Shown here piece after piece: positions 1 through 64,000 of a stretch of 64,000 nt of DNA. The stretch spans positions 4,100,001 through 4,164,000 of the forward strand of contig BPGD01000001.1 in assembly GCA_026002855.1 (NCBI GenBank). Reading direction: 5' to 3'. Origin of the DNA: Bryobacteraceae bacterium. GTDB lineage: Bacteria > Acidobacteriota > Terriglobia > Bryobacterales > Bryobacteraceae. The position numbers and the translations under genes are program-made. A model generated the notes under the pieces. That model did not search any database. It worked only from the letters and a program-made list of their open reading frames with translations, and was not told the origin of the DNA. How positions within the stretch are numbered: the stretch's first letter is position 1; every line of letters begins with the position of its first letter.

Positions 1-526
1 GTGCCAGGTCGATGGCGGCGTAGGAGACGCTCACCGCGCTGCGGCCGATGGCCGTTTCACTGCGCACCCGCTTGGCCACGGCGAAGGCGCGCGAAAGGAT
101 CGATTCCAGCGCCGCCTGCGCCGCGCCGCACTGCCGCGCCGCCGCATGCGCCTCCTTGAGCTGCCCGAGAATCTGCGGCTCGCCAAGCACCATCGAATCC
201 AGGCTCGAGGCCACCCGAAACAGGTGCCGCAGCGCCTGCTCGCCCGTGTACACGTAGAAATGCGGCCGGAGCAGGGCCGCATCCAGTCCGCGCAGGCCCG
301 CCAGCGTTTCGATGATCGGGTCGGCGGCCAGCGCCGCGCCGTCGGGCCCGTGCGCCAGCACTTCCACGCGGTTGCACGTCGACAGCAGCATCACTTCATC
401 CACGCCCGGGCACGCCCGCAGCCGTTCAAGCGCCGCCGGCAGCTCCGCGGCAGCCACGGCCAGCCGCTCGCGCACCTCGACGGGCGCCGTCTTGTGGTTC
501 AGTCCGGTCAGCAGCAGGTTGGGCAT
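1..526 (-). CDS. hemA: Glutamyl-tRNA reductase, N-terminal part (cut by window edge)
   Basis: GluTR reduces glutamyl-tRNA to glutamate-1-semialdehyde, the first committed step of C5 tetrapyrrole synthesis. Reading the minus strand from the ATG at 526 gives 175 codons with no stop before the window edge. The start MPNLLLTGLNHKTAPVEVRE and the STCNR motif with the catalytic cysteine (about residue 50) are diagnostic. The signature SLDSMVLGEPQILGQ follows at about residues 109-123, then the beginning of the NADPH-binding domain (ETAIGRSAVSVSYAA). The C-terminal dimerisation domain lies outside the window. It starts 13 bases after the HemX/CcsA-like gene on the same strand, the usual hemX-hemA order, so the two probably form an operon. 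Confidence 0.93.
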   Translation of the reverse strand, partial: MPNLLLTGLNHKTAPVEVRERLAVAAAELPAALERLRACPGVDEVMLLSTCNRVEVLAHGPDGAALAADPIIETLAGLRGLDAALLRPHFYVYTGEQALRHLFRVASSLDSMVLGEPQILGQLKEAHAAARQCGAAQAALESILSRAFAVAKRVRSETAIGRSAVSVSYAAIDLA

Positions 527-539
527 CGGCTTGCCAGTG

Positions 540-1376
540 TCAACGCTCCAGCAGCGGCCGCAGTCCGACATGCGCCGCCCAGCTCGCCGCGGCAAAGGCG
601 AGCACGGCCAGCGACAGCATCGCCGCCCGCCGACCGCGCCAGCCCGCCCAGCTGCGCAGAACGACCATCAGCAGATAGAAGAACCACGTCACCAGCGAGA
701 TCAGAATGGCAGGCTTGGCGATCCAGCGGGAGCCATACTCCATGGACGCCCACACCGAGGCCACGGCCACGGCCAGCGTCAGCGCCACGAAGCCCGAGTT
801 CATCGCGCGCGTGATCAGGTGATCGAGCGTTTCCAGCGGCGGCAACTTCTCCGGCGCGAGCCGCCCCAGCCACCCCGCCGCCGCATGCCGCCGCTTCAGC
901 CGCCGTTCCTGCAACAGGTAGAACGCGGCGCCGGTGGCCGACACAAGCAGTCCGCTGATGCCAACCAGCACCAGCAGGATATGCACTGCCAGCAGCGCGC
1001 CCCGCAGGTTCTGCTGCTCCCAGGCCGAGGTCGGCGCCCCGGCCGCTCCAATCCAGGCCAGCACCGTCACCAGCGGGAAAAAGAAAATGCAAAGCCCGTC
1101 GAAACGGTACCGCCAGTCGATGAAGAGGTAGACCAGCGCCAGGATCAGCGCACACAGCGAAGCCGTCTCAAAGAAGTTGTTGGCAGCAAGCTGGCCCACC
1201 GCGGCGCTGCGCTCGGCAATGGCGACGAAATGCAGCACGGCGGCCGTCTGGAAGGCGGGCCGGGCGGGCGCGAACTCCCGCCGGGTCCTCCGCAGCAGCA
1301 TCAGCACCGGGTGGAAAAACGCGAGCGTGTACAGCAGGGCGGAGGCGCGCAGCCAGACAAGGCTCAGATCCGTCAT
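540..1376 (-). CDS. HemX/CcsA-like cytochrome c assembly family membrane protein
   Basis: A 278-residue protein with about eight hydrophobic segments and the general fold of CcsA/CcmC-type proteins (cytochrome c assembly family). HemX-like members sit upstream of hemA and modulate GluTR levels, whereas true CcsA proteins carry a Trp-rich WWD haem-handling motif. Here the corresponding segment reads YGSRWIAKPAILISLVTWFF: the G-x-x-W frame survives but the Trp/Asp-rich core does not. That favours a HemX-type role over cytochrome c ligation. The open frame extends upstream on the minus strand, but the ATG at 1376 (MTDLSLVWLRASALLY) is the first start outside the divergent dehydrogenase. The hemX role is inferred from context. 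Confidence 0.82.
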   Translation of the reverse strand: MTDLSLVWLRASALLYTLAFFHPVLMLLRRTRREFAPARPAFQTAAVLHFVAIAERSAAVGQLAANNFFETASLCALILALVYLFIDWRYRFDGLCIFFFPLVTVLAWIGAAGAPTSAWEQQNLRGALLAVHILLVLVGISGLLVSATGAAFYLLQERRLKRRHAAAGWLGRLAPEKLPPLETLDHLITRAMNSGFVALTLAVAVASVWASMEYGSRWIAKPAILISLVTWFFYLLMVVLRSWAGWRGRRAAMLSLAVLAFAAASWAAHVGLRPLLER

Positions 1377-1470
1377 GGGCAGGTCAGCACTGGCCGCCGG
1401 CAATGGCCGGCACGCTTTGAGTATAGCGTCCCGGCCGTGCGCGCTTTCCGGCCGTGCCGGCGGTGGCAAG

Positions 1471-2205
1471 ATGACATTCATGACCCTGAATCTCCAAGGC
1501 AGGACAGCACTGGTCACCGGCGGCTCGCGCGGCATCGGCCGCGCCATTGTCGAGCGGCTTCTCGAAGCCGGCGCCAACGTCGCCTTCTGCGGGCGCGATC
1601 CGGACCGCCTCCAGGAGACGCTCAGTGAACTGCGGCGGCAATTTCCACAAGAAACTCTAAAAATCCGGGCCCGCGCCGCCGATGTTCGGAGTGAGGCTTC
1701 CGTTCGGGAGTTGTTCGAATGGATGGACCTCGAAATGGGAGGGCCGGACATCCTGGTGAACAACGCCGGGGTTGGCGTGTTCAAGGATGTGGCCGCGCTC
1801 GGTCCCGAGGAATGGAGTGATGTCATCGAGACGAACCTGGGAGGCGTGTACCGCTGCTCGCACCACGCCATTCGGCGAATGCGCGTGCGCGGTGGGGGAT
1901 GGATCATCAACATCGGCTCCCTGGCCGGGCGCAACGCCTTTGCGGGCGGAGCGGCCTACAACGCCTCCAAGTTCGGCCTCGTCGGCATGAGCGAAGCGAT
2001 GATGCTCGACCACCGCCACGAAGGCATCCGCGTGGCCCTGATCCTTCCCGGCAGCGTCAACACCGGGTTCGGACACAGCCAGCCGGCCGGCTGGAAGATG
2101 GACCCGCGGGACGTCGCCGAGGCGGTGGCGGCCGTGCTCGCCATGCCGGAGCGGACCCTGATCAGTCTAGTGGAGATGCGCCCGTCGCGGCCGCCTCGCT
2201 CCTGA
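1471..2205 (+). CDS. SDR family NAD(P)-dependent oxidoreductase
   Basis: A classical short-chain dehydrogenase of 244 residues. It shows the cofactor motif TGGSRGIG (residues 16-23), an acidic-Arg pair after beta-2 (GRDPDR) suggesting NADP preference, NNAG near residue 97, a serine in NIGSLAG and the catalytic YNASK (Tyr163, Lys167). The C-terminus is shorter than in FabG-type enzymes, ending soon after the VEMRP segment typical of sepiapterin-reductase-like SDRs. ATGs at 1471 and 1480 are both possible and no strong ribosome site separates them. It diverges from the hemX-hemA pair and is followed after about 30 bases by the AAA ATPase. The substrate cannot be told from sequence. Confidence 0.9.
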   Translation: MTFMTLNLQGRTALVTGGSRGIGRAIVERLLEAGANVAFCGRDPDRLQETLSELRRQFPQETLKIRARAADVRSEASVRELFEWMDLEMGGPDILVNNAGVGVFKDVAALGPEEWSDVIETNLGGVYRCSHHAIRRMRVRGGGWIINIGSLAGRNAFAGGAAYNASKFGLVGMSEAMMLDHRHEGIRVALILPGSVNTGFGHSQPAGWKMDPRDVAEAVAAVLAMPERTLISLVEMRPSRPPRS

Positions 2206-2237
2206 GGCGGCGCGCGGGCGCCGGAAAGGAATTGGTT

Positions 2238-3506
2238 TTGGGCGAAGCGATGAGAGTTCTGGACGCGGCAGCCCCGGCGTTGCCCGGCTCCGGCGAAGGA
2301 CGGCGTTTCCCGTTCCCGCGCAGATCCAGCGGCAGGTCCGTGCCGGCCGGCCAGCCCGAACTGCTCGATCCCGGCCGCACCGGGCGCGAGGCGGCCGAGC
2401 TGGAATCCGGCCTGCGCCAACTCGTCGTCGGCCAGGACGAGGCCATCGCGCAGATTGTCAACGTCTACCAGATGTATCTCACCGGCCTGTGCCCGCCGCA
2501 GCGCCCCGTGGCCAACCTGCTCTTCCTCGGGCCCACCGGCACCGGCAAGACGCGCATCGTCGAGGCCACCGCCGAAACGCTGCTCGGCACGCCGCGCGCC
2601 GTCATCAAAATCGACTGCGCCGAGTTCCAGCACAGCCACGAGATCGCCAAGCTCATCGGCTCGCCTCCCGGCTACCTCGGCCACCGCGAAACCCACCCGC
2701 TGCTCAGCCAGGAGGTCCTGAATCAGTACCACACGGACCGCATCAAGCTCAGCTTCGTCCTGTTCGACGAGATCGAAAAGGCCTCCGACGCGCTCTGGAA
2801 CCTCCTGCTCGGCATCCTCGACAAGGCCACGCTCACGCTCGGCGACAACCGCAAGGTGGATTTCTCCCGGGCGATGATCTTCATGACCTCCAACCTCGGC
2901 GCCGCCGAGATGCAGTCGCTCATGAGCCCGCGGCTCGGCTTCCGCGCTCTCGACGGCCTGGCCGGGGCCGATGCGAAAACCGGGCGCCGCATCGAGCGCA
3001 GCGGCATCGAGGCCGCGCGGCGCAAGTTCACGCCTGAGTTCATGAACCGGCTGGACAAGATCGTCGTCTTCCGCCCCCTCGGCGAGGCCGAGCTGCGCCG
3101 CATCCTCGACATCGAGCTCGGCATGGTGCAGCAGCGCGTGCTGATGGCGTCGCCCGAGCGCGCCTTTCTGTTCCGGCTTTCGGGCGATGCCAAGGACGCG
3201 CTGCTCGAGGAAGGCGTCGACCCGCGCTACGGCGCCCGCCACCTGAAGCGCGCCATCGAGCGGATGCTCGTCCAGCCGCTGTCCAACCTCATCGCCACCG
3301 AACAGATCCGCGGCGGCGACCTGATCCGCATCGACTGGGACGCCGACAACCGCTGCCTGCGCTTCCTCCGCGAAGAGGAAGGCATCCCGATGCAGACCAT
3401 GGCCGAAATGCTCGAGCCGCCGGTGCGCGACTGGATGCGCGCCGCCGCGGCCGTCCCGCCGCCCGTGCAAAAGGCGCCGATGGCGCGCGGCACCCGGCGA
3501 AGCTGA
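2238..3506 (+). CDS. Stand-alone Clp/ClpB-D2-type AAA+ ATPase
   Basis: A single AAA+ module resembling the second ATPase domain of ClpA/B/C, but with no Clp N-domain and no first ATPase domain. Visible motifs are Walker A GPTGTGKT (about residues 98-105), an aromatic pore-loop segment GSPPGYLG, Walker B VLFDEIEKA (about 174), sensor 1 MTSNLG, the arginine finger in FMNRLDK (about 268) and sensor 2 GARHLKRAIE (about 331). A ~75-residue N-terminal extension of unclear function precedes the module. The TTG at 2238 lies 7 bases after GGAAAGGA. The ATG at 2250 is an alternative but lies about 19 bases from that site. The protein probably threads or remodels substrate proteins; the target is unknown. 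Confidence 0.85.
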   Translation: MGEAMRVLDAAAPALPGSGEGRRFPFPRRSSGRSVPAGQPELLDPGRTGREAAELESGLRQLVVGQDEAIAQIVNVYQMYLTGLCPPQRPVANLLFLGPTGTGKTRIVEATAETLLGTPRAVIKIDCAEFQHSHEIAKLIGSPPGYLGHRETHPLLSQEVLNQYHTDRIKLSFVLFDEIEKASDALWNLLLGILDKATLTLGDNRKVDFSRAMIFMTSNLGAAEMQSLMSPRLGFRALDGLAGADAKTGRRIERSGIEAARRKFTPEFMNRLDKIVVFRPLGEAELRRILDIELGMVQQRVLMASPERAFLFRLSGDAKDALLEEGVDPRYGARHLKRAIERMLVQPLSNLIATEQIRGGDLIRIDWDADNRCLRFLREEEGIPMQTMAEMLEPPVRDWMRAAAAVPPPVQKAPMARGTRRS

Positions 3507-3547
3507 ACCCGGTCTCCGCGCGCGGCTCCGCGCTGCGCGCCTTGCCG

Positions 3548-3958
3548 TCAGGCCCCCGCTGAAGTCAGCGTCAGACGGCCATGTTGCACGCCCTTGGTCG
3601 CCATCAGGCGGTCCGCAATCCGCCGCACCTGGCCGCTCCGGCCCCGCAGCACCAGCACCTCCAGACAATGGTCGTGATCCAGGTGGACGTGCAGCGTCGA
3701 GATGATCTCGTGATAGTGCTCGTGCTGCATCTCCGTGAGCCGCTCCTGAAGCATCCGCACATGGTGGTCGTAGACGAGCGTTAGCGTGCCCACCACCTCC
3801 GTGTCCGGCTGTTCGGCTTTCTCCTGGATCAGCGCATCGCGGATCAGGTCGCGGAAGGCCTCGCTGCGGTTCGTGTAGCCGCGCCGCCGGTTCAGCGCAT
3901 CGAACTTTTTCAGCAGATCTTCGTCAATGGCCACTCCGATGCGGGCCAGCTCTCCCAT
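3548..3958 (-). CDS. nikR: Nickel-responsive transcriptional regulator NikR
   Basis: A 136-residue NikR: an N-terminal ribbon-helix-helix DNA-binding domain (residues 1-45, with RRRGYTNRSEAFRDLIR) followed by an ACT-like nickel-binding domain. The high-affinity site is intact by alignment to E. coli NikR from memory: His79 (E. coli His76), His90 and His92 in LHVH (His87, His89) and Cys98 (Cys95). NikR represses nickel import when nickel is bound. No nickel transporter or hydrogenase/urease gene adjoins it, and it is divergent from carA. A nickel-linked gene (larE) and a Nur-like palindrome lie about 31 kb away in the same window. Confidence 0.93.
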   Translation of the reverse strand: MGELARIGVAIDEDLLKKFDALNRRRGYTNRSEAFRDLIRDALIQEKAEQPDTEVVGTLTLVYDHHVRMLQERLTEMQHEHYHEIISTLHVHLDHDHCLEVLVLRGRSGQVRRIADRLMATKGVQHGRLTLTSAGA

Positions 3959-4111
3959 GCACCCTCCCTGCGGCGCCCGCGCCGCACTGGGCGCGCCGTC
4001 CGCAATGGTCCCATGCTAACAGGGAAATGGCCCGGTTGAACACGCCGCCCGGGCATGAAACAATAGGGTTTGTCCCCCACAATCCGGCCATTCGGCACGC
4101 AAGGAGAAAGC

Positions 4112-5245
4112 TTGTCCAGACCGGCGATTCTCGCCCTGGAAGACGGCAGCGTTTTCCAGGGCGTTGCTTTCGGTGCGGAGGCGGTGCGCACCGGTGAAGT
4201 CGTCTTCAACACCGCCATTACCGGCTACCAGGAGGTCTTCACGGATCCCTCCTACACTGGCCAGATCGTCGTCCTCACCTACCCGCACATCGGCAATTAC
4301 GGAACCAACGACAGCGACAGCGAGGCGGCCCGGCCCTACATCGAGGGCCTGGTGGTGCGGGACTTCAACCTGACGCCTTCCAACTGGCGGGCGCAGTGGA
4401 GCGCCGACGAATTTCTCCGCCGCGACGGCATTCCCGTCATCTCCGGCGTCGATGCGCGCGCGCTCGTCCGTCGGCTGCGGGACCGCGGCGCCATGCGCGG
4501 CGCGCTCAGCACCGCCGGCCACACCGCGGAGGAACTGATCGAGATGGCGCGCCACACTCCGCCGATGGCGGGCCTCGATCTGGCTTCGCGCGTCACCACG
4601 GACACGCGTTACGAGTGGACGCAACCGCTCGAGCCGTGCTCGCCATCCGAGCGGGTCAGCCTCCAGCCGCTCGGCTCGTTCCATGTCGTCGCCTACGACT
4701 TCGGAATCAAGCGGAATATTCTGCGCTGCCTCGTCTCGATCGGCGCGCGTGTCACCGTCGTGCCGGCCTCCACGCCGGCCGAAGACGTCCTGGCAATGAA
4801 GCCCGATGGCGTGTTTCTTTCCAACGGCCCCGGCGATCCCGAGCCCCTGACGGGCCCGGTGGCGCAGATCCGCCGCCTCATCGGCCGCGTGCCCATCTTT
4901 GGCATCTGTCTCGGCCACCAACTGCTCGGCCTGGCCCTTGGCGGGCGCACCTTTAAGCTGAAGTTCGGCCACCACGGCATCAACCACCCGGTGCTGAACT
5001 ACCGTACTCAGCGGGTCGAGATCACCGTGCAGAACCACGGCTTCGCCGTCGACCCCGACAGCCTGAACGCGAACGAGGTCGAGCTGACGCACATCAACCT
5101 GAATGACCAGACGCTGGAGGGCCTGCGCCATCGCTCGCTGCCGCTGTTCTGCGTCCAATACCACCCGGAGGCGGCCGCCGGCCCGCATGATTCGCGCTAC
5201 CTCTTCGAGGACTTCGCCGCCCTGATGAAGGAGTTCCATTCCTGA
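4112..5245 (+). CDS. carA: Carbamoyl-phosphate synthase small subunit
   Basis: CarA hydrolyses glutamine and channels ammonia to CarB for carbamoyl phosphate, feeding pyrimidine and arginine synthesis. The 377-residue product has the CPSase small-chain domain first and a class I glutamine amidotransferase after about residue 185. The amidotransferase nucleophile is Cys266 in GICLGHQ, with His351 and Glu353 in YHPE. I chose the TTG at 4112 because AAGGAGA ends five bases before it and [14 protein letters not shown] matches the usual CarA N-terminus. The open frame continues back to 4070 (TTG) without a better site. carB begins three bases after the stop, so the two are co-translated. Confidence 0.96.
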
Positions 5246-5248
5246 CGA

Positions 5249-8461
<3,213 letters not shown>

Positions 8462-8866
8462 GCCGGGCGCGCCGCGCTCCTGAGCCGCGACTCAAGCTCG
8501 CCCGCAGGACGAGCGGAAGCCGGCGGTTCCCGGTTCGGGCGCGGGATGCGCAGCGGCCGCCCGTTTCGCAGCCTCCAGGTGGTTCCCTCTCGGCTCGGGA
8601 GGGCCTTCTGAACCGCCTTCCGGGCCGTGACTGGAGCGCGCCGGGCCATGCCACTGACCGCGGATTCCGGCCATAACCGGAGTCTGCGGCTCAGAACCTG
8701 CGGAGCGGGCGGCAATTCTCAACCGCTGCTGTCCCACAGGCATGGGGCTGGTTCAGGCCTTGGCCGGGTCTTTCTGATTGACCTGCCAGACCCTGTTGCG
8801 ATAGATTCATTTTGTCGATAGCCATGTAGGGCTCTGTCATTTTTAAATTTGGCGCGATCCGGACGA
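8462..8866 (+). other. Intergenic region carB to lytic transglycosylase
   Basis: About 400 bases without a credible gene; the short open frames here have Arg/Gly-rich, non-protein-like translations. Near 8590 a C-rich/G-rich pair (CCCTC ... GAGGG) could fold weakly, and TCCGG-N6-CCGGA occurs near 8670, but neither has a T-tract. The last 90 bases turn AT-rich and carry the promoter-like sequence described separately. Confidence 0.5.
8778..8807 (+). promoter_or_regulatory. Putative sigma-70-type promoter for the lytic transglycosylase
   Basis: TTGACC (8778-8783, 5 of 6 to the -35 consensus) is followed after 18 bases by TAGATT (8802-8807, 4 of 6 to the -10 consensus). It lies 60 bases upstream of the transglycosylase ATG in a locally AT-rich stretch of an otherwise GC-rich spacer. 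Confidence 0.42.
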
Positions 8867-10516
8867 ATGCCTTCCCGCTCCCGTTCCTGTGTGCCTGCCG
8901 CTGTCGCCGGCGCGTTGATCCTCCTCCTCGTACCCGCCCTCGTCTACGCCCAGTCCTTCATCTCGCCGGGCAGCGTCTCCCGCCCCGCACTGGCCGAGGA
9001 CACGGTGGACCGGCTGGCGGATTCGAACCCGCCAGCGCCGCCCCCAGCGTTGCGTCCCCCCAATCTCATGTCCGGCAGGGATCCTCTGGAAGATCTGGCA
9101 CCGCCAGCCCAAAAGGCGCTGCGGCAGGCCGAGAAGCTCTTCCAGCACGGGAAGTTTCTGATTCAGGAAGGCAAGCCAAACGAGGCCCGTCGCGCTTTTG
9201 ACGAAGCGGTCGACGTTTTGCTGACGGTACCCGCCGACTCCGAAGGCCGGGAGCGGCTGGAACGCCGCATCGAGGAGCTGATCCGGCGGATCCACCGCTA
9301 CGACCTTGAAGATCTGGGCGCGGGCTTTGCGCCTGAGCTTCAGCAGTTCCCGCCTTCGCCGATGGATGAGATCCTGAACCTGACGTTTCCCGCGGATCCC
9401 TCCCTGGCCGCGCGGCGCCTGCCCCGCATCGAACTCGGTCAGTCCCAGCTTCCTCTGGTCGTGAACGACGCCGTGCGGAATTACATCAATTACTTCACCA
9501 GCCCGCGCGGCTCGCGCATTCTCCTGAACGGACTGCGCCGCAGCGGCCGCTACCGGCAGATGATTTACCGCATCCTCGACGAAGAGGGCGTTCCTCGCGA
9601 ACTCATCCATCTGGCGCAGGCCGAATCGGCTTTCCAGCCGCGCGCCGTCAGCCGCGCCCGCGCCTCGGGCATGTGGCAGTTCGTCCGCAGCCGCGGGGCC
9701 GAGTATGGCCTGACGGCCAGCCGAACCGCCGACGAACGCATGGATCCGGAAAAGGCCACGCGCGCTGCCGCCCGTCACCTGCGCGACCTTTACCGCCAGA
9801 TGGGTGACTGGCACCTGGCCATGGCCGCCTACAACTGCGGCCCCCTCTGCGTCGAGCGCGCCGTCCAGCGCACCGGCTACGCCGATTTCTGGGAACTGCG
9901 CGCCCGCAACGCCCTGCCCCGCGAAACGATGAACTACGTCCCGGCGATTCTCGCCATCGCGATCATCGCCCAGAATCCGCAGCTCTATGGCCTGCCGGCG
10001 GTGGACTTCGACGATCCGCTCGAGTATGACACGGTCCGGCTGACGGCGGAGACCAGCCTTTCCCTGATCGCCGATGCCGCCGACGTGGCCCTGGCCGATA
10101 TCCGCGATCTGAACCCGTCGCTGCTCGGCAAGACGGCGCCCGCGGGTGCCGAGGTGCGGGTGCCGCGCGGCAGCGGCCAGGCCGTGCTGGCGGCCCTGGA
10201 TCTGGTGCCTCCCGATAAGCGGGCTCGCTGGCGCCTGCACCGCGTGAACGAAGGCGATACGCTCGCCGCCATTGCACGCCGCTATCAGTCGTCTTCCGCG
10301 CTGATCGGGTCCGCCAACGATCCCGCCGGCGCCGGTCTGCGCCTGGAAGAGGGGGCCCTGCTCGTGGTGCCGGTGGCGCCGCCAGCGCCTCAGCGGGTGC
10401 GGCGCGCCGCTGCTCCAACGTCAAGATCCGCCCTCGCCCGTGGCGCAACGCGCCGCCGGGCCACCGCTGGAGTGAAAGTGGCCAGCGCCGGCGGCCGCGG
10501 TACGGCGCGCCGGTGA
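8867..10516 (+). CDS. MltD-like membrane-bound lytic murein transglycosylase with LysM domains
   Basis: A 549-residue exported protein. An N-terminal hydrophobic leader (about residues 8-28) is followed by a proline-rich linker and a short helical region (about 70-150). The SLT lytic transglycosylase domain follows, with the catalytic Glu in LAQAESAFQP (about residue 253), then GMWQF, AMAAYNCGP and ETMNYVPAILA. Two LysM-type segments (about 385-435 and 460-510) should bind peptidoglycan, and the tail is Arg/Ala-rich. The enzyme cleaves murein with 1,6-anhydro-MurNAc formation; AnmK and MurQ, encoded elsewhere in the window, recycle that product. The ATG at 8867 is preferred over an upstream TTG (8849) because it directly precedes the signal sequence. 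Confidence 0.88.
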   Translation: MPSRSRSCVPAAVAGALILLLVPALVYAQSFISPGSVSRPALAEDTVDRLADSNPPAPPPALRPPNLMSGRDPLEDLAPPAQKALRQAEKLFQHGKFLIQEGKPNEARRAFDEAVDVLLTVPADSEGRERLERRIEELIRRIHRYDLEDLGAGFAPELQQFPPSPMDEILNLTFPADPSLAARRLPRIELGQSQLPLVVNDAVRNYINYFTSPRGSRILLNGLRRSGRYRQMIYRILDEEGVPRELIHLAQAESAFQPRAVSRARASGMWQFVRSRGAEYGLTASRTADERMDPEKATRAAARHLRDLYRQMGDWHLAMAAYNCGPLCVERAVQRTGYADFWELRARNALPRETMNYVPAILAIAIIAQNPQLYGLPAVDFDDPLEYDTVRLTAETSLSLIADAADVALADIRDLNPSLLGKTAPAGAEVRVPRGSGQAVLAALDLVPPDKRARWRLHRVNEGDTLAAIARRYQSSSALIGSANDPAGAGLRLEEGALLVVPVAPPAPQRVRRAAAPTSRSALARGATRRRATAGVKVASAGGRGTARR

Positions 10517-10571
10517 AAGGCCGGATTCCCGCCTCGAACGCGCCCCGCCGCTCTCAGGGGGCTTTCCAGAA

Positions 10572-10600
10572 TTCTTAAAACAAGTTATCCTGATTATGAT
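10572..10600 (+). promoter_or_regulatory. Putative promoter of the histone-H1-like gene
   Basis: TATGAT (10595-10600, 5 of 6 to TATAAT) lies 24 bases before the start codon's ribosome region, in an AT-rich island. The matching -35 position (10572-10577, TTCTTA) is poor. A GGGAGGA ribosome site follows at 10611-10617, seven bases before the ATG. Confidence 0.42.
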
Positions 10601-10624
10601 TCGGCCCGCAGGGAGGATCATTGC

Positions 10625-11272
10625 ATGAGTCGATGGATTGCGCAGCCATTTGACTCCTACGACGAGGAGACGGATTTCGATTCCGCGCTCAGCGACGACA
10701 GCGTAGGAGAGGTCGAAGACACCCTGGAAGAGGAGCCCGAAGAGCCCGGGCAGGAAACTGCCCCCGTCAAAGCGGCTCCGGAGCCCGGCGCGAAGCCCGC
10801 TCCCGCGCCGGCGCAAGCGCCCGCAACGTCTGAATCGCCTCAGCCGGCTCCGGCCGAGCCTGTCCCTGAGCCCGCCCCGCCGGAGGTGAAGCCCGCCGCC
10901 GCGCCGGCTCGGAAACCGGCCGCGGCCAGGCCCGCCAAAGCTCCCGCAAAAGTTTCCCGGCCCAGGCCGGGGAAAGCAGCCGCCAAGGCTGCCAAAAAAC
11001 CGGCATCCGCCGTTCGAAAGGTAACGAAGAAGACCGTGAAAAAAGCAACCAAGAAGGCTGTCGTCAAGAAAGCAGCCGCTCCGAAGAAAGCCGCGGTAAA
11101 AAAGGCCGCGGCTGTCAAAAAGGCAGCAGCGAAGAAGGCCGTCAAGAAGGCCGCTCCCAAGAAGGCTGCCCCGAAGAAGACCGTGGTGAAGAAGGCCGCC
11201 GTCAAAAAGGCTGCGGCGAAGAAGACCGCGGTGAAAAAGGCCGTAAAGAAAACGGCCGCGAAGAAGAGATAG
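10625..11272 (+). CDS. Histone-H1-like Lys/Ala-rich repeat protein with acidic N-terminus
   Basis: A 215-residue low-complexity protein in three parts. Residues 1-50 are acidic (MSRWIAQPF, then DSYDEETDFDS and EEEPEEP). Residues 50-105 are Ala/Pro-rich. Residues 105-215 are a run of AKKA/VKKA/PKKA repeats like eukaryotic histone H1 tails and bacterial H1-like proteins (for example Bordetella BpH1, Chlamydia Hc1/Hc2). The strongly basic tail should bind DNA or RNA non-specifically. The acidic head is not typical of the short bacterial H1 homologues and may mask or tune the tail. GGGAGGA seven bases upstream supports the ATG. The repeat block could vary in length between strains. Confidence 0.85.
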   Translation: MSRWIAQPFDSYDEETDFDSALSDDSVGEVEDTLEEEPEEPGQETAPVKAAPEPGAKPAPAPAQAPATSESPQPAPAEPVPEPAPPEVKPAAAPARKPAAARPAKAPAKVSRPRPGKAAAKAAKKPASAVRKVTKKTVKKATKKAVVKKAAAPKKAAVKKAAAVKKAAAKKAVKKAAPKKAAPKKTVVKKAAVKKAAAKKTAVKKAVKKTAAKKR

Positions 11273-11348
11273 GCGGCCGGGCGCGCCTTCCGGCCACGCC
11301 GCCAAGGCCGCCACGCCAGCTCATCTCATCATGACTCTGATGTTCAAT

Positions 11349-11379
11349 GGGCGTCCCCGCCGGGCGCCCTTCTTCTTTT
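11349..11379 (+). terminator. Rho-independent terminator candidate after the H1-like gene
   Basis: GGGCG (11349-11353) pairs with CGCCC (11365-11369) and is followed at once by TTCTTCTTTT. It lies 76 bases past the H1-like stop and reads on the plus strand. Confidence 0.55.
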
Positions 11380-11412
11380 ACGGCCACGGCGAAAATGGCC
11401 GCCTGGCGGGCT

Positions 11413-11640
11413 TCAGCCTTCCGCGGCGGGCGGTCTTGCCACAATCCGGCGGCACTTTTCGAAAAGTTCGAGCAGCGCGTCGGCCTGCTCCTCCGGAGTT
11501 CGCGGCGGCCTGCCGGAAAAACCCACCGCCTGCGCTCCTTTCGCGTAGCCGGTGGTTGTGGCGATAAATTTCATCAGTTCCAGCGCGATTTCGTCGGCGC
11601 TTTTCGGCCTGAGTTCGGCAGCCAGCCCCTGTTCCTGCAT
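11413..11640 (-). CDS. Small conserved-looking protein of unknown function
   Basis: A 75-residue soluble protein starting MQEQGLAAELRPKSADEIA. It has amphipathic helical segments (ALELMKFIATTTGYA and EEQADALLELFEKCRRIV) and balanced composition, unlike the out-of-frame ORFs around it. AGGAG lies about 11 bases before the ATG. It converges with the H1-like gene and diverges from the HipA-like gene. I do not recognise the family; the helical pattern could suit a small binding or regulatory protein. Confidence 0.65.
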   Translation of the reverse strand: MQEQGLAAELRPKSADEIALELMKFIATTTGYAKGAQAVGFSGRPPRTPEEQADALLELFEKCRRIVARPPAAEG

Positions 11641-11719
11641 TTCGCTGTGTTTCTCCTTTGCCGTGGATGCGGCCCCGTGCGGCGGCGGCCGCGCCCTTCG
11701 TGTTTATTCTAGAGGGTAG

Positions 11720-12553
11720 ATGCCGGTGCACGCGACGCGGCTGTTACGCCGCATGCGCGGCGGCGCACAGGCGCACCTGCTGGCCTGTGATGACGGCCGC
11801 TTCTACGTCACCAAGTTCCTCAATAACCCGCAGCACCGCCGCATCCTCGCCAACGAGTGGGCTGCCGCGATCCTGCTTCGCCACCTCGGCATCGCCCACC
11901 CGGATGTCCGCGTCGTCGTAGTCAGCGCCGAACTGCTCGCCGCCGAACCTGACATCCATTTCCAGCTCGGCACCCGCCGCGCGCCGGTCGAGCCCGGCCT
12001 CCACTTCGGCTCGCTGTTCCCCGGCAACCCCGATACGGAAGCCGTCTACGACTTCCTCCCGGATTCGCTCCTTCCCTCCGTGGCCAACCTCGATCACTTC
12101 GCCGGAGCGCTCGTCTTCGACAAATGGACCGCCAACAGCGACTCCCGCCAGGCCATCTTCTTCCGTCGCCGCCTCAGCGACTTCCTCGACCGCGCCGGCC
12201 CGCCCAACCAGAAAGGCTTCATCGCCTGGATGGTCGACCACGGCTACATCTTCGACGGCCCCCACTGGGACTTTCCAGACTCCCCCATCCAGGGCCTCTA
12301 CTTCCGCCCGCTCGTCTACCGCGGCCTGACCTCAATGGAGAGTCTGGAACCCTTTCTCTCCCGTGCCGAGCACTGCCCCGAGGCCCTCTTTGACGAAATC
12401 CTCCGCAGCACCCCTCCGGCCTGGATCGAGGGAGAGGAAGACGCCTGGGAGCGTGTGCTCGAGAAGCTCTTCCACCGCCGCGGCCGGATCGCCGACCTCA
12501 TCCGCGCCACCATCCGCGCCCGCCCCCAGGCGTTTCCGGACTGGCGAGGCTGA
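11720..12553 (+). CDS. HipA-like kinase-fold protein
   Basis: A 277-residue protein resembling the HipA-like kinase domain family. The N-terminal lobe contains GGAQAHLLACDDGRFYVTKF, a nucleotide-binding-like strand pair with a conserved Lys. A central FDKWTANSDSRQAIF (about residues 133-147) looks like the catalytic D-x-W-x-x-N-x-D-R core of HipA/PI4K-like kinases. The C-terminus is helical. There is no HipB-like antitoxin next to it, so it is not an obvious toxin-antitoxin pair. The ATG at 11720 has GAGGG only three bases upstream, so the start is not certain. It may phosphorylate a small molecule or protein; the substrate is unknown. Confidence 0.72.
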   Translation: MPVHATRLLRRMRGGAQAHLLACDDGRFYVTKFLNNPQHRRILANEWAAAILLRHLGIAHPDVRVVVVSAELLAAEPDIHFQLGTRRAPVEPGLHFGSLFPGNPDTEAVYDFLPDSLLPSVANLDHFAGALVFDKWTANSDSRQAIFFRRRLSDFLDRAGPPNQKGFIAWMVDHGYIFDGPHWDFPDSPIQGLYFRPLVYRGLTSMESLEPFLSRAEHCPEALFDEILRSTPPAWIEGEEDAWERVLEKLFHRRGRIADLIRATIRARPQAFPDWRG

Positions 12554-12710
12554 GTCCGCCGGTCGCAGACCGGCTCGGCCCGCCCGCCCCCGCCGTGACT
12601 CCATCCGCACCGGGTATGTTAAGGTATGGAGCGAGTGACCTCCTCGGGCGGGGCGGTTCCGGACGCTCGCTCACCGGCTCCCGTGCCCCTTCCCTGGAGG
12701 CAGATTCCCT

Positions 12711-15170
12711 ATGGCGAAATCTCTGGTCATTGTCGAGTCGCCCGCCAAGGCGAAAACCATCGGCAAGTATCTGGGCAAGGACTTTGCCGTCAAGGCGAGC
12801 CTGGGCCACATCAAGGATCTGCCGAAAAACCAGCTTGCCGTGGACGTCGAAAACGGCTTCGAGCCCACCTATGTCATCATCGAGGGCAAAAAGAAGCTGA
12901 TCGAAGAGCTCCGCAGGGCCGCCCATTCGTCTGACGCCGTCTACCTGGCGGCCGACCCCGACCGCGAGGGCGAGGCCATCTGCTACCACCTCCAGGAGGA
13001 GCTCCAGCCGAAGCGCGGCGGCCGGCCCGCCATCCACCGCGTGACCTTCAACGAGATCACCGCCCCGGCCGTCAAGGCCGCCTTCCAGCACCCGCGGCCG
13101 GTGGACATGAACCTCGTCAACGCCCAGCAGGCCCGGCGCGTGCTCGACCGGCTCGTCGGCTACAAGATCTCTCCCCTGCTCTGGGACAAGGTGCGCCGCG
13201 GCCTGTCAGCCGGCCGCGTCCAGACCGTCGCCCTGCGCCTTATCACCGACCGCGAGAAGGAAATCCGCGCCTTCGTCCGGCGGGAATACTGGACCATCGG
13301 CGTCCACCTGGCGGCCAAAAAGCCGCCGGTGCTGAAAACGCAGCTCGTCAAGAGGGACGGCGAAAACCTCGAGATCCCCGATCAGGGCACCGCCGAGTCC
13401 ATCACCCGGGCGCTGGAACACGCGCAGTTCACCGTCCAGTCTGTGGTCACGCGCGAGAAGCGCCGCAACCCGGTGCCTCCGTTCATCACCTCAACGCTCC
13501 AGCAGGAAGCGGCCCGCAAGCTCCGCTTCAGCGTGAAGCGCACGATGATGCTCGCCCAGCGCCTCTACGAAGGCATCGAACTGGGTCCGGAAGGCGCCGT
13601 CGGCCTCATCACCTACATGCGCACGGACTCGACGCGCGTCAGCGACGAAGCCCTGCGCGAGGTCCGCAACTTTATCGAAACGCGCTTCGACCGCCGTTAC
13701 CTGCCCGAGACGCCCAACTATTACAAGTCCAAAAAAGGCGCCCAGGACGCCCATGAGGCCATCCGGCCCACCTCGGTCTACCGCGACCCGGATGCCGTCG
13801 CCGCGTTCCTCTCCGAGGACGAGCTGAAGCTCTACCGCCTCATCTGGCAGCGTTTCATCGCCAGCCAGATGACCCCGGCCGTCTACGACCAGACAACCGT
13901 CGAGGTCGCCGCCACCGGAAGCGACGGCGCCCGCTACCTGATGCGCGCCACCGGCAGCGTGCCGAAATTCGAGGGCTTCCAGGCGATCTACCGCGAGGGC
14001 AAGGATCAGAAGGACGAAGAGGACGAGGAGGAGCACACGCGGCTGCCCGCCGTCGAGCCGGGCGAGACGCTGAAACTGCGCTCCATCCACCCCGAGCAGC
14101 ACTTCACCGAGCCGCCGCCGCGCTACACCGAGGCCACGCTCGTCAAGGAACTGGAGGCCGACGGCGTCGGCCGGCCGTCTACCTACGCCTCCATCCTCAC
14201 CACCATCCAGGACCGCGAGTATGTCAAAAAGGAAGGCGGCAAGTTCGTCCCCACCGAGCTTGGCATGATTGTCTCCGACCTGCTCGTGGAAAACTTCGCC
14301 GACATCTTCGACGTCGGCTACACCGCTCGCATGGAAGAGGAGCTCGACGAGGTCGAAGAGGGCCGCCGGGACTGGCGCGATCTGATGCGCGAATTCTACG
14401 AGCGCTTCGTCAACGACCTGGCACGCGCCGAGCAGCAGATGCGCGACATCAAGCGCATGGAAATGCCCACTGACCAGACCTGCGACCGCTGTGGCAAGCC
14501 AATGGTCATCAAGTGGGGCAAGCACGGCTCCTTCCTGGCCTGCTCGGGCTATCCCGAATGCACCAACACACGCCAGCTCACCCGCGGACTCCACGAGCTG
14601 AACGGCTCGGGCGAAGGCGAGGTGATCGAGGTGAGCGAGCAGGACGCCACCGAGTATTGCCCCAACTGCGGCCGCGAAATGGTGCTCAAGAAGGGCCGCT
14701 TCGGCTCGTTCCTCGCCTGCTCGGGCTACCCGGATTGCAAGACCACGAAACAGCTCGGCCAGGCGCAGAAGAAGCCCGACGTGCCGCTCGAAGAGAAATG
14801 CCCCGAATGCGGCCATCATCTGGTCATCAAACACGGACGCTTCGGCGAATTCACCGCCTGCTCGAATTACCCGAAGTGCAAGTACGTCAAGCAGCAGACC
14901 ACCGGCATCGCCTGTCCGCAATGCGGGCAGGGCGAGCTCATCCAGCGCCGCTCCCGCCGCGGCAAGACCTTCTACGGCTGCAACCGGTACCCTGAGTGCG
15001 ACTTCGTCGCCTGGGCCCGGCCGGTTCCAGAGAGGTGTCCCGAATGCGGCTCGCCGTATCTGATCGAGAAGAACCTGAAGAAAGGCGCCGTACTCGCCTG
15101 TCCACAGAAGGGTTGCAAGTTCCAGAAGGAGGCGGTGCCGACCGAAACCGCCGGAATGGTCCAGCCGTGA
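12711..15170 (+). CDS. topA: DNA topoisomerase I with five C-terminal zinc ribbons
   Basis: Type IA topoisomerase of 819 residues that relaxes negative supercoils. The Toprim domain comes first (residues 3-115; VESPAKAKTIGKYLG, DPDREGEAICYHL). The active-site tyrosine is Tyr302 in GLITYMRTDSTRVS. The C-terminus carries five four-cysteine ribbons between about residue 590 and 805, each of the form C-x2-C-G ... GSFLACSGYP-x-C or a variant. The last two (SRRGKTFYGCNRYPEC and LKKGAVLACPQKGC) are more divergent. GGAGG lies ten bases before the ATG. The stop overlaps the GTG of the following methyltransferase, so the two genes are probably co-transcribed although functionally unrelated. Confidence 0.97.
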   Translation: MAKSLVIVESPAKAKTIGKYLGKDFAVKASLGHIKDLPKNQLAVDVENGFEPTYVIIEGKKKLIEELRRAAHSSDAVYLAADPDREGEAICYHLQEELQPKRGGRPAIHRVTFNEITAPAVKAAFQHPRPVDMNLVNAQQARRVLDRLVGYKISPLLWDKVRRGLSAGRVQTVALRLITDREKEIRAFVRREYWTIGVHLAAKKPPVLKTQLVKRDGENLEIPDQGTAESITRALEHAQFTVQSVVTREKRRNPVPPFITSTLQQEAARKLRFSVKRTMMLAQRLYEGIELGPEGAVGLITYMRTDSTRVSDEALREVRNFIETRFDRRYLPETPNYYKSKKGAQDAHEAIRPTSVYRDPDAVAAFLSEDELKLYRLIWQRFIASQMTPAVYDQTTVEVAATGSDGARYLMRATGSVPKFEGFQAIYREGKDQKDEEDEEEHTRLPAVEPGETLKLRSIHPEQHFTEPPPRYTEATLVKELEADGVGRPSTYASILTTIQDREYVKKEGGKFVPTELGMIVSDLLVENFADIFDVGYTARMEEELDEVEEGRRDWRDLMREFYERFVNDLARAEQQMRDIKRMEMPTDQTCDRCGKPMVIKWGKHGSFLACSGYPECTNTRQLTRGLHELNGSGEGEVIEVSEQDATEYCPNCGREMVLKKGRFGSFLACSGYPDCKTTKQLGQAQKKPDVPLEEKCPECGHHLVIKHGRFGEFTACSNYPKCKYVKQQTTGIACPQCGQGELIQRRSRRGKTFYGCNRYPECDFVAWARPVPERCPECGSPYLIEKNLKKGAVLACPQKGCKFQKEAVPTETAGMVQP

Positions 15171-16147
15171 GAGCCTCCTCGCACCGACTGTGGCGCTGGA
15201 TCGGGGCGACCGCCTGCCTCGCCTTCCTCCTTCTCGGCGCCACCGTCCTGTTCCCGCCCGCCAGGCGGGCTCTGGCCAGTACCGAGACGGGGAAAGTGCT
15301 GAGATACGGCTGGCAGGCCGTTCTCGCCGAGAATCCCGTCTGCCCCACCCTTCAGGCATTCCAGGGATTGCACGAAGCCTACAGGACACACCGCGCCAGC
15401 GCCCGCCTCGCGCACGCTCTCCGCCCCGTTCAGACCGACGGCCACGGATACCGGCTCTGGGACAGCCCGCTGGGCCAGTGGTGGTTTCCCAAGGATACCA
15501 GCGAAAATAACATCCGCTTCGCGCTCGCCCAGTATGAGGTCACCGCCTATCCGGGGCTTACGATCCGCCCGGGGAACGTCGTGCTCGACTGCGGCGGCTA
15601 CGTCGGCGACTGGACCCACTGGGCCCTCCGCGCCGGTGCCGCCCGCGTCATCATCGTCGAACCCGCCCCCGCCCAGGTGGAATGCATCCGCCGCAATCTG
15701 GCCGCACCCATCCGCGAGGGCCGCGTGACCGTCGTCGCCAAGGGACTCTGGGACGAACCCGGCACCCTCAAGATGCGCGTCATCCCGGGTAACCCCGCTG
15801 CCAACTACGTCGCCGAGGACGCCCGCGGGGAAACCGAAACGGTCGAACTGACCACCATCGACGACCTGGTCACCCAGCTCGGGCTGGAACGCCTCGATGC
15901 CATCAAGATGGACATCGAAGGCGCCGAAGTCCGCGCCCTCCGCGGCGCCCGCCGCACCATTCAGCGCTTCCGCCCCCAGCTCGCCGTGGCCACCGAGCAC
16001 ACCCGCGACGTCGTCCAGAACAACCGCAACGTCATCGAAACCATGCGCCAGATCGCCCCGGACTATCGCCCCCGCTGCGGCTACTGCATGCTCCGGGACG
16101 ATTTCCGCCGCATCGTTCCCGAAACGCTCTACTTTTACCCGAACTGA
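15167..16147 (+). CDS. Membrane-anchored FkbM-family methyltransferase
   Basis: A 326-residue protein with one N-terminal membrane segment (about residues 9-30, WIGATACLAFLLLGATVLF) and then an FkbM-type SAM methyltransferase domain. Motif I is VLDCGGYVGDWT (about 145-156) and an acidic VEPAP lies after strand 2. KMDIEGAEVRALRGA (about 246-260) is the hallmark FkbM motif. FkbM enzymes O-methylate sugars, lipids or polyketides. The anchor suggests a membrane-linked acceptor, but no glycosylation or polyketide cluster is adjacent. The GTG start overlaps the topA stop by four bases (GTGA). It ends 70 bases before metY. Confidence 0.85.
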   Translation: MRASSHRLWRWIGATACLAFLLLGATVLFPPARRALASTETGKVLRYGWQAVLAENPVCPTLQAFQGLHEAYRTHRASARLAHALRPVQTDGHGYRLWDSPLGQWWFPKDTSENNIRFALAQYEVTAYPGLTIRPGNVVLDCGGYVGDWTHWALRAGAARVIIVEPAPAQVECIRRNLAAPIREGRVTVVAKGLWDEPGTLKMRVIPGNPAANYVAEDARGETETVELTTIDDLVTQLGLERLDAIKMDIEGAEVRALRGARRTIQRFRPQLAVATEHTRDVVQNNRNVIETMRQIAPDYRPRCGYCMLRDDFRRIVPETLYFYPN

Positions 16148-16187
16148 CCCCCGCCGTCCGTACGCCTCCGCCCGCCCCGACCCTTCC

Positions 16188-17528
<1,341 letters not shown>

Positions 17529-17542
17529 GCCCTCCGTGCCCG

Positions 17543-17572
17543 GGGGAGGGCCGCCCGATGGCCGCCCTCCCC
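17543..17572 (+). terminator. Hairpin after metY (no T-tract)
   Basis: GGGGAGGGC (17543-17551) and GCCCTCCCC (17564-17572) form a perfect 9-bp stem with a 12-base loop, 15 bases after the metY stop. No run of T follows, so it may attenuate rather than terminate, or act with Rho. Confidence 0.38.
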
Positions 17573-17596
17573 GCCCGCTCCGCTACAATCAGGCAT

Positions 17597-17965
17597 ATGC
17601 AGCACTCACCGGGCTTTCTCCGGCTCGTGGAAGAAGCCAAAAGCCGCGTCCGCGAGTTGAGCATTCCCGAATATCTGGACTGGCGCGACTCTGGCAGACA
17701 GCACGTCCTCATTGACACGCGCGAAGAGAGCGAGTGGAAGGCCGGCCGCATCCCGGGCGCCATCCACCTCTGCAAGGGCGTCATCGAGCGGGACATTGAA
17801 CGCACCGTCCCGGACCACTCGGCCACGCTGGTCCTCTATTGCGGCGGCGGCTACCGCAGCGCCCTGGCCGCCGACAATCTCCAGAAGATGGGCTACACAA
17901 ACGTGCTGTCGCTGGCCGGCGGCTGGCGCGACTGGGTGGAGCGCGGGCTGCCCACCGAGCCGTAG
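17597..17965 (+). CDS. Single-domain rhodanese-like sulfurtransferase
   Basis: A 122-residue cytoplasmic rhodanese domain. The conserved parts are LIDTREESEWKAGRIPGAIHL (here from about residue 38 on), then LVLYCGGGYRSALAADNL with the catalytic Cys82 opening the active-site loop CGGGYR. It ends with GGWRDWVERGLP, the usual family C-terminus. It accepts a sulfane sulfur on Cys82 and passes it to an acceptor. Following metY, it plausibly belongs to cysteine/methionine sulfur handling, but the donor is not known. The ATG at 17597 directly precedes the helical lead-in. An in-frame upstream start at 17558 lies within the hairpin and is less likely. Confidence 0.88.
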   Translation: MQHSPGFLRLVEEAKSRVRELSIPEYLDWRDSGRQHVLIDTREESEWKAGRIPGAIHLCKGVIERDIERTVPDHSATLVLYCGGGYRSALAADNLQKMGYTNVLSLAGGWRDWVERGLPTEP

Positions 17966-17998
17966 CCGCCTGCGGTATGCTGGTCAGCCAGGCTCCCC

Positions 17999-20077
17999 AT
18001 GCGCCCCGCTCTTGCCCTGCTGGCCGCCACCCTGCCGGCCTGCGCCCAGCTCGCCCGTCCCATCGCCAGCTATGACATCCGCGCCTCGCTCGACGCGCGC
18101 ACGCACACCATCACGGGTGAGCAGACGCTCACCTGGCACAACGATTCGCCCGACACGATCCCCAACCTCCGCCTGCACCTCTACATGAACGCGTTTCGCA
18201 ACACGCGTTCCACCTTCTATCTCGAATCCGGCGGCCGGCTCCGGGACGACCGCGCCGAACGCGACAGTTGGGGCTGGATCCGGATCCATTCCCTGCGCAC
18301 CGAAGACGGAGCCGATCTCACCGCCGCCCTCCGCTGCGTCTCGCCGGATGACGGCAACCCGGACGACTGCACCGTGGCCGACGTGCCCCTCCCTGCCCCG
18401 GTCCGCCCCTCGCAGACGCTGCGGCTCCATTTCCGCTTCACCACGCAGTTGCCGCGGGTGTTCGCCCGCACCGGTTACCACGGCGATTTCCACCTGGCCG
18501 GCCAGTGGTTTCCCAAAATCGGCGTCTGGGAAACGCGCGGATTTCGCGGGCGCGAATCCGCCGGATGGAACTGCCACCAATTTCACGCCAACTCGGAATT
18601 TTACTCGAATTTCGGCGATTATCGCGTGGAAATTACCGCGCCTTCCCGTTTCGTCGTCGGCGCTACCGGAGAATTGGTCCGCCGCACGGACGACCCCGCG
18701 CGGCACACCTCCACCTGGCTGTTCATCCAGCCTTCGGTCACCGATTTTGCCTGGACCGCCCAGCCGGGCTTTCTCCGCCTGGAGCGGCTCTTTGACGCCC
18801 GCCAGGCAGTCACGCGCGCGGAACTCGAGCATGTCGCCCTCCTGCACCGGATTCCGGTGGAAGACGCCGCCCTGTCCGATGTCCGCATGATCGCCCTCAT
18901 CCAGCCGGAGCATGCCGGCCAGATCGACCGCCACTTCCGCGCTCTCTCCACCGCAATCAAATATTTCGGCCTCTGGTACGGACGCTACCCGTACCGGACC
19001 ATCACGGTGGTCGACCCGCCCTACGGGGCCGGGGGCGCGGGCGGCATGGAATATCCGACTTTCATCACTGCCGGCACATCCTTCCGGCTGCCCCCGGACG
19101 TCCTTTCGCTGGAACTGGTCACCGTCCACGAATTCGGCCACCAGTTCTGGATGCAGCTCGTCGCCTCCAACGAGTTCGAAGAATCCTGGCTGGACGAAGG
19201 GTTCAATACCTATTCGACTGGCAGAATCGTGGACGCCGTCTACGGCGGCACGGCGCTTCCAGCCACCGTCTTCGGACACAACCTGGCCTCGCTGCTCGGC
19301 CTGCCGCGGCTTACCCAGCAGTCCATGGACCGCATCGCCCACCTTGCCTACCCGGTGCGCGATCCGCTCGCCCGGTCTGCATGGGAGTTCTACGACTCGG
19401 GCAGCTACGCTGTCAGCTCGTATTCCCGTACGGCCGTGGCGCTGCGCTCGCTCGAGCGGCTCCTGGGCGCGGACACGATGGCGCGCGTCATGCGCGCCTA
19501 CCATCAGCGCTGGCGTTTCCGCCACCCCTCATCCAGGGACTTCCAGCAGGTGGCCGAGGAGGTCTCCGGGCGCGATCTCGACTGGTTCTTTGACCAGTTT
19601 GTCTTCGGCGCCCGCCGTCTGGATGACGCCATCAGCGAAATCGGCAGCCGGCGCCTCTCCACGCCCGCCGGCGTCTTCGAAAAAGGCGAAAAATTCGAGA
19701 CCATTTCCGTGCAGGAGGCGGAGAAAAAAGACCGGGAACGCGAAAAACGCGGCGAGCATTTTCTCTACGAATCCTGGGTCAAGGCCGAGCGTCTTGGCGA
19801 TGCCTCCGTTCCGCAGGAGATCGAGGTCCACTTCGAGGACGGCCACGTCGAGCGCCGCTCCTTCGGCGCCGGCGCCCGCTGGGTGAAGTTCTCCTTCGTC
19901 CGCCCCTCCCGGATCGCGTCGGCGGTGGTGGATCCGGACCGCAAATACCAGCTTGACCTCTGCTTCGCCAACAACAGCCGGACTGAAAGGCTCCAGCTTC
20001 CGCTCGCGGGAAGCTGGCCGCTTCGGCTGCTGTTTTGGGCGCAGAACGTGCTGCTGTGGATTTCCGCGCTCGCCTGA
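17999..20077 (+). CDS. Secreted M1-family zinc metallopeptidase
   Basis: A 692-residue peptidase with a short signal-like N-terminus (MRPALALLAATLPACAQL) and an N-terminal beta-rich M1 domain. The catalytic zinc site is HEFGH (His377, Glu378, His381) with the third ligand Glu400 in EESWLDEGFNTY, the exact HExxH-x18-E spacing. In place of the aminopeptidase GAMEN exopeptidase motif it has GGMEYPT, as in many bacterial M1-like proteins of uncertain aminopeptidase activity. A charged helix (about 560-590, EKKDREREKRGE) and a hydrophobic C-terminal segment follow, so the protein may be membrane-tethered. The next membrane-protein gene starts 13 bases downstream and is probably co-expressed. Confidence 0.88.
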   Translation: MRPALALLAATLPACAQLARPIASYDIRASLDARTHTITGEQTLTWHNDSPDTIPNLRLHLYMNAFRNTRSTFYLESGGRLRDDRAERDSWGWIRIHSLRTEDGADLTAALRCVSPDDGNPDDCTVADVPLPAPVRPSQTLRLHFRFTTQLPRVFARTGYHGDFHLAGQWFPKIGVWETRGFRGRESAGWNCHQFHANSEFYSNFGDYRVEITAPSRFVVGATGELVRRTDDPARHTSTWLFIQPSVTDFAWTAQPGFLRLERLFDARQAVTRAELEHVALLHRIPVEDAALSDVRMIALIQPEHAGQIDRHFRALSTAIKYFGLWYGRYPYRTITVVDPPYGAGGAGGMEYPTFITAGTSFRLPPDVLSLELVTVHEFGHQFWMQLVASNEFEESWLDEGFNTYSTGRIVDAVYGGTALPATVFGHNLASLLGLPRLTQQSMDRIAHLAYPVRDPLARSAWEFYDSGSYAVSSYSRTAVALRSLERLLGADTMARVMRAYHQRWRFRHPSSRDFQQVAEEVSGRDLDWFFDQFVFGARRLDDAISEIGSRRLSTPAGVFEKGEKFETISVQEAEKKDREREKRGEHFLYESWVKAERLGDASVPQEIEVHFEDGHVERRSFGAGARWVKFSFVRPSRIASAVVDPDRKYQLDLCFANNSRTERLQLPLAGSWPLRLLFWAQNVLLWISALA

Positions 20078-20090
20078 GGAGAATCCGCGC

Positions 20091-21008
20091 ATGCTGCCCC
20101 TCATCGCCTTCTGGAAGGGTCTGGAGCGCGCGGCCCGCCGCAGGCGCCTGCTGGTTCTCTACTGGTTCTTCCACACGCTGTTTGCACTGGCCGTGGCGCT
20201 GCCGGCGGCCGCGGTGGCCCTGCCGCCGCTGCTGCACTCACGCCTGGCTGAGGAGCTGATGAAGCAGTTTGATCTCGCCTGGCTGGCCGAGCTCTACGCC
20301 TCGGGCGGCCGCGAGGCCGCCCCTTCCGTTCTGGCGGCTGCCGCCTTGGCGGCCGTGGTGGTCTGGCTCGGCGCCATCTTTCTTGCCGGCGGCGCCGTTC
20401 CGCTGCTGGCCGATCCAGATTGTGCTGACTTGCCGGCCCGCTTCTGGCAAAATGCGGGCCGGAATTTCTGGCGGTTTTTCCGGCTTTCCCTGTATTTCCT
20501 CGTCCTTTACGCGGCCGTTTACGCCTCACTGGGGCTCATTCGAACGGCGGCGCGCGCCCTTTGGGGCGATGGACTCGCCGCCGCCCCGCTGGTCTATGCC
20601 GACTGGCTCCGCCTCGCCCTGCTGATCCTCGCCTTCGGACTGCTTTCGACGGCCGCCGCCTTGGCCAGGGTCCGCCTGGTGCTGGCCGATTCCCGCCACA
20701 GCCTGCTCGCCTGCCTCGGCTCGGTGCGGCTGGCGCTGCGGAACCTGGGTGTCGTTTTCTGGCTCTGGGCCTGCTTTGCCGCCGCCGGGCTCGCAGCCGC
20801 CTGGCTCTACCTGCGCGCCGCCGCTCGCCTGGAACCGGCGCCGGCCCTGCTGCCCCTTCTTGTCCTGCTCCAGCAGGCTTATGTGTTCGTGCAAATCTGT
20901 CTGCGCCTGGCGATGTGGGGTGCCGCGGCCGAGCTCGATCCGCTCTTGCGGCCGCTTCCGGCGGCCGAGCCGGTGGCGCCCGCCGCAGCCCCGGAATACG
21001 AGATCTGA
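20091..21008 (+). CDS. Polytopic membrane protein of unknown function
   Basis: A 305-residue integral membrane protein with about six hydrophobic segments (first near residues 20-48, WFFHTLFALAVALPAAAVAL) and a Pro/Ala-rich cytoplasmic tail. GAGGAGA eight bases upstream fixes the ATG at 20091. It has no motif I can assign. The overall layout (paired long helices, large loop after the second) resembles uncharacterised membrane proteins that accompany M1-like peptidases and ABC-2 permeases. It follows the M1 peptidase after 13 bases, so the two likely work together at the membrane, but this is inference. Confidence 0.75.
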   Translation: MLPLIAFWKGLERAARRRRLLVLYWFFHTLFALAVALPAAAVALPPLLHSRLAEELMKQFDLAWLAELYASGGREAAPSVLAAAALAAVVVWLGAIFLAGGAVPLLADPDCADLPARFWQNAGRNFWRFFRLSLYFLVLYAAVYASLGLIRTAARALWGDGLAAAPLVYADWLRLALLILAFGLLSTAAALARVRLVLADSRHSLLACLGSVRLALRNLGVVFWLWACFAAAGLAAAWLYLRAAARLEPAPALLPLLVLLQQAYVFVQICLRLAMWGAAAELDPLLRPLPAAEPVAPAAAPEYEI

Positions 21009-21023
21009 CGTGCACGAAAAATG

Positions 21024-21674
21024 TCAGCCGCGCAGCCCGAGCAGGCCCGGCAGCTCGGTCATCGAGTGGATGAGATAATCCGGCGGCGTTTCCTTCAGTG
21101 TCTCGGGGCTGATTCCGTAAGTAACGCCCACCGAACGCACGCCGGCGTTGCGCGCCGTGAGCACGTCGGTGGCCGAATCGCCCACCATCCACGTCTCGGC
21201 CGGCTTCGCGCCGGCCTCCTCGATCAGCGTCCGGATGCCCACCGGGTCCGGCTTCTTCTGCTCGAAGCTGTTGCCGCCGTAAATCTGGAAGAAATATGGC
21301 GCCAGCCCGAGCCCCGCACAGAGATCGCGGGAAAACCGCTGCGGCTTGTTGGTCAGCACGGCCATCTTCACGCCCTGCCGCTGCAGCTTTTCGAGCGTCT
21401 CAACCACGCCCGGATACGGACGAGTGTGGTCGAGCATGTGCTCGCGGTAATAACTGAGAAAGAAGCTGAGCGCCTCCTGGACCTGTTCCTCCGTGGCCTC
21501 CGGACCCATCGCCCGCCGGATGAGCACGGGAGCCCCGTTGCCCACGTAGGAGGCGACGAGATCGTGCGGAAGCGGCGGTAGCCCCATGTAAGCGCGGGAC
21601 GCGTTGACTGAGTTGCACAGGTCGTCGACGGAATCCACCAGCGTCCCGTCGAGATCGAAGATCACCAGCGCCAT
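21024..21674 (-). CDS. gph: HAD-superfamily phosphatase, phosphoglycolate-phosphatase type
   Basis: A 216-residue HAD hydrolase with motif I FDLDGTLVDS (Asp7, Asp9), a helical cap domain (residues 15-85), motif II LTNKP, motif III EQKKPDP and motif IV VGDSATDVLTARNAG. These match Gph/PGP-type enzymes that remove phosphate from 2-phosphoglycolate. The ATG at 21674 begins the conserved MALVIFDLDG; the frame runs further upstream but without a conserved sequence. It converges with the membrane protein gene. The exact substrate is inferred from family resemblance. Confidence 0.86.
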   Translation of the reverse strand: MALVIFDLDGTLVDSVDDLCNSVNASRAYMGLPPLPHDLVASYVGNGAPVLIRRAMGPEATEEQVQEALSFFLSYYREHMLDHTRPYPGVVETLEKLQRQGVKMAVLTNKPQRFSRDLCAGLGLAPYFFQIYGGNSFEQKKPDPVGIRTLIEEAGAKPAETWMVGDSATDVLTARNAGVRSVGVTYGISPETLKETPPDYLIHSMTELPGLLGLRG

Positions 21675-21723
21675 CTGCCTGCTTTCAGTGTACCCGGCCC
21701 CGCCGCAAGGCCGGCCCTTCCGC

Positions 21724-22461
21724 TCACCCGGTGAGCGCCGCGAAGCCCATCTTGGCCAGCACGTAGACAAACCACGGCACGAGCACGCCCCACAGTGCCC
21801 GCCCAAAAGGCAGCTTCTTTTTCCCGCAGTAGGCAGAGAATCCGGCCGCGATCAGCACAATCGTCCAGAGCGTGAACAGATCGATGGACGACGCCAGGCT
21901 GCGCAGCCACGCCGCCGTGTCGCGCGAAAGAAAGGATCCGATGCTCAGGCCGCCGGCCTCCTGGGCATCAAAGTCATCGGGAGACTTCAGATACAGCAGC
22001 GCGAAAAACATCACGTTTCCGGCTGCCGCCGGCGGCAGCCAGGAGTACGCAGTGATGTTGAGCGCGTGCCGGTAGCGTACATCGGCATCCAGCAGCATCC
22101 TGAAGCTGAACAGCAGAACGCCCGCCACCGCCAGCAATCCGCCGGCAATCGCCAGTGGCGGCAGCACTCGCACCGCCACCGGCATGAATCTCCGCTGCGA
22201 TTCCATCACCTGCATCCGCTGTTCGGGGCTCATTTCCTGAAGGCGCGGGTTCTGCTCCATCGCCTGCCGGATCATCCTCTCGTAGCCGACACGCTGCACC
22301 ATCGCCGTCACCGCGACGACGTTCATCAGGATCAGAATCGCCGCAATCAGCCACCAGCGGCCCCGCTCGGCAATATCGGCAAACACGCCGGACGGGTCCG
22401 TGAACACGCCCAGGATCCGCTGAAGTTCCGTGAGGTTTGGCCTATCGTTCGGGGTTGTCAT
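21724..22461 (-). CDS. YIP1-family membrane protein
   Basis: A 245-residue protein with a soluble N-terminus (residues 1-35) and five predicted membrane segments, starting near WWLIAAILILMNVVAVTAMV. It matches the bacterial YIP1 (Yip1 domain) layout. A cytosolic loop with EQNPRLQEMSPEQRMQVMES lies between helices 1 and 2. GGAGG six bases before the ATG supports the start. Function is unknown in bacteria; in Acidobacteriota these often accompany ABC transporters or efflux operons, but here it sits alone between gph and the divergent anmK. Confidence 0.75.
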   Translation of the reverse strand: MTTPNDRPNLTELQRILGVFTDPSGVFADIAERGRWWLIAAILILMNVVAVTAMVQRVGYERMIRQAMEQNPRLQEMSPEQRMQVMESQRRFMPVAVRVLPPLAIAGGLLAVAGVLLFSFRMLLDADVRYRHALNITAYSWLPPAAAGNVMFFALLYLKSPDDFDAQEAGGLSIGSFLSRDTAAWLRSLASSIDLFTLWTIVLIAAGFSAYCGKKKLPFGRALWGVLVPWFVYVLAKMGFAALTG

Positions 22462-22568
22462 GGCAATCCTCCTTACTTTACGCCCGGCCGGCCCGGTTTG
22501 TTCTGCTCCCGGTTCAAAATCCTGCTGCCGCCCGCGCTCCCCGCCGCCCGGCTATCCTGTAAGAGCCC

Positions 22569-23732
22569 ATGCCTCGCCCGAAGCCAATCCTCGCCGGCGG
22601 CATCATGTCCGGCACGTCGCTCGATGGCATCGACGCCGTTGTGGTCCAGCTCGATGGCGCCCGCGTGCAGACACTCTCCTTTCATGGCGCGGCCTGGCCG
22701 CCCGAGGTCCGCCAGGCGCTGCTGGCGGTCTCCAACGCGGACGCGCACACCCGCGACATCGCCCGCCTGCATTTCCTGCTCCCGGAACTCTACGCCGAAG
22801 CGTTCCTGGAAGCCTGCCGCAAGGCGGGTGTCCAGCCGGCGCAGCTTGCCGTCGTCGGCTGCCACGGCCAGACGATCTACCACGAGGGCCAGCCGGCGCC
22901 CTTCCTGGGAAGGCGCATCGCCTCGACGCTCCAGATCGGCGATGGCAGCGTGCTGGCGGCGCGCATCGGCGCGCGGGTCGTCTGCGACTTCCGCCCGGCC
23001 GACATCGCCGTCGGCGGCCAGGGCGCGCCGCTGGTGCCCTACGCCGACTATCTCCTCTTCCGCGATGAGAGGGAATCTCGCGTCGCCCTCAACATTGGCG
23101 GCATCGCCAACATCACATGGCTGCCCGCCGGCTGCCGCCCCGAGGACGTCATCGCCTTTGACACGGGCCCGGGCAACATGGTCATCGATCAGCTCATGGC
23201 GCACTTCACCGGAGGCCGTGAGACCTTCGACCGCGACGGCGACTTCGCCGCCCGCGGCCAGGTTCACCCCGCCATCGTCGAGCAGCTTCTCGAGGACGAA
23301 TACTTCCGCCGCCGCCCGCCCAAGTCCTGCGGACGCGAACAGTACGGGGCCGAATTCGTGCGCCGCTTCCTCTCTTTCGGACTCCCGCCGGAGGATGCCG
23401 TCGCCACCGCCACCTACTTCACGGCCGCCGCCATCGCCGAAGGAATCGCCCGCTTCGCCGGCGGCGAGGACCATCCGCCCGCCCGCGTCATCGCCGCCGG
23501 CGGCGGCGTGCACAACCGCACGCTGATGCGCTTCCTCCGCGCCGAACTCCCCGAAAGCGAAGTGCTCCGGAGCGAGATCTTCGGCATCGATCCCGACGCC
23601 CGCGAGGCCATTGCCTTCGCCGTCCTCGCTCGCGAGACGCTGGAAGGCCGCCCCGCGCATCTCCCCTCGGCCACCGGCGCCCGGCGCCCGGCCGTGCTCG
23701 GCAAGCTCTGCTTCCCGCCCGCGGATCGCTAA
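22569..23732 (+). CDS. anmK: Anhydro-N-acetylmuramic acid kinase
   Basis: AnmK phosphorylates and opens 1,6-anhydroMurNAc to give MurNAc-6-P, which MurQ then cleaves to GlcNAc-6-P. The 387-residue protein begins GGIMSGTSLDGIDAV, the signature AnmK phosphate loop. It continues with VGCHGQTIYH (catalytic region), NIGGIANIT, FDTGPGN and AGGGVHNRTLM, all in their usual order. A murQ gene is present 23 kb away, and the MltD-like transglycosylase in the window produces the substrate, so the recycling route is represented by three separate loci. It starts about 107 bases from the divergent YIP1 gene. Confidence 0.94.
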   Translation: MPRPKPILAGGIMSGTSLDGIDAVVVQLDGARVQTLSFHGAAWPPEVRQALLAVSNADAHTRDIARLHFLLPELYAEAFLEACRKAGVQPAQLAVVGCHGQTIYHEGQPAPFLGRRIASTLQIGDGSVLAARIGARVVCDFRPADIAVGGQGAPLVPYADYLLFRDERESRVALNIGGIANITWLPAGCRPEDVIAFDTGPGNMVIDQLMAHFTGGRETFDRDGDFAARGQVHPAIVEQLLEDEYFRRRPPKSCGREQYGAEFVRRFLSFGLPPEDAVATATYFTAAAIAEGIARFAGGEDHPPARVIAAGGGVHNRTLMRFLRAELPESEVLRSEIFGIDPDAREAIAFAVLARETLEGRPAHLPSATGARRPAVLGKLCFPPADR

Positions 23733-23758
23733 AATCAGATTTCAGCCATTTTGTTTTT

Positions 23759-26197
23759 ATGCCCACCCGCCGGCAGTTCCTCGCCTCGGCCGCCGCGCTG
23801 GGCCTGGCGCCCCCGCCGCAGGACAGCGCCGGACCGGCCTTCCGGCTCTGGTATGATGAGCCGGCCGCCCACTGGAACGAGGCGCTCCCCATCGGCAACG
23901 GCCGCCTCGGCGCCATGGTCTTCGGCGGCGTGCCGGAGGAGCGGTTCCAGATCAACGACGACACGCTCGTCTCCGGCGCGCCGGGCGTCGATGAGCTGCC
24001 GCTCGATGTCACCCGCCGCTTCGATGAGGTCGTCGGCCTGCTGCGCCGGCGGAAGTTCGCCGAGGCCTCCGACGTCATCACCCGGAACTGGACCGGCCGC
24101 TGCTGGCAGTGCTATCAGCCGGCCGGCGACGCGTTCTTCGCGCTCGCCGCAAACGGGGCGCCCGCGGATTACGTCCGCGAGCTGCGTCTGGATACGGCCG
24201 TCGCCCGCACCGTGCACCGCCACGGAGAAACCATTTTTACGCGGGAATGTTTTGCCAGCTTCCCCCACCGCGTCCTCGTTGTCCGCTTTCTCGGGTCGTC
24301 CTACGCGTCGCTGTCGCTCCGGGCGCGGCTCTCCAGCCCCCATCCCGCCGCCCGCGTCGAGCCGCTCGGCCGCACCGGCCTGCGCCTCCGCGGCCGTCTG
24401 CCGGGCTTCGTGCTCCGCCGCACGCTGGAATGGGTGGAAAAGCGCGGGGAACAGTGGAAATACCCGGAGCTGTGGAACGCGGACGGCACGCGCAGGCCCG
24501 GCGCACGTCAGGTCCTCTATGAGGGCGAGGCCGGCTCCCGCGGGACGGAATTCGAACTCCGCCTCGCGCTGCTGTTCCACAACGGAAGGGCAGCCATCGA
24601 ACGCGACACCCTCGTCGTCGACGGCGCCTCCGAGGCCGTCTTCGTCATTGGCTCGTGGTCGGGCGTGCGCAACAACGACCTCGACGCCGAAATGCGCGCC
24701 GCTCTCGCCTGCTCCTGGGACACGCTGCTGCGGCGCCACGTCGAAGACTACCAGCGCCTGTTTCGCCGCTGCACCATCGACTTCGGCGCCGGCCCTCAGT
24801 CTTCCCTCCCCACCGACGAGCGGATTGAAAAATTCGCCTCCGGCGAAGACCCGGCGCTGCCGGCCCTCTATTTTCACTACGCGCGATACCTGATGATCTC
24901 CGGCTCCCGCCCGGGCACGGAGCCGCTCAACCTTCAGGGAATCTGGAACGCCGAGGTCATCCCGCCCTGGTCGTGCGGCTACACGCTGAACATCAACACC
25001 GAAATGAACTACTGGCTGGCAGGGCCCGCCAATCTGCTCGAGTGTGCCGAACCGCTGCTGCGCCTGGTGCGCGAGCTGAGCGAGTCCGGCGCGCGCGTCG
25101 CCCGCTCCATGTACCGCCGCCCCGGCTGGGTGGCCCATCACAACACGACGCTCTGGCGCGGGGCCTTCCCGGTGGACAACGACGCCATGCCCTCCTTTTG
25201 GCCCATGGCCGCTCCGTGGCTCTGCCGCCACCTGTGGGAGCAGTACGAGTTCACCCAGGACCGCGGACTGCTGGAAAAGATCTATCCGGTCCTGAAGGGA
25301 GCGGCGGAATTTCTGCTCGCCTGGCTCGTCGAAAATCAGGATGGATTTCTCGTCACTCCAGCCGGAAATTCTCCGGAAAATCTTTTTGTCTACGTGGATC
25401 AGAATGGGGAAAAACGCGCCGCCGGCATCTGCATGGGCCCCACCCTGGACCTCGCCCTCGCCCGCGACCTGTTTGCCAACTGCATCGACGCGGCCGCGGT
25501 TCTCGGCATCGACCAGGACCTCAGCCGCCGCCTCGCCGAAGCCCGCTCGCGCCTGCTGCCCTACCGCATCGGCGCGCGCGGCCAGGTGCAGGAATGGCCG
25601 GAGGACTTTGAGGAGCGCGACCCGCACCACCGCCACGTCTCGCATCTCTACCCGCTGCATCCCGGCGTGGAGTGGACGCCCGAGTCGGCGCCGGCGATGT
25701 GCGCGGCCGCGCGCCGCACCCTCGAGCTGCGCGGCGACGGCGGCACGGGCTGGTCGCGCGCCTGGAAGGTCTGCCTCTGGGCGCGCCTTCAGGACGGCGA
25801 ACGCGCCTGGCGGCTGCTCGTGCGCCTGTTCGAGCCGGCCCGCACCGCGCCGGGCCAATACCGCCGCGGCGGCCTCATGCCCAATCTGCTCTGCTCCCAT
25901 CCGCCTTTCCAGATCGACGGCAATTTCGGCGGCGCCGCCGGCATCGTCGAAATGCTTCTGCAAAGCCACTCGGGCGCCATCCACCTCCTCCCTGCCCTGC
26001 CCCCGGCGCTGCCCTCCGGCGAGGTTCGCGGCCTGCTGGCGCGCGGCGGATTCGAAGTCGATATCCGCTGGCGCCAGGGGCAACTCGACCAGGCCGTCAT
26101 CCGCTCCGCCGCCCCTCGCCCGTGCCGCGTCCGCTACCGGGGGCGAACGCTCCAGGTGCCCGTTCCGGCCGTGTTGTCCGCCAGCGACTTCGCCTGA
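23759..26197 (+). CDS. Tat-exported GH95-family glycoside hydrolase (alpha-L-fucosidase type)
   Basis: An 812-residue GH95 enzyme. The twin-arginine leader is MPTRRQFLASAAALGLA. The N-terminal beta-sandwich starts with WNEALPIGNGRLGAMVFGG, the family signature, and an (alpha/alpha)6 catalytic barrel follows. Residues matching the known AfcA catalytic set, by family knowledge, are Asn411 and Asn413 in LNINTEMNYWLA, Glu612 in VQEWPEDF and Asp720 in FQIDGNFGG. GH95 enzymes are inverting 1,2-alpha-L-fucosidases or alpha-L-galactosidases acting on plant and host glycans. A sugar transporter of FucP type lies 30 kb away. The ATG follows the anmK stop by 26 bases. Confidence 0.93.
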   Translation: MPTRRQFLASAAALGLAPPPQDSAGPAFRLWYDEPAAHWNEALPIGNGRLGAMVFGGVPEERFQINDDTLVSGAPGVDELPLDVTRRFDEVVGLLRRRKFAEASDVITRNWTGRCWQCYQPAGDAFFALAANGAPADYVRELRLDTAVARTVHRHGETIFTRECFASFPHRVLVVRFLGSSYASLSLRARLSSPHPAARVEPLGRTGLRLRGRLPGFVLRRTLEWVEKRGEQWKYPELWNADGTRRPGARQVLYEGEAGSRGTEFELRLALLFHNGRAAIERDTLVVDGASEAVFVIGSWSGVRNNDLDAEMRAALACSWDTLLRRHVEDYQRLFRRCTIDFGAGPQSSLPTDERIEKFASGEDPALPALYFHYARYLMISGSRPGTEPLNLQGIWNAEVIPPWSCGYTLNINTEMNYWLAGPANLLECAEPLLRLVRELSESGARVARSMYRRPGWVAHHNTTLWRGAFPVDNDAMPSFWPMAAPWLCRHLWEQYEFTQDRGLLEKIYPVLKGAAEFLLAWLVENQDGFLVTPAGNSPENLFVYVDQNGEKRAAGICMGPTLDLALARDLFANCIDAAAVLGIDQDLSRRLAEARSRLLPYRIGARGQVQEWPEDFEERDPHHRHVSHLYPLHPGVEWTPESAPAMCAAARRTLELRGDGGTGWSRAWKVCLWARLQDGERAWRLLVRLFEPARTAPGQYRRGGLMPNLLCSHPPFQIDGNFGGAAGIVEMLLQSHSGAIHLLPALPPALPSGEVRGLLARGGFEVDIRWRQGQLDQAVIRSAAPRPCRVRYRGRTLQVPVPAVLSASDFA

Positions 26198-26269
26198 TCG
26201 CGGCCCACGGCTTGCCTTCCGCTCCGGCAACAACCCACAATGGCAGGCAGGAGAGTCCGGGGAGGCCTG

Positions 26270-26863
26270 ATGCTCAAAACGCTCGCCGAATACGAAGAAC
26301 TCGCACGCGCCGCCCACGGCCATCTCTGCGCCGGACAGGTCCTCGGCATCCGCATGGCCATGCACGGCCTCACGCTCCTGGGGCTCGACGATCCTCTGGG
26401 CGCCCACCGCAAACGCCTCGTCACGTTTGTCGAAATCGACCGCTGCGCCACCGATGCCATCATGGTCGTCACCGGATGCCGGCTGGGAAAACGCGCGCTG
26501 AAATTCTTCGATTTTGGCAAAATGGCCGCCACATTTTGCGACCTCGAGACGGGAAAAGCAGTTCGCCTCGCGGCGCTCGAATCCAGCCGGGACCGCGCCC
26601 GCGAGCTGTTCCCGCATCTGGAAAAGCCCGGCCAGCAGCAGCTCGAGGCCTACCGCGTCCTGCCCCCCGAAGAGCTCTTCCGGACGGAATGGGTGGAGGT
26701 CCGCATTCTGCCGCAGGACCTGCCCGGCTTTCAGGGGCCGCGCGTCTTCTGCCAGGCCTGCGGCGAACGCGTCAGCTTCGGCCGCGAAGTCATTCAGGAC
26801 GGCCGCACACTCTGCCGCGCCTGCGCCGGCCAGCGCTATTATGATCCGCTGCCACATCACTGA
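26270..26863 (+). CDS. FmdE-like protein with C-terminal zinc ribbon
   Basis: A 197-residue protein of the formylmethanofuran dehydrogenase subunit E (FmdE) family. The signature HGHLCAGQVLGIRMA (about residues 16-30) is followed by EIDRCATDAIMVVTGC. The C-terminus has a four-cysteine ribbon, CQACG ... CRAC. In methanogens FmdE accompanies the molybdenum/tungsten formylmethanofuran dehydrogenase; bacterial stand-alone homologues are of unknown role, and no fmdABC or methanogenesis gene is present. The ATG has GGGGAGG four bases upstream. The last 23 bases overlap the ThiE/TenI-like gene, implying translational coupling. Confidence 0.83.
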   Translation: MLKTLAEYEELARAAHGHLCAGQVLGIRMAMHGLTLLGLDDPLGAHRKRLVTFVEIDRCATDAIMVVTGCRLGKRALKFFDFGKMAATFCDLETGKAVRLAALESSRDRARELFPHLEKPGQQQLEAYRVLPPEELFRTEWVEVRILPQDLPGFQGPRVFCQACGERVSFGREVIQDGRTLCRACAGQRYYDPLPHH

Positions 26864-27425
26864 CCGCCGCGCGGCCGGAGGGCTGCAAGCTCTGCTCGCT
26901 CTCATCGAACGCAACGCCCGCCTTGGCGTCGAATGGTTCCAGGTCCGCGAGAAGGACCTCGAGGGCCGCGCCCTCGCCGCCCTCGTGGCCCAGGTCCTCC
27001 GCCGAGCTCCCGCCGCGAAGGTCATCGTGAACTCCCGGCTCGATGTCGCCCTCGCCTGCGGCGCCGCCGGACTCCATCTTCCGGCCGACTCGCCGCCGCC
27101 GCGCGACCTTCGCCCCATCTGCCCGCCGGATTTTCTCATCGGCGTCTCCTGCCACACCGCGGAAGAGCTGGTCCGCGCCGAACGGGAAGGCGCCGACTAC
27201 GCCCTCTTCTCCCCGGTCTTCCGGCCGCTTTCCAAGAACGACCCGCGTCCCGTACACGGCCTCGACGGCCTGCGCCGCGCCTGTTCGCTGATCCGGATTC
27301 CGGTGCTGGCTCTTGGCGGCGTCACCGCGGAAAACGCCCCGCTTTGCATCGAGGCCGGCGCCGCCGGCATCGCCGGCATCACGCTGTTTCAGTCGCCTGA
27401 AACCACGTTTGAAACATGCGTATGA
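26841..27425 (+). CDS. Thiamine-phosphate synthase-like protein (ThiE/TenI family)
   Basis: A 194-residue TIM-barrel protein. Family marks are ITDRR at the N-terminus, QVREKDLEG, VIVNSRLDVALACGAAGLHLP, IGVSCHTAEELVRA, DYALFSPVFRPLSK and LALGGVTAENAPLCIEAGAAGIAGI. ThiE joins HMP-PP and THZ-P to thiamine phosphate; TenI homologues isomerise the thiazole. The segment QVREK and the C-terminal AGIAGI fit ThiE-type phosphate and pyrophosphate sites. No other thi gene is adjacent, so the exact activity is uncertain. The start lies inside the FmdE gene, and an operator-like sequence covers its stop. Confidence 0.85.
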   Translation: MIRCHITDRRAAGGLQALLALIERNARLGVEWFQVREKDLEGRALAALVAQVLRRAPAAKVIVNSRLDVALACGAAGLHLPADSPPPRDLRPICPPDFLIGVSCHTAEELVRAEREGADYALFSPVFRPLSKNDPRPVHGLDGLRRACSLIRIPVLALGGVTAENAPLCIEAGAAGIAGITLFQSPETTFETCV

Positions 27426-27440
27426 AACATACGTTCGTTT
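27419..27440 (+). promoter_or_regulatory. Operator-like palindromes upstream of the methyltransferase
   Basis: CGTATG-AAA-CATACG (27419-27433) is a perfect 6-bp inverted repeat. The overlapping 16-mer at 27425-27440 (AAACATAC-GTTCGTTT) is an imperfect palindrome matching at 12 of 16 positions and resembling TetR-type operators. Direct copies of TGAAACAT also occur at about 27410 and 27423. The site covers the end of the ThiE-like gene and lies 27-48 bases before the methyltransferase ATG. No regulator gene is adjacent. Confidence 0.4.
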
Positions 27441-27466
27441 GAGATCTCGCCGCGAGGATTTTTGCC

Positions 27467-28183
27467 ATGCACGTTCAACGCTTCTCCGGCCGCGCCGCCG
27501 ATTATCTGAAGGGCCGCCCTCCCTACCCGGAGGCGGTCGTCGACGAGCTCGAGCGCCACGGCCTCGCGCCTGGCTCGCGGGTCGTCGACATTGGCGCGGG
27601 CACAGGCGCGGCCACGCTGCTGTTTTTGCGGCGCGGTTACCGTGTCATCGCCATCGAACCCAATGAGGAGATGCGCGCCGCGGCCCTCGGCTTCGGCATC
27701 GACGTCCGCCCCGGCGCCGGCGAAGACACCGGCCTGCCCGACGCCTGCGCCGACCTGGTCCTATGCGCCCAGGCCTTCCACTGGATGAACCAGCCGCGCG
27801 CCTGGGCCGAATTTCAGCGCATCGCGCGGCCCGGCGCGCTGATCGCGCTTTTGTGGAACAACCGCGTTCAGGCCGGCACGGCGTTTCTTGAGGAGCTCGA
27901 AGCGCTGCTGCACCGCCATGCCATCGAAGACATCGCCTGGGCCGAGCGCATCGAGAAGCGCCGCTGGCCCGGCATGCAGGAGGCGCACTTCCCCAATTCG
28001 CAGCGCCTCGATTTCGAAGGGCTGCTGGCGCGCATCGCCTCGATGTCCTGGATGCCCCGGTCCGGCACGCCGGAGCATGCACGGATGGCGGACGACCTGC
28101 GCCGCCTGTTCGAGCGTCATCAACGGGGCGGCCAGGTGGAGATGCCCTACGATTGCGTGCTCTACTGGACGCGCCGGCCGTAA
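27467..28183 (+). CDS. Class I SAM-dependent methyltransferase
   Basis: A 238-residue class I methyltransferase of the UbiE/type 11 kind. It opens RFSGRAADYLKGRPPYPEAV, then motif I VVDIGAGTGAATLLF (about residues 39-53), an acidic IEPNEEM after strand 2, and LVLCAQAFHWMNQPRAWAEFQRIARPG, the typical motif region around strand 4. Proteins with this N-terminus are widespread and mostly uncharacterised. It lies behind the operator-like sequence and converges on the NYN nuclease gene with only seven bases between stops. Substrate unknown. Confidence 0.88.
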   Translation: MHVQRFSGRAADYLKGRPPYPEAVVDELERHGLAPGSRVVDIGAGTGAATLLFLRRGYRVIAIEPNEEMRAAALGFGIDVRPGAGEDTGLPDACADLVLCAQAFHWMNQPRAWAEFQRIARPGALIALLWNNRVQAGTAFLEELEALLHRHAIEDIAWAERIEKRRWPGMQEAHFPNSQRLDFEGLLARIASMSWMPRSGTPEHARMADDLRRLFERHQRGGQVEMPYDCVLYWTRRP

Positions 28184-28190
28184 GCCGCGC

Positions 28191-28931
28191 TCAGGCGCGC
28201 GGCCGGTCCGGCCGCCAGGCGGGTGCGCACATGGTCTCGAGATATCGCTCCGGAAGGCGCCAGTAGGGCGGGCACGGCGCGTCCGGCAGCTCATACGGGA
28301 GCAGGCTGTTGGCCAGCACCTTCTCGGTCAGCGCCAGCACGTCCACCTGCCGCGGCTCCCGTTGCCGGAACTCGAAGCGCTGTTTCAGCCCGCGCATGTA
28401 TTCCAGATATGGCGTCTTCCAGCTCTCGGCGTCCTGCAACGGCGGCACGAGCACGCGCACGCGCTTCTGTCTCGGGAGCCGGAACGCCACGGCCGCCACG
28501 GCAGGAATCTGATCCGTGTCTCCGCTCAACAGATAGACGGTGTCGAAATGGCCGGCGACGCCGTCGAGCAGCATCTCGACGGCGATGTTGACGTCCGTTT
28601 CTTTCTCCTCGCGCAAGGCGCCGGGCTTCGGCCGGTAATAGCCGAAGATCGGTTGCAGGCCACGGATGTGGCGCGCGGCCCGAAGCCACAGTTCGTAACG
28701 CTGATGCTCTTCCGCCCGCGCCTCGAGGCTTTCCGGCACCGGCGCGGTGAAATAGCGGATGCGGTCGAGTTCCGTGTCCGGTTCAAGAAAATGCCGTTCG
28801 ATCAGCGCGCGGAAGTCGCACCATACGAGTCCGCTCAATGAGAAGCCCCGCTGCGGCTGGCCCGGCTTGAAATGATTGCGGACGCCGTAGTAGAAGTTGA
28901 AGCCGTCCACGTAGAGCACGGCCTTGCGCAT
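28191..28931 (-). CDS. NYN-domain (PIN-like) nuclease
   Basis: A 246-residue protein of the NYN/LabA-like PIN-fold family. The acidic metal site is formed by Asp9 in YVDGFNFYYG, an Asp in KETDVNIAVEM (about residue 113) and Asp residues in LLSGDTDQIPAV (about 137-139). NYN proteins are predicted metal-dependent RNases. It is complete, with no attached RNA-binding domain, and a Pro/Arg-rich C-terminus. It lies eight bases upstream of a Gfo/Idh/MocA pair on the same strand but has no evident functional link with them. Confidence 0.85.
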   Translation of the reverse strand: MRKAVLYVDGFNFYYGVRNHFKPGQPQRGFSLSGLVWCDFRALIERHFLEPDTELDRIRYFTAPVPESLEARAEEHQRYELWLRAARHIRGLQPIFGYYRPKPGALREEKETDVNIAVEMLLDGVAGHFDTVYLLSGDTDQIPAVAAVAFRLPRQKRVRVLVPPLQDAESWKTPYLEYMRGLKQRFEFRQREPRQVDVLALTEKVLANSLLPYELPDAPCPPYWRLPERYLETMCAPAWRPDRPRA

Positions 28932-28938
28932 GGGCCGC

Positions 28939-30195
28939 TCACCCCGCCGTCATCGTTTCCGGGTTCCAGGTGCAGATGCGGCCTTCGTAATAGCTGGTGT
29001 TGCACAGCAGCGCCGGCCCGGCGGCGCGGAAGCCGAAGACCGCGTCTTCAAAGTGCGGCTTGTGCGTGCGCAGCGCCTGGATGAAATTCGCCATGTGCCG
29101 GCGGTGCGCGTCGGCGCCGGAAACGAAGCGTGTTTCACCGCTGCCCGGCAGCGTCCTGGCAGTCACGGGAACGGGCGGATATTTCCGGCGATACTCGCGC
29201 AGGAACTGTTCCTGCACCGCTTTGGGGAACGTGTCGATGATGTAGCCGGGCTCGCGTTCTTTCGGATGGCGCGCCAGCGTCACCGTGCGGACGTCGGTGG
29301 CGAGCGTCCCTTCGTTGCCGATGAAGCGGAAGCCGAAATCCTCCTGCGGCTTCGAGCTCTTGAAATTCACGCGCAGGATAAAGGTGAATTCCGGGTGCGC
29401 GTCCGTCTTCGGATATTCAATCACCGCATACTGCGCGTCCGGCGTCTCGCGGCCGTCGCGCCAGTAGCGGATGCCGCCGGTGGAGAAGATCCGCGTCGGC
29501 CCGAGAGCGCCGAGCGCGGTGTGCAGGCCGGTGAGCAGGTGCACGTAGAGATCGCCGGCCACGGCGGTGCCGTAGTCGAGATAATTGCGCCAGCGGAACA
29601 GGCGGACGGGCTCGAAGGGGCGTTTGGGCGCGTGGCCGAGGAAGCGGTCCCAGTCGATGTTGGCGGGCGAGGCGTCTGGCGGAATGGAATATTGCCAGGC
29701 GCCGAGCGCGGTGTTGCGGTCCAGCCACGCCTCCACCATGTTCAACTCGCCGATGGCGCCCTGGCGGATGAGCTGGCGGATCTTCTGAAAACTGAGGGCG
29801 CTCGCATACTGGCTGCCCACCTGGAAGATGCGGCCGCTACGGCGGTGGGCGTCGATGACCTGTTTGCCCTCTTCGATTTTCTGCACCATCGGCTTTTCGC
29901 AGTAAACGTCCTTGCCCGCCTCGAGCGCGTCGATGGAGATGCGCGCGTGCCAGTGGTCGGGCGTGGCGATGATCACCGCGTCGACGTCCTTCCGGGCCAG
30001 CACTTCGCGGTAGTCGCGCGTGGTGAAGATGCCGGGATACGTCTCCTGCATTTTTCTGAGCCGGCCGTCGTAGACGTCGGCGGCCGCGACGATGCGGACG
30101 CCTTCGTTGAGCAGCGCGTCGCGCACGTCGCCCTGCCCCATGCCGCCGGAGCCGATGAGCGCGATCTGGATCTGGTCGTTCGCCGCGTACTTCAT
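28939..30195 (-). CDS. Gfo/Idh/MocA-family oxidoreductase (cytoplasmic member of a tandem pair)
   Basis: A 418-residue NAD(P)-dependent sugar/inositol oxidoreductase. The Rossmann motif is IALIGSGGMGQGD (residues 10-22) and the hallmark EKPM occurs in GKDVYCEKPMVQKIEEGK. The ATPDHWHARISIDAL segment is the family's usual catalytic-domain entry. It lacks a Tat leader, starting MKYAANDQIQ, unlike its upstream neighbour. The two share long stretches (for example PNDRIQF/ANDQIQI, DPETM/NPETM ends and the LGAWQYSIPPDASP segment), so they arose by tandem duplication. The gap between them is ten bases, so they are surely one operon. Substrate unknown. Confidence 0.9.
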   Translation of the reverse strand: MKYAANDQIQIALIGSGGMGQGDVRDALLNEGVRIVAAADVYDGRLRKMQETYPGIFTTRDYREVLARKDVDAVIIATPDHWHARISIDALEAGKDVYCEKPMVQKIEEGKQVIDAHRRSGRIFQVGSQYASALSFQKIRQLIRQGAIGELNMVEAWLDRNTALGAWQYSIPPDASPANIDWDRFLGHAPKRPFEPVRLFRWRNYLDYGTAVAGDLYVHLLTGLHTALGALGPTRIFSTGGIRYWRDGRETPDAQYAVIEYPKTDAHPEFTFILRVNFKSSKPQEDFGFRFIGNEGTLATDVRTVTLARHPKEREPGYIIDTFPKAVQEQFLREYRRKYPPVPVTARTLPGSGETRFVSGADAHRRHMANFIQALRTHKPHFEDAVFGFRAAGPALLCNTSYYEGRICTWNPETMTAG

Positions 30196-30205
30196 CGCCG
30201 CCTCC

Positions 30206-31546
30206 TCACCCTTTCACCTGCATGGTTTCCGGATCCCAGCGCACGGTGCGCCGCTCGAAGTAGCTCGTGTTGCTGAGCACGGCGGGCGCGGCGGCGCGGA
30301 AGCCGAACACGGCGTCCTCGGTCACCGGCCGGCGCGTGCGCACGGCCTCGAAAAAGTTCGCGACGTGCTCGTACTGGTCGCTGTAGCCGCGCGGCGGCAG
30401 CCAGCGCTCTTCGCGCGCACCTTCCATCGTGTCCACCGTTTCCTCGCGGGGCGGATATTTCCGGCGGTGCTCTTCGAGGATCTTTTTCTGCGTTTCGCTG
30501 TCGAAGCTGCCGGCGCTCGTGCCGGGGTCGCGCTCGGGCGGGACGCGGACGAGCGTCACGCCACGGTCGATGAGCAGCACGCCGTCGCTGCCAGTGAAGC
30601 GGAAGCCGGAATTTTCGCCGGCGCCATTGACGAAATTCACGCGGAGCGCCAGGTTGAACGCCGGATGGGTTTTCGCTTTCTCGTAATCGTAGAGGCCGAC
30701 CATGACGTCCGGCACGTCGCGGCCGTCCTTCCAGTAGCGCAGCCCGCCGGCGGCGAAGATGCGCACCGGGCCGAGCGAATCGAGAACAAAGTGCAGGCCG
30801 CTGAACAGGTGCACAAACAGGTCGCCCGCCACGCCGGTGCCGTAGTCCTGATAATTCCGCCAGCGGAAGACGCGCACGGGATCGAAGGGCCGCTTCGGCG
30901 CATGGCCGAGGAAGCGGTCCCAGTCGACGGTGGCGGGCGAGGCGTCCGGCGGAATCGAATACTGCCAGGCGCCGAGGGCCGAGTTGCGGTCCCACCAGGC
31001 TTCGACCATGTTCAGCTCGCCGATGGCGCCGTCGAGGTACAGCTCGCGCGCCTTGGCATAGACGGCGCTGGAGACGCGCTGGCTGCCGACCTGCACGATG
31101 CGGCCGGTGCGGCGCGCCGCCTCGATCACTTTCATGCCGTCTTCCACGCGCTGGACCATCGGTTTCTGGACATAGACGTCCTTGCCCGCCTCCATCGCCT
31201 CGATGGCGATCCGCGCGTGCCAGTGATCGGGCGTGGCGATGAAGACCGCGTCGACGTCGTGGCGCGCGAGAATTTCCCGATAATCGCGCGTCACAAAGAG
31301 GTCTTTCCCGTAAATTTCCTGCGCGCGAACGAGGCGTCCCTGATAGATGTCGCACACGCCGACGAGTTTCGTCCCGGGCACGCTCGCGGCGGTGCGGGTG
31401 TCTTCCGAGCCCATGATGCCCCAGCCGATCGTGGCAAACTGAATACGGTCGTTCGGCGACCGGCCGGCCTGCCCGGCGGCCGCTGTGGGAAGGGCCGAGG
31501 CGGTGACCCCCGCCGTCCTGAGGAAGTGACGCCGCGTGGTTGGCAT
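30206..31546 (-). CDS. Gfo/Idh/MocA-family oxidoreductase with Tat leader
   Basis: A 446-residue paralogue of the next gene downstream. The N-terminus MPTTRRHFLRTAGVTASALP is a twin-arginine leader, so this copy should be exported with its cofactor already bound. IGWGIMGSEDTRTAA is the nucleotide-binding turn, and DVYVQKPMVQRVEDG replaces the usual EKP with QKP, a notable change at the conserved catalytic-domain lysine loop (the Lys is kept). Shared text with its neighbour includes WQYSIPPDASPATVDWDRFLGHAPKRPF. Such Tat-exported members are abundant in Acidobacteriota and Planctomycetota and are thought to oxidise sugars in the periplasm. Confidence 0.9.
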   Translation of the reverse strand: MPTTRRHFLRTAGVTASALPTAAAGQAGRSPNDRIQFATIGWGIMGSEDTRTAASVPGTKLVGVCDIYQGRLVRAQEIYGKDLFVTRDYREILARHDVDAVFIATPDHWHARIAIEAMEAGKDVYVQKPMVQRVEDGMKVIEAARRTGRIVQVGSQRVSSAVYAKARELYLDGAIGELNMVEAWWDRNSALGAWQYSIPPDASPATVDWDRFLGHAPKRPFDPVRVFRWRNYQDYGTGVAGDLFVHLFSGLHFVLDSLGPVRIFAAGGLRYWKDGRDVPDVMVGLYDYEKAKTHPAFNLALRVNFVNGAGENSGFRFTGSDGVLLIDRGVTLVRVPPERDPGTSAGSFDSETQKKILEEHRRKYPPREETVDTMEGAREERWLPPRGYSDQYEHVANFFEAVRTRRPVTEDAVFGFRAAAPAVLSNTSYFERRTVRWDPETMQVKG

Positions 31547-31593
31547 GACTTCATTCTAGCCCTGCCCATGCCGGACGAAAGGGGCCTGACGCG

Positions 31594-32448
31594 ATGGCGC
31601 ATTTTCGGCCGAGTGAACGGATTTGTCTGGCGTATTTTCTGTATACGGCCGCCGTGGCCGCCGTGCGGCCGGTGCCGCTGCCCGTGCGGCTGGAGGTCTG
31701 GCTGGCGGACGCCGCCGTCTGGGCCGCGCTGTGGGCGCTTTCGAGCCCCCGCATGGCGGGGCGCCGGGTGTGGGCGGTGGTGCGGGACTGGTTCCCTCTG
31801 GCGTTGATACTCGTTGCCTACCGGCAGATGGGATGGATGGCGCTGCCGCATGAAAACCGGAATTTTGAAAATTTCTGGATCGAATTTGACCGCTTTTTGT
31901 TTTATGATGCAGGCCTAAAAAAGGCGCTGGAATTTTTCGGTCCGCTCCTGCCGAATCTTCTCGAGATTTCCTACCTGCTTGTCTACGTGATGCCCGTGGC
32001 CGCCGTGGCCGTCTTTTACGCCGCCGGCGCGCGGGAGCGGCTGGACGCAGCCTATCAGATCATTCTGGGCGCGACGCTTGCCTCTTACGCCCTCTATCCG
32101 TATTTCCCCAGCGAACCGCCGCGGGCCGTCTTTCCGTCCGACGACCTGCCGGCGATGAGCGCGCTGCGGGCGTTCAACCTGAAAATTCTGGGCGCTTATG
32201 GAATTCACATGAGCGTATTTCCGAGCGGCCACGCGGCGGCCGCATTTTCCTGCGCGTTTGCGGTGCGGCGCCTGCTGCCGGAGCACCGTCCCGCCGGGCG
32301 GCTTTTCCTGCTGCTGGCGGTGCTGATCGCAGTGGCGACGGTGTATGGCCGTTATCATTTCGCCATTGACACGCTGGCCGGCCTCGCCATGGCGTGCATG
32401 GCGGCTGCGGTGCAGCGCCTGCGGCGGGCGCTGCCGGTCGGCGGGTGA
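31594..32448 (+). CDS. PAP2-superfamily membrane phosphatase
   Basis: A 284-residue integral membrane protein with about six membrane helices and the three PAP2 motifs: PSEPPRAVFP (motif 1 region, about residue 170), SVFPSGHAAAA (motif 2 with its His, about 210) and GRYHFAIDTLAG (motif 3, about 250). These match type 2 phosphatidic acid phosphatases and inositol-phosphorylceramide-synthase-like proteins, which remove or transfer lipid-linked phosphate. The ATG begins MAHFRPSERICLAYF. It diverges from the Gfo/Idh/MocA pair by 47 bases. Confidence 0.88.
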   Translation: MAHFRPSERICLAYFLYTAAVAAVRPVPLPVRLEVWLADAAVWAALWALSSPRMAGRRVWAVVRDWFPLALILVAYRQMGWMALPHENRNFENFWIEFDRFLFYDAGLKKALEFFGPLLPNLLEISYLLVYVMPVAAVAVFYAAGARERLDAAYQIILGATLASYALYPYFPSEPPRAVFPSDDLPAMSALRAFNLKILGAYGIHMSVFPSGHAAAAFSCAFAVRRLLPEHRPAGRLFLLLAVLIAVATVYGRYHFAIDTLAGLAMACMAAAVQRLRRALPVGG

Positions 32449-32897
32449 ACGGGCAGGCGCCGCTGGAGCGCGCCGGCCGGACTGGAGGGGTCTATCCGGA
32501 GCGGCCACGAGCGCTCGATTCCGATGCCCCTGCCGACAACACGCAGCATGAGGGCGCGGAGACGGCGCTGGCCGAGGCTCGGGCCTTGGGCGGATCGGTG
32601 ATCCTGCGGCTGACGTCAGTCCGGCGGGAAGGGCTAACGCGGGGCGACGCACGGGCTACAGCGGCATGGGAGTGGCTGAAACAGGTGGCCGGGTTTTTGC
32701 GGGCCCGCGGCAACGGCCTGCGCGAGTCCGCATCCACGCTCGCGATTGCCGGGCCGCAGTGGGGCGAGGAATTCGAAGAGATCGGCCATCTCGCCTGGCG
32801 GCAGCAGCTCGAGCCGCGTTCCGAACCGAAAGACACTTCCCTGCGGACGGCGGGCGAGCCGCTTCTGCATCTGGAGAGCGAACCAGCGGATTCCTGA
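32445..32897 (+). CDS. Uncertain ORF downstream of the PAP2 gene
   Basis: A possible 150-residue product whose GTG overlaps the PAP2 stop (GTGA). The C-terminal half (WEWLKQVAGFLRARGNG ... HLAWRQQLEPRSEPKD) is more protein-like than the Pro/Gly/Arg-rich start. On the opposite strand another frame (32634-32903) gives an equally plausible 89-residue product (RLELLPPGEMADLFEFLAPL ...). Neither is recognised and neither has a convincing ribosome site. The stretch may be a decayed gene. The remaining 138 bases to 33035 contain nothing I can support. Confidence 0.28.
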   Translation: MNGQAPLERAGRTGGVYPERPRALDSDAPADNTQHEGAETALAEARALGGSVILRLTSVRREGLTRGDARATAAWEWLKQVAGFLRARGNGLRESASTLAIAGPQWGEEFEEIGHLAWRQQLEPRSEPKDTSLRTAGEPLLHLESEPADS

Positions 32898-33035
32898 GGA
32901 CACGCGGAGATGGCCGCGACCCCAAGACGCCGGGCCGGCGGGATTTCGATGTCGCGGCTCAGAAGCGAGGGCAGGAAGGCGGACGCGGAAGGGGCACGGC
33001 GGTTGCGGGGCCCTGGCCCTGAATGAGGCGAGAGG

Positions 33036-34139
33036 CTAGTGGATGGATCCGCCGCCAGCGAGCCGCGGGAGAAGTTGCAGCGTGTCGGGAATTCCGCGGC
33101 GGCGCAGGAAATCCTGGCGGAATTCGCCGAGTTCTGGCAGTGGAATTTCGGCGTTGTGGAGGCGGCGGAGGGCATCAAAATACCAGCACCAGCCCTCGGG
33201 ATTTTTGAGCCGGGGCATGGCATAAAGGCGCAACAGATAGCCCTCAAAGTGCGTCTGGAACTGGAATTCCAGGACGCGAGTGGTGTCAAGGTAAATGCCG
33301 AGGTATTTCGGCTCAAAGCTCACCGCACCTGTCACGAGGCGGTATTCGAGCAGGGCCTGCGCGGCGGTGCGCTCGTAGTCGAGGGGACGTCCGAGCCGCA
33401 GAACCGTGGCCGCCAGCTCCAGCGGGTCGGGCCAGTGAAGGAAAGGATACGCATACCAGTGGGAGACGCGGCCCATGAGCAGGCGGTCGAAATGCGTCAT
33501 GCAGCGCGGGGCCCAGGCGTGCGGATCGGGCGGCATCAGATACTGAAGCGAATACCGGGCAAACCATTCCGGGTCCCGAAAACAGAAGGCCATTTCGGGC
33601 AGATCGGCTCCGTCAGCCTGTTCACAAAGACGGGCCATCTGGTTGAGAATTTCTGCTCCGGACGGCGCAGGATGAATCGAGGGAAAGAGCGCGGCGTGAG
33701 CTGACGCGTACAGGTCGGCGGCGGAAGGCTCGCCGTGGCGGAGCTCGCCAAGCAGCCACACCTGACGCAGCCGGGCCTCCAGCCGGTTCTGGATGTGTCG
33801 CGCCGCCGCGCAGAAGGCCCCGGCCTCGGTCTGGCGCGCCTCGAGCAACAGGGCCTGGCCTGTGCCCGGGGAGAATTTCCTGAGGCTGCCGAGCCTGGCC
33901 TGTTGCAGTCCGGAATGCCCGGCGATGCGGCGGAGGCGCTCTTCCACCCAGGGCAGCGCGGCGAGTTTCGCGGGCAGCGTGCGGAAGACAGGCTCGCCGA
34001 CGGCGGAGGACTGATTCAGCGCCTCGGCGACCTCGAGATACTGGCTGGCCAGCCTCCACAGATCGGCGCCCGGATCGTGGCGGATTTCCGAGCGATATAC
34101 GTCGAGGACCGTCAGCAGCCGGCGGAGCAGCCGGGCCAT
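33036..34139 (-). CDS. Unrecognised soluble protein coupled to larE
   Basis: A helix-rich protein (367 residues from the ATG at 34139) with no motif I recognise. Features include HRRP-like RLRRIAGHSGLQQ, LCEQADGADLPEMAFCF and LRLYAMPRLKNPEGWCWYFDALRRL. Its frame stays open upstream to about 34406, and that extension looks coding: LADCLRLDDEDLPETFNDRQ, then DSVEELCEIFAARPHSEV. No ATG, GTG or TTG occurs there. GGAGAG lies six bases before an ATC at 34361, next to the larE stop, and a CTG lies at 34334, so initiation at a rare codon by coupling to larE is possible. I give the conservative ATG coordinates. Function unknown. Confidence 0.72.
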   Translation of the reverse strand: MARLLRRLLTVLDVYRSEIRHDPGADLWRLASQYLEVAEALNQSSAVGEPVFRTLPAKLAALPWVEERLRRIAGHSGLQQARLGSLRKFSPGTGQALLLEARQTEAGAFCAAARHIQNRLEARLRQVWLLGELRHGEPSAADLYASAHAALFPSIHPAPSGAEILNQMARLCEQADGADLPEMAFCFRDPEWFARYSLQYLMPPDPHAWAPRCMTHFDRLLMGRVSHWYAYPFLHWPDPLELAATVLRLGRPLDYERTAAQALLEYRLVTGAVSFEPKYLGIYLDTTRVLEFQFQTHFEGYLLRLYAMPRLKNPEGWCWYFDALRRLHNAEIPLPELGEFRQDFLRRRGIPDTLQLLPRLAGGGSIH

Positions 34140-34354
34140 AGTGTCCGGCGAGGGAGCGCTGGAGAGCGCTTCGGCGGCGTCACGGAGGGGGCCAGTAAAG
34201 AGCCTAACCTCGGAGTGCGGGCGCGCGGCGAAGATTTCGCACAGCTCTTCGACGCTATCGAGCAGTTGCCTGTCGTTGAAAGTCTCCGGCAGGTCTTCGT
34301 CGTCGAGCCGGAGGCAGTCGGCAAGGGTCTCCAGAATGCCGGTGACGAGCGCGG

Positions 34355-35245
34355 CTACGATGACGGACTCTCCGGAGCGCGGGCCTGCGCCCGGGCGCCG
34401 AGCGTTTCATTCAGCGAGCCCTGGCGGTAGCCGCGCAGATCGAGCGCGGAATAAGGAAAGCCGAGCGAGCGGAAGATCTCCGCGAGCCGGTCGAACATTT
34501 CCAGGGAAAGCGCGCGCTCCATTTCGGCGCGGTCAATTTCGAGGCGCGCCACGTCGTTGTGATAGCGGACGCGGAACTGCCGGAAGCCGAGCGAGCGGAT
34601 GCGCTCCTCGGCCAGTTCGATCCGTTTCAGCACTTCCGGCGTCACCGGCGTGCCGTAAGGCACGCGGGAACTGAGGCAGGCGGCGGCAGGACGGTCCCAG
34701 GTGGGCAACCCAGCCATGCGGGACAGTTCGCGGATTTCGGCTTTCGACAGGCCGGCCTCGACCAGGGGCGCCTTGACGCCGTGCAGCAGGGCGGCGTTCT
34801 GGCCGGGACGATAATCGCCCAGGTCATCCGTGTTGACCCCGTAGACGATCACCGCGCCGCCGTAGCGGGGCGCGATCTGCTCCATGCGGCGGAACAGTTC
34901 GTCCTTGCAGTGGTAGCAGCGGTCCGGGTTGTTGGCGACGTAGGCGGGGTTGTCGAACTCGTGCGACGGGATCAGTTCGTGGCGGATGCCGTAGCGGCGG
35001 GCGAAGTCGATGGCATCGCGCTTGTGGGACTCGGGAATCGAAGGGGAATCGGCGGTGACGGCGATGGCGTTGTCTCCGAGCACCTCGCGGGCCGCCCAGG
35101 CCAGGTAGGCCGAATCGGTGCCGCCGGAATAGGCGACGAGGACACGGCCGAGATGGCGAAGGATGCGGAACAGTTTCTCCTGCTTTTCGCGCAGGACGGC
35201 TGCATCCGGCGCGGCGGTCCTGCCCAGCGGCACCAAACCCGTCAT
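34355..35245 (-). CDS. larE: ATP-dependent sacrificial sulfur transferase LarE
   Basis: LarE donates its own cysteine sulfur to the pyridinium dicarboxylate precursor of the nickel-pincer nucleotide cofactor used by lactate racemase and related enzymes. The 296-residue protein has the PP-loop SGGTDS (residues 40-45) and CYHCKDELF (Cys110, Cys113). The sacrificial residue position is Cys190 in AAACLSSRVPYGTP; the single Cys there fits the sacrificial rather than the [4Fe-4S] class. larB and larC are not in the window. The ATG at 35245 is preferred over an open frame extending to 35320. It is divergent from the TonB receptor operon. Confidence 0.88.
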   Translation of the reverse strand: MTGLVPLGRTAAPDAAVLREKQEKLFRILRHLGRVLVAYSGGTDSAYLAWAAREVLGDNAIAVTADSPSIPESHKRDAIDFARRYGIRHELIPSHEFDNPAYVANNPDRCYHCKDELFRRMEQIAPRYGGAVIVYGVNTDDLGDYRPGQNAALLHGVKAPLVEAGLSKAEIRELSRMAGLPTWDRPAAACLSSRVPYGTPVTPEVLKRIELAEERIRSLGFRQFRVRYHNDVARLEIDRAEMERALSLEMFDRLAEIFRSLGFPYSALDLRGYRQGSLNETLGARAQARAPESPSS

Positions 35246-35338
35246 GCCTGCATTATAGCGGCCCGGCGCGGGTTGTGGCGGCCGCCGGGCGGCGCCGGCA
35301 CGGCCCGCGGGCAGCCGCAATTGGATTGCAGAATATTC

Positions 35339-35367
35339 TTGACCATTTCAGTCCCGGATGCTACACT
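35339..35367 (+). promoter_or_regulatory. Putative promoter of the TonB receptor operon
   Basis: TTGACC (35339-35344) lies 17 bases from TACACT (35362-35367), giving a good sigma-70-type pair with a start site near 35374. The leader to the receptor ATG would be about 160 bases. Confidence 0.5.
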
Positions 35368-35376
35368 GAGGCTGAT

Positions 35377-35399
35377 CTGATGCAAACGAATTGCATCAG
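35377..35399 (+). promoter_or_regulatory. Perfect 9-bp inverted repeat, Nur-box-like operator
   Basis: CTGATGCAA-N5-TTGCATCAG is a perfect palindrome just downstream of the predicted start site. Its core TGCAA-N5-TTGCA equals the nickel-responsive Nur box I recall from Streptomyces (TTGCAA-N5-TTGCAA). It could also act as an RNA hairpin at the 5' end of the transcript. A degenerate copy (GATGCAA-N5-TTGC) at about 36006-36025 falls inside conserved plug-domain codons and is probably chance. Confidence 0.55.
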
Positions 35400-35534
35400 G
35401 AAAGGAATTGGACAGGACGCTGCGGACCGGCGCCCGCTGGCACGGAGAGGCCGGTCCGCAGCCCACCACCGCGTGGCGCGGCGGCTCTCCCATTGTATGC
35501 CGCCGCGCGTGCAGCGAACAGGAGGTCTGGAAGA

Positions 35535-38048
35535 ATGGGAGCGAGAGGAATTTGCATCTGGCGACTGGCGCAGGCGGCAGCGCTGGGCATGATGGCCGGA
35601 GCCGTTCTGGCCGCACCGGGCAACGGCCTGGAAGGGGGCGGCCCGGGGGCCGCAGGGCACTGCCCCATTGAGATTCTCGTGCAGGACACGAGCGGGGCCC
35701 GCATCCAGGACGCGTGGGTGCGGGTGGCAGGGCCGGTGGACGGCCAGGGCAAGAGCGACGCCGAGGGCCGTTTCTGTCTGGACGGCGCGCGGCGGGGCCG
35801 CTATGTGGCGGCGGTGGAAAAGACGGGCTTTGAGAAAGCATCGGCGGAGTTTGTGCTGGAGCAAGCGGCCGTCACCCGGACGGTTGAGCTCCGGCCCGCG
35901 GCCGTGCGGCAATCGATCGACGTGGTGGCCACGGCGGATCAGGCGGCCGAGGCGGTGGAACGGATCGCCGGCAGCCTGCTGGAAACACCCCGCTCGGTGA
36001 GCGTGATTGATGCAAGTGAATTGCGAGAAAGGAACTTTCGCAACGTGCACGACCTTCTGGCCTTCGTGCCGGGCATGGGGCCGAACAGCCTGCGCACGGG
36101 CGGCTACCACTTTTATGCGCGCGGCTTCCGCATGGGGGCTGAAGACGTGCGAGTGGACGGCGCCACCGGCGCGGCGATGGGCGGGGGCTACAGCGTGTCC
36201 ACGTTCGGCATCGAGCAGGTGGTGGCGCTGAAGGGGCCCGCAGGGCTGCTTTACGGGCCGGCCGGGTCGCCCGGAGGCTTCATCAACCTGATCACGAAGA
36301 AGCCGCAGCCGGTGCGGGCGACGCAACTCGATTTCCGCGGTGCAGCCATGCCGGGCCAGGGCCTCGGTGCGGGCGACCGGCTGTCCGGGATGTTCGACCT
36401 CGACAGCACGGGCTCGGTCACCGCTGACGGCCGTCTGCAATACCGGGCGCTGTTCACGGCGGAAAATCAGCGCTACTTCACGCGCGACGTGCTGGACCGC
36501 AACCGGTACGCACGCGGCTCGCTCCTGTACCGGCTGGACCGGAACGGGCTGTTCACGGTCCTGCCGGTGTTTCAGTATGGCTCGATGATCCGCCCGGCTG
36601 GCGGGGGCCTGGTGATCAGTCCCTCGACATCGCTGTCCACCAGTGACGGTTTCATTGGACCGATTCACACGGCCGACCTCACACCGCACAGCGTGAATCA
36701 TTCGGCGGGACAGCACCGGTATTACACCTCGCAGGCGGGCTTTGACTTCCGCGCCGTGCCAGCCGCGGCCTGGACGGCGAACCTGAACTACCGGTGGATG
36801 CGCAATGACCGCCACATCAACCAGTGGACGCCGGTGGTGAACAACGCGCAGCAGGCGGCGCTGCTCGTGAACCAGAACGAAGTTCTCCGGCAGCAATCGA
36901 AGAGCGACAACCGCAACCGGCATCATGTCATCGACTTCAACACGTCCTACGAGTGGCGAGGCCGCGGCTGGAGGAACCTGAGCCAGGCGGGGGCATTCAC
37001 GCGCGTCGTCGGTGTGGCCTCGACGTCGCCGACCGGCGCGGCTCCGGCGGCGGCCTGGCCGATTCAGATCTATACGGGAGCGCTGCGGCTTGGCGCGCCC
37101 GCCGATCTGTATCCGCGCATCGTCTTCGGTCCCTTCACGAACACGACGACGTGGAACACGTTCTGGCAGAACCGGACGTGGCTGTTCGACGAGCGGCTCG
37201 TGGTGACCGTGGGGCTCGGCTACGGGCAGGTGCATCCGGGCGGGCAACCGGTGCGCAAGGGCGAGCTGATTCCGAACTATTCGGCGCTGTACCGGCTGCG
37301 GAGCAACCTGGCCGTGTACTACAGCTACTCGCGGAGCTTTAACCCCGTGGATCCGACGCTTGAGGATTTCCAGGGCCGAAGGAACGTTTTTGATCCGGTG
37401 CGCGGGTTCAACCACGAGGCGGGCCTGAAGTTCGACCTGCCGTCGCGCCGCGCGGGGGCCACGGTGAGCTACTTCGACACGGGCATTGACAACGCGCTGG
37501 TGCAAAGCGGCATCAACGACTTCAACGTGAACGGCGTGCGTTACTATCAGGCCGCCGGGAGGCGCCGCGGCCGTGGCGTCGAGTCCAGCGTGGAGACGCG
37601 CCTGCTGCATGATGTGTATGTACAGGCGGCGGCCACGTGGATCGAGGCGTGGTACACCGGCTCGGGGCCGGCCAGCGCGGCGGCGACGATGGCGATTCCG
37701 GGCTCGCGGGCGGAGAAGACGCCGCGCTGGAGCTGGAACAGCCGCCTGCTGTATGAGCGCACGGAGGGGCGGCTGGCCGGCTGGAGCGCCTCGCTGGCGC
37801 TGGTGAACCAGGGAGCGCGCTTTGGCAGCAATGGCGCGCGCACGTTCAGCGCGCCGGACCCGCTGCTGCTGCCGGCCTACACGCGGCTGGATGCCTCGAT
37901 AGCATACCGGCTCAACCGCCACTGGGACGGGGCGCTGTATGTCGAGAACCTGACCGACCGGCGGATCTGGATCAACGCCACGACCGGCGCGGCCATGGAA
38001 CAGGCGCCGCCGCGAACGGCGACGGTGCGGCTGAGTTACCGGTTCTGA
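35535..38048 (+). CDS. TonB-dependent outer-membrane receptor (siderophore/metal type)
   Basis: An 837-residue receptor. A signal peptide (about residues 1-30, LAQAAALGMMAGAVLAA) is followed by a carboxypeptidase-regulatory-like beta-sandwich (about 48-120). The plug domain (about 125-265) has ETPRSVSVIDASELRERN and GPAGLLYGPAGSPGGFIN, and a 22-strand barrel ends in an aromatic residue (SYRF). The plug sequence is of the FhuA/FpvA siderophore class. GGAGG nine bases before the ATG at 35535 fixes the start; the frame extends upstream to 35391 without one. It is the first gene of a five-gene run with ApbE, so it probably imports a metal or metal-chelate that the downstream redox proteins then process. 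Confidence 0.92.
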   Translation: MGARGICIWRLAQAAALGMMAGAVLAAPGNGLEGGGPGAAGHCPIEILVQDTSGARIQDAWVRVAGPVDGQGKSDAEGRFCLDGARRGRYVAAVEKTGFEKASAEFVLEQAAVTRTVELRPAAVRQSIDVVATADQAAEAVERIAGSLLETPRSVSVIDASELRERNFRNVHDLLAFVPGMGPNSLRTGGYHFYARGFRMGAEDVRVDGATGAAMGGGYSVSTFGIEQVVALKGPAGLLYGPAGSPGGFINLITKKPQPVRATQLDFRGAAMPGQGLGAGDRLSGMFDLDSTGSVTADGRLQYRALFTAENQRYFTRDVLDRNRYARGSLLYRLDRNGLFTVLPVFQYGSMIRPAGGGLVISPSTSLSTSDGFIGPIHTADLTPHSVNHSAGQHRYYTSQAGFDFRAVPAAAWTANLNYRWMRNDRHINQWTPVVNNAQQAALLVNQNEVLRQQSKSDNRNRHHVIDFNTSYEWRGRGWRNLSQAGAFTRVVGVASTSPTGAAPAAAWPIQIYTGALRLGAPADLYPRIVFGPFTNTTTWNTFWQNRTWLFDERLVVTVGLGYGQVHPGGQPVRKGELIPNYSALYRLRSNLAVYYSYSRSFNPVDPTLEDFQGRRNVFDPVRGFNHEAGLKFDLPSRRAGATVSYFDTGIDNALVQSGINDFNVNGVRYYQAAGRRRGRGVESSVETRLLHDVYVQAAATWIEAWYTGSGPASAAATMAIPGSRAEKTPRWSWNSRLLYERTEGRLAGWSASLALVNQGARFGSNGARTFSAPDPLLLPAYTRLDASIAYRLNRHWDGALYVENLTDRRIWINATTGAAMEQAPPRTATVRLSYRF

Positions 38049-38054
38049 CCGCTC

Positions 38055-38720
38055 ATGAGGGTCCAAGTGGACGCGAGCGGAGGCACACCGACAATCGGGC
38101 GCCACAGCCATGCCCACCCCCCGCGCTGGCGGGCATGGCTGTGGAACCAATTGCGCACGTGGCACTGGGTGAGCTCCGCGGTTTCCCTTGCCGGAATGCT
38201 GCTTTTCGCTTTCACCGGCATCACGCTGAACCATGCCGGAGCTCTCAAGGCGAAGCCACGGCTGAAGATGGCGGATGGAACAGCCCCGCGCGGCGTTGTC
38301 GACGCGCTTGCCTCCCCGGATCCGAAGAAGCAGGCTGAGGCGGCCGCCTGGTTTCGCTCGGCGCTTCATTTTGATTTCGACCGTGCCCAGAGAGAGCGGC
38401 AGGGTTCGGAGATCCTGGCGAGCCTGCCGCGCCCGGGCGGCGACCGCTGGGTGACGGTGGATCTGGTTTCCGGCACCTTTCACATGGAAGACACTGACCG
38501 GGGCTGGATCGCGCTGCTAAACGATCTGCACAAGGGCAGGAACACGGGCCGTGCGTGGTCCCTCTTTCTGGACGTGTTCGCGGGCGCCTGCGTCCTGTTC
38601 TGTCTCTCCGGCCTGGGCCTGCTGGCGATGCATGCGCGGCGGCGGCCGATGACCTGGCCGGCAGTGTTTGCGGGAATTCTGATTCCGGGGCTGCTGGCGT
38701 TGTGGCTGGTTCACCGTTGA
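38055..38720 (+). CDS. PepSY-associated membrane protein
   Basis: A 221-residue inner-membrane protein of the PepSY-associated TM family. A first membrane helix (about residues 36-60) contains WHWVSSAVSLAG and ends FTGITLNHAG. A periplasmic region of about 95 residues follows, then LLNDLHKGRNTGRAWSLFLDVFAG opens helix 2, and a third helix ends the protein. The paired His in WHW, LNH and DLH are the conserved positions thought to bind haem in this family. It starts six bases after the receptor stop. In such clusters it is expected to pass electrons across the membrane to periplasmic partners. Confidence 0.86.
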   Translation: MRVQVDASGGTPTIGRHSHAHPPRWRAWLWNQLRTWHWVSSAVSLAGMLLFAFTGITLNHAGALKAKPRLKMADGTAPRGVVDALASPDPKKQAEAAAWFRSALHFDFDRAQRERQGSEILASLPRPGGDRWVTVDLVSGTFHMEDTDRGWIALLNDLHKGRNTGRAWSLFLDVFAGACVLFCLSGLGLLAMHARRRPMTWPAVFAGILIPGLLALWLVHR

Positions 38721-38763
38721 GGACGCTTTTTCACAAGAAACAATCCGAGGAGGAAATGTCCCG

Positions 38764-39276
38764 ATGAATACGCGTTGGGCCGCGCTGGCCGCGGCCGGAA
38801 TGATGCAGACGCTCCCGCCGGCACAATGGCAGGCGGCGATCGACATTCCACGAATGGAAGTGGCTGAATATCACCGTCCTTATTTCGCATTATGGCTTGA
38901 AAAACCGGATGGCACATTTGTCGCAAATCTGGCCGTCTGGTACGACATGCGCGCGAAAAAAGGACAGGGCGAAGAGGGGACGGCGTGGCTGAAAGACCTG
39001 AGGGCCTGGTGGCGGAAGATCGGGCGCGAGCTGACGATGCCCGTGGATGGCGTCAGCGGGCCGACGCGGCCGCCGGGCCGCCACAGCGTGACGTTGAGCG
39101 CCGTTTCCCTGCCGCCGGGCGAATACGTGCTGGTGGCTGAGGCCGCGCGAGAACTGGGCGGGCGCGAGGTGGTGCGCGGACCGCTCCACTGGGACGGGCG
39201 AACGGTGCATGGCGGCAGCCTGCAAGGAAAATCCGAAATCGGATCCATCACGATCAAGGCAGAAAACGCGAGGTAG
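38764..39276 (+). CDS. DUF2271 protein with a flavinylation-like motif
   Basis: A 170-residue exported protein with a weak N-terminal leader (residues 4-25). The DUF2271 hallmark is EVAEYHRPYFALWLE and AVWYD, then WLKDLRAWWRKIGR, then the motif D95-GVSGPT-101 and RPPGRHSV. ApbE-family enzymes attach FMN to the last Ser/Thr of D-x-x-S/T-G-A-S/T motifs; here the Ala is Pro, so Thr101 is the candidate acceptor in an atypical motif. GAGGAGG ten bases upstream supports the ATG. Its place between PepSY and ApbE suggests a periplasmic flavin electron carrier. Confidence 0.82.
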   Translation: MNTRWAALAAAGMMQTLPPAQWQAAIDIPRMEVAEYHRPYFALWLEKPDGTFVANLAVWYDMRAKKGQGEEGTAWLKDLRAWWRKIGRELTMPVDGVSGPTRPPGRHSVTLSAVSLPPGEYVLVAEAARELGGREVVRGPLHWDGRTVHGGSLQGKSEIGSITIKAENAR

Positions 39277-39283
39277 TTGCATC

Positions 39284-40108
39284 ATGAGCATTTGGAATTC
39301 CTGTTTTCCATCTTGGGCACGCGCGGCCCTGTTTCTGGCCATTTTCTGCGGCGCCGCCCCGTCTGTCTCGGCGCACCGTCTCTGGCTGCTTCCGTCCTCC
39401 ACCGTGCTGAGCGGCAACGAGGGCTGGGTCACCGTAGATGCAGCGGTCTCCAACACCCTGTTCGTTTTCGAGCACCGCCCGCTGCGGCTGGACGGACTCA
39501 GCGTCATCGGCCCGGCAGGCAGGCGGCTCGAGGCGCAGAATCCACATACCGGTCAGTTCCGTTCCAGCTTCGACCTTCACCTGGATGCGCCAGGGACTTA
39601 CCGCATCAGCTTAAGCCAGTCCGTGGTGCTGGCGGCCTGGAAGGAGAATGGCGAGGCCAAGCGCTGGCGCGGACCGGCAACCGCAATGGCGGCACATGTT
39701 CCACCGCAGGCCGAGGAATTGCAGACGACGCGCAATGACATGCGGGTGGAAACGTTTGTGACGCTGGGCAAACCCAGCCGCGACGTGTTGGCCCCCGCGG
39801 GCGCCGGTCTGGAGGTTCTGCCCGAGACACACCCCAATGACCTCGCGGCCGGCGAGGAGGCCGTCTTCGTGGTGCTTCTGGATGGCCGGCCTGCGCCCGG
39901 AACGGAGCTGACTGTCGTCCAGGGTGGAGGACGCCATCTGGAACGGGCGTTCGAGACCAGAGCGGTCAGCGGCACGGACGGCCGCGTGCGGGTGCGCTTC
40001 CCAGCGGCAGGCTTTTATTGGTTGCAAGCCACCATTGGAGCTGCGGAACCGGGCCGGTCCGGGAGGCGCTCAACATGTGTCCTCACGCTGGAAGTGCTGC
40101 CGCAGTGA
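39284..40108 (+). CDS. DUF4198 periplasmic protein
   Basis: A 274-residue exported protein with a signal peptide (about residues 12-32, ALFLAIFCGAAPSVSAHRLW). The mature protein begins AHRLWLLPSSTVLSG, the usual DUF4198 start, with the His-containing head directly after cleavage. An Ig-like beta-sandwich spans the middle, and a second (TELTVVQGGGRH ... GFYWLQATIG) ends it. DUF4198 proteins are often annotated as nickel- or metal-uptake accessory proteins, and the N-terminal His after processing could bind a metal. The frame extends upstream to 39209, but the ATG at 39284 precedes the leader. Its end overlaps apbE by 34 bases. Confidence 0.84.
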   Translation: MSIWNSCFPSWARAALFLAIFCGAAPSVSAHRLWLLPSSTVLSGNEGWVTVDAAVSNTLFVFEHRPLRLDGLSVIGPAGRRLEAQNPHTGQFRSSFDLHLDAPGTYRISLSQSVVLAAWKENGEAKRWRGPATAMAAHVPPQAEELQTTRNDMRVETFVTLGKPSRDVLAPAGAGLEVLPETHPNDLAAGEEAVFVVLLDGRPAPGTELTVVQGGGRHLERAFETRAVSGTDGRVRVRFPAAGFYWLQATIGAAEPGRSGRRSTCVLTLEVLPQ

Positions 40109-41127
40109 GCCGGCGCCCGCGGCGCGTTCTGGTTCCGGTGGAGATCCCGGCGTGGCGCGCGCCGGGCAGGGCGCTGAGGCCATTGTTCTGGGAAGGCCGC
40201 GCCATGGGAACCTACTGGCGCGTGTCCGCCTTCGCCGGTTCCTCTGTGTCGGAGCGCCGCGTGACGGAGATCCGGCGCGGCATTGAAAGGCGGCTGGACA
40301 CGGTGGTCCGCCAGATGAGCCACTATGAGTGGGATAGCGATCTGTCCCGATACAATCGCGCCAGGGCGGGCACATGGGTTACGCTGCCGGACCCTTTCTT
40401 TGACGTCCTGCGATGTGCGATCGAGATCGCGGCGGCCAGCCAGGGATGGTTTGACCCGACCCTGGGGGAATGCATCTCCCTGTGGGGTTTCGGTGCCGAG
40501 CCGCCCGTGGAGGACCCGGCGGAGCCGGCGCTGCGGGAGGCGCTGAGGAATTGCGGTTGGGAGCGGCTGAAGCTGGACACGTTGAGGCGCGCCGCCTGGC
40601 AGCCGGGCGGGTTGAAGCTGAACCTGAGCGCGATCGCAAAGGGGTTCGCCGTGGACGACCTGAGCCGCTGGCTGCAACAGTGGGGGATCGTGTCCGCCCT
40701 GGTGGACATTGGCGGCGAACTGCGCGGATGGGGTGTCAAGCCGGATGGAACACCGTGGTGGGTCAGGGTGGAGAATCCGCCGTATGACGATGGCAGCATT
40801 GCGGAGACGCTGGCCGCCCTTTGCGGCCTGTCGATCGCGAGCTCAGGCGACTGGATGCAGTGGAGGCGCGCGGGCCAGCGGTTGGTCTGTCACTTGATGG
40901 ACCCGACCACGGGCGCACCGGTGGAAGGGGGCACGTGCGGGGCGGCGGTGATCCACGATAGCTGCATGGTGGCCGACGCCTGGGCCACGGCGCTGTGCGT
41001 TGCACCGCCGCGCGCGGCCATGCGGCTTGCCAGGCGGCACGGACTGGCGGCCCGCCTCATTTACCGGAAGCCGTGCGGCCAACTGGGCGAATGGCTGAGT
41101 CCGGCGATGCAGGCCATGGCGCGGTGA
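40075..41127 (+). CDS. apbE: FAD:protein FMN transferase
   Basis: ApbE moves FMN from FAD to Thr/Ser residues of exported redox proteins. The 350-residue protein shows AMGTYWRVSAF, WDSDLSRYNRARAGTWV, GWFDPTLGECISLWGFG, NLSAIAKGFAVDDLSRWL, ALVDIGGELRGWGVKPDG, IASSGDWMQ and MDPTTGAPVEGG ... VADAWATALCV, all in the ApbE order. GGAGG eight bases before the ATG at 40075 sets the start. It has no signal peptide or lipobox, unlike most ApbE proteins, so its export is unclear. It ends the TonB-PepSY-DUF2271-DUF4198-ApbE operon; the DUF2271 protein is the obvious target. Confidence 0.94.
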   Translation: MCPHAGSAAAVSRRPRRVLVPVEIPAWRAPGRALRPLFWEGRAMGTYWRVSAFAGSSVSERRVTEIRRGIERRLDTVVRQMSHYEWDSDLSRYNRARAGTWVTLPDPFFDVLRCAIEIAAASQGWFDPTLGECISLWGFGAEPPVEDPAEPALREALRNCGWERLKLDTLRRAAWQPGGLKLNLSAIAKGFAVDDLSRWLQQWGIVSALVDIGGELRGWGVKPDGTPWWVRVENPPYDDGSIAETLAALCGLSIASSGDWMQWRRAGQRLVCHLMDPTTGAPVEGGTCGAAVIHDSCMVADAWATALCVAPPRAAMRLARRHGLAARLIYRKPCGQLGEWLSPAMQAMAR

Positions 41128-41135
41128 GGCGCGCT

Positions 41136-41534
41136 TTACAGGCTCCAGAGGCGCCGGGGCTGGCACGCCGCGCAGGCGCAGCCGGGCCGCAGCCATTCCA
41201 GCAGGGCGCACCACCACCGGAGCAGCCGCGGCCGCGGCCGCTCTGGCAAAGGTTGCGCCGTTCGGCCGATGGCAGCGGCCAGCGAGGCCATCAGCGGCTC
41301 GCCGGTCAGAAACCGGGTGTGCTCGCCAGCCAGCCGGGCCAGCAGAGCCGCCGCTTCGGGATCGATGAAGGTCGCGCGGCGGAGGTCGATGAGCAGAGGG
41401 CGCCCGTTCCGCATGGACTCCGAGGTGGCCGCGGAGGCAAGAATTTCCTGTGCCAACGGCGGGTTCAGCGCTCCCACCACGGAAAACCGCAGTGCATCGG
41501 GCTGGTCGTGCAGGAAGAAAGCTGCGGAGCTCAC
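41136..41534 (-). CDS. Putative STAS-like domain protein
   Basis: A 132-residue product that begins SSAAFFLHDQPDALRFSVVG. NGRPLLIDLRRATFIDPEAAALLARL (about residues 43-68) has the strand-helix pattern of STAS/anti-sigma-antagonist folds, with Asp in place of the usual Ser/Thr phosphosite region. The tail is Trp/Arg-rich with a CACAAC cysteine cluster. The GTG start has AGAGG only two bases upstream, so a downstream Met (about residue 41) may be the true start. It converges with apbE and diverges from the flavoprotein gene. Confidence 0.5.
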   Translation of the reverse strand: MSSAAFFLHDQPDALRFSVVGALNPPLAQEILASAATSESMRNGRPLLIDLRRATFIDPEAAALLARLAGEHTRFLTGEPLMASLAAAIGRTAQPLPERPRPRLLRWWCALLEWLRPGCACAACQPRRLWSL

Positions 41535-41564
41535 ATCCTCTCAGACACCAAAGATGGCACGGCA

Positions 41565-41584
41565 GTGACAAAATCCTCTGTCAC
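41565..41584 (+). promoter_or_regulatory. Inverted repeat upstream of the SQR-like gene
   Basis: GTGACA-N8-TGTCAC is a perfect 6-bp inverted repeat 47 bases before the flavoprotein ATG and 30 bases from the divergent STAS-like start. The spacing does not fit CRP/FNR half-sites. A CTGACACA sequence follows at about 41606. Confidence 0.35.
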
Positions 41585-41630
41585 GAAATTCCTGCGCGGG
41601 CATCCTGACACAACAAGGAGGTGCGCAGGG

Positions 41631-43085
41631 ATGGCGCGAGTCGTGGTGCTGGGCGCGGGGATTGCGGGGCATACGGCGGCGGCGTTTTTGCGGCGCTGGC
41701 TGCCGAAGCGGGACGAGGTGGTCGTCGTCTCGCCGATGGCGGAATACAACTGGATCCCTTCGAACATCTGGGTGGGCGTCGGGTTGCTGAAAAAGAGGCA
41801 GGTGGTCTTTCCGCTGGCGCCGGTTTATCAGAGGGCAGGCATTGAATTCCGCCAGGCGCGCGCGGTGGCGCTCTGGCCGGAGGGTGACGCCGAGAGCGCC
41901 ACGCCGGCGGTGGAGATCGAGTGGACGCGCGAGGACCGCCGGGGGCAGCGGGAGAAGATCCGCTACGATTTTCTGGTCAACGCGACGGGGCCGAAACTGA
42001 ACTTTGATGCGACGCCCGGACTCGGTCCCGGAAGGCACAGTTACTCGGTCTGCACGGCCGACCACGCGGAGGAGACCGCGCGGGCGTTTCTTGAAGAAGT
42101 GGAGAGGATGAAGCGGGGCGAGCGCCGCCGCTTTGTTGTGGGCGTGGGCCATGGCTCCTGCACGTGCGAGGGCGCGGCGTTTGAGTACATTGTCAACCTG
42201 GAGTTTGAACTGAGGGCCCGCGGGGTGCGCGAGCGCGCCGAGATCCTCTATCTGACCAACGAATATGAGCTCGGCGACTTCGGCATCGACGGCCTGCACA
42301 TCAAGCGGGGCGGCTACATCACGCCGAGCAAGATATTTCACGAATCCCTGTTCGCCGAGCGGCAGATTGACTGGCTGACGCGCGCTCACGTGCGGCGGGT
42401 GGAGCCGGGCCGGGCCGACGTGCTGACGCTGGACAATGAGGAGCGCGAGGTCCGTTTCGACTTCGCCATGCTGCTGCCGCCCTTCCGCGGCGTGGACATG
42501 AAGGCGTTTTCGCGCGAGGGAGCCGACATCACCGACCGGGTGTTTGCGGCCAACGGATTCATGAAGGTGGACGCGGACTATACGCCGAAACCGTACGAGC
42601 AATGGAAGGCCCGCGACTGGCCGCGCTTTTATCAGAGCCCGGCCTATGAGAATCTGTTCGCGGCCGGCATTGCGTTTGCGCCGCCGCATCCGATCTCGCG
42701 GCTGCGCACCAACAAGGACGGGCTGATGATTTCGCCCGCGGCGCCGCGCACGGGCATGCCGTCGGCGATGATCGGCAAGGCGGTGGCGGCCAGCATCACC
42801 GACATGCTTCGCGGCGCCAGCAAGCCGACGCACACGGCCTCGATGGCCGAGATGGGCGCCGCCTGCGTGGCCAGCGCCGGCGCGAATCCCTTGACCGGGA
42901 CGGCGGCCTCGATCACGGTGTTTCCGATCGTTCCCGACTACGAGCGCTATCCGGAATACGGCCGCGACCCGAATTACACCTTTGGCGAGATCGGACTCGC
43001 CGGCCACTGGATCAAGATCCTGCTCCACCACATGTTTCTGTACAAGGCCCGGTTGCTGCCGGGCTGGTGGATGATCCCGGAGTGA
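41631..43085 (+). CDS. Sulfide:quinone oxidoreductase-like FAD flavoprotein
   Basis: A 484-residue pyridine-nucleotide-disulfide oxidoreductase-type flavoprotein. FAD binding is shown by VVVLGAGIAGHTAAAFL (residues 4-20) and LLPPFRGVD; the middle contains FVVGVGHGSCTCEGAAFEY with Cys177 and Cys179, and Cys412 sits in GAACVASAG. SQR enzymes use a redox Cys pair to oxidise sulfide and reduce quinone; here the Cys spacing is unusual, so the substrate could be another sulfur species. AAGGAGG nine bases before the ATG supports the start. A 62-residue gene follows after four bases. The C-terminus (HHMFLYKARLLPGWWMIPE) is amphipathic and probably membrane-associated. Confidence 0.85.
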   Translation: MARVVVLGAGIAGHTAAAFLRRWLPKRDEVVVVSPMAEYNWIPSNIWVGVGLLKKRQVVFPLAPVYQRAGIEFRQARAVALWPEGDAESATPAVEIEWTREDRRGQREKIRYDFLVNATGPKLNFDATPGLGPGRHSYSVCTADHAEETARAFLEEVERMKRGERRRFVVGVGHGSCTCEGAAFEYIVNLEFELRARGVRERAEILYLTNEYELGDFGIDGLHIKRGGYITPSKIFHESLFAERQIDWLTRAHVRRVEPGRADVLTLDNEEREVRFDFAMLLPPFRGVDMKAFSREGADITDRVFAANGFMKVDADYTPKPYEQWKARDWPRFYQSPAYENLFAAGIAFAPPHPISRLRTNKDGLMISPAAPRTGMPSAMIGKAVAASITDMLRGASKPTHTASMAEMGAACVASAGANPLTGTAASITVFPIVPDYERYPEYGRDPNYTFGEIGLAGHWIKILLHHMFLYKARLLPGWWMIPE

Positions 43086-43089
43086 AGCC

Positions 43090-43278
43090 ATGACCGACGC
43101 CGCACGCACGAACGAGACCCTGCCGCCGCATCTGCGCCCGTGGTTTTATGCCACCAAGCCCACCTGGTGGACGCGCTTCCTGCGGACGTTTTTGCCCTGG
43201 CAGATCGTCCGCTTCCTCATCATCAACCTGAAGATGCTGGTGCTGATCCGCCGCAGCCACCGGGGTCTGCGGCATTAG
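43090..43278 (+). CDS. Small conserved partner of the SQR-like flavoprotein
   Basis: A 62-residue protein starting MTDAARTNETLPPHLRPWFY. It has the amphipathic/hydrophobic segment WQIVRFLIINLKMLVLI (about residues 37-53) followed by basic residues, so it could anchor the flavoprotein to the membrane. GGAG seven bases upstream and the four-base gap to the SQR-like gene indicate co-translation. I do not know a family name. Its last four bases overlap the end of a convergent gene. Confidence 0.7.
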   Translation: MTDAARTNETLPPHLRPWFYATKPTWWTRFLRTFLPWQIVRFLIINLKMLVLIRRSHRGLRH

Positions 43279-43502
43279 CGGCCGGACCCGCGGCGGCGCA
43301 CGCGCTCGATGCGCCACCACGGCAGCAGAAACGCCACGGCCAGCACGAGGAATCCGGCGCTCACGATCCAGCGGAAGACGGTGAGCCGCCTGCGGTGCCC
43401 GCGCAGCATCCCGCGGAGGGCGAGCAGCGCGAAGCCGGCGCTGATGAGCAGGTACCATGCGCCGTAAAAGCCGGGCCGCTTTGCGGGATCAGGGAATAGC
43501 AT
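43275..43502 (-). CDS. Small two-helix membrane protein
   Basis: A 75-residue protein with membrane segments YGAWYLLISAGFALLALRGML (about 14-34; note the start FYGAWY) and FRWIVSAGFLVLAVAFLLPWW (about 44-64), then Arg-rich residues. AGGGAA lies a few bases before the ATG. It overlaps the 62-residue gene on the other strand by four bases at their 3' ends. No family is recognised. Confidence 0.6.
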   Translation of the reverse strand: MLFPDPAKRPGFYGAWYLLISAGFALLALRGMLRGHRRRLTVFRWIVSAGFLVLAVAFLLPWWRIERVRRRGSGR

Positions 43503-43595
43503 TGTTCCCTGATTGTAGGAATGGCCGTTGCCGTCCGCAATCGGCGGCAACACTGCCCTGGAGCCGGATGAGAGAATGGCAGGCGTCGGCCGCGC

Positions 43596-44936
43596 ATGCG
43601 AATGGAGCCTCACAGGAGATTTTGCACGCGCCGCCAGTGGCTGGCGGCGGCCGCGGGCGGCGCCGCGATGGGCGCGCCCGCGCGGCGACCGCCGAATTTC
43701 GTCATCCTGTTCGCCGACGACCTCGGCTGGGGCGACCTGGGCTGTTACGGACATCCGCTGATCCACACGCCGAATCTGGACCGTATGGCGGCCGAGGGCG
43801 CGCGTTTTACCAGCCTCTACGCGGCAGCGCCGGTCTGCACGCCGTCGCGCGCCGGTCTGCTCACCGGCCGCTATCCGATCCGGGCCGGCCAGCCGGGCAA
43901 CACCGGGCCGGACACGGTGGGCGGGCTCCCGCTGAGTGAGATTCTGCTTCCGCAGATCCTCAAGCCGCGCGGCTATCGCTCGATGGCGATCGGCAAATGG
44001 CATCTCGGCTTTCAGCCCGAGGAGTACCTGCCCGTGCGCCGCGGCTTTGACTCGTGGTTCGGTCTGCCCTACTCGAACGACATGATCCCGCCGTGGGTGA
44101 AGACGGACCGGCCCCTTCAGCTGTATCGCGACGCCACGCCAGCAGGCGAGGTGAAAGAGCAGGACCAGTTGACGCCGATGTACACCGGGGAAGCGGTGCG
44201 CTTCATTCGCTCGAACCACGACCGGCCGTTCCTGCTCTATCTGGCCTACTCGATGCCGCACCTGCCGGTGAGCGCGCCGGCGCGCTGGCGCGGCCGCTCG
44301 CGGGGCGGCCTGTACGGGGACGTCATTGAGATGCTCGACTGGAGCGCGGGAGAGATCCGGCGCACGCTTGAAGAGCTGCGGCTCGACCGCGACACACTGG
44401 TCGTGTTCACGAGCGACAACGGCCCGTGGCACAATCTGCCGGCGCGGATGCTGGCCGGAGGAGTCAAGCCCTGGCACACCGGTTCGGCGGGCCCGCTGCG
44501 CGGCGCCAAGGGCACGACGTGGGAGGGCGGGCTGCGGGTCCCGGGTATTTTCTGGATGCCGGGCTGGGTGCGGCCGCAGACGGTGTTCGACATGGCATCG
44601 ACGCTCGACCTGCTGCCGACCCTCGCCGCCCTGGCGGGCGCGGCTCTGCCGGAGGGCCGCGTGCTGGATGGCTTCGACCTCGGCCCGACGCTGTCGCGCG
44701 GGGCGCCTTCGCCGCGGCGCGAGTTCTTCTACTGCCTGGACAGGCGGCTGGAGGCGATCCGGGAGGGGCCGTGGAAGTACCGTCACGCGCCCGGCGGCGC
44801 GCCGGAGCTGTTCCACCTGGAGCGCGACCCGTCGGAGAGATATGACGTCCGTGCGCTCGAGCCCAGGCTCGCCGCGCGGCTGGCGGCGCGGCTCGTGGAG
44901 TTCGCGCGTGAAATCGGCGCGGAGGCGGCGGCGTGA
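43596..44936 (+). CDS. Formylglycine-type sulfatase with Tat-like leader
   Basis: A 446-residue arylsulfatase-family enzyme. The signature [11 protein letters not shown] starts at Cys81, which a formylglycine-generating enzyme converts (C-x-P-x-R). The metal site includes [14 protein letters not shown] (residues 38-51), and SDNGPWHN marks the second metal-binding segment. The leader [13 protein letters not shown] is Tat-like. Ser/Cys sulfatases of this type desulfate polysaccharides or aryl esters; the substrate is unknown. ATGs at 43596 and 43602 are both possible. A sulfatase near an FmdE-like gene and Gfo/Idh/MocA enzymes fits glycan use. Confidence 0.93.
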
Positions 44937-45009
44937 GCCAGGCGCGCGAGCCGGCCCGCAGCTTCCCGGCGCGGCTGCACGCTCGTATACTGGTGGTACC
45001 GACCCAACG

Positions 45010-45378
45010 ATGACCCAAGAGAGTCCGCCCGCGCGCCACCGCGTTTTCTCGATGCCCTTTGCCAGGGTCTACCCGGCCTATGTGAACAAGGCGGAGCGCA
45101 AAGGGCGGACACGGCAGGAAGTGGACCGGATCATCTGCTGGCTCACCGGCTATGACGAGGCGGGCCTGAGGCGGCAGATTGAGTCGGGCAACGACTTGGC
45201 GACCTTCTTCGCCGAGGCCCCGGCCCTGAACCCGAAACGCACGCTGATCCGCGGCGTGGTGTGCGGCGTGAGGGTGGAAGAGATTGCCGACCCGCTGATG
45301 CGCGAGCTGCGTTACCTGGACAAGCTGGTGGATGAGCTGGCCCGGGGCAGGCCGATGGAAAAGATCCTGCGCGAGTAG
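45010..45378 (+). CDS. DUF2200-family protein
   Basis: A 122-residue protein. [25 protein letters not shown] (from about residue 10) and [13 protein letters not shown] are the family's conserved opening, and [19 protein letters not shown] the middle. The helix-rich fold is of unknown function; homologues are widespread, single-copy and cytoplasmic. The ATG at 45010 has no strong ribosome site. The TATACT-like sequence upstream (about 44986) could be a -10 box. Confidence 0.85.
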
Positions 45379-45471
45379 GCCGGCGCCGGCGTGAATGGTT
45401 CCGCATGCGGGAGAGATTCCGGAAGCGCCGCGCCGTCTGGGGTAATCTGGAAAAGTAGTGAGAGATTGACG

Positions 45472-46035
45472 ATGGACGGCACGATCCGCGAAAACCAGAT
45501 CCAGTTGGGCGAGCTGCCGCCGGGGCTGTTCGACCGAATCGACCGCGAGGGCAGCTACGGGACGGACTCGGGCATTCTGCTCACCACGGTGGACAGCGTG
45601 ATCAACTGGGGCCGGAAGAACTCGATCTGGCCGATGACGTTCGGGCTGGCCTGTTGCGCCATCGAGATGATGGCGATGAGCGCGTCGCGGTTTGACATTG
45701 CGCGTTTCGGGGCCGAGGTCTTCCGCGGGAGTCCGCGGCAGGCGGACCTGATGATCATCGCCGGGCGCGTGTCGAACAAGATGGCGCCGGTGGTGCGCCA
45801 GCTCTACCAGCAGATGCCGGAGCCGAAGTGGGTGATCTCGATGGGTGCCTGCGCGACGTCGACGGGCGTATTCAACAACTACGCGCTGATCCCGGTGAAC
45901 CAGGTGATTCCGGTGGACGTCTATGTGCCGGGCTGCCCGCCGCGGCCCGAGCAGCTCATTTACGCGATCATGCTGCTTCAGAAAAAGATTGAGCGCGAGC
46001 GGGGCGTGCTGAAGGAAGTGCTGAACCTCGGCTGA
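45472..46035 (+). CDS. nuoB: Solitary NuoB-type NADH-quinone oxidoreductase subunit
   Basis: A 187-residue NuoB, which holds the N2 [4Fe-4S] cluster that passes electrons to quinone in complex I. The four ligands are present: the CC pair in [11 protein letters not shown], Cys in [10 protein letters not shown] and Cys in PGCPPRPEQ. No other nuo gene is adjacent, so it either serves a complex I encoded elsewhere or is a second copy used by another complex (as with some duplicated nuoB in Acidobacteriota). The ATG at 45472 is in frame after a TGA at 45468; the upstream frame extends to 45391 only without a stop-free alternative start site. Confidence 0.9.
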
Positions 46036-46100
46036 GCGTGGCCGGGACGATTTTTGGGCGCGGCGCCCGGGCGGGGCGGCCGCGCCCATTGCATTTTCGC

Positions 46101-46128
46101 TCAAACTCTTCCCCGGGCCTGCCGATGC
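46101..46128 (+). promoter_or_regulatory. Putative sigma-28 (FliA) promoter of flaG-fliS
   Basis: CAAA (46102-46105), a 15-base spacer and GCCGATGC (46121-46128) match the flagellar sigma-28 consensus TAAA-N15-GCCGATAA at 3 of 4 and 6 of 8 positions with exact spacing. It lies 42 bases before the flaG start, as expected for a late flagellar gene. Confidence 0.55.
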
Positions 46129-46169
46129 GGAGGGTGGGAGCCCCGAGCGGCTCTGGAAGGAGGCGACCC

Positions 46170-46454
46170 GTGGAGATCCGCCGAATAGATACCATGCCGG
46201 AGCTGACGGCGGTCAGTCCGGTGACTCCGCTTACGCCGCAGATGCGGGCCGAGCAGGTCGAGCTGGTTCGCGCGGTGGAGTCGATCAACCGGGCCGAGCT
46301 GCTCGGCCAGCGCAGCGAGCTCACCATCAGCGTGGATCGCGAGACGCGCCGACCGGTGGTGAAGATTGTGGATCGGGAGACGAAGGAAGTGATCCAGCAG
46401 ATCCCGCCGGAGTATGTGCTGCGGCTGGCCGAGGACCTGAAGGACCGGACATAA
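46170..46454 (+). CDS. flaG: FlaG-family protein
   Basis: A 94-residue protein. The C-terminal half ELTISVDRETRRPVVKIVDRETKEVIQQIPPEY is the FlaG domain (DxxTxxxVVKVID-like strand pair and QIPPE), seen next to flagellin and fliD genes and linked to filament length. The N-terminal half is variable and begins VEIRRIDTMPELTAV. The GTG at 46170 has AAGGAGG six bases upstream and is much better than any ATG. fliS follows after 28 bases. No flagellin gene lies nearby. Confidence 0.85.
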   Translation: MEIRRIDTMPELTAVSPVTPLTPQMRAEQVELVRAVESINRAELLGQRSELTISVDRETRRPVVKIVDRETKEVIQQIPPEYVLRLAEDLKDRT

Positions 46455-46482
46455 GGCCACGGCAAAGCAGGAAGAGACGGCA

Positions 46483-46926
46483 ATGACAGTCACGCCTTAT
46501 GGTGGGCATGCGGCCGAACGCGTGCTTGGCGCCGATCCGCTGGAACTTGTTGTGATTCTGTACGAAGAGCTGCTTTCTGCCATCCAGCAGGCGCGGCGGC
46601 ACGTGGTTGCGGGGCAGCCGTTGGAACGCGCGCGCTCGGTGAGCCGGGCGCTGGAGATTCTGGCCGAGCTAGCCCAGAGCGTGAATCCGCAGGCGGGTCC
46701 GGAGCTGGCCGGGCGGCTGCTTTCGCTGTATTCGTTCCTCACGGAGCGGCTTCAGCAGGGCAACTTCGAGCAGCGCGACCAGCCGCTGGCCGAATGCGAG
46801 CAGGTTGTGCGGACGCTGTTGGAAGGCTGGCGCGGCGCGGCGCGGCAGCGCTACGACGCGCCTCTGCCGGAGGTGGGATCGGCGGCGCTGGCCGGCGAAT
46901 TGCCCGCCATCAACGTCTGCGGCTGA
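46483..46926 (+). CDS. fliS: Flagellar export chaperone FliS
   Basis: A 147-residue helical protein. Family marks are YGGHAAERVLGADPLELVVILYEELLSAIQQA at the N-terminus (the conserved Y..L..S.E-LV-LYD pattern), LERARSVSRALEILAELAQSVNPQAGPELA and LYSFLTERLQQGNFEQ. FliS binds the C-terminus of flagellin to stop premature polymerisation. It follows flaG behind the sigma-28-like promoter. The C-terminal 25 residues are longer than in most FliS proteins. Confidence 0.88.
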   Translation: MTVTPYGGHAAERVLGADPLELVVILYEELLSAIQQARRHVVAGQPLERARSVSRALEILAELAQSVNPQAGPELAGRLLSLYSFLTERLQQGNFEQRDQPLAECEQVVRTLLEGWRGAARQRYDAPLPEVGSAALAGELPAINVCG

Positions 46927-46942
46927 ACGGGCGCGGAGGCGC

Positions 46943-47857
46943 TCAGCCGATGAGGGCCCGCAGGCGGCCGCCGCACTCGGCCAGCAGGCGGCGGGCCTGC
47001 TCCCGATCGACGCCGAGGCGGGCCATCACGATGGCCGTCCGTACGTCGCTGCCGGCGGCTTCCAGCGCCGCCGCCGCCTGGTCGCGGCCCACCTGCGCCA
47101 CCTCCATGATGATCCGCTGGGCGCGATCCACCAGCTTCGCGTTGCTCGGCTGCACATTGACCATCAGATTGGAATACACCAGGCCGAGACGCACCATCAC
47201 GCCGCTGGAGATCATGTTCAGGACCATTTTGGTGGCCGTGCCCGCTTTCAGGCGGGTGCTGCCGGCGATCACCTCCGGGCCGGTGACCACTTCCACTGGA
47301 TAGCGCACGCGGCGGGAGAGCTCGGCATTCTCGCAGCAGGCGATGCTGCCGGTGGCGGCGCCCAGGGCGGCCGCCCGATCCACGGCGCCGAGCACGTATG
47401 GAGTCCGGCCGCTGGCGGCGATGCCCACGAGAAAGTCCTGCGGGCGGAAGCCCGCCTCGGCCAGGTCGGCCGCGCCCGCTTCCGGCTGGTCCTCAATGCC
47501 TTCGACGGCGTGGCGGAGGGCATAGTCGCCGCCGGCGATCAGCCCGGTGACCATCTCTTCCGGGACATTGAACGTGGGAGGGCATTCGCTCGCGTCCAGC
47601 ACGCCGAGCCGTCCGCTGGTTCCGGCGCCGATGTAGAAAAGGCGGCCGCCGGCGCGAAGGGCTTCAGCGGCCGCATCGACGAGCGCGGCCACGGCGGGCA
47701 GGGCCCGGGCCACGGCCGCAGCCACGGTCTGGTCTTCTTCGTTGAACACGCGCAGCATCTCGAGCGTCGGAAGCGCGTCCAGGTCGCGCGAACGCGGGTT
47801 GCGCTGCTCGGTGGTGAGGTGGGAAAGATCCGTGGGGGGCTGCATCGCCTCCATCAT
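46943..47857 (-). CDS. murQ: N-acetylmuramic acid 6-phosphate etherase
   Basis: MurQ removes the lactyl ether of MurNAc-6-P to give GlcNAc-6-P in peptidoglycan recycling. The SIS-fold protein opens LTTEQRNPRSRDLDALPTLEMLRVFNEED. It continues GRLFYIGAGTSGRLGVLDASECPPTF, the sugar-phosphate-binding region, and VGIAASGRTPYVLG, with LKAGTATKMVLNMISS near the C-terminus. Several in-frame Met codons exist (47896, 47857, 47854, 47845); none has a well-spaced ribosome site, so I give 47857. An anmK gene elsewhere in the window supplies its substrate. Confidence 0.93.
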   Translation of the reverse strand: MMEAMQPPTDLSHLTTEQRNPRSRDLDALPTLEMLRVFNEEDQTVAAAVARALPAVAALVDAAAEALRAGGRLFYIGAGTSGRLGVLDASECPPTFNVPEEMVTGLIAGGDYALRHAVEGIEDQPEAGAADLAEAGFRPQDFLVGIAASGRTPYVLGAVDRAAALGAATGSIACCENAELSRRVRYPVEVVTGPEVIAGSTRLKAGTATKMVLNMISSGVMVRLGLVYSNLMVNVQPSNAKLVDRAQRIIMEVAQVGRDQAAAALEAAGSDVRTAIVMARLGVDREQARRLLAECGGRLRALIG

Positions 47858-47875
47858 CGCGGCTGGAGCCGGGAG

Positions 47876-47908
47876 AAAGCAAAAGCCGGGCGGCACGGGC
47901 CGCCCGGC
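47876..47908 (-). terminator. Rho-independent terminator of the IscA-type gene
   Basis: A perfect 10-bp stem, GCCGGGCGGC (47885-47894) with GCCGCCCGGC (47899-47908), and a four-base loop. On the minus strand TTTTGCTTTCT follows, a classic T-tract. It lies 25 bases after the stop of the IscA-type gene and separates it from murQ. Confidence 0.8.
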
Positions 47909-47933
47909 CTTCGTTTCGCCGATGGGATGCCGG

Positions 47934-48257
47934 TCAAGCCTGGAAGCTGGAGCCGCAGCCGCAGGTGGACTTCACGTTCGGGTTGTCGAACTTGAAGCCC
48001 GAGCCCTCGAGCGTCTCCACATAGTCGACCCTGGCGCCATCCAGATAGAGCATACTCGCCTGGTCGATGAAAACCTTCAGACCGTCGAAGTCGTAGGTCT
48101 TGTCGAGCAGCCCGGGATTGTTCTCGAAAGCCATCGAGTAGGTAAACCCGGAGCATCCACCGCCGACCACGGCGATGCGCAGCCCCGCCGGCTTGGGATC
48201 CTGCATTTCGAGGATCTCCTTCACCTTGGCAATGGCGGTGGGGGTGAGTGTAATCAT
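47934..48257 (-). CDS. Iron-sulfur cluster insertion protein (IscA/ErpA/HesB type)
   Basis: A 107-residue A-type carrier with the three cluster ligands Cys35 (GGGCSGFTY), Cys99 and Cys101 (STCGCGSSF). It delivers [Fe-S] clusters to apoproteins such as NuoB, whose gene is nearby. The N-terminus ITLTPTAIAKVKEIL and the C-terminal CGCGSSF are characteristic. GGAGG lies 11 bases before the ATG. It has its own strong terminator, so it is a single-gene unit. Confidence 0.93.
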   Translation of the reverse strand: MITLTPTAIAKVKEILEMQDPKPAGLRIAVVGGGCSGFTYSMAFENNPGLLDKTYDFDGLKVFIDQASMLYLDGARVDYVETLEGSGFKFDNPNVKSTCGCGSSFQA

Positions 48258-48445
48258 GAGGTTCCAAACCTCCTACGGTTTTGTCCTGATTGGATTGTAG
48301 CATGCCGCCACCCGTGGCGGCTCTCACCAGTTGAGATGCGCGAAGCCGCTGCCGGGCTTCCGCGATCTGCTATGGTAGGGAATGCTGGAGGCGAGCGGGC
48401 CGGGCATGCGCTGCGGCCGCCTTTGGCAACCGCGCATTTCTAACT
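48258..48445 (-). other. Divergent spacer between the IscA-type gene and the sigma-factor gene
   Basis: The two divergent starts lie about 302 bases apart. This part must hold the promoter of the minus-strand IscA-type gene, but I could not pick a convincing -35/-10 pair there. No gene is evident. The sigma-factor promoter at the right end is listed separately. Confidence 0.45.
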
Positions 48446-48473
48446 GAAACCGCATGGGTTTGGCGTACGTCGG
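48446..48473 (+). promoter_or_regulatory. ECF-type promoter upstream of the sigma factor gene
   Basis: GAAACC (48446-48451), a 16-base spacer and CGTCGG (48468-48473) follow the ECF -35 (GGAAC-like) and -10 (CGTC) pattern, so the sigma factor could autoregulate. Transcription from here would start near 48480, which favours the GTG at 48560 over the ATG at 48482. Confidence 0.45.
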
Positions 48474-48559
48474 TGAGGTGTATGAGCGGACACACTGGCG
48501 TCCTCCCATTCCCGGCGGGCGGAGTTCGGGCTGCATCCACCGGTCAGGGTAGAACGCGA

Positions 48560-49165
48560 GTGGAGAACCGTCTGTCAGAGGAAGCCGCACTCGTACAGCG
48601 CATCCAGGCGGGCGACGAAGCCGCCTTCCGCGAGCTGGTCGAACGTTTTCAGAACAAGGTCTACTCGATCATCTACGGCATCCTGCGCAACCACAACGAC
48701 GCCGAAGACATCGCCCAGCAGGTCTTCACCAAGATCTACTTTTCGATTGGCAGTTTTGACTTCCGCAGCTCGCTGCTGACCTGGATCTACAAGATCACCG
48801 TCAACGAGTGTTACGACTATCTGCGCAAGCGGCGCGTCCGCAAGCTGGTCTATGAAAGCGACCTGGGCGATGAAGAGTCTCCGGGCATGGAGCGGAGCGA
48901 GCCCGATACGGCGCCGCTGATCGACGAGCAGCTCGAGCGGCGCGACCTGGTGATGAAGCTGCTGGGCAAGGTATCGGAAGAGGACCGGAACCTTCTCCTG
49001 CTGAAGGAGGTGGAGGGGCACTCGGTGGAAGAACTGGCCAGGATGACGGGCCTGAACGAAAATACGATCAAGGTGAAGCTCTTCCGCGCAAGGCAGAAAC
49101 TGCTGAAGGCGGCGGAACGTCTGTTGAAGCGGAAGGGCTTGCCGCTGAAGGTCGAGCAGGGGTAG
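48560..49165 (+). CDS. ECF RNA polymerase sigma factor
   Basis: A 201-residue sigma-70-family ECF factor. Region 2 is FQNKVYSIIYGILRNHNDAEDIAQQVFTKIYF with RSSLLTWIYKITVNECYDYLRKRR, and region 4 is LLLKEVEGHSVEELARMTGLNENTIKVKLFRARQKLLKA. An acidic linker (DLGDEESPGMERSEPD) separates them. Three starts are possible (GTG 48473, ATG 48482, GTG 48560); the last fits the domain start LSEEAALVQ and the promoter position. A zinc-finger anti-sigma gene follows, so the pair responds to an envelope signal. Confidence 0.93.
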   Translation: MENRLSEEAALVQRIQAGDEAAFRELVERFQNKVYSIIYGILRNHNDAEDIAQQVFTKIYFSIGSFDFRSSLLTWIYKITVNECYDYLRKRRVRKLVYESDLGDEESPGMERSEPDTAPLIDEQLERRDLVMKLLGKVSEEDRNLLLLKEVEGHSVEELARMTGLNENTIKVKLFRARQKLLKAAERLLKRKGLPLKVEQG

Positions 49166-49168
49166 AAG

Positions 49169-49387
49169 ATGGAAACATCGGGACCGCTTGCGGGAGGCAT
49201 GGCAGCCAGGCGGCTGAGGCAGCGCCCCCTGCGGTTCCGTGTGAACGACGGTGGAAACGGCCGGAAGGGAGCCATCCCGCAACAGACGGGCGCCAGAGGC
49301 AGGCCGCGCATGCCTGCCGCGGCGGAGAGATTCCCGGATGGGCCGTTTGCCGTGATGCGGGACTTGAGGGAAGAAATCCATGCATGA
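49169..49387 (+). CDS. Small ORF between sigma and anti-sigma genes (doubtful)
   Basis: A 72-codon frame with AGGGG about six bases before its ATG and a stop that overlaps the next start by eight bases, so it could couple translation of the anti-sigma gene. Its composition is Arg/Gly/Pro-rich with no recognisable motif, which argues against a folded protein. If it is not coding, the 214-base gap holds nothing else that I can support. Confidence 0.28.
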   Translation: METSGPLAGGMAARRLRQRPLRFRVNDGGNGRKGAIPQQTGARGRPRMPAAAERFPDGPFAVMRDLREEIHA

Positions 49388-49880
49388 GCCAGTGGTAGAC
49401 GGGCTGGAAGAATATCTGGCCGGAACGCTTGCCGGCCGGCGGCTGACGGAATTTGAGCAGCACCTGGCCGGCTGCGGCGAGTGCCGCCGGCTGTTGAGCG
49501 CGTTGCCGGCGCAGCAAGCCCTGCTTGGCGCGCTTCGCCCGCCCCGTCCGGTGAGCCCCGCGCCCGGGTTTTACGCCAGGGTGATGGAGCGCATCGAGGC
49601 GCGGCGGGCTTCGTCCATCTGGGCGGCTTTTCTGGAGCCGGCCTTCGGGCGCCGCCTCAGTTATGCGGCGCTGGCGCTGCTGGTGGTGTTGAGCGTGGCG
49701 GTGTGGAACGGACCGGGGCAGCCGGTCATCGACGAAAGCAACCCGATGGCGGTGTTCGCCATCGAGCTGCCTGAGGCCAACGGCGCTGATCCGGGCCATG
49801 ACCGCGCGGTCGTGCTGACTCATCTGGTGAGCATGAGCGGCGGTGACGAGGTGGCCTCGCTGCCTGTATCATCGGATTGA
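49380..49880 (+). CDS. Zinc-finger anti-sigma factor (membrane-bound)
   Basis: A 166-residue anti-sigma factor. The N-terminal zinc-binding motif is H28-x3-C32-x2-C35 (EQHLAGCGECRRLL). One membrane helix follows (about residues 94-110, YAALALLVVLSVAVW), then a 50-residue periplasmic part. The protein should hold the ECF factor inactive at the membrane until signalled. The ATG is preceded by GAGGGAAG. A Spy-like periplasmic gene comes next, after 15 bases, consistent with an envelope-stress unit. Confidence 0.85.
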   Translation: MHEPVVDGLEEYLAGTLAGRRLTEFEQHLAGCGECRRLLSALPAQQALLGALRPPRPVSPAPGFYARVMERIEARRASSIWAAFLEPAFGRRLSYAALALLVVLSVAVWNGPGQPVIDESNPMAVFAIELPEANGADPGHDRAVVLTHLVSMSGGDEVASLPVSSD

Positions 49881-49895
49881 TGCCGGGGGCCTGGG

Positions 49896-50285
49896 ATGAG
49901 CGTTCGGAGCACCGCCGATTGCGGACCCACGTGGCACACGCCGCGGGTGCTGGCCGTGCTCCTGCTCGTGTTTCTGTGCGGCGCAGCCGCCGGTGCGCTG
50001 GGCATGCGGATGTTCGCGCCGCGCGTGCCGGCCGCGGCGGCCTGGACGGCCGGCGGGCGCGAGTGGACGCTGGAGATGATGAAGAAGGAGCTGAACCTGA
50101 CGCCGGAACAGGCGGCAGAGATCGAGACGGTGCTCGATGAGTTCGTGCTCTACTACCAGAACCTCCAGGGCCAGATGGACGATTTCCGCGCCGAAGGCCG
50201 AAAGCGGATACTGCGTGTGCTGACGCCCGAGCAGCGGGCCCGCTTCGAAAAGATGGTGGGCAAGCTGAACGCCCGGCTGCGATAG
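49896..50285 (+). CDS. Spy/CpxP-like periplasmic protein
   Basis: A 129-residue exported protein with a membrane anchor or signal segment (about residues 17-40, VLAVLLLVFLCGAAAGALGM). A helical domain with LNLTPEQAAEIETVLDEFV and LTPEQRARFEKMV carries the LTPEQ repeats typical of Spy/CpxP/ZraP (heavy-metal sensor) proteins. The ATG has GGGGG-rich spacing upstream. Its place after an anti-sigma gene suggests a chaperone or sensor in an envelope-stress regulon. No His-rich metal site is present. Confidence 0.8.
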   Translation: MSVRSTADCGPTWHTPRVLAVLLLVFLCGAAAGALGMRMFAPRVPAAAAWTAGGREWTLEMMKKELNLTPEQAAEIETVLDEFVLYYQNLQGQMDDFRAEGRKRILRVLTPEQRARFEKMVGKLNARLR

Positions 50286-50607
50286 CCCGGCCTGTCTGAC
50301 GGCGTGATGTCTGCGGGACGCGTGTTCCCTACGGGTGGCATCGCAGTGCGCTCCGGTTCACGCTGCCACGCGGGCGCCGCGTAACGCACAACCCGTTCCT
50401 GCGAGTCTTTCAGGCACACGAAAATCATCAGCCCGCATTTTCCGCCTGCCCTCTTTCCGGCGGCCGGGGAACGCCGTTTTTTCCACGCAGGGAAAAAGGA
50501 CGCCATTCGGGTCCGGACGCTGCGCATGGCCGCGCCGGTCCCCCATGCCACGGCGGGCGCGGCGCGGAGTCTGGCGGCCGACAGGCGGCGGGACCGCTGC
50601 GGCCGCC
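50286..50607 (+). other. Spacer between Spy-like and RidA genes
   Basis: About 320 bases. It contains the terminator listed next, and on the minus strand a frame (50153-50551) with a protein-like patch (CGLMIFVCLKDSQERVV) that I could not extend into a credible gene; it may be a remnant. Confidence 0.5.
50458..50482 (+). terminator. Rho-independent terminator after the sigma/anti-sigma/Spy unit
   Basis: CGGCG (50458-50462) and CGCCG (50472-50476) form a stem with a nine-base loop followed by six T (50477-50482). It lies about 172 bases past the Spy-like stop, on the plus strand. Confidence 0.65.
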
Positions 50608-50994
50608 TCAGGCCACAAAGGCGACGGCATCGATCTCGACAAGCACGTCGCGGGGGAGGCGGGCGGCCTCCACCGTCGCCCGTGCCGGCGGATTTTCCGG
50701 GAAATAGCGGGCGTAAATCTCGTTGACTTTGGCAAAATCGCCGAGGTTTTTCAGGAAAATGGTTGTCTTGAGCACGGTGTCAAGGCGCGCGCCGGCGGCC
50801 TCGAGCACGGCCCTGAGGTTTTCGAGCACCTGGACGGTCTGCGGCTCGATGCCCCCTTCTACGATCTGCCCGGTGGCCGGATCGAGCGGAATCTGGCCGC
50901 TGGCAAAAACGAGGCCGTTCCAGCGCACCGCCTGCGAATACGGCCCGATCGCCGCGGGCGCGCGGTCCGTGCGGATGATTTCTTTCGGCTGCAT
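50608..50994 (-). CDS. ridA: RidA-family imine deaminase
   Basis: A 128-residue RidA/YjgF-type protein that hydrolyses reactive enamine/imine intermediates from PLP enzymes. Typical features are AIGPYSQAVRWNGLVFASGQIPLDP at the start, TTIFLKNLGDFAKVNEIYARYF in the middle and PARATVEAARLPRDVLVEIDAVA at the end, with the substrate-binding Arg in PARATVE. It lies 18 bases downstream of the CMD gene on the same strand, so the two are co-transcribed. Confidence 0.93.
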   Translation of the reverse strand: MQPKEIIRTDRAPAAIGPYSQAVRWNGLVFASGQIPLDPATGQIVEGGIEPQTVQVLENLRAVLEAAGARLDTVLKTTIFLKNLGDFAKVNEIYARYFPENPPARATVEAARLPRDVLVEIDAVAFVA

Positions 50995-51012
50995 CGTTGT
51001 CCGCGGCGCCTG

Positions 51013-51345
51013 TCAGGCGCCGATCTCCTCCTCGATCCACGTCATGGCCGCGTAGGCCGCCGGCCAGCCCACGGTGGTGATGGCGAGCACGGCGGCGTGC
51101 AGGATTTCCTCCTTTTTCGCGCCGGCCTCGAGCGCCTGCCGCGCGGCCGAATGCACCGCGCCCTGATGCTGGGAGCCGACGGCGATGCCGAGCTTCACGA
51201 GCCGGCGCGTCTTTTCGTTCAGAGGACCGCCCTTTTCGTGGCAGGCCGTGCCGAGAGCCTGAAACGCGGCCCACACCTCCGGGTATTTCTTCTCAAATTT
51301 CTTCAGCTTTTTGGGAACTGCGGTTTGCCTGGCCATGCCATGCAA
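51013..51345 (-). CDS. Carboxymuconolactone-decarboxylase-like protein lacking the CxxC pair
   Basis: A 110-residue AhpD-like/CMD-fold protein. The family motif position reads GSQHQGAVHSAARQALEAGA: the C-x-x-C found in peroxidase-active AhpD is replaced by Q-x-x-A, while the following His is kept. The fold is therefore likely retained without thiol chemistry. A second Cys is present earlier (TACHEKG). Homologues of this type are small-molecule-binding or decarboxylase-like proteins of unknown role. The ridA gene follows it. Confidence 0.83.
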   Translation of the reverse strand: MHGMARQTAVPKKLKKFEKKYPEVWAAFQALGTACHEKGGPLNEKTRRLVKLGIAVGSQHQGAVHSAARQALEAGAKKEEILHAAVLAITTVGWPAAYAAMTWIEEEIGA

Positions 51346-51437
51346 GATAGCACGCCCGGAGGGGACGGCTCACCGGCGTTCCCCGCGGAGGGGGCCAGAT
51401 GCGATATAACGCTCACTGGAAACGGAACGCAAGACCC

Positions 51438-52766
51438 ATGACAGGACACGACACTGCTTCCCCGCGCAACCGGCGCAGCTTTCTCTCCACTGCCGCTGCG
51501 GCCGGCCTCACCACGAACCTCTTCACCGGCCCGGTCCGCGGCGCCAACGACCGCGTGACGGTCGCCTTCATCGGCATGGGCCAGATGGGACGCGGCAACC
51601 TCGAGTATGCTTCGAAGGTTCCCGGCTTCCAGCCCGTGGCCGTCTGCGACGTCTACAAGCCGCACCTCGAGATGGCGAAGGCGCTCGCCGAAAAGCTGGG
51701 CCATGACGTCAAGGCGATCCACGATTTCCGCGAGATCCTCGCCGACAGGAGCGTGGACGCGGTCTGCATCTCAACGCCCGACCACTGGCACGCCTACATG
51801 ATGATCGAAGCCTGCAAGGCGGGCAAGGACGTCTACGTTGAAAAGCCGGCCTGCGTCTACGCCGAGGAGGGCCTGCTGATGGTGCGCGCCGCACGCAAAT
51901 ACCGGCGCGTGGTGCAGGGCGGCACGATGCAGCGCTCCGGCGGGTATTTCCAGAAGGCGGCCGAACTGGTCAAGAGCGGCGCGCTTGGCGACGTCACCTT
52001 CTGCCACACCTGGCAGGCGGGACTCGAAAAGAAGGAGCGCTGGGGCAATCCGCCAGACGAGCCGCCACCGCCGGATCTGGACTGGGACCTCTGGCTGGGA
52101 CCCGCGCCGAAGCGGCCGTTCAATGCCAACCGCTTTGGGGTGGCGCCCAGGCGGTGGTCGACGTTCCGCTATTTCTGGGACTACGCCGGAGGAGCGATGA
52201 CCGACTGGGGCATTCACCTGATTGATCCGGTGCATCAGGCCTTTGACGACCCGATGCCCACGGCCGTCACCGCCATGGGATCGAAGTTTTACGTCACCGA
52301 CAACTGCGAGACGCCGGACACGATGCTGGCGACGTTTTTCTATCCGAAGTTTCTCGCCAGCTACGAGTCGCGCACCTGCAACCCGATGCCGCTGCTCGGC
52401 AACTGGCCGTATGGAACGGCCATTCACGGCACCGAGGCGACGGTGGTGGTCAACCGCGGCGGCTGCTGGCTGATCCCGAACCGCGGGTCGAAAATCGAAC
52501 CTGCCGTGTGGGAAAAGGACTCGAAAATGGCGCAGCTCAATGTGCCGCACTGGGAGAATTTTCTTGCCTGCATCCGGTCGCGGGAGAAACCGATTTCCGA
52601 CATCGAGAACTGCGTGCGGTCGTCGGTCACCTGCATTCTCGCCAACGTGTCCATGCGCGCCGGCGTGCGCGTCGACTGGGACGAGAAGGAGTGGACGGTG
52701 AAGCAGGGCGAGGCGAAGCCGTATCTCAAGGCCCGCTACCGCGCGCCGTGGAAGCTGGAAGTCTAG
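51438..52766 (+). CDS. Gfo/Idh/MocA-family oxidoreductase with Tat leader (third copy)
   Basis: A 442-residue enzyme with the twin-arginine leader NRRSFLSTAAAAGLTTNLF. The Rossmann motif is VAFIGMGQMGRGN (residues about 36-48), and the family lysine lies in GKDVYVEKPACVYAEEG. The ISTPDHWHAYM segment and the C-terminal glycan-binding-like residues are typical. It differs enough from the 29-31 kb pair to be an independent family member. The frame extends back to 51399, where AT-rich GATATAAC suggests a -10 box instead. The ATG at 51438 precedes the Tat leader. Confidence 0.9.
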   Translation: MTGHDTASPRNRRSFLSTAAAAGLTTNLFTGPVRGANDRVTVAFIGMGQMGRGNLEYASKVPGFQPVAVCDVYKPHLEMAKALAEKLGHDVKAIHDFREILADRSVDAVCISTPDHWHAYMMIEACKAGKDVYVEKPACVYAEEGLLMVRAARKYRRVVQGGTMQRSGGYFQKAAELVKSGALGDVTFCHTWQAGLEKKERWGNPPDEPPPPDLDWDLWLGPAPKRPFNANRFGVAPRRWSTFRYFWDYAGGAMTDWGIHLIDPVHQAFDDPMPTAVTAMGSKFYVTDNCETPDTMLATFFYPKFLASYESRTCNPMPLLGNWPYGTAIHGTEATVVVNRGGCWLIPNRGSKIEPAVWEKDSKMAQLNVPHWENFLACIRSREKPISDIENCVRSSVTCILANVSMRAGVRVDWDEKEWTVKQGEAKPYLKARYRAPWKLEV

Positions 52767-52798
52767 GGGGCGCGCCAATCTCCGTTCCCGGACAGGCA

Positions 52799-52826
52799 TT
52801 GCCCGGAACCGGCCTCGGGTTATGAT
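52799..52826 (+). promoter_or_regulatory. Putative promoter of the carbonic anhydrase gene
   Basis: TTGCCC (52799-52804, 4 of 6) and TATGAT (52821-52826, 5 of 6) with a 16-base spacer, 21 bases before the start codon, where AAAGGGG provides a ribosome site. Confidence 0.45.
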
Positions 52827-52846
52827 CAGGCCGAAAGGGGCAAGTC

Positions 52847-53410
52847 ATGTCTCAGATCGTGAACGAAGTTCTGGTAGCCAACCGCCGCTATGCGGCCGAA
52901 TTCGGCGACAAGGGCAGGCTGGCGATGCCGCCGGCGCGGCGTTTCGCCATTCTCACCTGCATGGACGCGCGGCTGGACCCGGCGAAGTTTGCCGGGCTGG
53001 CCGAGGGCGACGCGCATGTGGTGCGCAATGCGGGCGGCCGGGCCAGCGACGACGCCATTCGCTCGCTGATCATCTCGGCCAAGCTCCTGGGCACGCGCGA
53101 GTGGTTCGTCATTCACCACACGGACTGCGGGATGGAGTTTTTCACCGATGACGTGATGCGCGGCCTGCTGGCTGAAACGATCGGCCCCGCCGGACTGGTG
53201 GATGGCCAGTGGAAGAACCTGGACACGCGCCATCCGGGCTCGCGCGAGGGCGACTACATCAACTGGCTGACAATCCGCGACCAGGCGCAAAGCGTCCGCG
53301 AGGACGTGGCGCGCATCCGCCGTCATCCGCTCGTGCCGCCGGACATCGCCATTTACGGCTACATCTACGACGTGCGCACGGGACGGCTGACGGAAGTGCC
53401 CGGCGCCTGA
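52847..53410 (+). CDS. Beta-class carbonic anhydrase
   Basis: A 187-residue beta-CA converting CO2 and bicarbonate. Zinc ligands are Cys38 ([10 protein letters not shown]), His91 and Cys94 (HHTDCGM), with the Asp40-Arg42 dyad. It is a short beta-CA of the type common in Acidobacteriota and Actinobacteria, lacking long N- or C-terminal extensions. It could supply bicarbonate to the carbamoyl-phosphate synthase encoded in the window, but it stands alone here. Confidence 0.9.
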
Positions 53411-53486
53411 GCCCGCGCATGGTTGTTTCGGGCGGAGCGGCCCGGGTCCGCACCGCCTGGAGTGACGTGAACAGGCGCACTGCGCC

Positions 53487-55271
53487 TCATCGCGAGCGGC
53501 GGATGGTCACGACCACTGACAGCGTGTTGGCGGACGTGGCCTGAAGGGAGACGGCGCCGCCGGGCGCGTTTGCGTCGACCGCTCCGTTGATGCGCGCCGA
53601 ACTGGCTCCAGCCGGGATCACGGCGGAAGCGGGGACTTTGACCGCCGCGCTGCTGGAGGCCATCCTGACAAGCACACCGCCTGAGGGAGCGGGCGCCGCC
53701 AGTTGCACGGTGATCGTGAAGTCCTGCCCCGGGCGGAGACGGCACGGCGAGCAGGACATTTTGGCGAGCCTCGCCAGTGAGGGCTGGACGGTAACGGGCC
53801 GGATGGCGAGCGTTGTCTCAAGCGATTTTCCGTTCCAGGCGGCTGTGACAACGATGGTGGTTTCCGTGTTGACGCCGCCCGCCTGGATCAGAAACTCAGC
53901 GCCGGCGGCCCCTGCCGGGACGAGGACCGAGGCGGGCAGGCTGATGGCACCGGACGGAGCCGCAGACAGCGCGACCGCGACGCCGCCGGCGGGCGCGGGG
54001 CCGGAAAGAGTGATGGTGGCGGTGACGGTTCCGCCCGGAGCGACCGTGGCCGAAGATAGCGTGAATGCGGCGAGCTCCGGCGGCGGAGGCGGCGGCGCTG
54101 AAGGACCGGCGCAGGTCGGATTGGTCTCGATCACGCCATACTCGAAGGCGCCGGCATCGATGGGCCCCACGTCATACCGCGCCACGGCGCAGAGCGGATG
54201 GTGGTACTGCATGGCGGGCCGCAACGGGTATCCGGAACCCGTGCCTGGATCCACGCCGGCGTTGAGAGCGGCCGAGAGATTCGAAATCCGGTAGTCGTAC
54301 TGGGCCGCATTCAGAAAGCCCATGTCGCCGCTGGTCACGTTGCCGGCCATGACGGCTCCGGCCGGCAGCGTCATGGTTCCGGCCCCGGAGAAAATGTTGT
54401 TGCGGATCACCGGCTGCAAGATCACCGCAGAGGCCACCTGAATGAAAGTCGCGCCGGCGGCCCGGGTGCTGACGAACGTGTTGTTGACCACGTAAAGCTG
54501 GCTCGCCGCGGCCGCGTTCAGACCCTCAAACCCGTAGCTGAGCATGCCGCGGTTCTGTGTCGTGTCGCTCTGCTGGATGACGTTGCCGATCACATACGCC
54601 AGGCCGCCGTTGGGCAGGTCGATTTCGTAGCTGCCGGAGCCGTCCTCCTGCGTGAGCCGGTTGTAGAGGATGTAGTTGGCCGAAGCGCGCGACTTCACCA
54701 GGTGGCCGACGCGGGCGCGGCGCGAGGCCGAGAAGCGCAGCGTGAATTCGGCGACGCCGGAGTTGATATAGATGTTGTGGCTCTGCCCGTCGCCGTATCC
54801 ATTATCGTAGAATTCGCTGTGTTCCACGACGACTTTTCCGTAAAATCCGCCGAGAATTCCGTTTTCATTATGGTGAAAAACGCAGTTGCGCACGGTCAGG
54901 TTTCCCTTGTCGAGGCGGATGCCGGCGCCGTTCCGGTCCGGCACTTTCGCTCCGGAAAATTCGATGTTTTCGATGGTAATATTGTCGCCGGCAACGACCC
55001 AGATGCCCTTGCCCCAGGCGTACTGGCCGGCAGCGTCGATGCGCGCCCGGCCGTTGATGCCGCGGATGGTCAAATTGTTTCTGGTGATGGCGCAGACGTC
55101 GCCGTCGTAGTTGCCGGCGGCGTCGATTTCAATCACGTCGCCGTCCTGCGCCGCCGCCAGAGCCTGGCATGGCTTCGCATACGGCTGGCCGGGGCCGACG
55201 CTTCGCACCGCGCCAGAGGCCGCCGCGCCCGCAAGCAGCAGGGGAAGGAGAAGGAAGGCAGTTGTGCGCAT
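53487..55271 (-). CDS. Secreted right-handed beta-helix protein with Ig-like tail
   Basis: A 594-residue exported protein. A signal peptide (MRTTAFLLLPLLLAGAAASGA) is followed by a beta-helix of about 330 residues, with turn patterns such as NNLTIRGINGRARIDA, NITIENIEFSGAKV and NLTVRNCVFHHNENG typical of pectate-lyase/inverse autotransporter-like folds. A Pro-rich linker (PPPPPPE) follows, then two similar C-terminal domains of about 85 residues (both with PAPAGGV/PAPSGGV and LVPAGA/VIPAGA) resembling Calx-beta/invasin-like Ig folds. It probably acts at the cell surface on polysaccharide; no catalytic residue is obvious. Confidence 0.85.
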   Translation of the reverse strand: MRTTAFLLLPLLLAGAAASGAVRSVGPGQPYAKPCQALAAAQDGDVIEIDAAGNYDGDVCAITRNNLTIRGINGRARIDAAGQYAWGKGIWVVAGDNITIENIEFSGAKVPDRNGAGIRLDKGNLTVRNCVFHHNENGILGGFYGKVVVEHSEFYDNGYGDGQSHNIYINSGVAEFTLRFSASRRARVGHLVKSRASANYILYNRLTQEDGSGSYEIDLPNGGLAYVIGNVIQQSDTTQNRGMLSYGFEGLNAAAASQLYVVNNTFVSTRAAGATFIQVASAVILQPVIRNNIFSGAGTMTLPAGAVMAGNVTSGDMGFLNAAQYDYRISNLSAALNAGVDPGTGSGYPLRPAMQYHHPLCAVARYDVGPIDAGAFEYGVIETNPTCAGPSAPPPPPPELAAFTLSSATVAPGGTVTATITLSGPAPAGGVAVALSAAPSGAISLPASVLVPAGAAGAEFLIQAGGVNTETTIVVTAAWNGKSLETTLAIRPVTVQPSLARLAKMSCSPCRLRPGQDFTITVQLAAPAPSGGVLVRMASSSAAVKVPASAVIPAGASSARINGAVDANAPGGAVSLQATSANTLSVVVTIRRSR

Positions 55272-55362
55272 GCCCGTCCATCGGCGCCGGCGCCGCAAAA
55301 CTCCATCGAACGGAACCCCTACCGCCCTGAGGTGCGGAAAAGGACTTCCGTACTACAGCGGA

Positions 55363-55382
55363 CCGCTTACGCCGGGAAGCGG
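55363..55382 (-). terminator. Hairpin after the ROK gene
   Basis: CCGCTT (55363-55368) and AAGCGG (55377-55382) form a 6-bp stem directly after the ROK stop. No T-tract follows on either strand, so termination is uncertain. Confidence 0.3.
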
Positions 55383-55383
55383 C

Positions 55384-56496
55384 TCAGGGGCGCGGGCCGA
55401 GCCGGCTCAGCGCGAAGGCATAGGCGCCCAGCGCTACGGCCTCGCTGGTGCCGAGCCGCGTGAGTCCAATGGCCGTGCGTTGCAGCGCGTCGTAGCGGAT
55501 GGTGCGGTCCGAGCGGGGCACGCGGAGCTCGCGCGGATCGCCCCGGAGGAAGACCTCGCGCTGCGCCGGGTCGTCGAAATCAAACACGCGGAATACGACG
55601 CGGCGCAGAGGGCGGCCGTCGCGGGGGAAGACGCCGTTGAGGGCGTCGAGCATTGCGGGCAGGAACAGCGGGGCGGCGCCGGCCAGTCCGCCGCCGAGGA
55701 CGACGAGCCCGTCGATCAATGTGAGGGCCTGTGCGATGGCGTCGCCCGCCACCTGGCCCAGGCGGCGGAAGGCCTCGCGTGCCGCTTCCCGGCACCCTGG
55801 GGCGCGCCCCATCCCGATGTCGAAAATCTCCTTCGGTTCGGGCGTCTCTTCGAACGGAATGCCGGCGGCCTCTCCGTAGACTCGGCGCACGGCGCGGATG
55901 GAGGCACCCTCTTCGGCGTTCCAGTCCGGCTGAAGGAGGTTGCGCAGCAGCCAGACCTCGCCGGCCATCGAGTTGTCGCCAATGAACAGCTCGCCCTTGC
56001 GCACGATGCCGCCGCCCAGGCCGGTGCCGAGCGTGATGCCCAGCAGGTTGGCAAAGCGCTTGGGGCTGCCCGCCTGTTCGAGCCTCCGGTTCACCTCCGG
56101 CAGAAAACCGCTCATGGCCTCGCCGTAGGCGAACAGGTCGCCGTCGTTGTTGAGAAACACGGGCAGGCCGAAGACGTCCTCGAGCATGGGCCCGAGGGCG
56201 ACGCCGCCACGAAAGGCCGGGAGGTTGTTCTCGTTGAAGACGACGCCTGCCGGATAGTCCGCGGGCCCCGGAAAGGCGAAGCTGATGGCCGCAGGCGGTT
56301 CCGGCAGCAGCGTCCTGACGCGGCGGAAGCCTTCGATGATGCTGTCGAGACAGGCGTCGACGTCGTTGGGCTCGGCGGGCAGGTAGATCGGTTCCACGAG
56401 GAGGCGGTTGGAGCGGATGGCGGAGAACTTGAGGTTCGTGCCGCCGGCATCGAGCGTCATTACGATGCGCGGGTCGGTGGAGGCGTCGATCGGCAT
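55384..56496 (-). CDS. ROK-family sugar kinase or regulator lacking the zinc motif
   Basis: A 370-residue ROK protein. ATP-binding is shown by MTLDAGGTNLKFSAI (residues 13-27), with the second phosphate segment GITLGTGLGGGIVRKGELFIG and the sugar-binding NNDGDLFAYGEA. The canonical ROK zinc site (GH-x9-CxCGxxGC) is absent: no Cys/His cluster follows GGGIVRKGELFIGDN. The C-terminus ends VALGAYAFALSRLGPRP. It follows the FucP-like transporter by 16 bases, so it probably phosphorylates the sugar that the transporter brings in. Confidence 0.85.
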   Translation of the reverse strand: MPIDASTDPRIVMTLDAGGTNLKFSAIRSNRLLVEPIYLPAEPNDVDACLDSIIEGFRRVRTLLPEPPAAISFAFPGPADYPAGVVFNENNLPAFRGGVALGPMLEDVFGLPVFLNNDGDLFAYGEAMSGFLPEVNRRLEQAGSPKRFANLLGITLGTGLGGGIVRKGELFIGDNSMAGEVWLLRNLLQPDWNAEEGASIRAVRRVYGEAAGIPFEETPEPKEIFDIGMGRAPGCREAAREAFRRLGQVAGDAIAQALTLIDGLVVLGGGLAGAAPLFLPAMLDALNGVFPRDGRPLRRVVFRVFDFDDPAQREVFLRGDPRELRVPRSDRTIRYDALQRTAIGLTRLGTSEAVALGAYAFALSRLGPRP

Positions 56497-56512
56497 GGCT
56501 CGTGTTCTGATC

Positions 56513-57679
56513 CTATGCAGCGCGGCGGAGGTTGGCCAGGGCGGCGGCGGTCACATAGAGGATGGCCGCCAGCGGCACGAGGAAGCCGGCCTGGGCGGAG
56601 CCGGCGAGATCGGAGACGTAGCCCATCAGCGGCGGCACGAAGGCGGCGCCGACGATGGCCGTCACCATGAGTCCGCTCAGGGCGTTGGCGTGCTCGGGCA
56701 TGGAATCGACGGTAATGGAAAATACAAGCGGGAAAATATTGGCGAATCCGAGGCCGGTCAGGAAGAAACAGGCGGCCGAAACGGCGGCCGAGGGGAAGAA
56801 AATGCCCAGCAGTCCGGCAATGGAAATCAGGCAGGTAATCAGGAAAAATGATTTCGGTTTCATCCAGTTCAGAAGAATGCCTCCGGAAAAACGCCCGATG
56901 GTGAGCGCGAGGAAAAACAGCCCGGTGCCGAGCAGGCCGGTGCGCGCGATGTCAATGCCGAAGCGGTCCTTCAGGTAGAGCGGAATGCCGGCGCTGACGC
57001 TGACCTCCGCGCCGACGTAGAAGAAAATCGCCAGCACCATCAAAGCCACATATCCGTTGCCCAGCAGTTTCAGGCAGGAGGCGAGCGTCGCCGGGCGCTG
57101 GTCCGGCGCGCGCCGCTCTTCCACCTTCAGCGGCAGCACCGCAAGGATGGTGAGGGCGACGGCGGCGGAGTAGATCGGGAAAACCACCTGCCAGGAGGCG
57201 CCAAACCACCGGGCCGCGATCACCGGCAGCAGCGGCCCTGAGAGCGAACCGATGGCCTTCACGAACTGCGCCAGCGAAAGGTTGCGCGAATACAGGCCGG
57301 GGGGCGAGACGTCCCGCATGATGGGATTGCCAGCGACCTGAAGCGTGGTGGCGCCGGCGCCGAGCAGCAGCACGGCGAGGAGAAACATGGGAAAAGTGGT
57401 GAAGCCGAACACGGCGGGGATCAGCAGCCCGGCGAGCATGATGCACAGGCCGAGCAGCAGGATGAACTTCTTGCCGGCGCGGTCCTGCCACAGCCCGACG
57501 GGGATCGAGAGCAGGCCGAACATCACGAAGCCCGAGAAGGTGATCCACTGGGCGGCGAAGTAGGAAAGCTGGAACTGCTCCCGCGCCAGGCTGACAAAGG
57601 GCCCGGCCGCGTCGGCGAAGCCCATGGCGAGGAAGGCGAGAAAGACCGGGAACGCGCGTTTCATGGAAACAGACAGCAT
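56513..57679 (-). CDS. FucP-like (FHS) sugar/proton symporter
   Basis: A 388-residue MFS protein with 12 membrane segments of the fucose/glucose/galactose FHS family. The N-terminus FLAFLAMGFADAAGPFVSL and the loop GLWQDRAGKKFILLLGL (the MFS D-R-x-G-K/R signature) are conserved. RMMLFGxxL-like LAVLLLGAGATTLQVAGNPIMRDV follows in the central region. It starts at MLSVSMKRAF; the Met six residues later is an alternative. With the ROK gene it forms a sugar uptake-phosphorylation pair, perhaps fed by the GH95 enzyme encoded elsewhere. Confidence 0.88.
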   Translation of the reverse strand: MLSVSMKRAFPVFLAFLAMGFADAAGPFVSLAREQFQLSYFAAQWITFSGFVMFGLLSIPVGLWQDRAGKKFILLLGLCIMLAGLLIPAVFGFTTFPMFLLAVLLLGAGATTLQVAGNPIMRDVSPPGLYSRNLSLAQFVKAIGSLSGPLLPVIAARWFGASWQVVFPIYSAAVALTILAVLPLKVEERRAPDQRPATLASCLKLLGNGYVALMVLAIFFYVGAEVSVSAGIPLYLKDRFGIDIARTGLLGTGLFFLALTIGRFSGGILLNWMKPKSFFLITCLISIAGLLGIFFPSAAVSAACFFLTGLGFANIFPLVFSITVDSMPEHANALSGLMVTAIVGAAFVPPLMGYVSDLAGSAQAGFLVPLAAILYVTAAALANLRRAA

Positions 57680-57706
57680 ACACCGCCGCGGGCGGAGAGG
57701 GCCGGT

Positions 57707-58573
57707 TCAGGGCCGCTGCTCGAGCTCGGGCACGAGCTGACCCTGATAGAGATGGCCGCGCACGCGCAACCACCACTCGGGTCCGCGCGGGGCCGGGCCG
57801 GGCGTCTGACAGAACGCCTCGCGCGACGTCCAGCCGCCCGCCCGGGGCAGGCGGTCGAGTGCGACGGCAGGGATCGTCCGGGCGAGCGCCAGGTCCTGCA
57901 ATGCGTTGCGGAGCATGATGGCGCGCAGCGTGTCCGGCTTCTGTTCCGGCAGTGCATCGCGGGACTCCTGCATTTGGCAGAGTTCCGACCGCAGCGCGGC
58001 GGCGACAGTCTCATCGGCGCGGGCAGCGACGGGCGCCAACAGGCCACGGAGCGGCCGGGCGGCCGGCGCCACGCGCTCCATCGGGCGCATCTCCATGGGG
58101 TAGATGACCCAAGTTCCGCCGGCGTGGAGCTGGATCTCCAGCCGGAAGCGCTCCACCGGCGTGGATTCGGGCAGAAAGAGATCCAGCAGATAGGCCTGTG
58201 CGGCCTGCCCGGGGTCGAGCACGGCCTGCACGGGCTGTTCCACCGGTTTCAGTCCGTCCGGGATCCATTCGCCGTCCGCATTCACATAGACGAGCTGGTA
58301 GACGGCGGCCTTCGCGGTATTTTCGGGATTCTGCGCGATGTAGACCGTGTAAGGTTCGCCTGGCGGCGCCTGGACCGTGAAGAGGAACGACGCCCACCCG
58401 TTGCGGACGAGCGCCGGCGAGAGGATCTCGCGGCGCGACGGGGCGCGGTCGGCGCGGCAGATTTCTCCGTCCGGGCGCGGCCGCTGGAATTCGCTGTAGA
58501 CGGTGATGCGCTGGCCGCTCAGGGCGGAGGCGCCGGCGGCCAGCAGCAGAAAACAGGCAAACAATCCTTGCAC
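57707..58573 (-). CDS. Secreted protein of unknown function
   Basis: A 288-residue exported protein with a signal peptide (MQGLFACFLLLAAGASALSG). The rest shows beta-rich segments (ITVYSEFQRPRPDGEI, WASFLFTVQAPPGEPYTVYIA) and a mostly helical, Pro/Gln-rich C-terminal half. The GTG at 58573 has GGAG four bases upstream and is preferred over upstream in-frame codons. It starts ten bases after the RNase E/G stop, so it is co-transcribed with it. No family is recognised. Confidence 0.7.
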   Translation of the reverse strand: MQGLFACFLLLAAGASALSGQRITVYSEFQRPRPDGEICRADRAPSRREILSPALVRNGWASFLFTVQAPPGEPYTVYIAQNPENTAKAAVYQLVYVNADGEWIPDGLKPVEQPVQAVLDPGQAAQAYLLDLFLPESTPVERFRLEIQLHAGGTWVIYPMEMRPMERVAPAARPLRGLLAPVAARADETVAAALRSELCQMQESRDALPEQKPDTLRAIMLRNALQDLALARTIPAVALDRLPRAGGWTSREAFCQTPGPAPRGPEWWLRVRGHLYQGQLVPELEQRP

Positions 58574-58583
58574 GGACTCCAGC

Positions 58584-60947
58584 TTACGCCAGGTCGAATT
58601 TCTCCGGGTGGAGCAGCGGGTCCGGCGTGACAACGACCGGACGGCGGAGGATCTCCTCCAGCTCTTCGAGGTAGTCATTGGACGTGGATTTCAGCTCGCG
58701 CGCGACATCGGGATGGACGCGGAGCACCACGTTCGGCGTGTCGACCACCTTGGCGTACTTGGTGGCCTCGGTGAGGATCTCGCCGATGACGGTGGTGACG
58801 CTCTTGACATAGCCGGCGCCCTCGCAGGTGGGGCACGGCGAGCAGAGCGTGCGCTCCAGCGACTGCTTGACGCGCTTGCGGGTGATGGCGACGAGGCCGA
58901 AGTCGTTAAATTGGAGGATCTTATAGGGCGCCTTGTCCTGGCGCATCGCCTCTTCAAGCGCCTGCATCACCTTCTGGCGGTTCTTGCGCTCCTCCATGTC
59001 GATGAAGTCGACGACGATGATGCCGCCGAGGTCGCGCAGGCGGATCTGGCGGACGATTTCCTTGACGGCCTCGAGATTTGTCTTGACAATCGTGTCTTCC
59101 AGGCGGTTGGATTTCCCGACGAATTTTCCGGTATTGACGTCGATGGCGACCAGCGCTTCCGTCTGATTGATGACGATATATCCGCCGGATTTCAGCCAGA
59201 CTTTCGGCTTTAAGGCCTTTTCGAGTTCCTGGGTGATGCCGAAAGCGTCGAAGATCGGCTCGGGACGCGTATACAGCTTGACCCGGCTGAGCAGCTCCGG
59301 CTGGAAGCGTTCGACGTTCTGAAGAACCTGCTCGTAGAGCTCTTCGGAATCCACCCAGATGGCCTTGAAGCCTTCGGTGAGCTGGTCGCGGATGATGCGC
59401 TGCACGATTTCGACGTCATGGTGCAGCAGCGCCGGCGCGCGCCTCTTTTCGGCCTTCTGTTTGATGTCCAGCCAGAGGGAGGCGAGGTGGCGCATGTCGG
59501 CGGCGATCTCTTCCTCGCTGCGGCCCTCGCCGGCGGTGCGCATGATGAAGCCGCCGGGGATGCCTTCGCGGTGCTTCTGGAGGATGCGCCGCAGCCGCTG
59601 CCGCTCCTCGTCCGTGGAGATGCGGCGGCTGACGCCGAGGTGTTCGACCGTCGGCATGTAGACGACGTAGCGGCCCGGGAGAGCGATGTGCGAAGTGATC
59701 CGGGCGCCCTTCTGGCCGAGGGGTTCCTTGGCGATCTGGACGATGATCTCCTGCCCTTCCTTCAGCAGGTCGGTGATGGAGGGCTGGGGCGGGCGCTCCG
59801 GTTCGCGGCGTTCCGGCGCGGGCTGGCGAACCTCGACGGGCGCGGCCTGTTCCTCGGTGCGGGCCTCGGCGGCCGGCTCGGCCTGAGCGGCGCGGTCGCG
59901 CCCGCGGCGGCGCGAACGGCGGGTGATGCGGTGCGGGGCCTTGCCGCCCTGGGCGCGGAGCGTGGCAGTGAGGCTCACCGGCATGCGAGCCGGCTCCGGG
60001 CCGGTCTCTTCTTCGCCAGGCTCAACGGCGCTGGTCTCGCCGGACTCTGCCGGAGCTTCTTCAGCGGTCTCCGCGGCGGCGGTCTCGCCTTCTGGCGAAA
60101 CGGCTTCTTCCCACCCGGGTGACGGAGCCGCCTCAGCCGAAGATTCCGTTTCCGGCATGGCGGCAGCGCTCAGGCCGGGCGCCGCTGCCGCGGCTTCTTC
60201 CTCAGCGGCCGCTTCCGCTTCCGGCACAGCCTCCGGTTCAGCGTCTTCTTCCACGGAAGTCTCTTCCCACGGCGCGCCGTGTTCGAGAGCCTCTACACGG
60301 TCCAGGATCTCTTCGGCCGCCTCATCTGCCGCCAGCTCGAGCTCGCTCTGGGTGAGCGGTTTCTCGGCCTGGGCCGACTCTTCCTGGTGGCGGCGGTATT
60401 TGGCCAGCGATTCGCCGGGAAGCAGGATGATTTCTTCGGCAGGGCCGGTTTCGGCTTCGGCCTCGACCTCGCCGGCAGCCTCCGCAGGCGTGGTCTCCTG
60501 GGTGGTTTCATCCAGCGTGGCGAATTTCGACTCTGGCAGCCCGCGGCCGCTACGGCGGCGGCGCCGCGTGCGGCGGCTGCGGCGCTCGCGCGGCTCGGCC
60601 GGCTGTGGCGTCTCGGCGAGGGCCGGCGTTTCGGGCGCAGCGGCGGCGGACTCCCGCACGCGGCCACGGTCCTGCGTCCGTTTCTCGTCGGGCACGCGGT
60701 CGAACTCGTCGGCGTTTTCCTCGAAGAAATCCGAGACGTAGAGGAAGCAGTCGCGCTCGAGTCCCAAATCGACAAAGGCCGACTGCATCCCGGGCAGCAC
60801 CCGGGTGACGCGGCCCTTGTGGATGCTGCCGGCCAGGGAATATTCGTTGGCGCGCTGGAAATAAATTTCGACGAGCTGTCCATCCTCGAGGATGGCAGCC
60901 TTGGTTTCGTGGCGGTTCTGGCTGACCACCAGTTCCTTCGATGGCAT
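58584..60947 (-). CDS. RNase E/G family endoribonuclease with a large insert in the S1 domain
   Basis: A 787-residue RNase E/G that cleaves single-stranded RNA. The N-terminal S1 strand set (VEIYFQRANEYSLAGSIHKG, AFVDLGLERDCFLY) is interrupted at about residue 88 by a ~300-residue insert. The insert begins Arg-rich (SRRTRRRRRSGRGL), is then acidic and Ala/Glu-rich, and ends Arg-rich again (ITRRSRRRGRDR). The S1 fold then resumes (GARITSHIALPGRYVVYMP). The catalytic core has Asp in VAIDVNTG (about 602), Asp in VVDFIDM (about 646) and the zinc link CSPCPTC (about 700). GGAGG nine bases upstream supports the ATG. Confidence 0.9.
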   Translation of the reverse strand: MPSKELVVSQNRHETKAAILEDGQLVEIYFQRANEYSLAGSIHKGRVTRVLPGMQSAFVDLGLERDCFLYVSDFFEENADEFDRVPDEKRTQDRGRVRESAAAAPETPALAETPQPAEPRERRSRRTRRRRRSGRGLPESKFATLDETTQETTPAEAAGEVEAEAETGPAEEIILLPGESLAKYRRHQEESAQAEKPLTQSELELAADEAAEEILDRVEALEHGAPWEETSVEEDAEPEAVPEAEAAAEEEAAAAAPGLSAAAMPETESSAEAAPSPGWEEAVSPEGETAAAETAEEAPAESGETSAVEPGEEETGPEPARMPVSLTATLRAQGGKAPHRITRRSRRRGRDRAAQAEPAAEARTEEQAAPVEVRQPAPERREPERPPQPSITDLLKEGQEIIVQIAKEPLGQKGARITSHIALPGRYVVYMPTVEHLGVSRRISTDEERQRLRRILQKHREGIPGGFIMRTAGEGRSEEEIAADMRHLASLWLDIKQKAEKRRAPALLHHDVEIVQRIIRDQLTEGFKAIWVDSEELYEQVLQNVERFQPELLSRVKLYTRPEPIFDAFGITQELEKALKPKVWLKSGGYIVINQTEALVAIDVNTGKFVGKSNRLEDTIVKTNLEAVKEIVRQIRLRDLGGIIVVDFIDMEERKNRQKVMQALEEAMRQDKAPYKILQFNDFGLVAITRKRVKQSLERTLCSPCPTCEGAGYVKSVTTVIGEILTEATKYAKVVDTPNVVLRVHPDVARELKSTSNDYLEELEEILRRPVVVTPDPLLHPEKFDLA

Positions 60948-61247
60948 GTTTTTCTACCTCCGCTCCAGAGGCGTGAACGGCTGGAGGGGAGAGAGGATGG
61001 ATCAGATGTTCCGGCCAGCTCAGGCGGGAAGGGCCGGAGTTGCCGGGGCCGCGGCCCAAGCGCCAGTCCTTCCAGTGCAAGAAACCTTCACGAACCGCCG
61101 CGGGCCCGGCCGGGCGCCGGAAGGGCGCCTCGGCAACCGGAGCGCTGCGCGGACGGGAGGCGTCATCACGCCTGCGAAATTCCTGTTCTCTACGGTCACC
61201 TGCCGCCGGATCGGTTCACCTCTCCGGACACGCTCTCTCGTTCCAGA
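60948..61247 (-). other. Spacer between rodA and the RNase E/G gene
   Basis: Three hundred bases between the rodA stop and the RNase gene's start on the minus strand. The sequence GGCGCC recurs twice (near 61120-61135) and could fold, but I see no T-tract, promoter pair or gene. Confidence 0.4.
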
Positions 61248-62339
61248 TCACGCTGCAAACCGCCGGAGCCTCACATTGTTGACAAGCCCCAGCATCATGA
61301 AAACCGACAACATGCTCGACCCGCCATAACTCATCAGCGGCAGCGGAATGCCGGTAACCGGCATCCGCCCTACTGCCATGCCCGCGTTGACGAGCAGATG
61401 AAACAGCAGTAGCGAGCAGACACCCATGCAGATGAGCATCCCGGCGCGGTCTGGCGCCGCCTGCGCGTTCTGCACGATCTGCATCAGCAGCAGGAAATAC
61501 AGCCCGAAAACAACCAGGATGCCGACAAAACCGTGTTCCTCGGCGAAGGCGGAGATCAGAAAATCGGTGTGGGCCACCGGCAGAAAACGGAGCTGCGTCT
61601 GCGAACCCCGCGCCACGCCGCGGCCCCAGATGCCGCCCGCGCCGACAGCGATCTTCGACTGGATCACCTGATACCCTTTGCCCATCGGGTCTTTCATTGG
61701 ATCCAGGAACGTCTCCAGCCGGGCTTTTTGATAATCCTTCAGCATGAACCAGCCAACGGGCATCAGCAGCGCGCCGGCGACCAGAATCAGCACCGCATGC
61801 TGCCAGCGCATGCCGCCGAAGAACAGCCCGGCCAGCAGCACTGGCATATAGGTCAGCGACGTACCAAGGTCCGGCTGCGCCGCCACCAGGGCACCTGGAA
61901 TGCCCACGAGCAGGCCCAGTTTCACCAGGTCCCGGACATCGAGCCGATCCGATCTCAGCTCGGACACGTACCGGGCTACCAGTAATACTATCACCAGTTT
62001 GACAAATTCCGAAGGCTGGAATTTGAAGCCGAACCCGAGCGGAATCCAGCGCTTCGACCCCCACACATAGCCGCCCACCAGGGGAGTGAGCACGAGCAGC
62101 CCGAGACTGATCATGTAGAGCGCGGGCACCTGACCGAGCAGCGTGTGGTAGTCGATGCGGGTCATCAGCCACATCAGGAAGAAGCCCGCGCAGAGATAGG
62201 CGCCCTGCTTCCACCAGGCGCTGCGCCAGGCAGTATCGATGGTGGCGCTGTAGATCTGGAGGATGCCGAGGCCGGCCAGGGCGATGGCGACGAGGATCAG
62301 CGCCCAGTCCAGGTTTCGCACCGAACGGTAGGCGGCCAT
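61248..62339 (-). CDS. rodA: Rod-shape peptidoglycan polymerase RodA
   Basis: A 363-residue SEDS glycosyltransferase with ten membrane helices. Family motifs are KRWIPLGFGFKFQPSEFVKL (split: KRWIPLG and FQPSEFVKL), the conserved Asp in AAQPDLGTSL and the long loop AHTDFLISAFAEEHGFVG, with PLPLMSYGGSSML near the end. RodA polymerises lipid II with PBP2, whose gene overlaps it by one base (ATGA). An earlier frame extends upstream only into mrdA. The stop region is followed by a 300-base spacer. Confidence 0.95.
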   Translation of the reverse strand: MAAYRSVRNLDWALILVAIALAGLGILQIYSATIDTAWRSAWWKQGAYLCAGFFLMWLMTRIDYHTLLGQVPALYMISLGLLVLTPLVGGYVWGSKRWIPLGFGFKFQPSEFVKLVIVLLVARYVSELRSDRLDVRDLVKLGLLVGIPGALVAAQPDLGTSLTYMPVLLAGLFFGGMRWQHAVLILVAGALLMPVGWFMLKDYQKARLETFLDPMKDPMGKGYQVIQSKIAVGAGGIWGRGVARGSQTQLRFLPVAHTDFLISAFAEEHGFVGILVVFGLYFLLLMQIVQNAQAAPDRAGMLICMGVCSLLLFHLLVNAGMAVGRMPVTGIPLPLMSYGGSSMLSVFMMLGLVNNVRLRRFAA

Positions 62340-64000
62340 CAGCGCTTCTTCCTGTCGAGCGCCGGCGGGGCGAGCCAGGCCGAGGCGAGGCTCGCCGGCG
62401 GCTGAGCCGGCTTCTTCATCCGGGCCTTCTTGTCGAAATAGGCCTTGATGACGTCGCGCGCGATGGGCGCAGCCATGTCGCCGTGCGCGCCGTTTTCCCA
62501 CAATACGGCCACCACAATCTCGGGATTCGTGCCCGGGGCGAAGCCAATGAACCAGGCGTTGTCGTGCCAGTCTTCGTGGTTCTTGAGCCGGAGCAGGTCA
62601 TTGGAGGCCAGTTGCGCGGTGCCGGTCTTGCCGCACATTTCGATATCGGGGATGCGCGACGCGGCCGCGGTGCCCCAGCCGTTGACGACCGCGCACATGC
62701 CGTCCACGACCTTGCGCACGTTTTCCGGCCGGAATCCGGCGATACGGGCCGGCGGTTCCGGCTTTTCCTGGCGGACGAGGTGCGGCCGCATGAAGACGCC
62801 CCCACTTGCGATGCCGCCAATCGCATAGGCAAGCTGGATGGGCGTCACCGTCAGCGCGCCCTGGCCGATGGCGACCGAAATCGTCTCGCCCGCATACCAT
62901 TTTTCGCGCTGCGTGCGGATTTTCCACTTCGACGACGGCACGACGCCCTCCTTTTCGCCCGGAAGATCGATTCCCGTGCGGGCCCCCAGGCCCACCATTT
63001 CGGCGTATTCGGCGATGGTGTCGATGCCCACGCGGTTGCCGACGGCGTAGAAGAAGACGTCGCAGCTCTGGGCGATGGCCGTCTTCAGGTTCACCGTGCC
63101 GTGGCCGCCGCGGCGGTGGCACTTGAAGTAGCGACCGTACCAGGTGGCTCCGCCGGCGCAGTGCACGGTGAAACTGTCGTCGATGGCGCCGCTTTCGAGC
63201 GCCGCCAGGGCGAGGATCGGCTTGAAGGTGGAGCCGGGCGCCAGTTGAGCCTGGAGGGCGCGGTTAAACAGCGGGCGGTAGGGATCCTGAATCAGCTCGT
63301 TGAACTCCCGCGCGCTGATGCGGCTGGCGAAGCGGTTCGGGTCAAAGGCGGGACGCGAGACCAGCGCCAGCACCTCGCCGGAGCGCGGATCGAGCGCGAC
63401 CACCGCGCCTCGCTTGCCCTCCATGGCCAGCTCGGCCACCACCTGAAGATCGAGGTCGATGGTGAGCCTGAGATTCCTGCCCGGGATCGCGTCCTTCACG
63501 CCAAGGACTTCGCGCGTGTTCATGCGGTTGTCCACGCGCACCTGGCGCTGCCCGTCGACGCCGCTCAACAGGTCGTTATAGTAGCGCTCGACGCCGGCCT
63601 TGCCGATGAGGTCGCCCGGGTTGTGGTGGGCCCATTCCGGCGAGTTCAGCTCCGCATCGCTGATTTCGCCCACATATCCCAGCAGATGCGCGGCAAGGCC
63701 CTCCTTCGGATAGACGCGATATTGCGACCTGATCAGTTCAAGCTCCGGAAATCCGTTCTGGCCTCGGAAGGCCTCGACGAAAGCCAGTTCGTCCAGGCTC
63801 AGTTCCTCCTTGAGCGGGATGGCGAACCAGGTGGGCTGGTTCTGGTAGCGGCGCACCTTGGCTTCCAGCTCGGCCGGGTCCATGTTCAGGCCCAGCGCGA
63901 TCGGACGCAGGTGCGCCGGACGGAGGCTGTCGCGGGAAAGGATCAGGCGGAAGGACTCGTGGTTGTCGACGATGACGCGGCCGTCGCGGTCGAGAATTTT
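62339..64000 (-). CDS. mrdA: Penicillin-binding protein 2 (C-terminal part, cut by window edge)
   Basis: The visible 553 residues start inside the N-terminal half (KILDRDGRVIVDNHESF at the window edge). The PBP dimerisation domain contains RSQYRVYPKEGLAAHLLGYVGEIS, and the transpeptidase domain has the active-site serine in GSTFKPIL, SCD as the second motif and KTGT in CGKTGTAQL. PBP2 cross-links the glycan made by RodA in the elongasome. The C-terminal tail is Lys/Pro-rich. The start codon lies outside the window. Confidence 0.95.
   Translation of the reverse strand, partial: KILDRDGRVIVDNHESFRLILSRDSLRPAHLRPIALGLNMDPAELEAKVRRYQNQPTWFAIPLKEELSLDELAFVEAFRGQNGFPELELIRSQYRVYPKEGLAAHLLGYVGEISDAELNSPEWAHHNPGDLIGKAGVERYYNDLLSGVDGQRQVRVDNRMNTREVLGVKDAIPGRNLRLTIDLDLQVVAELAMEGKRGAVVALDPRSGEVLALVSRPAFDPNRFASRISAREFNELIQDPYRPLFNRALQAQLAPGSTFKPILALAALESGAIDDSFTVHCAGGATWYGRYFKCHRRGGHGTVNLKTAIAQSCDVFFYAVGNRVGIDTIAEYAEMVGLGARTGIDLPGEKEGVVPSSKWKIRTQREKWYAGETISVAIGQGALTVTPIQLAYAIGGIASGGVFMRPHLVRQEKPEPPARIAGFRPENVRKVVDGMCAVVNGWGTAAASRIPDIEMCGKTGTAQLASNDLLRLKNHEDWHDNAWFIGFAPGTNPEIVVAVLWENGAHGDMAAPIARDVIKAYFDKKARMKKPAQPPASLASAWLAPPALDRKKR

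Follow-up and report, generated by a model that had tools for sequence, protein, structure and literature searches.

A TonB receptor-PepSY-DUF2271-DUF4198-ApbE locus with a candidate iron box in a Bryobacteraceae bacterium

Gene order, promoter, and operator

The window, a 64,000-nucleotide stretch of DNA from a Bryobacteraceae bacterium, contains a locus of five plus-strand open reading frames that, by window sequence and Pfam matches, encode in order a TonB receptor, a PepSY_TM_like_2 protein, a DUF2271 protein, a DUF4198 protein, and ApbE (Table 1). An earlier sequence-only reading had described five same-strand genes with gaps of 6, 43, and 7 bases and one 34-base overlap, with which the open reading frame coordinates agree. 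Its family calls are borne out by Pfam matches for all five products, and position 35339, at which it began the unit, is the first base of the TTGACC -35 element.

Table 1. Coordinates of the genes and regulatory features of the locus in the window
Feature	Position	Strand	Basis and spacing
Sigma-70-type promoter, TTGACC - 17 - TACACT	35339..35367	+	Sequence
Operator, perfect dyad TGATGCAA-ACGAA-TTGCATCA	35378..35398	.	Perfect inverted repeat
Two G+C-rich hairpins in the 5' leader	35419..35515	+	Window leader fold z -3.8
TonB-dependent receptor	35535..38048 (ATG start)	+	Pfam Plug 7e-16, TonB barrel 1e-26
PepSY_TM_like_2 membrane protein	38055..38720	+	PF16357 9e-61; gap of 6 after receptor
DUF2271 protein	38764..39276	+	PF10029 1e-39; gap of 43 after PepSY
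DUF4198 protein	39284..40108	+	PF10670 9e-47; gap of 7 after DUF2271
ApbE, FAD:protein FMN transferase	40075..41127	+	PF02424 1e-70; overlap of 34 with DUF4198

The promoter aligns with, and is largely conserved in, SKYG38, SKYG119, G145, and the remnant in G142. Just past its -10 box lies the operator, the core of which is a 17-bp box (35380-35396) of the form WTGCAA-N5-TTGCAW. Two dyads with up to three mismatches are found in the window, as compared with a chance mean of 0.08, and the operator is conserved in relatives with paired changes in its arms. The box is present at the operon in G000, G143, G145, and the G142 remnant, and that of the SKYG38 operon has one core change. The leader fold scores z -2.4 in SKYG38 and only z -1.0 in SKYG119, and an Rfam search of the leader gave no family above its threshold, all matches lying far below the thresholds. 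Base pairing between the loop of a leader hairpin and the start codon was considered and rejected, since shuffled loops performed equally well (5.6 to 74% of trials across the four genomes).

The sequence-only reading called for a search for the five-gene order and held that scattering of the genes in related genomes would tell against it. The order PepSY-DUF2271-DUF4198-ApbE recurs in Bryobacterales and Proteobacteria and is therefore more than chance, and this four-gene core is not scattered in relatives. Among the loci examined, the full five-gene order, with the receptor at most 100 bases from the PepSY domain, occurs in the window, SKYG38, and SKYG119; the search for receptors used a single profile, derived from the window receptor, and other receptor types may thus have been missed. 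The operon is truncated in the sister genome G145, which keeps the receptor alone, and is gone from the sister genome G142, in which only remnants are observed; these natural deletions provide a comparison without engineering. Of the five partners, the TonB receptor is the most loosely associated, because it stands alone in G145 and a related receptor directly upstream is absent from most clusters examined. SQR and STAS genes were rejected as operon members, since both stay beside LarE in G142 despite the loss of the operon. The five-gene locus contains no gene for a cytosolic electron donor.

Proteins encoded at the locus

The receptor is of the siderophore-receptor type, with a signal peptide (assigned by eye) and a CarboxypepD_reg-like N-terminal domain; its TIGR01783 score of 166 bits lies under the cut-off of 223.5, and orthologues at 79-80% are present in G143 and G145. 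The PepSY protein has three helices (by eye) with four conserved His residues around two of them, at positions 37, 60, 159, and 193, which are retained in 23, 21, 24, and 23 of 24 separate-type proteins, respectively. The topology suggests that the pairs His37/His193 and His60/His159 are placed for two hemes, and the window protein appears to share the FoxB-like di-heme feature of four His residues for two hemes. PepSY proteins of flavinylation clusters are described as three-helix proteins (PMC8238504), and the four window His residues are comparable with the two bis-His heme sites described for a PepSY-like structure (PMC11334425). PepSY-TM proteins of Alteromonas encoded beside iron-regulated TonB receptors have been read as siderophore permeases (PMC7190382), and by analogy the window protein would be a permease for the intact chelate, not an electron carrier, with reduction in the cytosol. 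Such a role is very unlikely, as the protein has only three helices and the His residues of a putative di-heme protein, and is constantly accompanied by ApbE and a substrate of ApbE, neither of which would be required by a permease.

The flavinylation-like motif of the DUF2271 protein is DGVSGPTR, with SGPT in place of the [S/T]GA[S/T] that is usual in DUF2271 but not part of the system definition (PMC8238504). The corresponding motifs in SKYG38 and SKYG119 are SGPT and TGPT, and the acceptor Thr is kept in 27/27 separate-type DUF2271 proteins, the outlier L118 being left out. An early count, in which fused ApbE-DUF2271 proteins lacked a flavin acceptor, was an artefact of a strict pattern; an xAT motif is kept in the same place in 48/48 of these proteins, 35 of which have Ser/Thr two positions before the Ala. 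ApbE aligns with the solved FMN transferase 4xgw (2e-46) and keeps the H..DP.TG and ADAW.T stretches. ApbE-dependent flavinylation of one DUF2271 protein has been shown, and is lost on Thr-to-Ala substitution (PMC8238504); as a criterion for the cluster type, one or more of ApbE, FMN-bind, DUF2271, and DUF3570 should carry a signal peptide or lipidation site (PMC8238504). By a crude hydropathy measure, the leaders of the window proteins score 1.32 (DUF2271), 1.03 (ApbE), and 2.40 (DUF4198), such that on this measure ApbE has no obvious signal peptide and the DUF2271 leader is the weakest of 28. The lack of an obvious signal peptide in ApbE and the weak leader of DUF2271 bear on the compartment in which flavinylation would take place and count against the explanation favored below.

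Cleavage of the DUF4198 protein after VSA, a site placed by eye, would leave an N-terminal His that is present in 26/26 proteins including that of the window; other well conserved His residues are 34 and 153. A fold search with the AlphaFold model (pLDDT 90.7) found Zcp (Z 20.8) and Ni-bound 9GCB (Z 16.6), which suggests that the window protein has the same fold as Zcp (PDB 9MHI to 9MHO) and IsDUF4198 (PDB 9GCB). PDB sequence searches found Zcp chains weakly (0.0055 and 2e-06) and did not find 9GCB. The molecule name printed for those Zcp chains is that of an unrelated enzyme, and no paper on Zcp was among those listed by a literature search. The alignment with 9GCB begins at residue 1 of both proteins, the processed N-terminal His. 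A DUF4198 protein binds Ni(II) with a Kd of 18 nM through its N-terminal His and His18 (PMC12537917), and in 9GCB Ni is held by His1 and His18, whereas the residue at position 18 of the window protein, a possible counterpart of His18, is Trp. Fe is not among the metals seen in DUF4198 structures, which are Ni, Zn, Cu, and Co. ApbE and PepSY do not occur in the main text of PMC12537917, and a paper on cefiderocol in Acinetobacter (PMC10826366) makes no more than passing mention of a DUF4198 gene. By its Pfam match, N-terminal His, and modeled fold, the window DUF4198 protein is a candidate periplasmic metal-binding protein.

The box elsewhere and the identity of the metal

The canonical Fur box is GATAATGATAATCATTATC, and the best match to this consensus upstream of the window receptor gene is 10/19; three FUR-family genes are present in the genome. 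A genome scan for TGATGCAA-N5-TTGCATCA with up to three mismatches gave seven places, with an exact match only at the operon. The wider pattern TTGCAA-N5-TTGCAA with up to two mismatches is not enriched in the same genome (28 vs 42 in the control), and the three matches first inspected adjoin no iron gene by eye. No regulon emerged from these first scans, and only a search for FeoB led back to another wider-pattern match, at feoA. FeoA and FeoB are encoded away from the operon.

The box is found at the start of feoA in 5/5 genomes of the genus, where one arm is TTTCAA and the box is spelled out in uncommon codons, CAA and AGT. Exact matches in these five genomes number 13, nine of them at the two loci from which the pattern was derived, and the remaining 4/4 precede TonB-receptor genes, one of which encodes a PepSY-receptor fusion. 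For two of the four independent matches the distance to the receptor gene is 419 and 462 bases, and one of these two has another gene 131 bases off on its opposite side. Ferritin-like genes in two genomes carry the box with one mismatch; of the 29 one-mismatch sites inspected, a crude gene caller places 15 inside genes, and the two at ferritin-like genes are the sole ones clearly at iron genes. At related clusters, the box precedes PepSY in F-183 and G164 and is also present in G079, in all three cases one base off the W at the box start or end. In the 700 bases that precede the first gene of the operon, the box with at most one mismatch occurs at 5/24 loci with DUF4198, three of which (L041, L042, L057) have changes in the box core, and at 0/51 loci without a DUF4198 match, nearly all of the fused type. 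No intact box is found upstream of five separate-type clusters from the same bacterial order (L041, L042, L059, L061, L063), and a literature search with five spellings of the box found none of them.

By the genes that it accompanies, WTGCAA-N5-TTGCAW reads as an iron box, and the metal would be iron rather than nickel because the operator is common to feoA and other receptor genes. The unenriched wider pattern and the absence of the box before five related clusters count against an iron box. As a candidate iron box for Bryobacterales, the motif is testable by reporter assay or footprinting.

LarE, which has a part in the nickel-pincer cofactor, is the divergent neighbor of the operon. A nickel (or cobalt/zinc) chelate could be the substrate of the locus, the receptor serving as importer, DUF4198 as Ni(II)-binding protein, and the flavin part only to keep the periplasm reduced. 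The Ni(II) affinity of a DUF4198 protein and the match of the window model to Ni- and Zn/Cu/Co-bound structures would fit this assignment, and two Caulobacter homologues, CC3060 and CC3061, likewise show lower levels in a zur mutant (PMC4176598). LarE is a neighbor and not a partner, because it stays in G142, which has lost the operon, and in G145, where the operon is truncated; with LarE and STAS/SQR still adjacent in G142, LarE was rejected as a sign of nickel use. Nickel uptake is unlikely, as the operator also occurs at feoA, at genes for other TonB receptors, and at ferritin-like genes; Trp at position 18 would also count against it.

The absence of an adjacent related receptor from many loci with the four-gene set, and the survival of the receptor alone in G145, would also suit a general envelope redox module (for repair of oxidized proteins or for respiration) that is merely co-transcribed with the receptor gene. 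This reading is highly improbable in light of the iron box that the set has of its own in F-183, G079, and G164 and the iron-dependent phenotype that the Caulobacter locus has shown under EDTA. Fur-like boxes at about half of the proteobacterial loci tested also argue against it: upstream of PepSY, the canonical Fur-box score exceeded that of each of 60 shuffles at 6 of the 12 loci tested, from a set of 14.

Proposed iron release and comparison with known systems

We consider it likely that the five genes constitute one operon that is induced at iron shortage and functions in reductive release of iron from a chelate. This proposal builds on gene order, families, retained residues, the shared operator, and the presence of FeoAB, as observed in the window and genome. 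The genes would be expressed when iron is short, probably as one transcript, with Fur the probable repressor. The TonB receptor, judged by its family, would bring a ferric chelate into the periplasm. The three-helix PepSY protein would move electrons across the inner membrane via two bis-His b hemes, presumably in the direction of a covalent FMN that ApbE would attach to a Thr of DUF2271. The reduced flavin would convert chelate-bound Fe(III), the presumed substrate, to Fe(II), which would let go of the chelator. The processed form of DUF4198, starting with His, may hold the freed divalent metal as a putative Fe(II) carrier, and FeoAB, with the same box at feoA, would take Fe(II) in. The sequence-only reading had placed reduction or release of a metal chelate by flavinylated DUF2271 in the periplasm. 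That part is supported, as the literature proposes it (PMC8238504) and the operator is shared, with the qualifications that the metal would be iron, not nickel, that the receptor is a loose partner, and that ApbE has no obvious signal peptide. Counting against the scheme are also the SGPT motif, the lack of a gene for a cytosolic electron donor in the operon, the absence of Fe from the metals seen in DUF4198 structures, and the zur response of CC3060 and CC3061.

More tentatively, and less likely than not, the locus may be a complete reductive iron relay of receptor, heme and flavin reductase, and a His-capped DUF4198 taking Fe(II) straight from the flavin protein to FeoAB, ruled by the Bryobacterales box WTGCAA-N5-TTGCAW in place of a canonical Fur box. 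If true, such a relay would join two literatures, those of DUF4198 as a nickel protein (PMC12537917) and of flavinylation clusters as iron reductases. The operon as proposed above would extend the idea of a flavin-based iron reductase to an order of Acidobacteriota, backed by regulatory evidence of its own that the metal is iron, and would make the role of DUF4198 in flavinylation clusters directly testable.

The locus type is already published, and the new part is the regulatory evidence for the metal. PepSY-like flavinylation clusters comprise PepSY (PF03929 or PF16357), ApbE, and an ApbE substrate domain (PMC8238504), all three of which are present in the window locus as PF16357, PF02424, and PF10029. 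DUF2271, DUF4198, and PepSY co-occur in the published clusters, as do DUF2271 and ApbE, a pairing that the sequence-only reading had put forward (PMC8238504). Similar to the window locus, clusters in that paper combine PepSY (PF16357), DUF2271, DUF4198, and ApbE, some with a TonB receptor, and a role in iron reduction and assimilation is proposed there; unlike them, the window locus has SGPT rather than SGA[ST], a different iron box, and an ApbE without an obvious signal peptide. A literature search found no paper on Acidobacteriota with ApbE and flavinylation.

Others have shown ApbE-dependent DUF2271 flavinylation in relatives and, for the Caulobacter homologue, responsiveness to iron and Fur and lowered fitness of insertions in EDTA. 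That homologue, CCNA_03155-03159 (CC_3059-3063), is a single Fur-regulated locus and resembles the window locus in combining DUF2271, DUF4198, and ApbE with a PepSY-family protein. It differs in adding a reductase flavoprotein and in having no receptor listed in the unit, whereas the window locus includes a receptor and lacks a reductase flavoprotein. In the Caulobacter hiuABC and Pseudomonas FoxB systems, as proposed for the window locus, a PepSY di-heme-type protein serves in periplasmic release of siderophore iron; HiuB and FoxB are larger PepSY proteins. In hiuABC, the PepSY protein is likewise found together with a receptor; the unit has a small membrane protein as its third component and differs from the window locus in lacking DUF2271, DUF4198, and ApbE.

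A shared operator within the genus

The start that the sequence-only reading had assigned to the operon is a -35 element, the first half of a promoter-like pair. This promoter and an inverted repeat, or box, about 10 bases past its -10 element are common to the window and two Bryobacteraceae relatives, SKYG38 and SKYG119 (genome G143), and the repeat is also present in two other genomes of the genus, in G145 and in a remnant of the operon in G142. The arms of the repeat covary, reading GATGCAA/TTGCATC in the window and G145 and ATTGCAA/TTGCAAT in G142. With at most one mismatch, WTGCAANNNANTTKCAW gives 60 strand-hits in the five genus genomes versus 5 for the control, corresponding to 44 places, of which 13 match exactly. 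These 13 lie at feoA in all five genomes, at the operon or its remnant in four, and ahead of TonB-receptor genes in the other four cases. The pattern was derived from the first nine exact matches, which are not independent of it; only the remaining four are independent. At feoA, the box overlaps the start codon, is invariant across 17 bases and includes the codons CAA (12.5% of the Gln codons in feoAB) and AGT (5% of those for Ser). Even so, feoA and feoB contain two longer invariant stretches, of 22 and 23 bases.

Among the 31 one-mismatch places, 29 were examined, and the other two lie inside the receptor gene itself. By a crude gene caller, 15 of the 29 fall inside genes. Of the 14 outside, two, in different genomes, lie ahead of ferritin-like genes and a third lies ahead of an outer-membrane barrel gene (Pfam); no iron gene was seen at the others, as judged only from the opening residues of the neighboring genes. 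A wider pattern showed no enrichment. The box is taken as iron-responsive, and we infer that Fur binds it.

In locus L209 of G144, one exact match precedes a 1172-residue open frame that combines a PepSY_TM reductase with a complete TonB receptor. A signal-peptide-like stretch separates the two parts, with no ATG directly before it. An in-frame GTG could be an internal start; failing that, the fusion would be a precursor that requires cleavage.

Beyond the genus, TGCAA-N5-TTGCA, the core of the box, is found 82 to 111 bases ahead of the PepSY domain in F-183, G079 and G164. A scan of 75 loci (877 kb) gives 10 occurrences of the core, versus 0.2 in single-base shuffles, with five at the operon's promoter and five elsewhere (L041, L044, L102 and twice in L067, where the cores are 165 bases apart and outside the fused cluster). 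No core was detected ahead of the cluster in L041, L042, L059, L061 or L063. For the canonical Fur box, 12 proteobacterial loci were tested: its score exceeds every one of 60 shuffles at 6 of them, and at most 5% of the shuffles equal it at 9; two further loci had too little upstream sequence for the test.

Positions of features in the window and in related loci
Feature	Genome or locus	Position	Remark
LarE gene	window	34355-35245	flank
-35 element	window	35339	promoter-like pair
Box	window	35380-35396	WTGCAA-N5-TTGCAW
Receptor leader	window	35419-35515	two hairpins
STAS-like and sulfide:quinone-reductase-like genes	window	41136-43085	flank
Second ApbE	L009 (G000:C1:1002168-1005965)	1420-2433	window genome
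PepSY-receptor fusion	L209 (G144:C1:366500-374500)	1271-4789	exact box 23 bases before gene
Box cores	L067 (G207)	2550 and 2715	
Exact box	G142		419 bases before TonB-receptor gene
Exact box	G143		462 bases before TonB-receptor gene; another gene 131 bases off, other side
Exact box	G144		at TonB-receptor gene start

Operon structure and loss

The window genome is a single contig of 4.44 Mb, and its nearest named relatives are Bryobacteraceae MAGs. The five open reading frames, with gaps of 6, 43 and 7 bases and one 34-base overlap, were confirmed, and the family named for each scores above its Pfam cut-off. The receptor leader contains two G+C-rich hairpins, also predicted in SKYG38 and weakly in SKYG119, with one loop partly conserved; no Rfam family matched them above threshold.

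Within the genus, the whole operon is found in the window genome and G143. G145 has the receptor, operator and leader; the other four genes are absent from the locus, and DUF2271 is absent from the entire genome. G144 has LarE, and its genome contains neither DUF2271 nor a receptor orthologue. Between LarE and STAS in G142 lie the promoter, the box, part of the leader and approximately 99 bases of a broken DUF2271; these remnants show that the operon was lost there rather than absent from the start. The three genes that flank the operon in the window, LarE on one side and the STAS-like and sulfide:quinone-reductase-like genes on the other, are still adjacent in G142.

The flavin, heme and DUF4198 components

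The window DUF2271 reads DGVSGPTR where most relatives read DGxSGATR, an Ala-to-Pro change common to SKYG38 and SKYG119 (SGPT, TGPT). The acceptor Thr is kept in 27 of 27 separate-type proteins, that is, those from loci with DUF2271 and ApbE as separate genes (outlier locus L118 excluded). In PepSY, His37, His60, His159 and His193 are retained in 23, 21, 24 and 23 of 24 sequences, respectively. Since helices 1 and 2 should be antiparallel, His60 and His159 would pair on the periplasmic side and His37 and His193 on the other.

ApbE matches a solved FMN transferase across nearly its full length. On a crude hydropathy measure, its N terminus scores 1.03 in the window, and the 22 separate-type loci span 0.26 to 1.83. 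The corresponding ranges are 1.60 to 3.18 among 26 DUF4198 proteins and 1.32 to 2.83 among 28 DUF2271 proteins, of which the window's is the lowest. By this score, the ApbE N terminus seems not to be a signal peptide; the ranges do overlap. A second ApbE in the window genome, with a signal-peptide-like N terminus, adjoins genes that look, by eye, like hemE and hemG and could serve the periplasm where the operon ApbE seems not to.

DUF4198 has a cleavage site read by eye as VSA, and all 26 aligned sequences have His as the processed N terminus. His is present in 88% of sequences at the position of His34 and likewise at that of His153. The mature form of the window protein was modeled with AlphaFold (22 sequences, pLDDT 90.7). 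In a fold search, the best matches to this model were the metal-bound structures of Zcp (Z 20.8, 211 residues, rmsd 3.6) and, after them, 9GCB with bound Ni (Z 16.6, 201 residues, rmsd 4.9); the entries that followed scored much lower, at Z 9.6. Nickel bound in a DUF4198 protein by the N-terminal His and His18 is described in PMC12537917, the main text of which mentions neither ApbE nor PepSY. Position 18 of the window protein is Trp, and therefore a second metal ligand, if any, must be another residue. A carrier role for DUF4198 is a candidate step of the proposed mechanism, and its most interesting one.

The fused type and known systems

Among 257 genomes from the order, DUF2271 was found in 65, and 60 of 71 listed places were fetched. 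Most (L067-L117, most Bryobacterales loci) encode ApbE-DUF2271 as a single open reading frame with PepSY beside it. These fused loci (48 distinct DUF2271 sequences) have no DUF4198 hit, an xAT acceptor motif, no iron box in the 700 bases upstream, and the fourth PepSY heme His in 0 of 44; perhaps they use a different electron route. In a midpoint-rooted tree of PepSY, DUF2271 and ApbE (66 loci, 613 columns), all 45 fused loci fall in one clade (0.99). A second clade (1.0) unites the window with SKYG38 and SKYG119 and is placed beside the rest of the separate-type clusters in the tree. The separate-type clusters of acidobacteria are not monophyletic; F-183 and G079 cluster with Nitrobacter (0.86), a hint of exchange between phyla. 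In two Oxalicibacterium loci (L043 and L045), two DUF2271-DUF4198 pairs flank the one PepSY gene, and ApbE is present once, so that the substrates are duplicated within one cluster.

The operon is best read as a system for reductive iron uptake, a role already proposed for its relatives. The periplasmic reduction or release of an imported metal chelate put forward in the sequence-only reading is supported, with the operator favoring iron as the metal. Caulobacter CC_3059-3063 are among the iron-responsive and Fur-regulated genes (PMC3751524), insertions in this locus reduce fitness in EDTA (PMC12004947), and two of its genes are lower in a zur mutant (PMC4176598). Heme sites of PepSY proteins have been described (PMC11334425), hydroxamate siderophores require hiuAB, a receptor and a PepSY protein, with hiuC needed for some (PMC13001220), and DUF2271/DUF4198 pairs have been linked to iron-responsive receptors (PMC7190382). 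The window operon is therefore a known kind of system.
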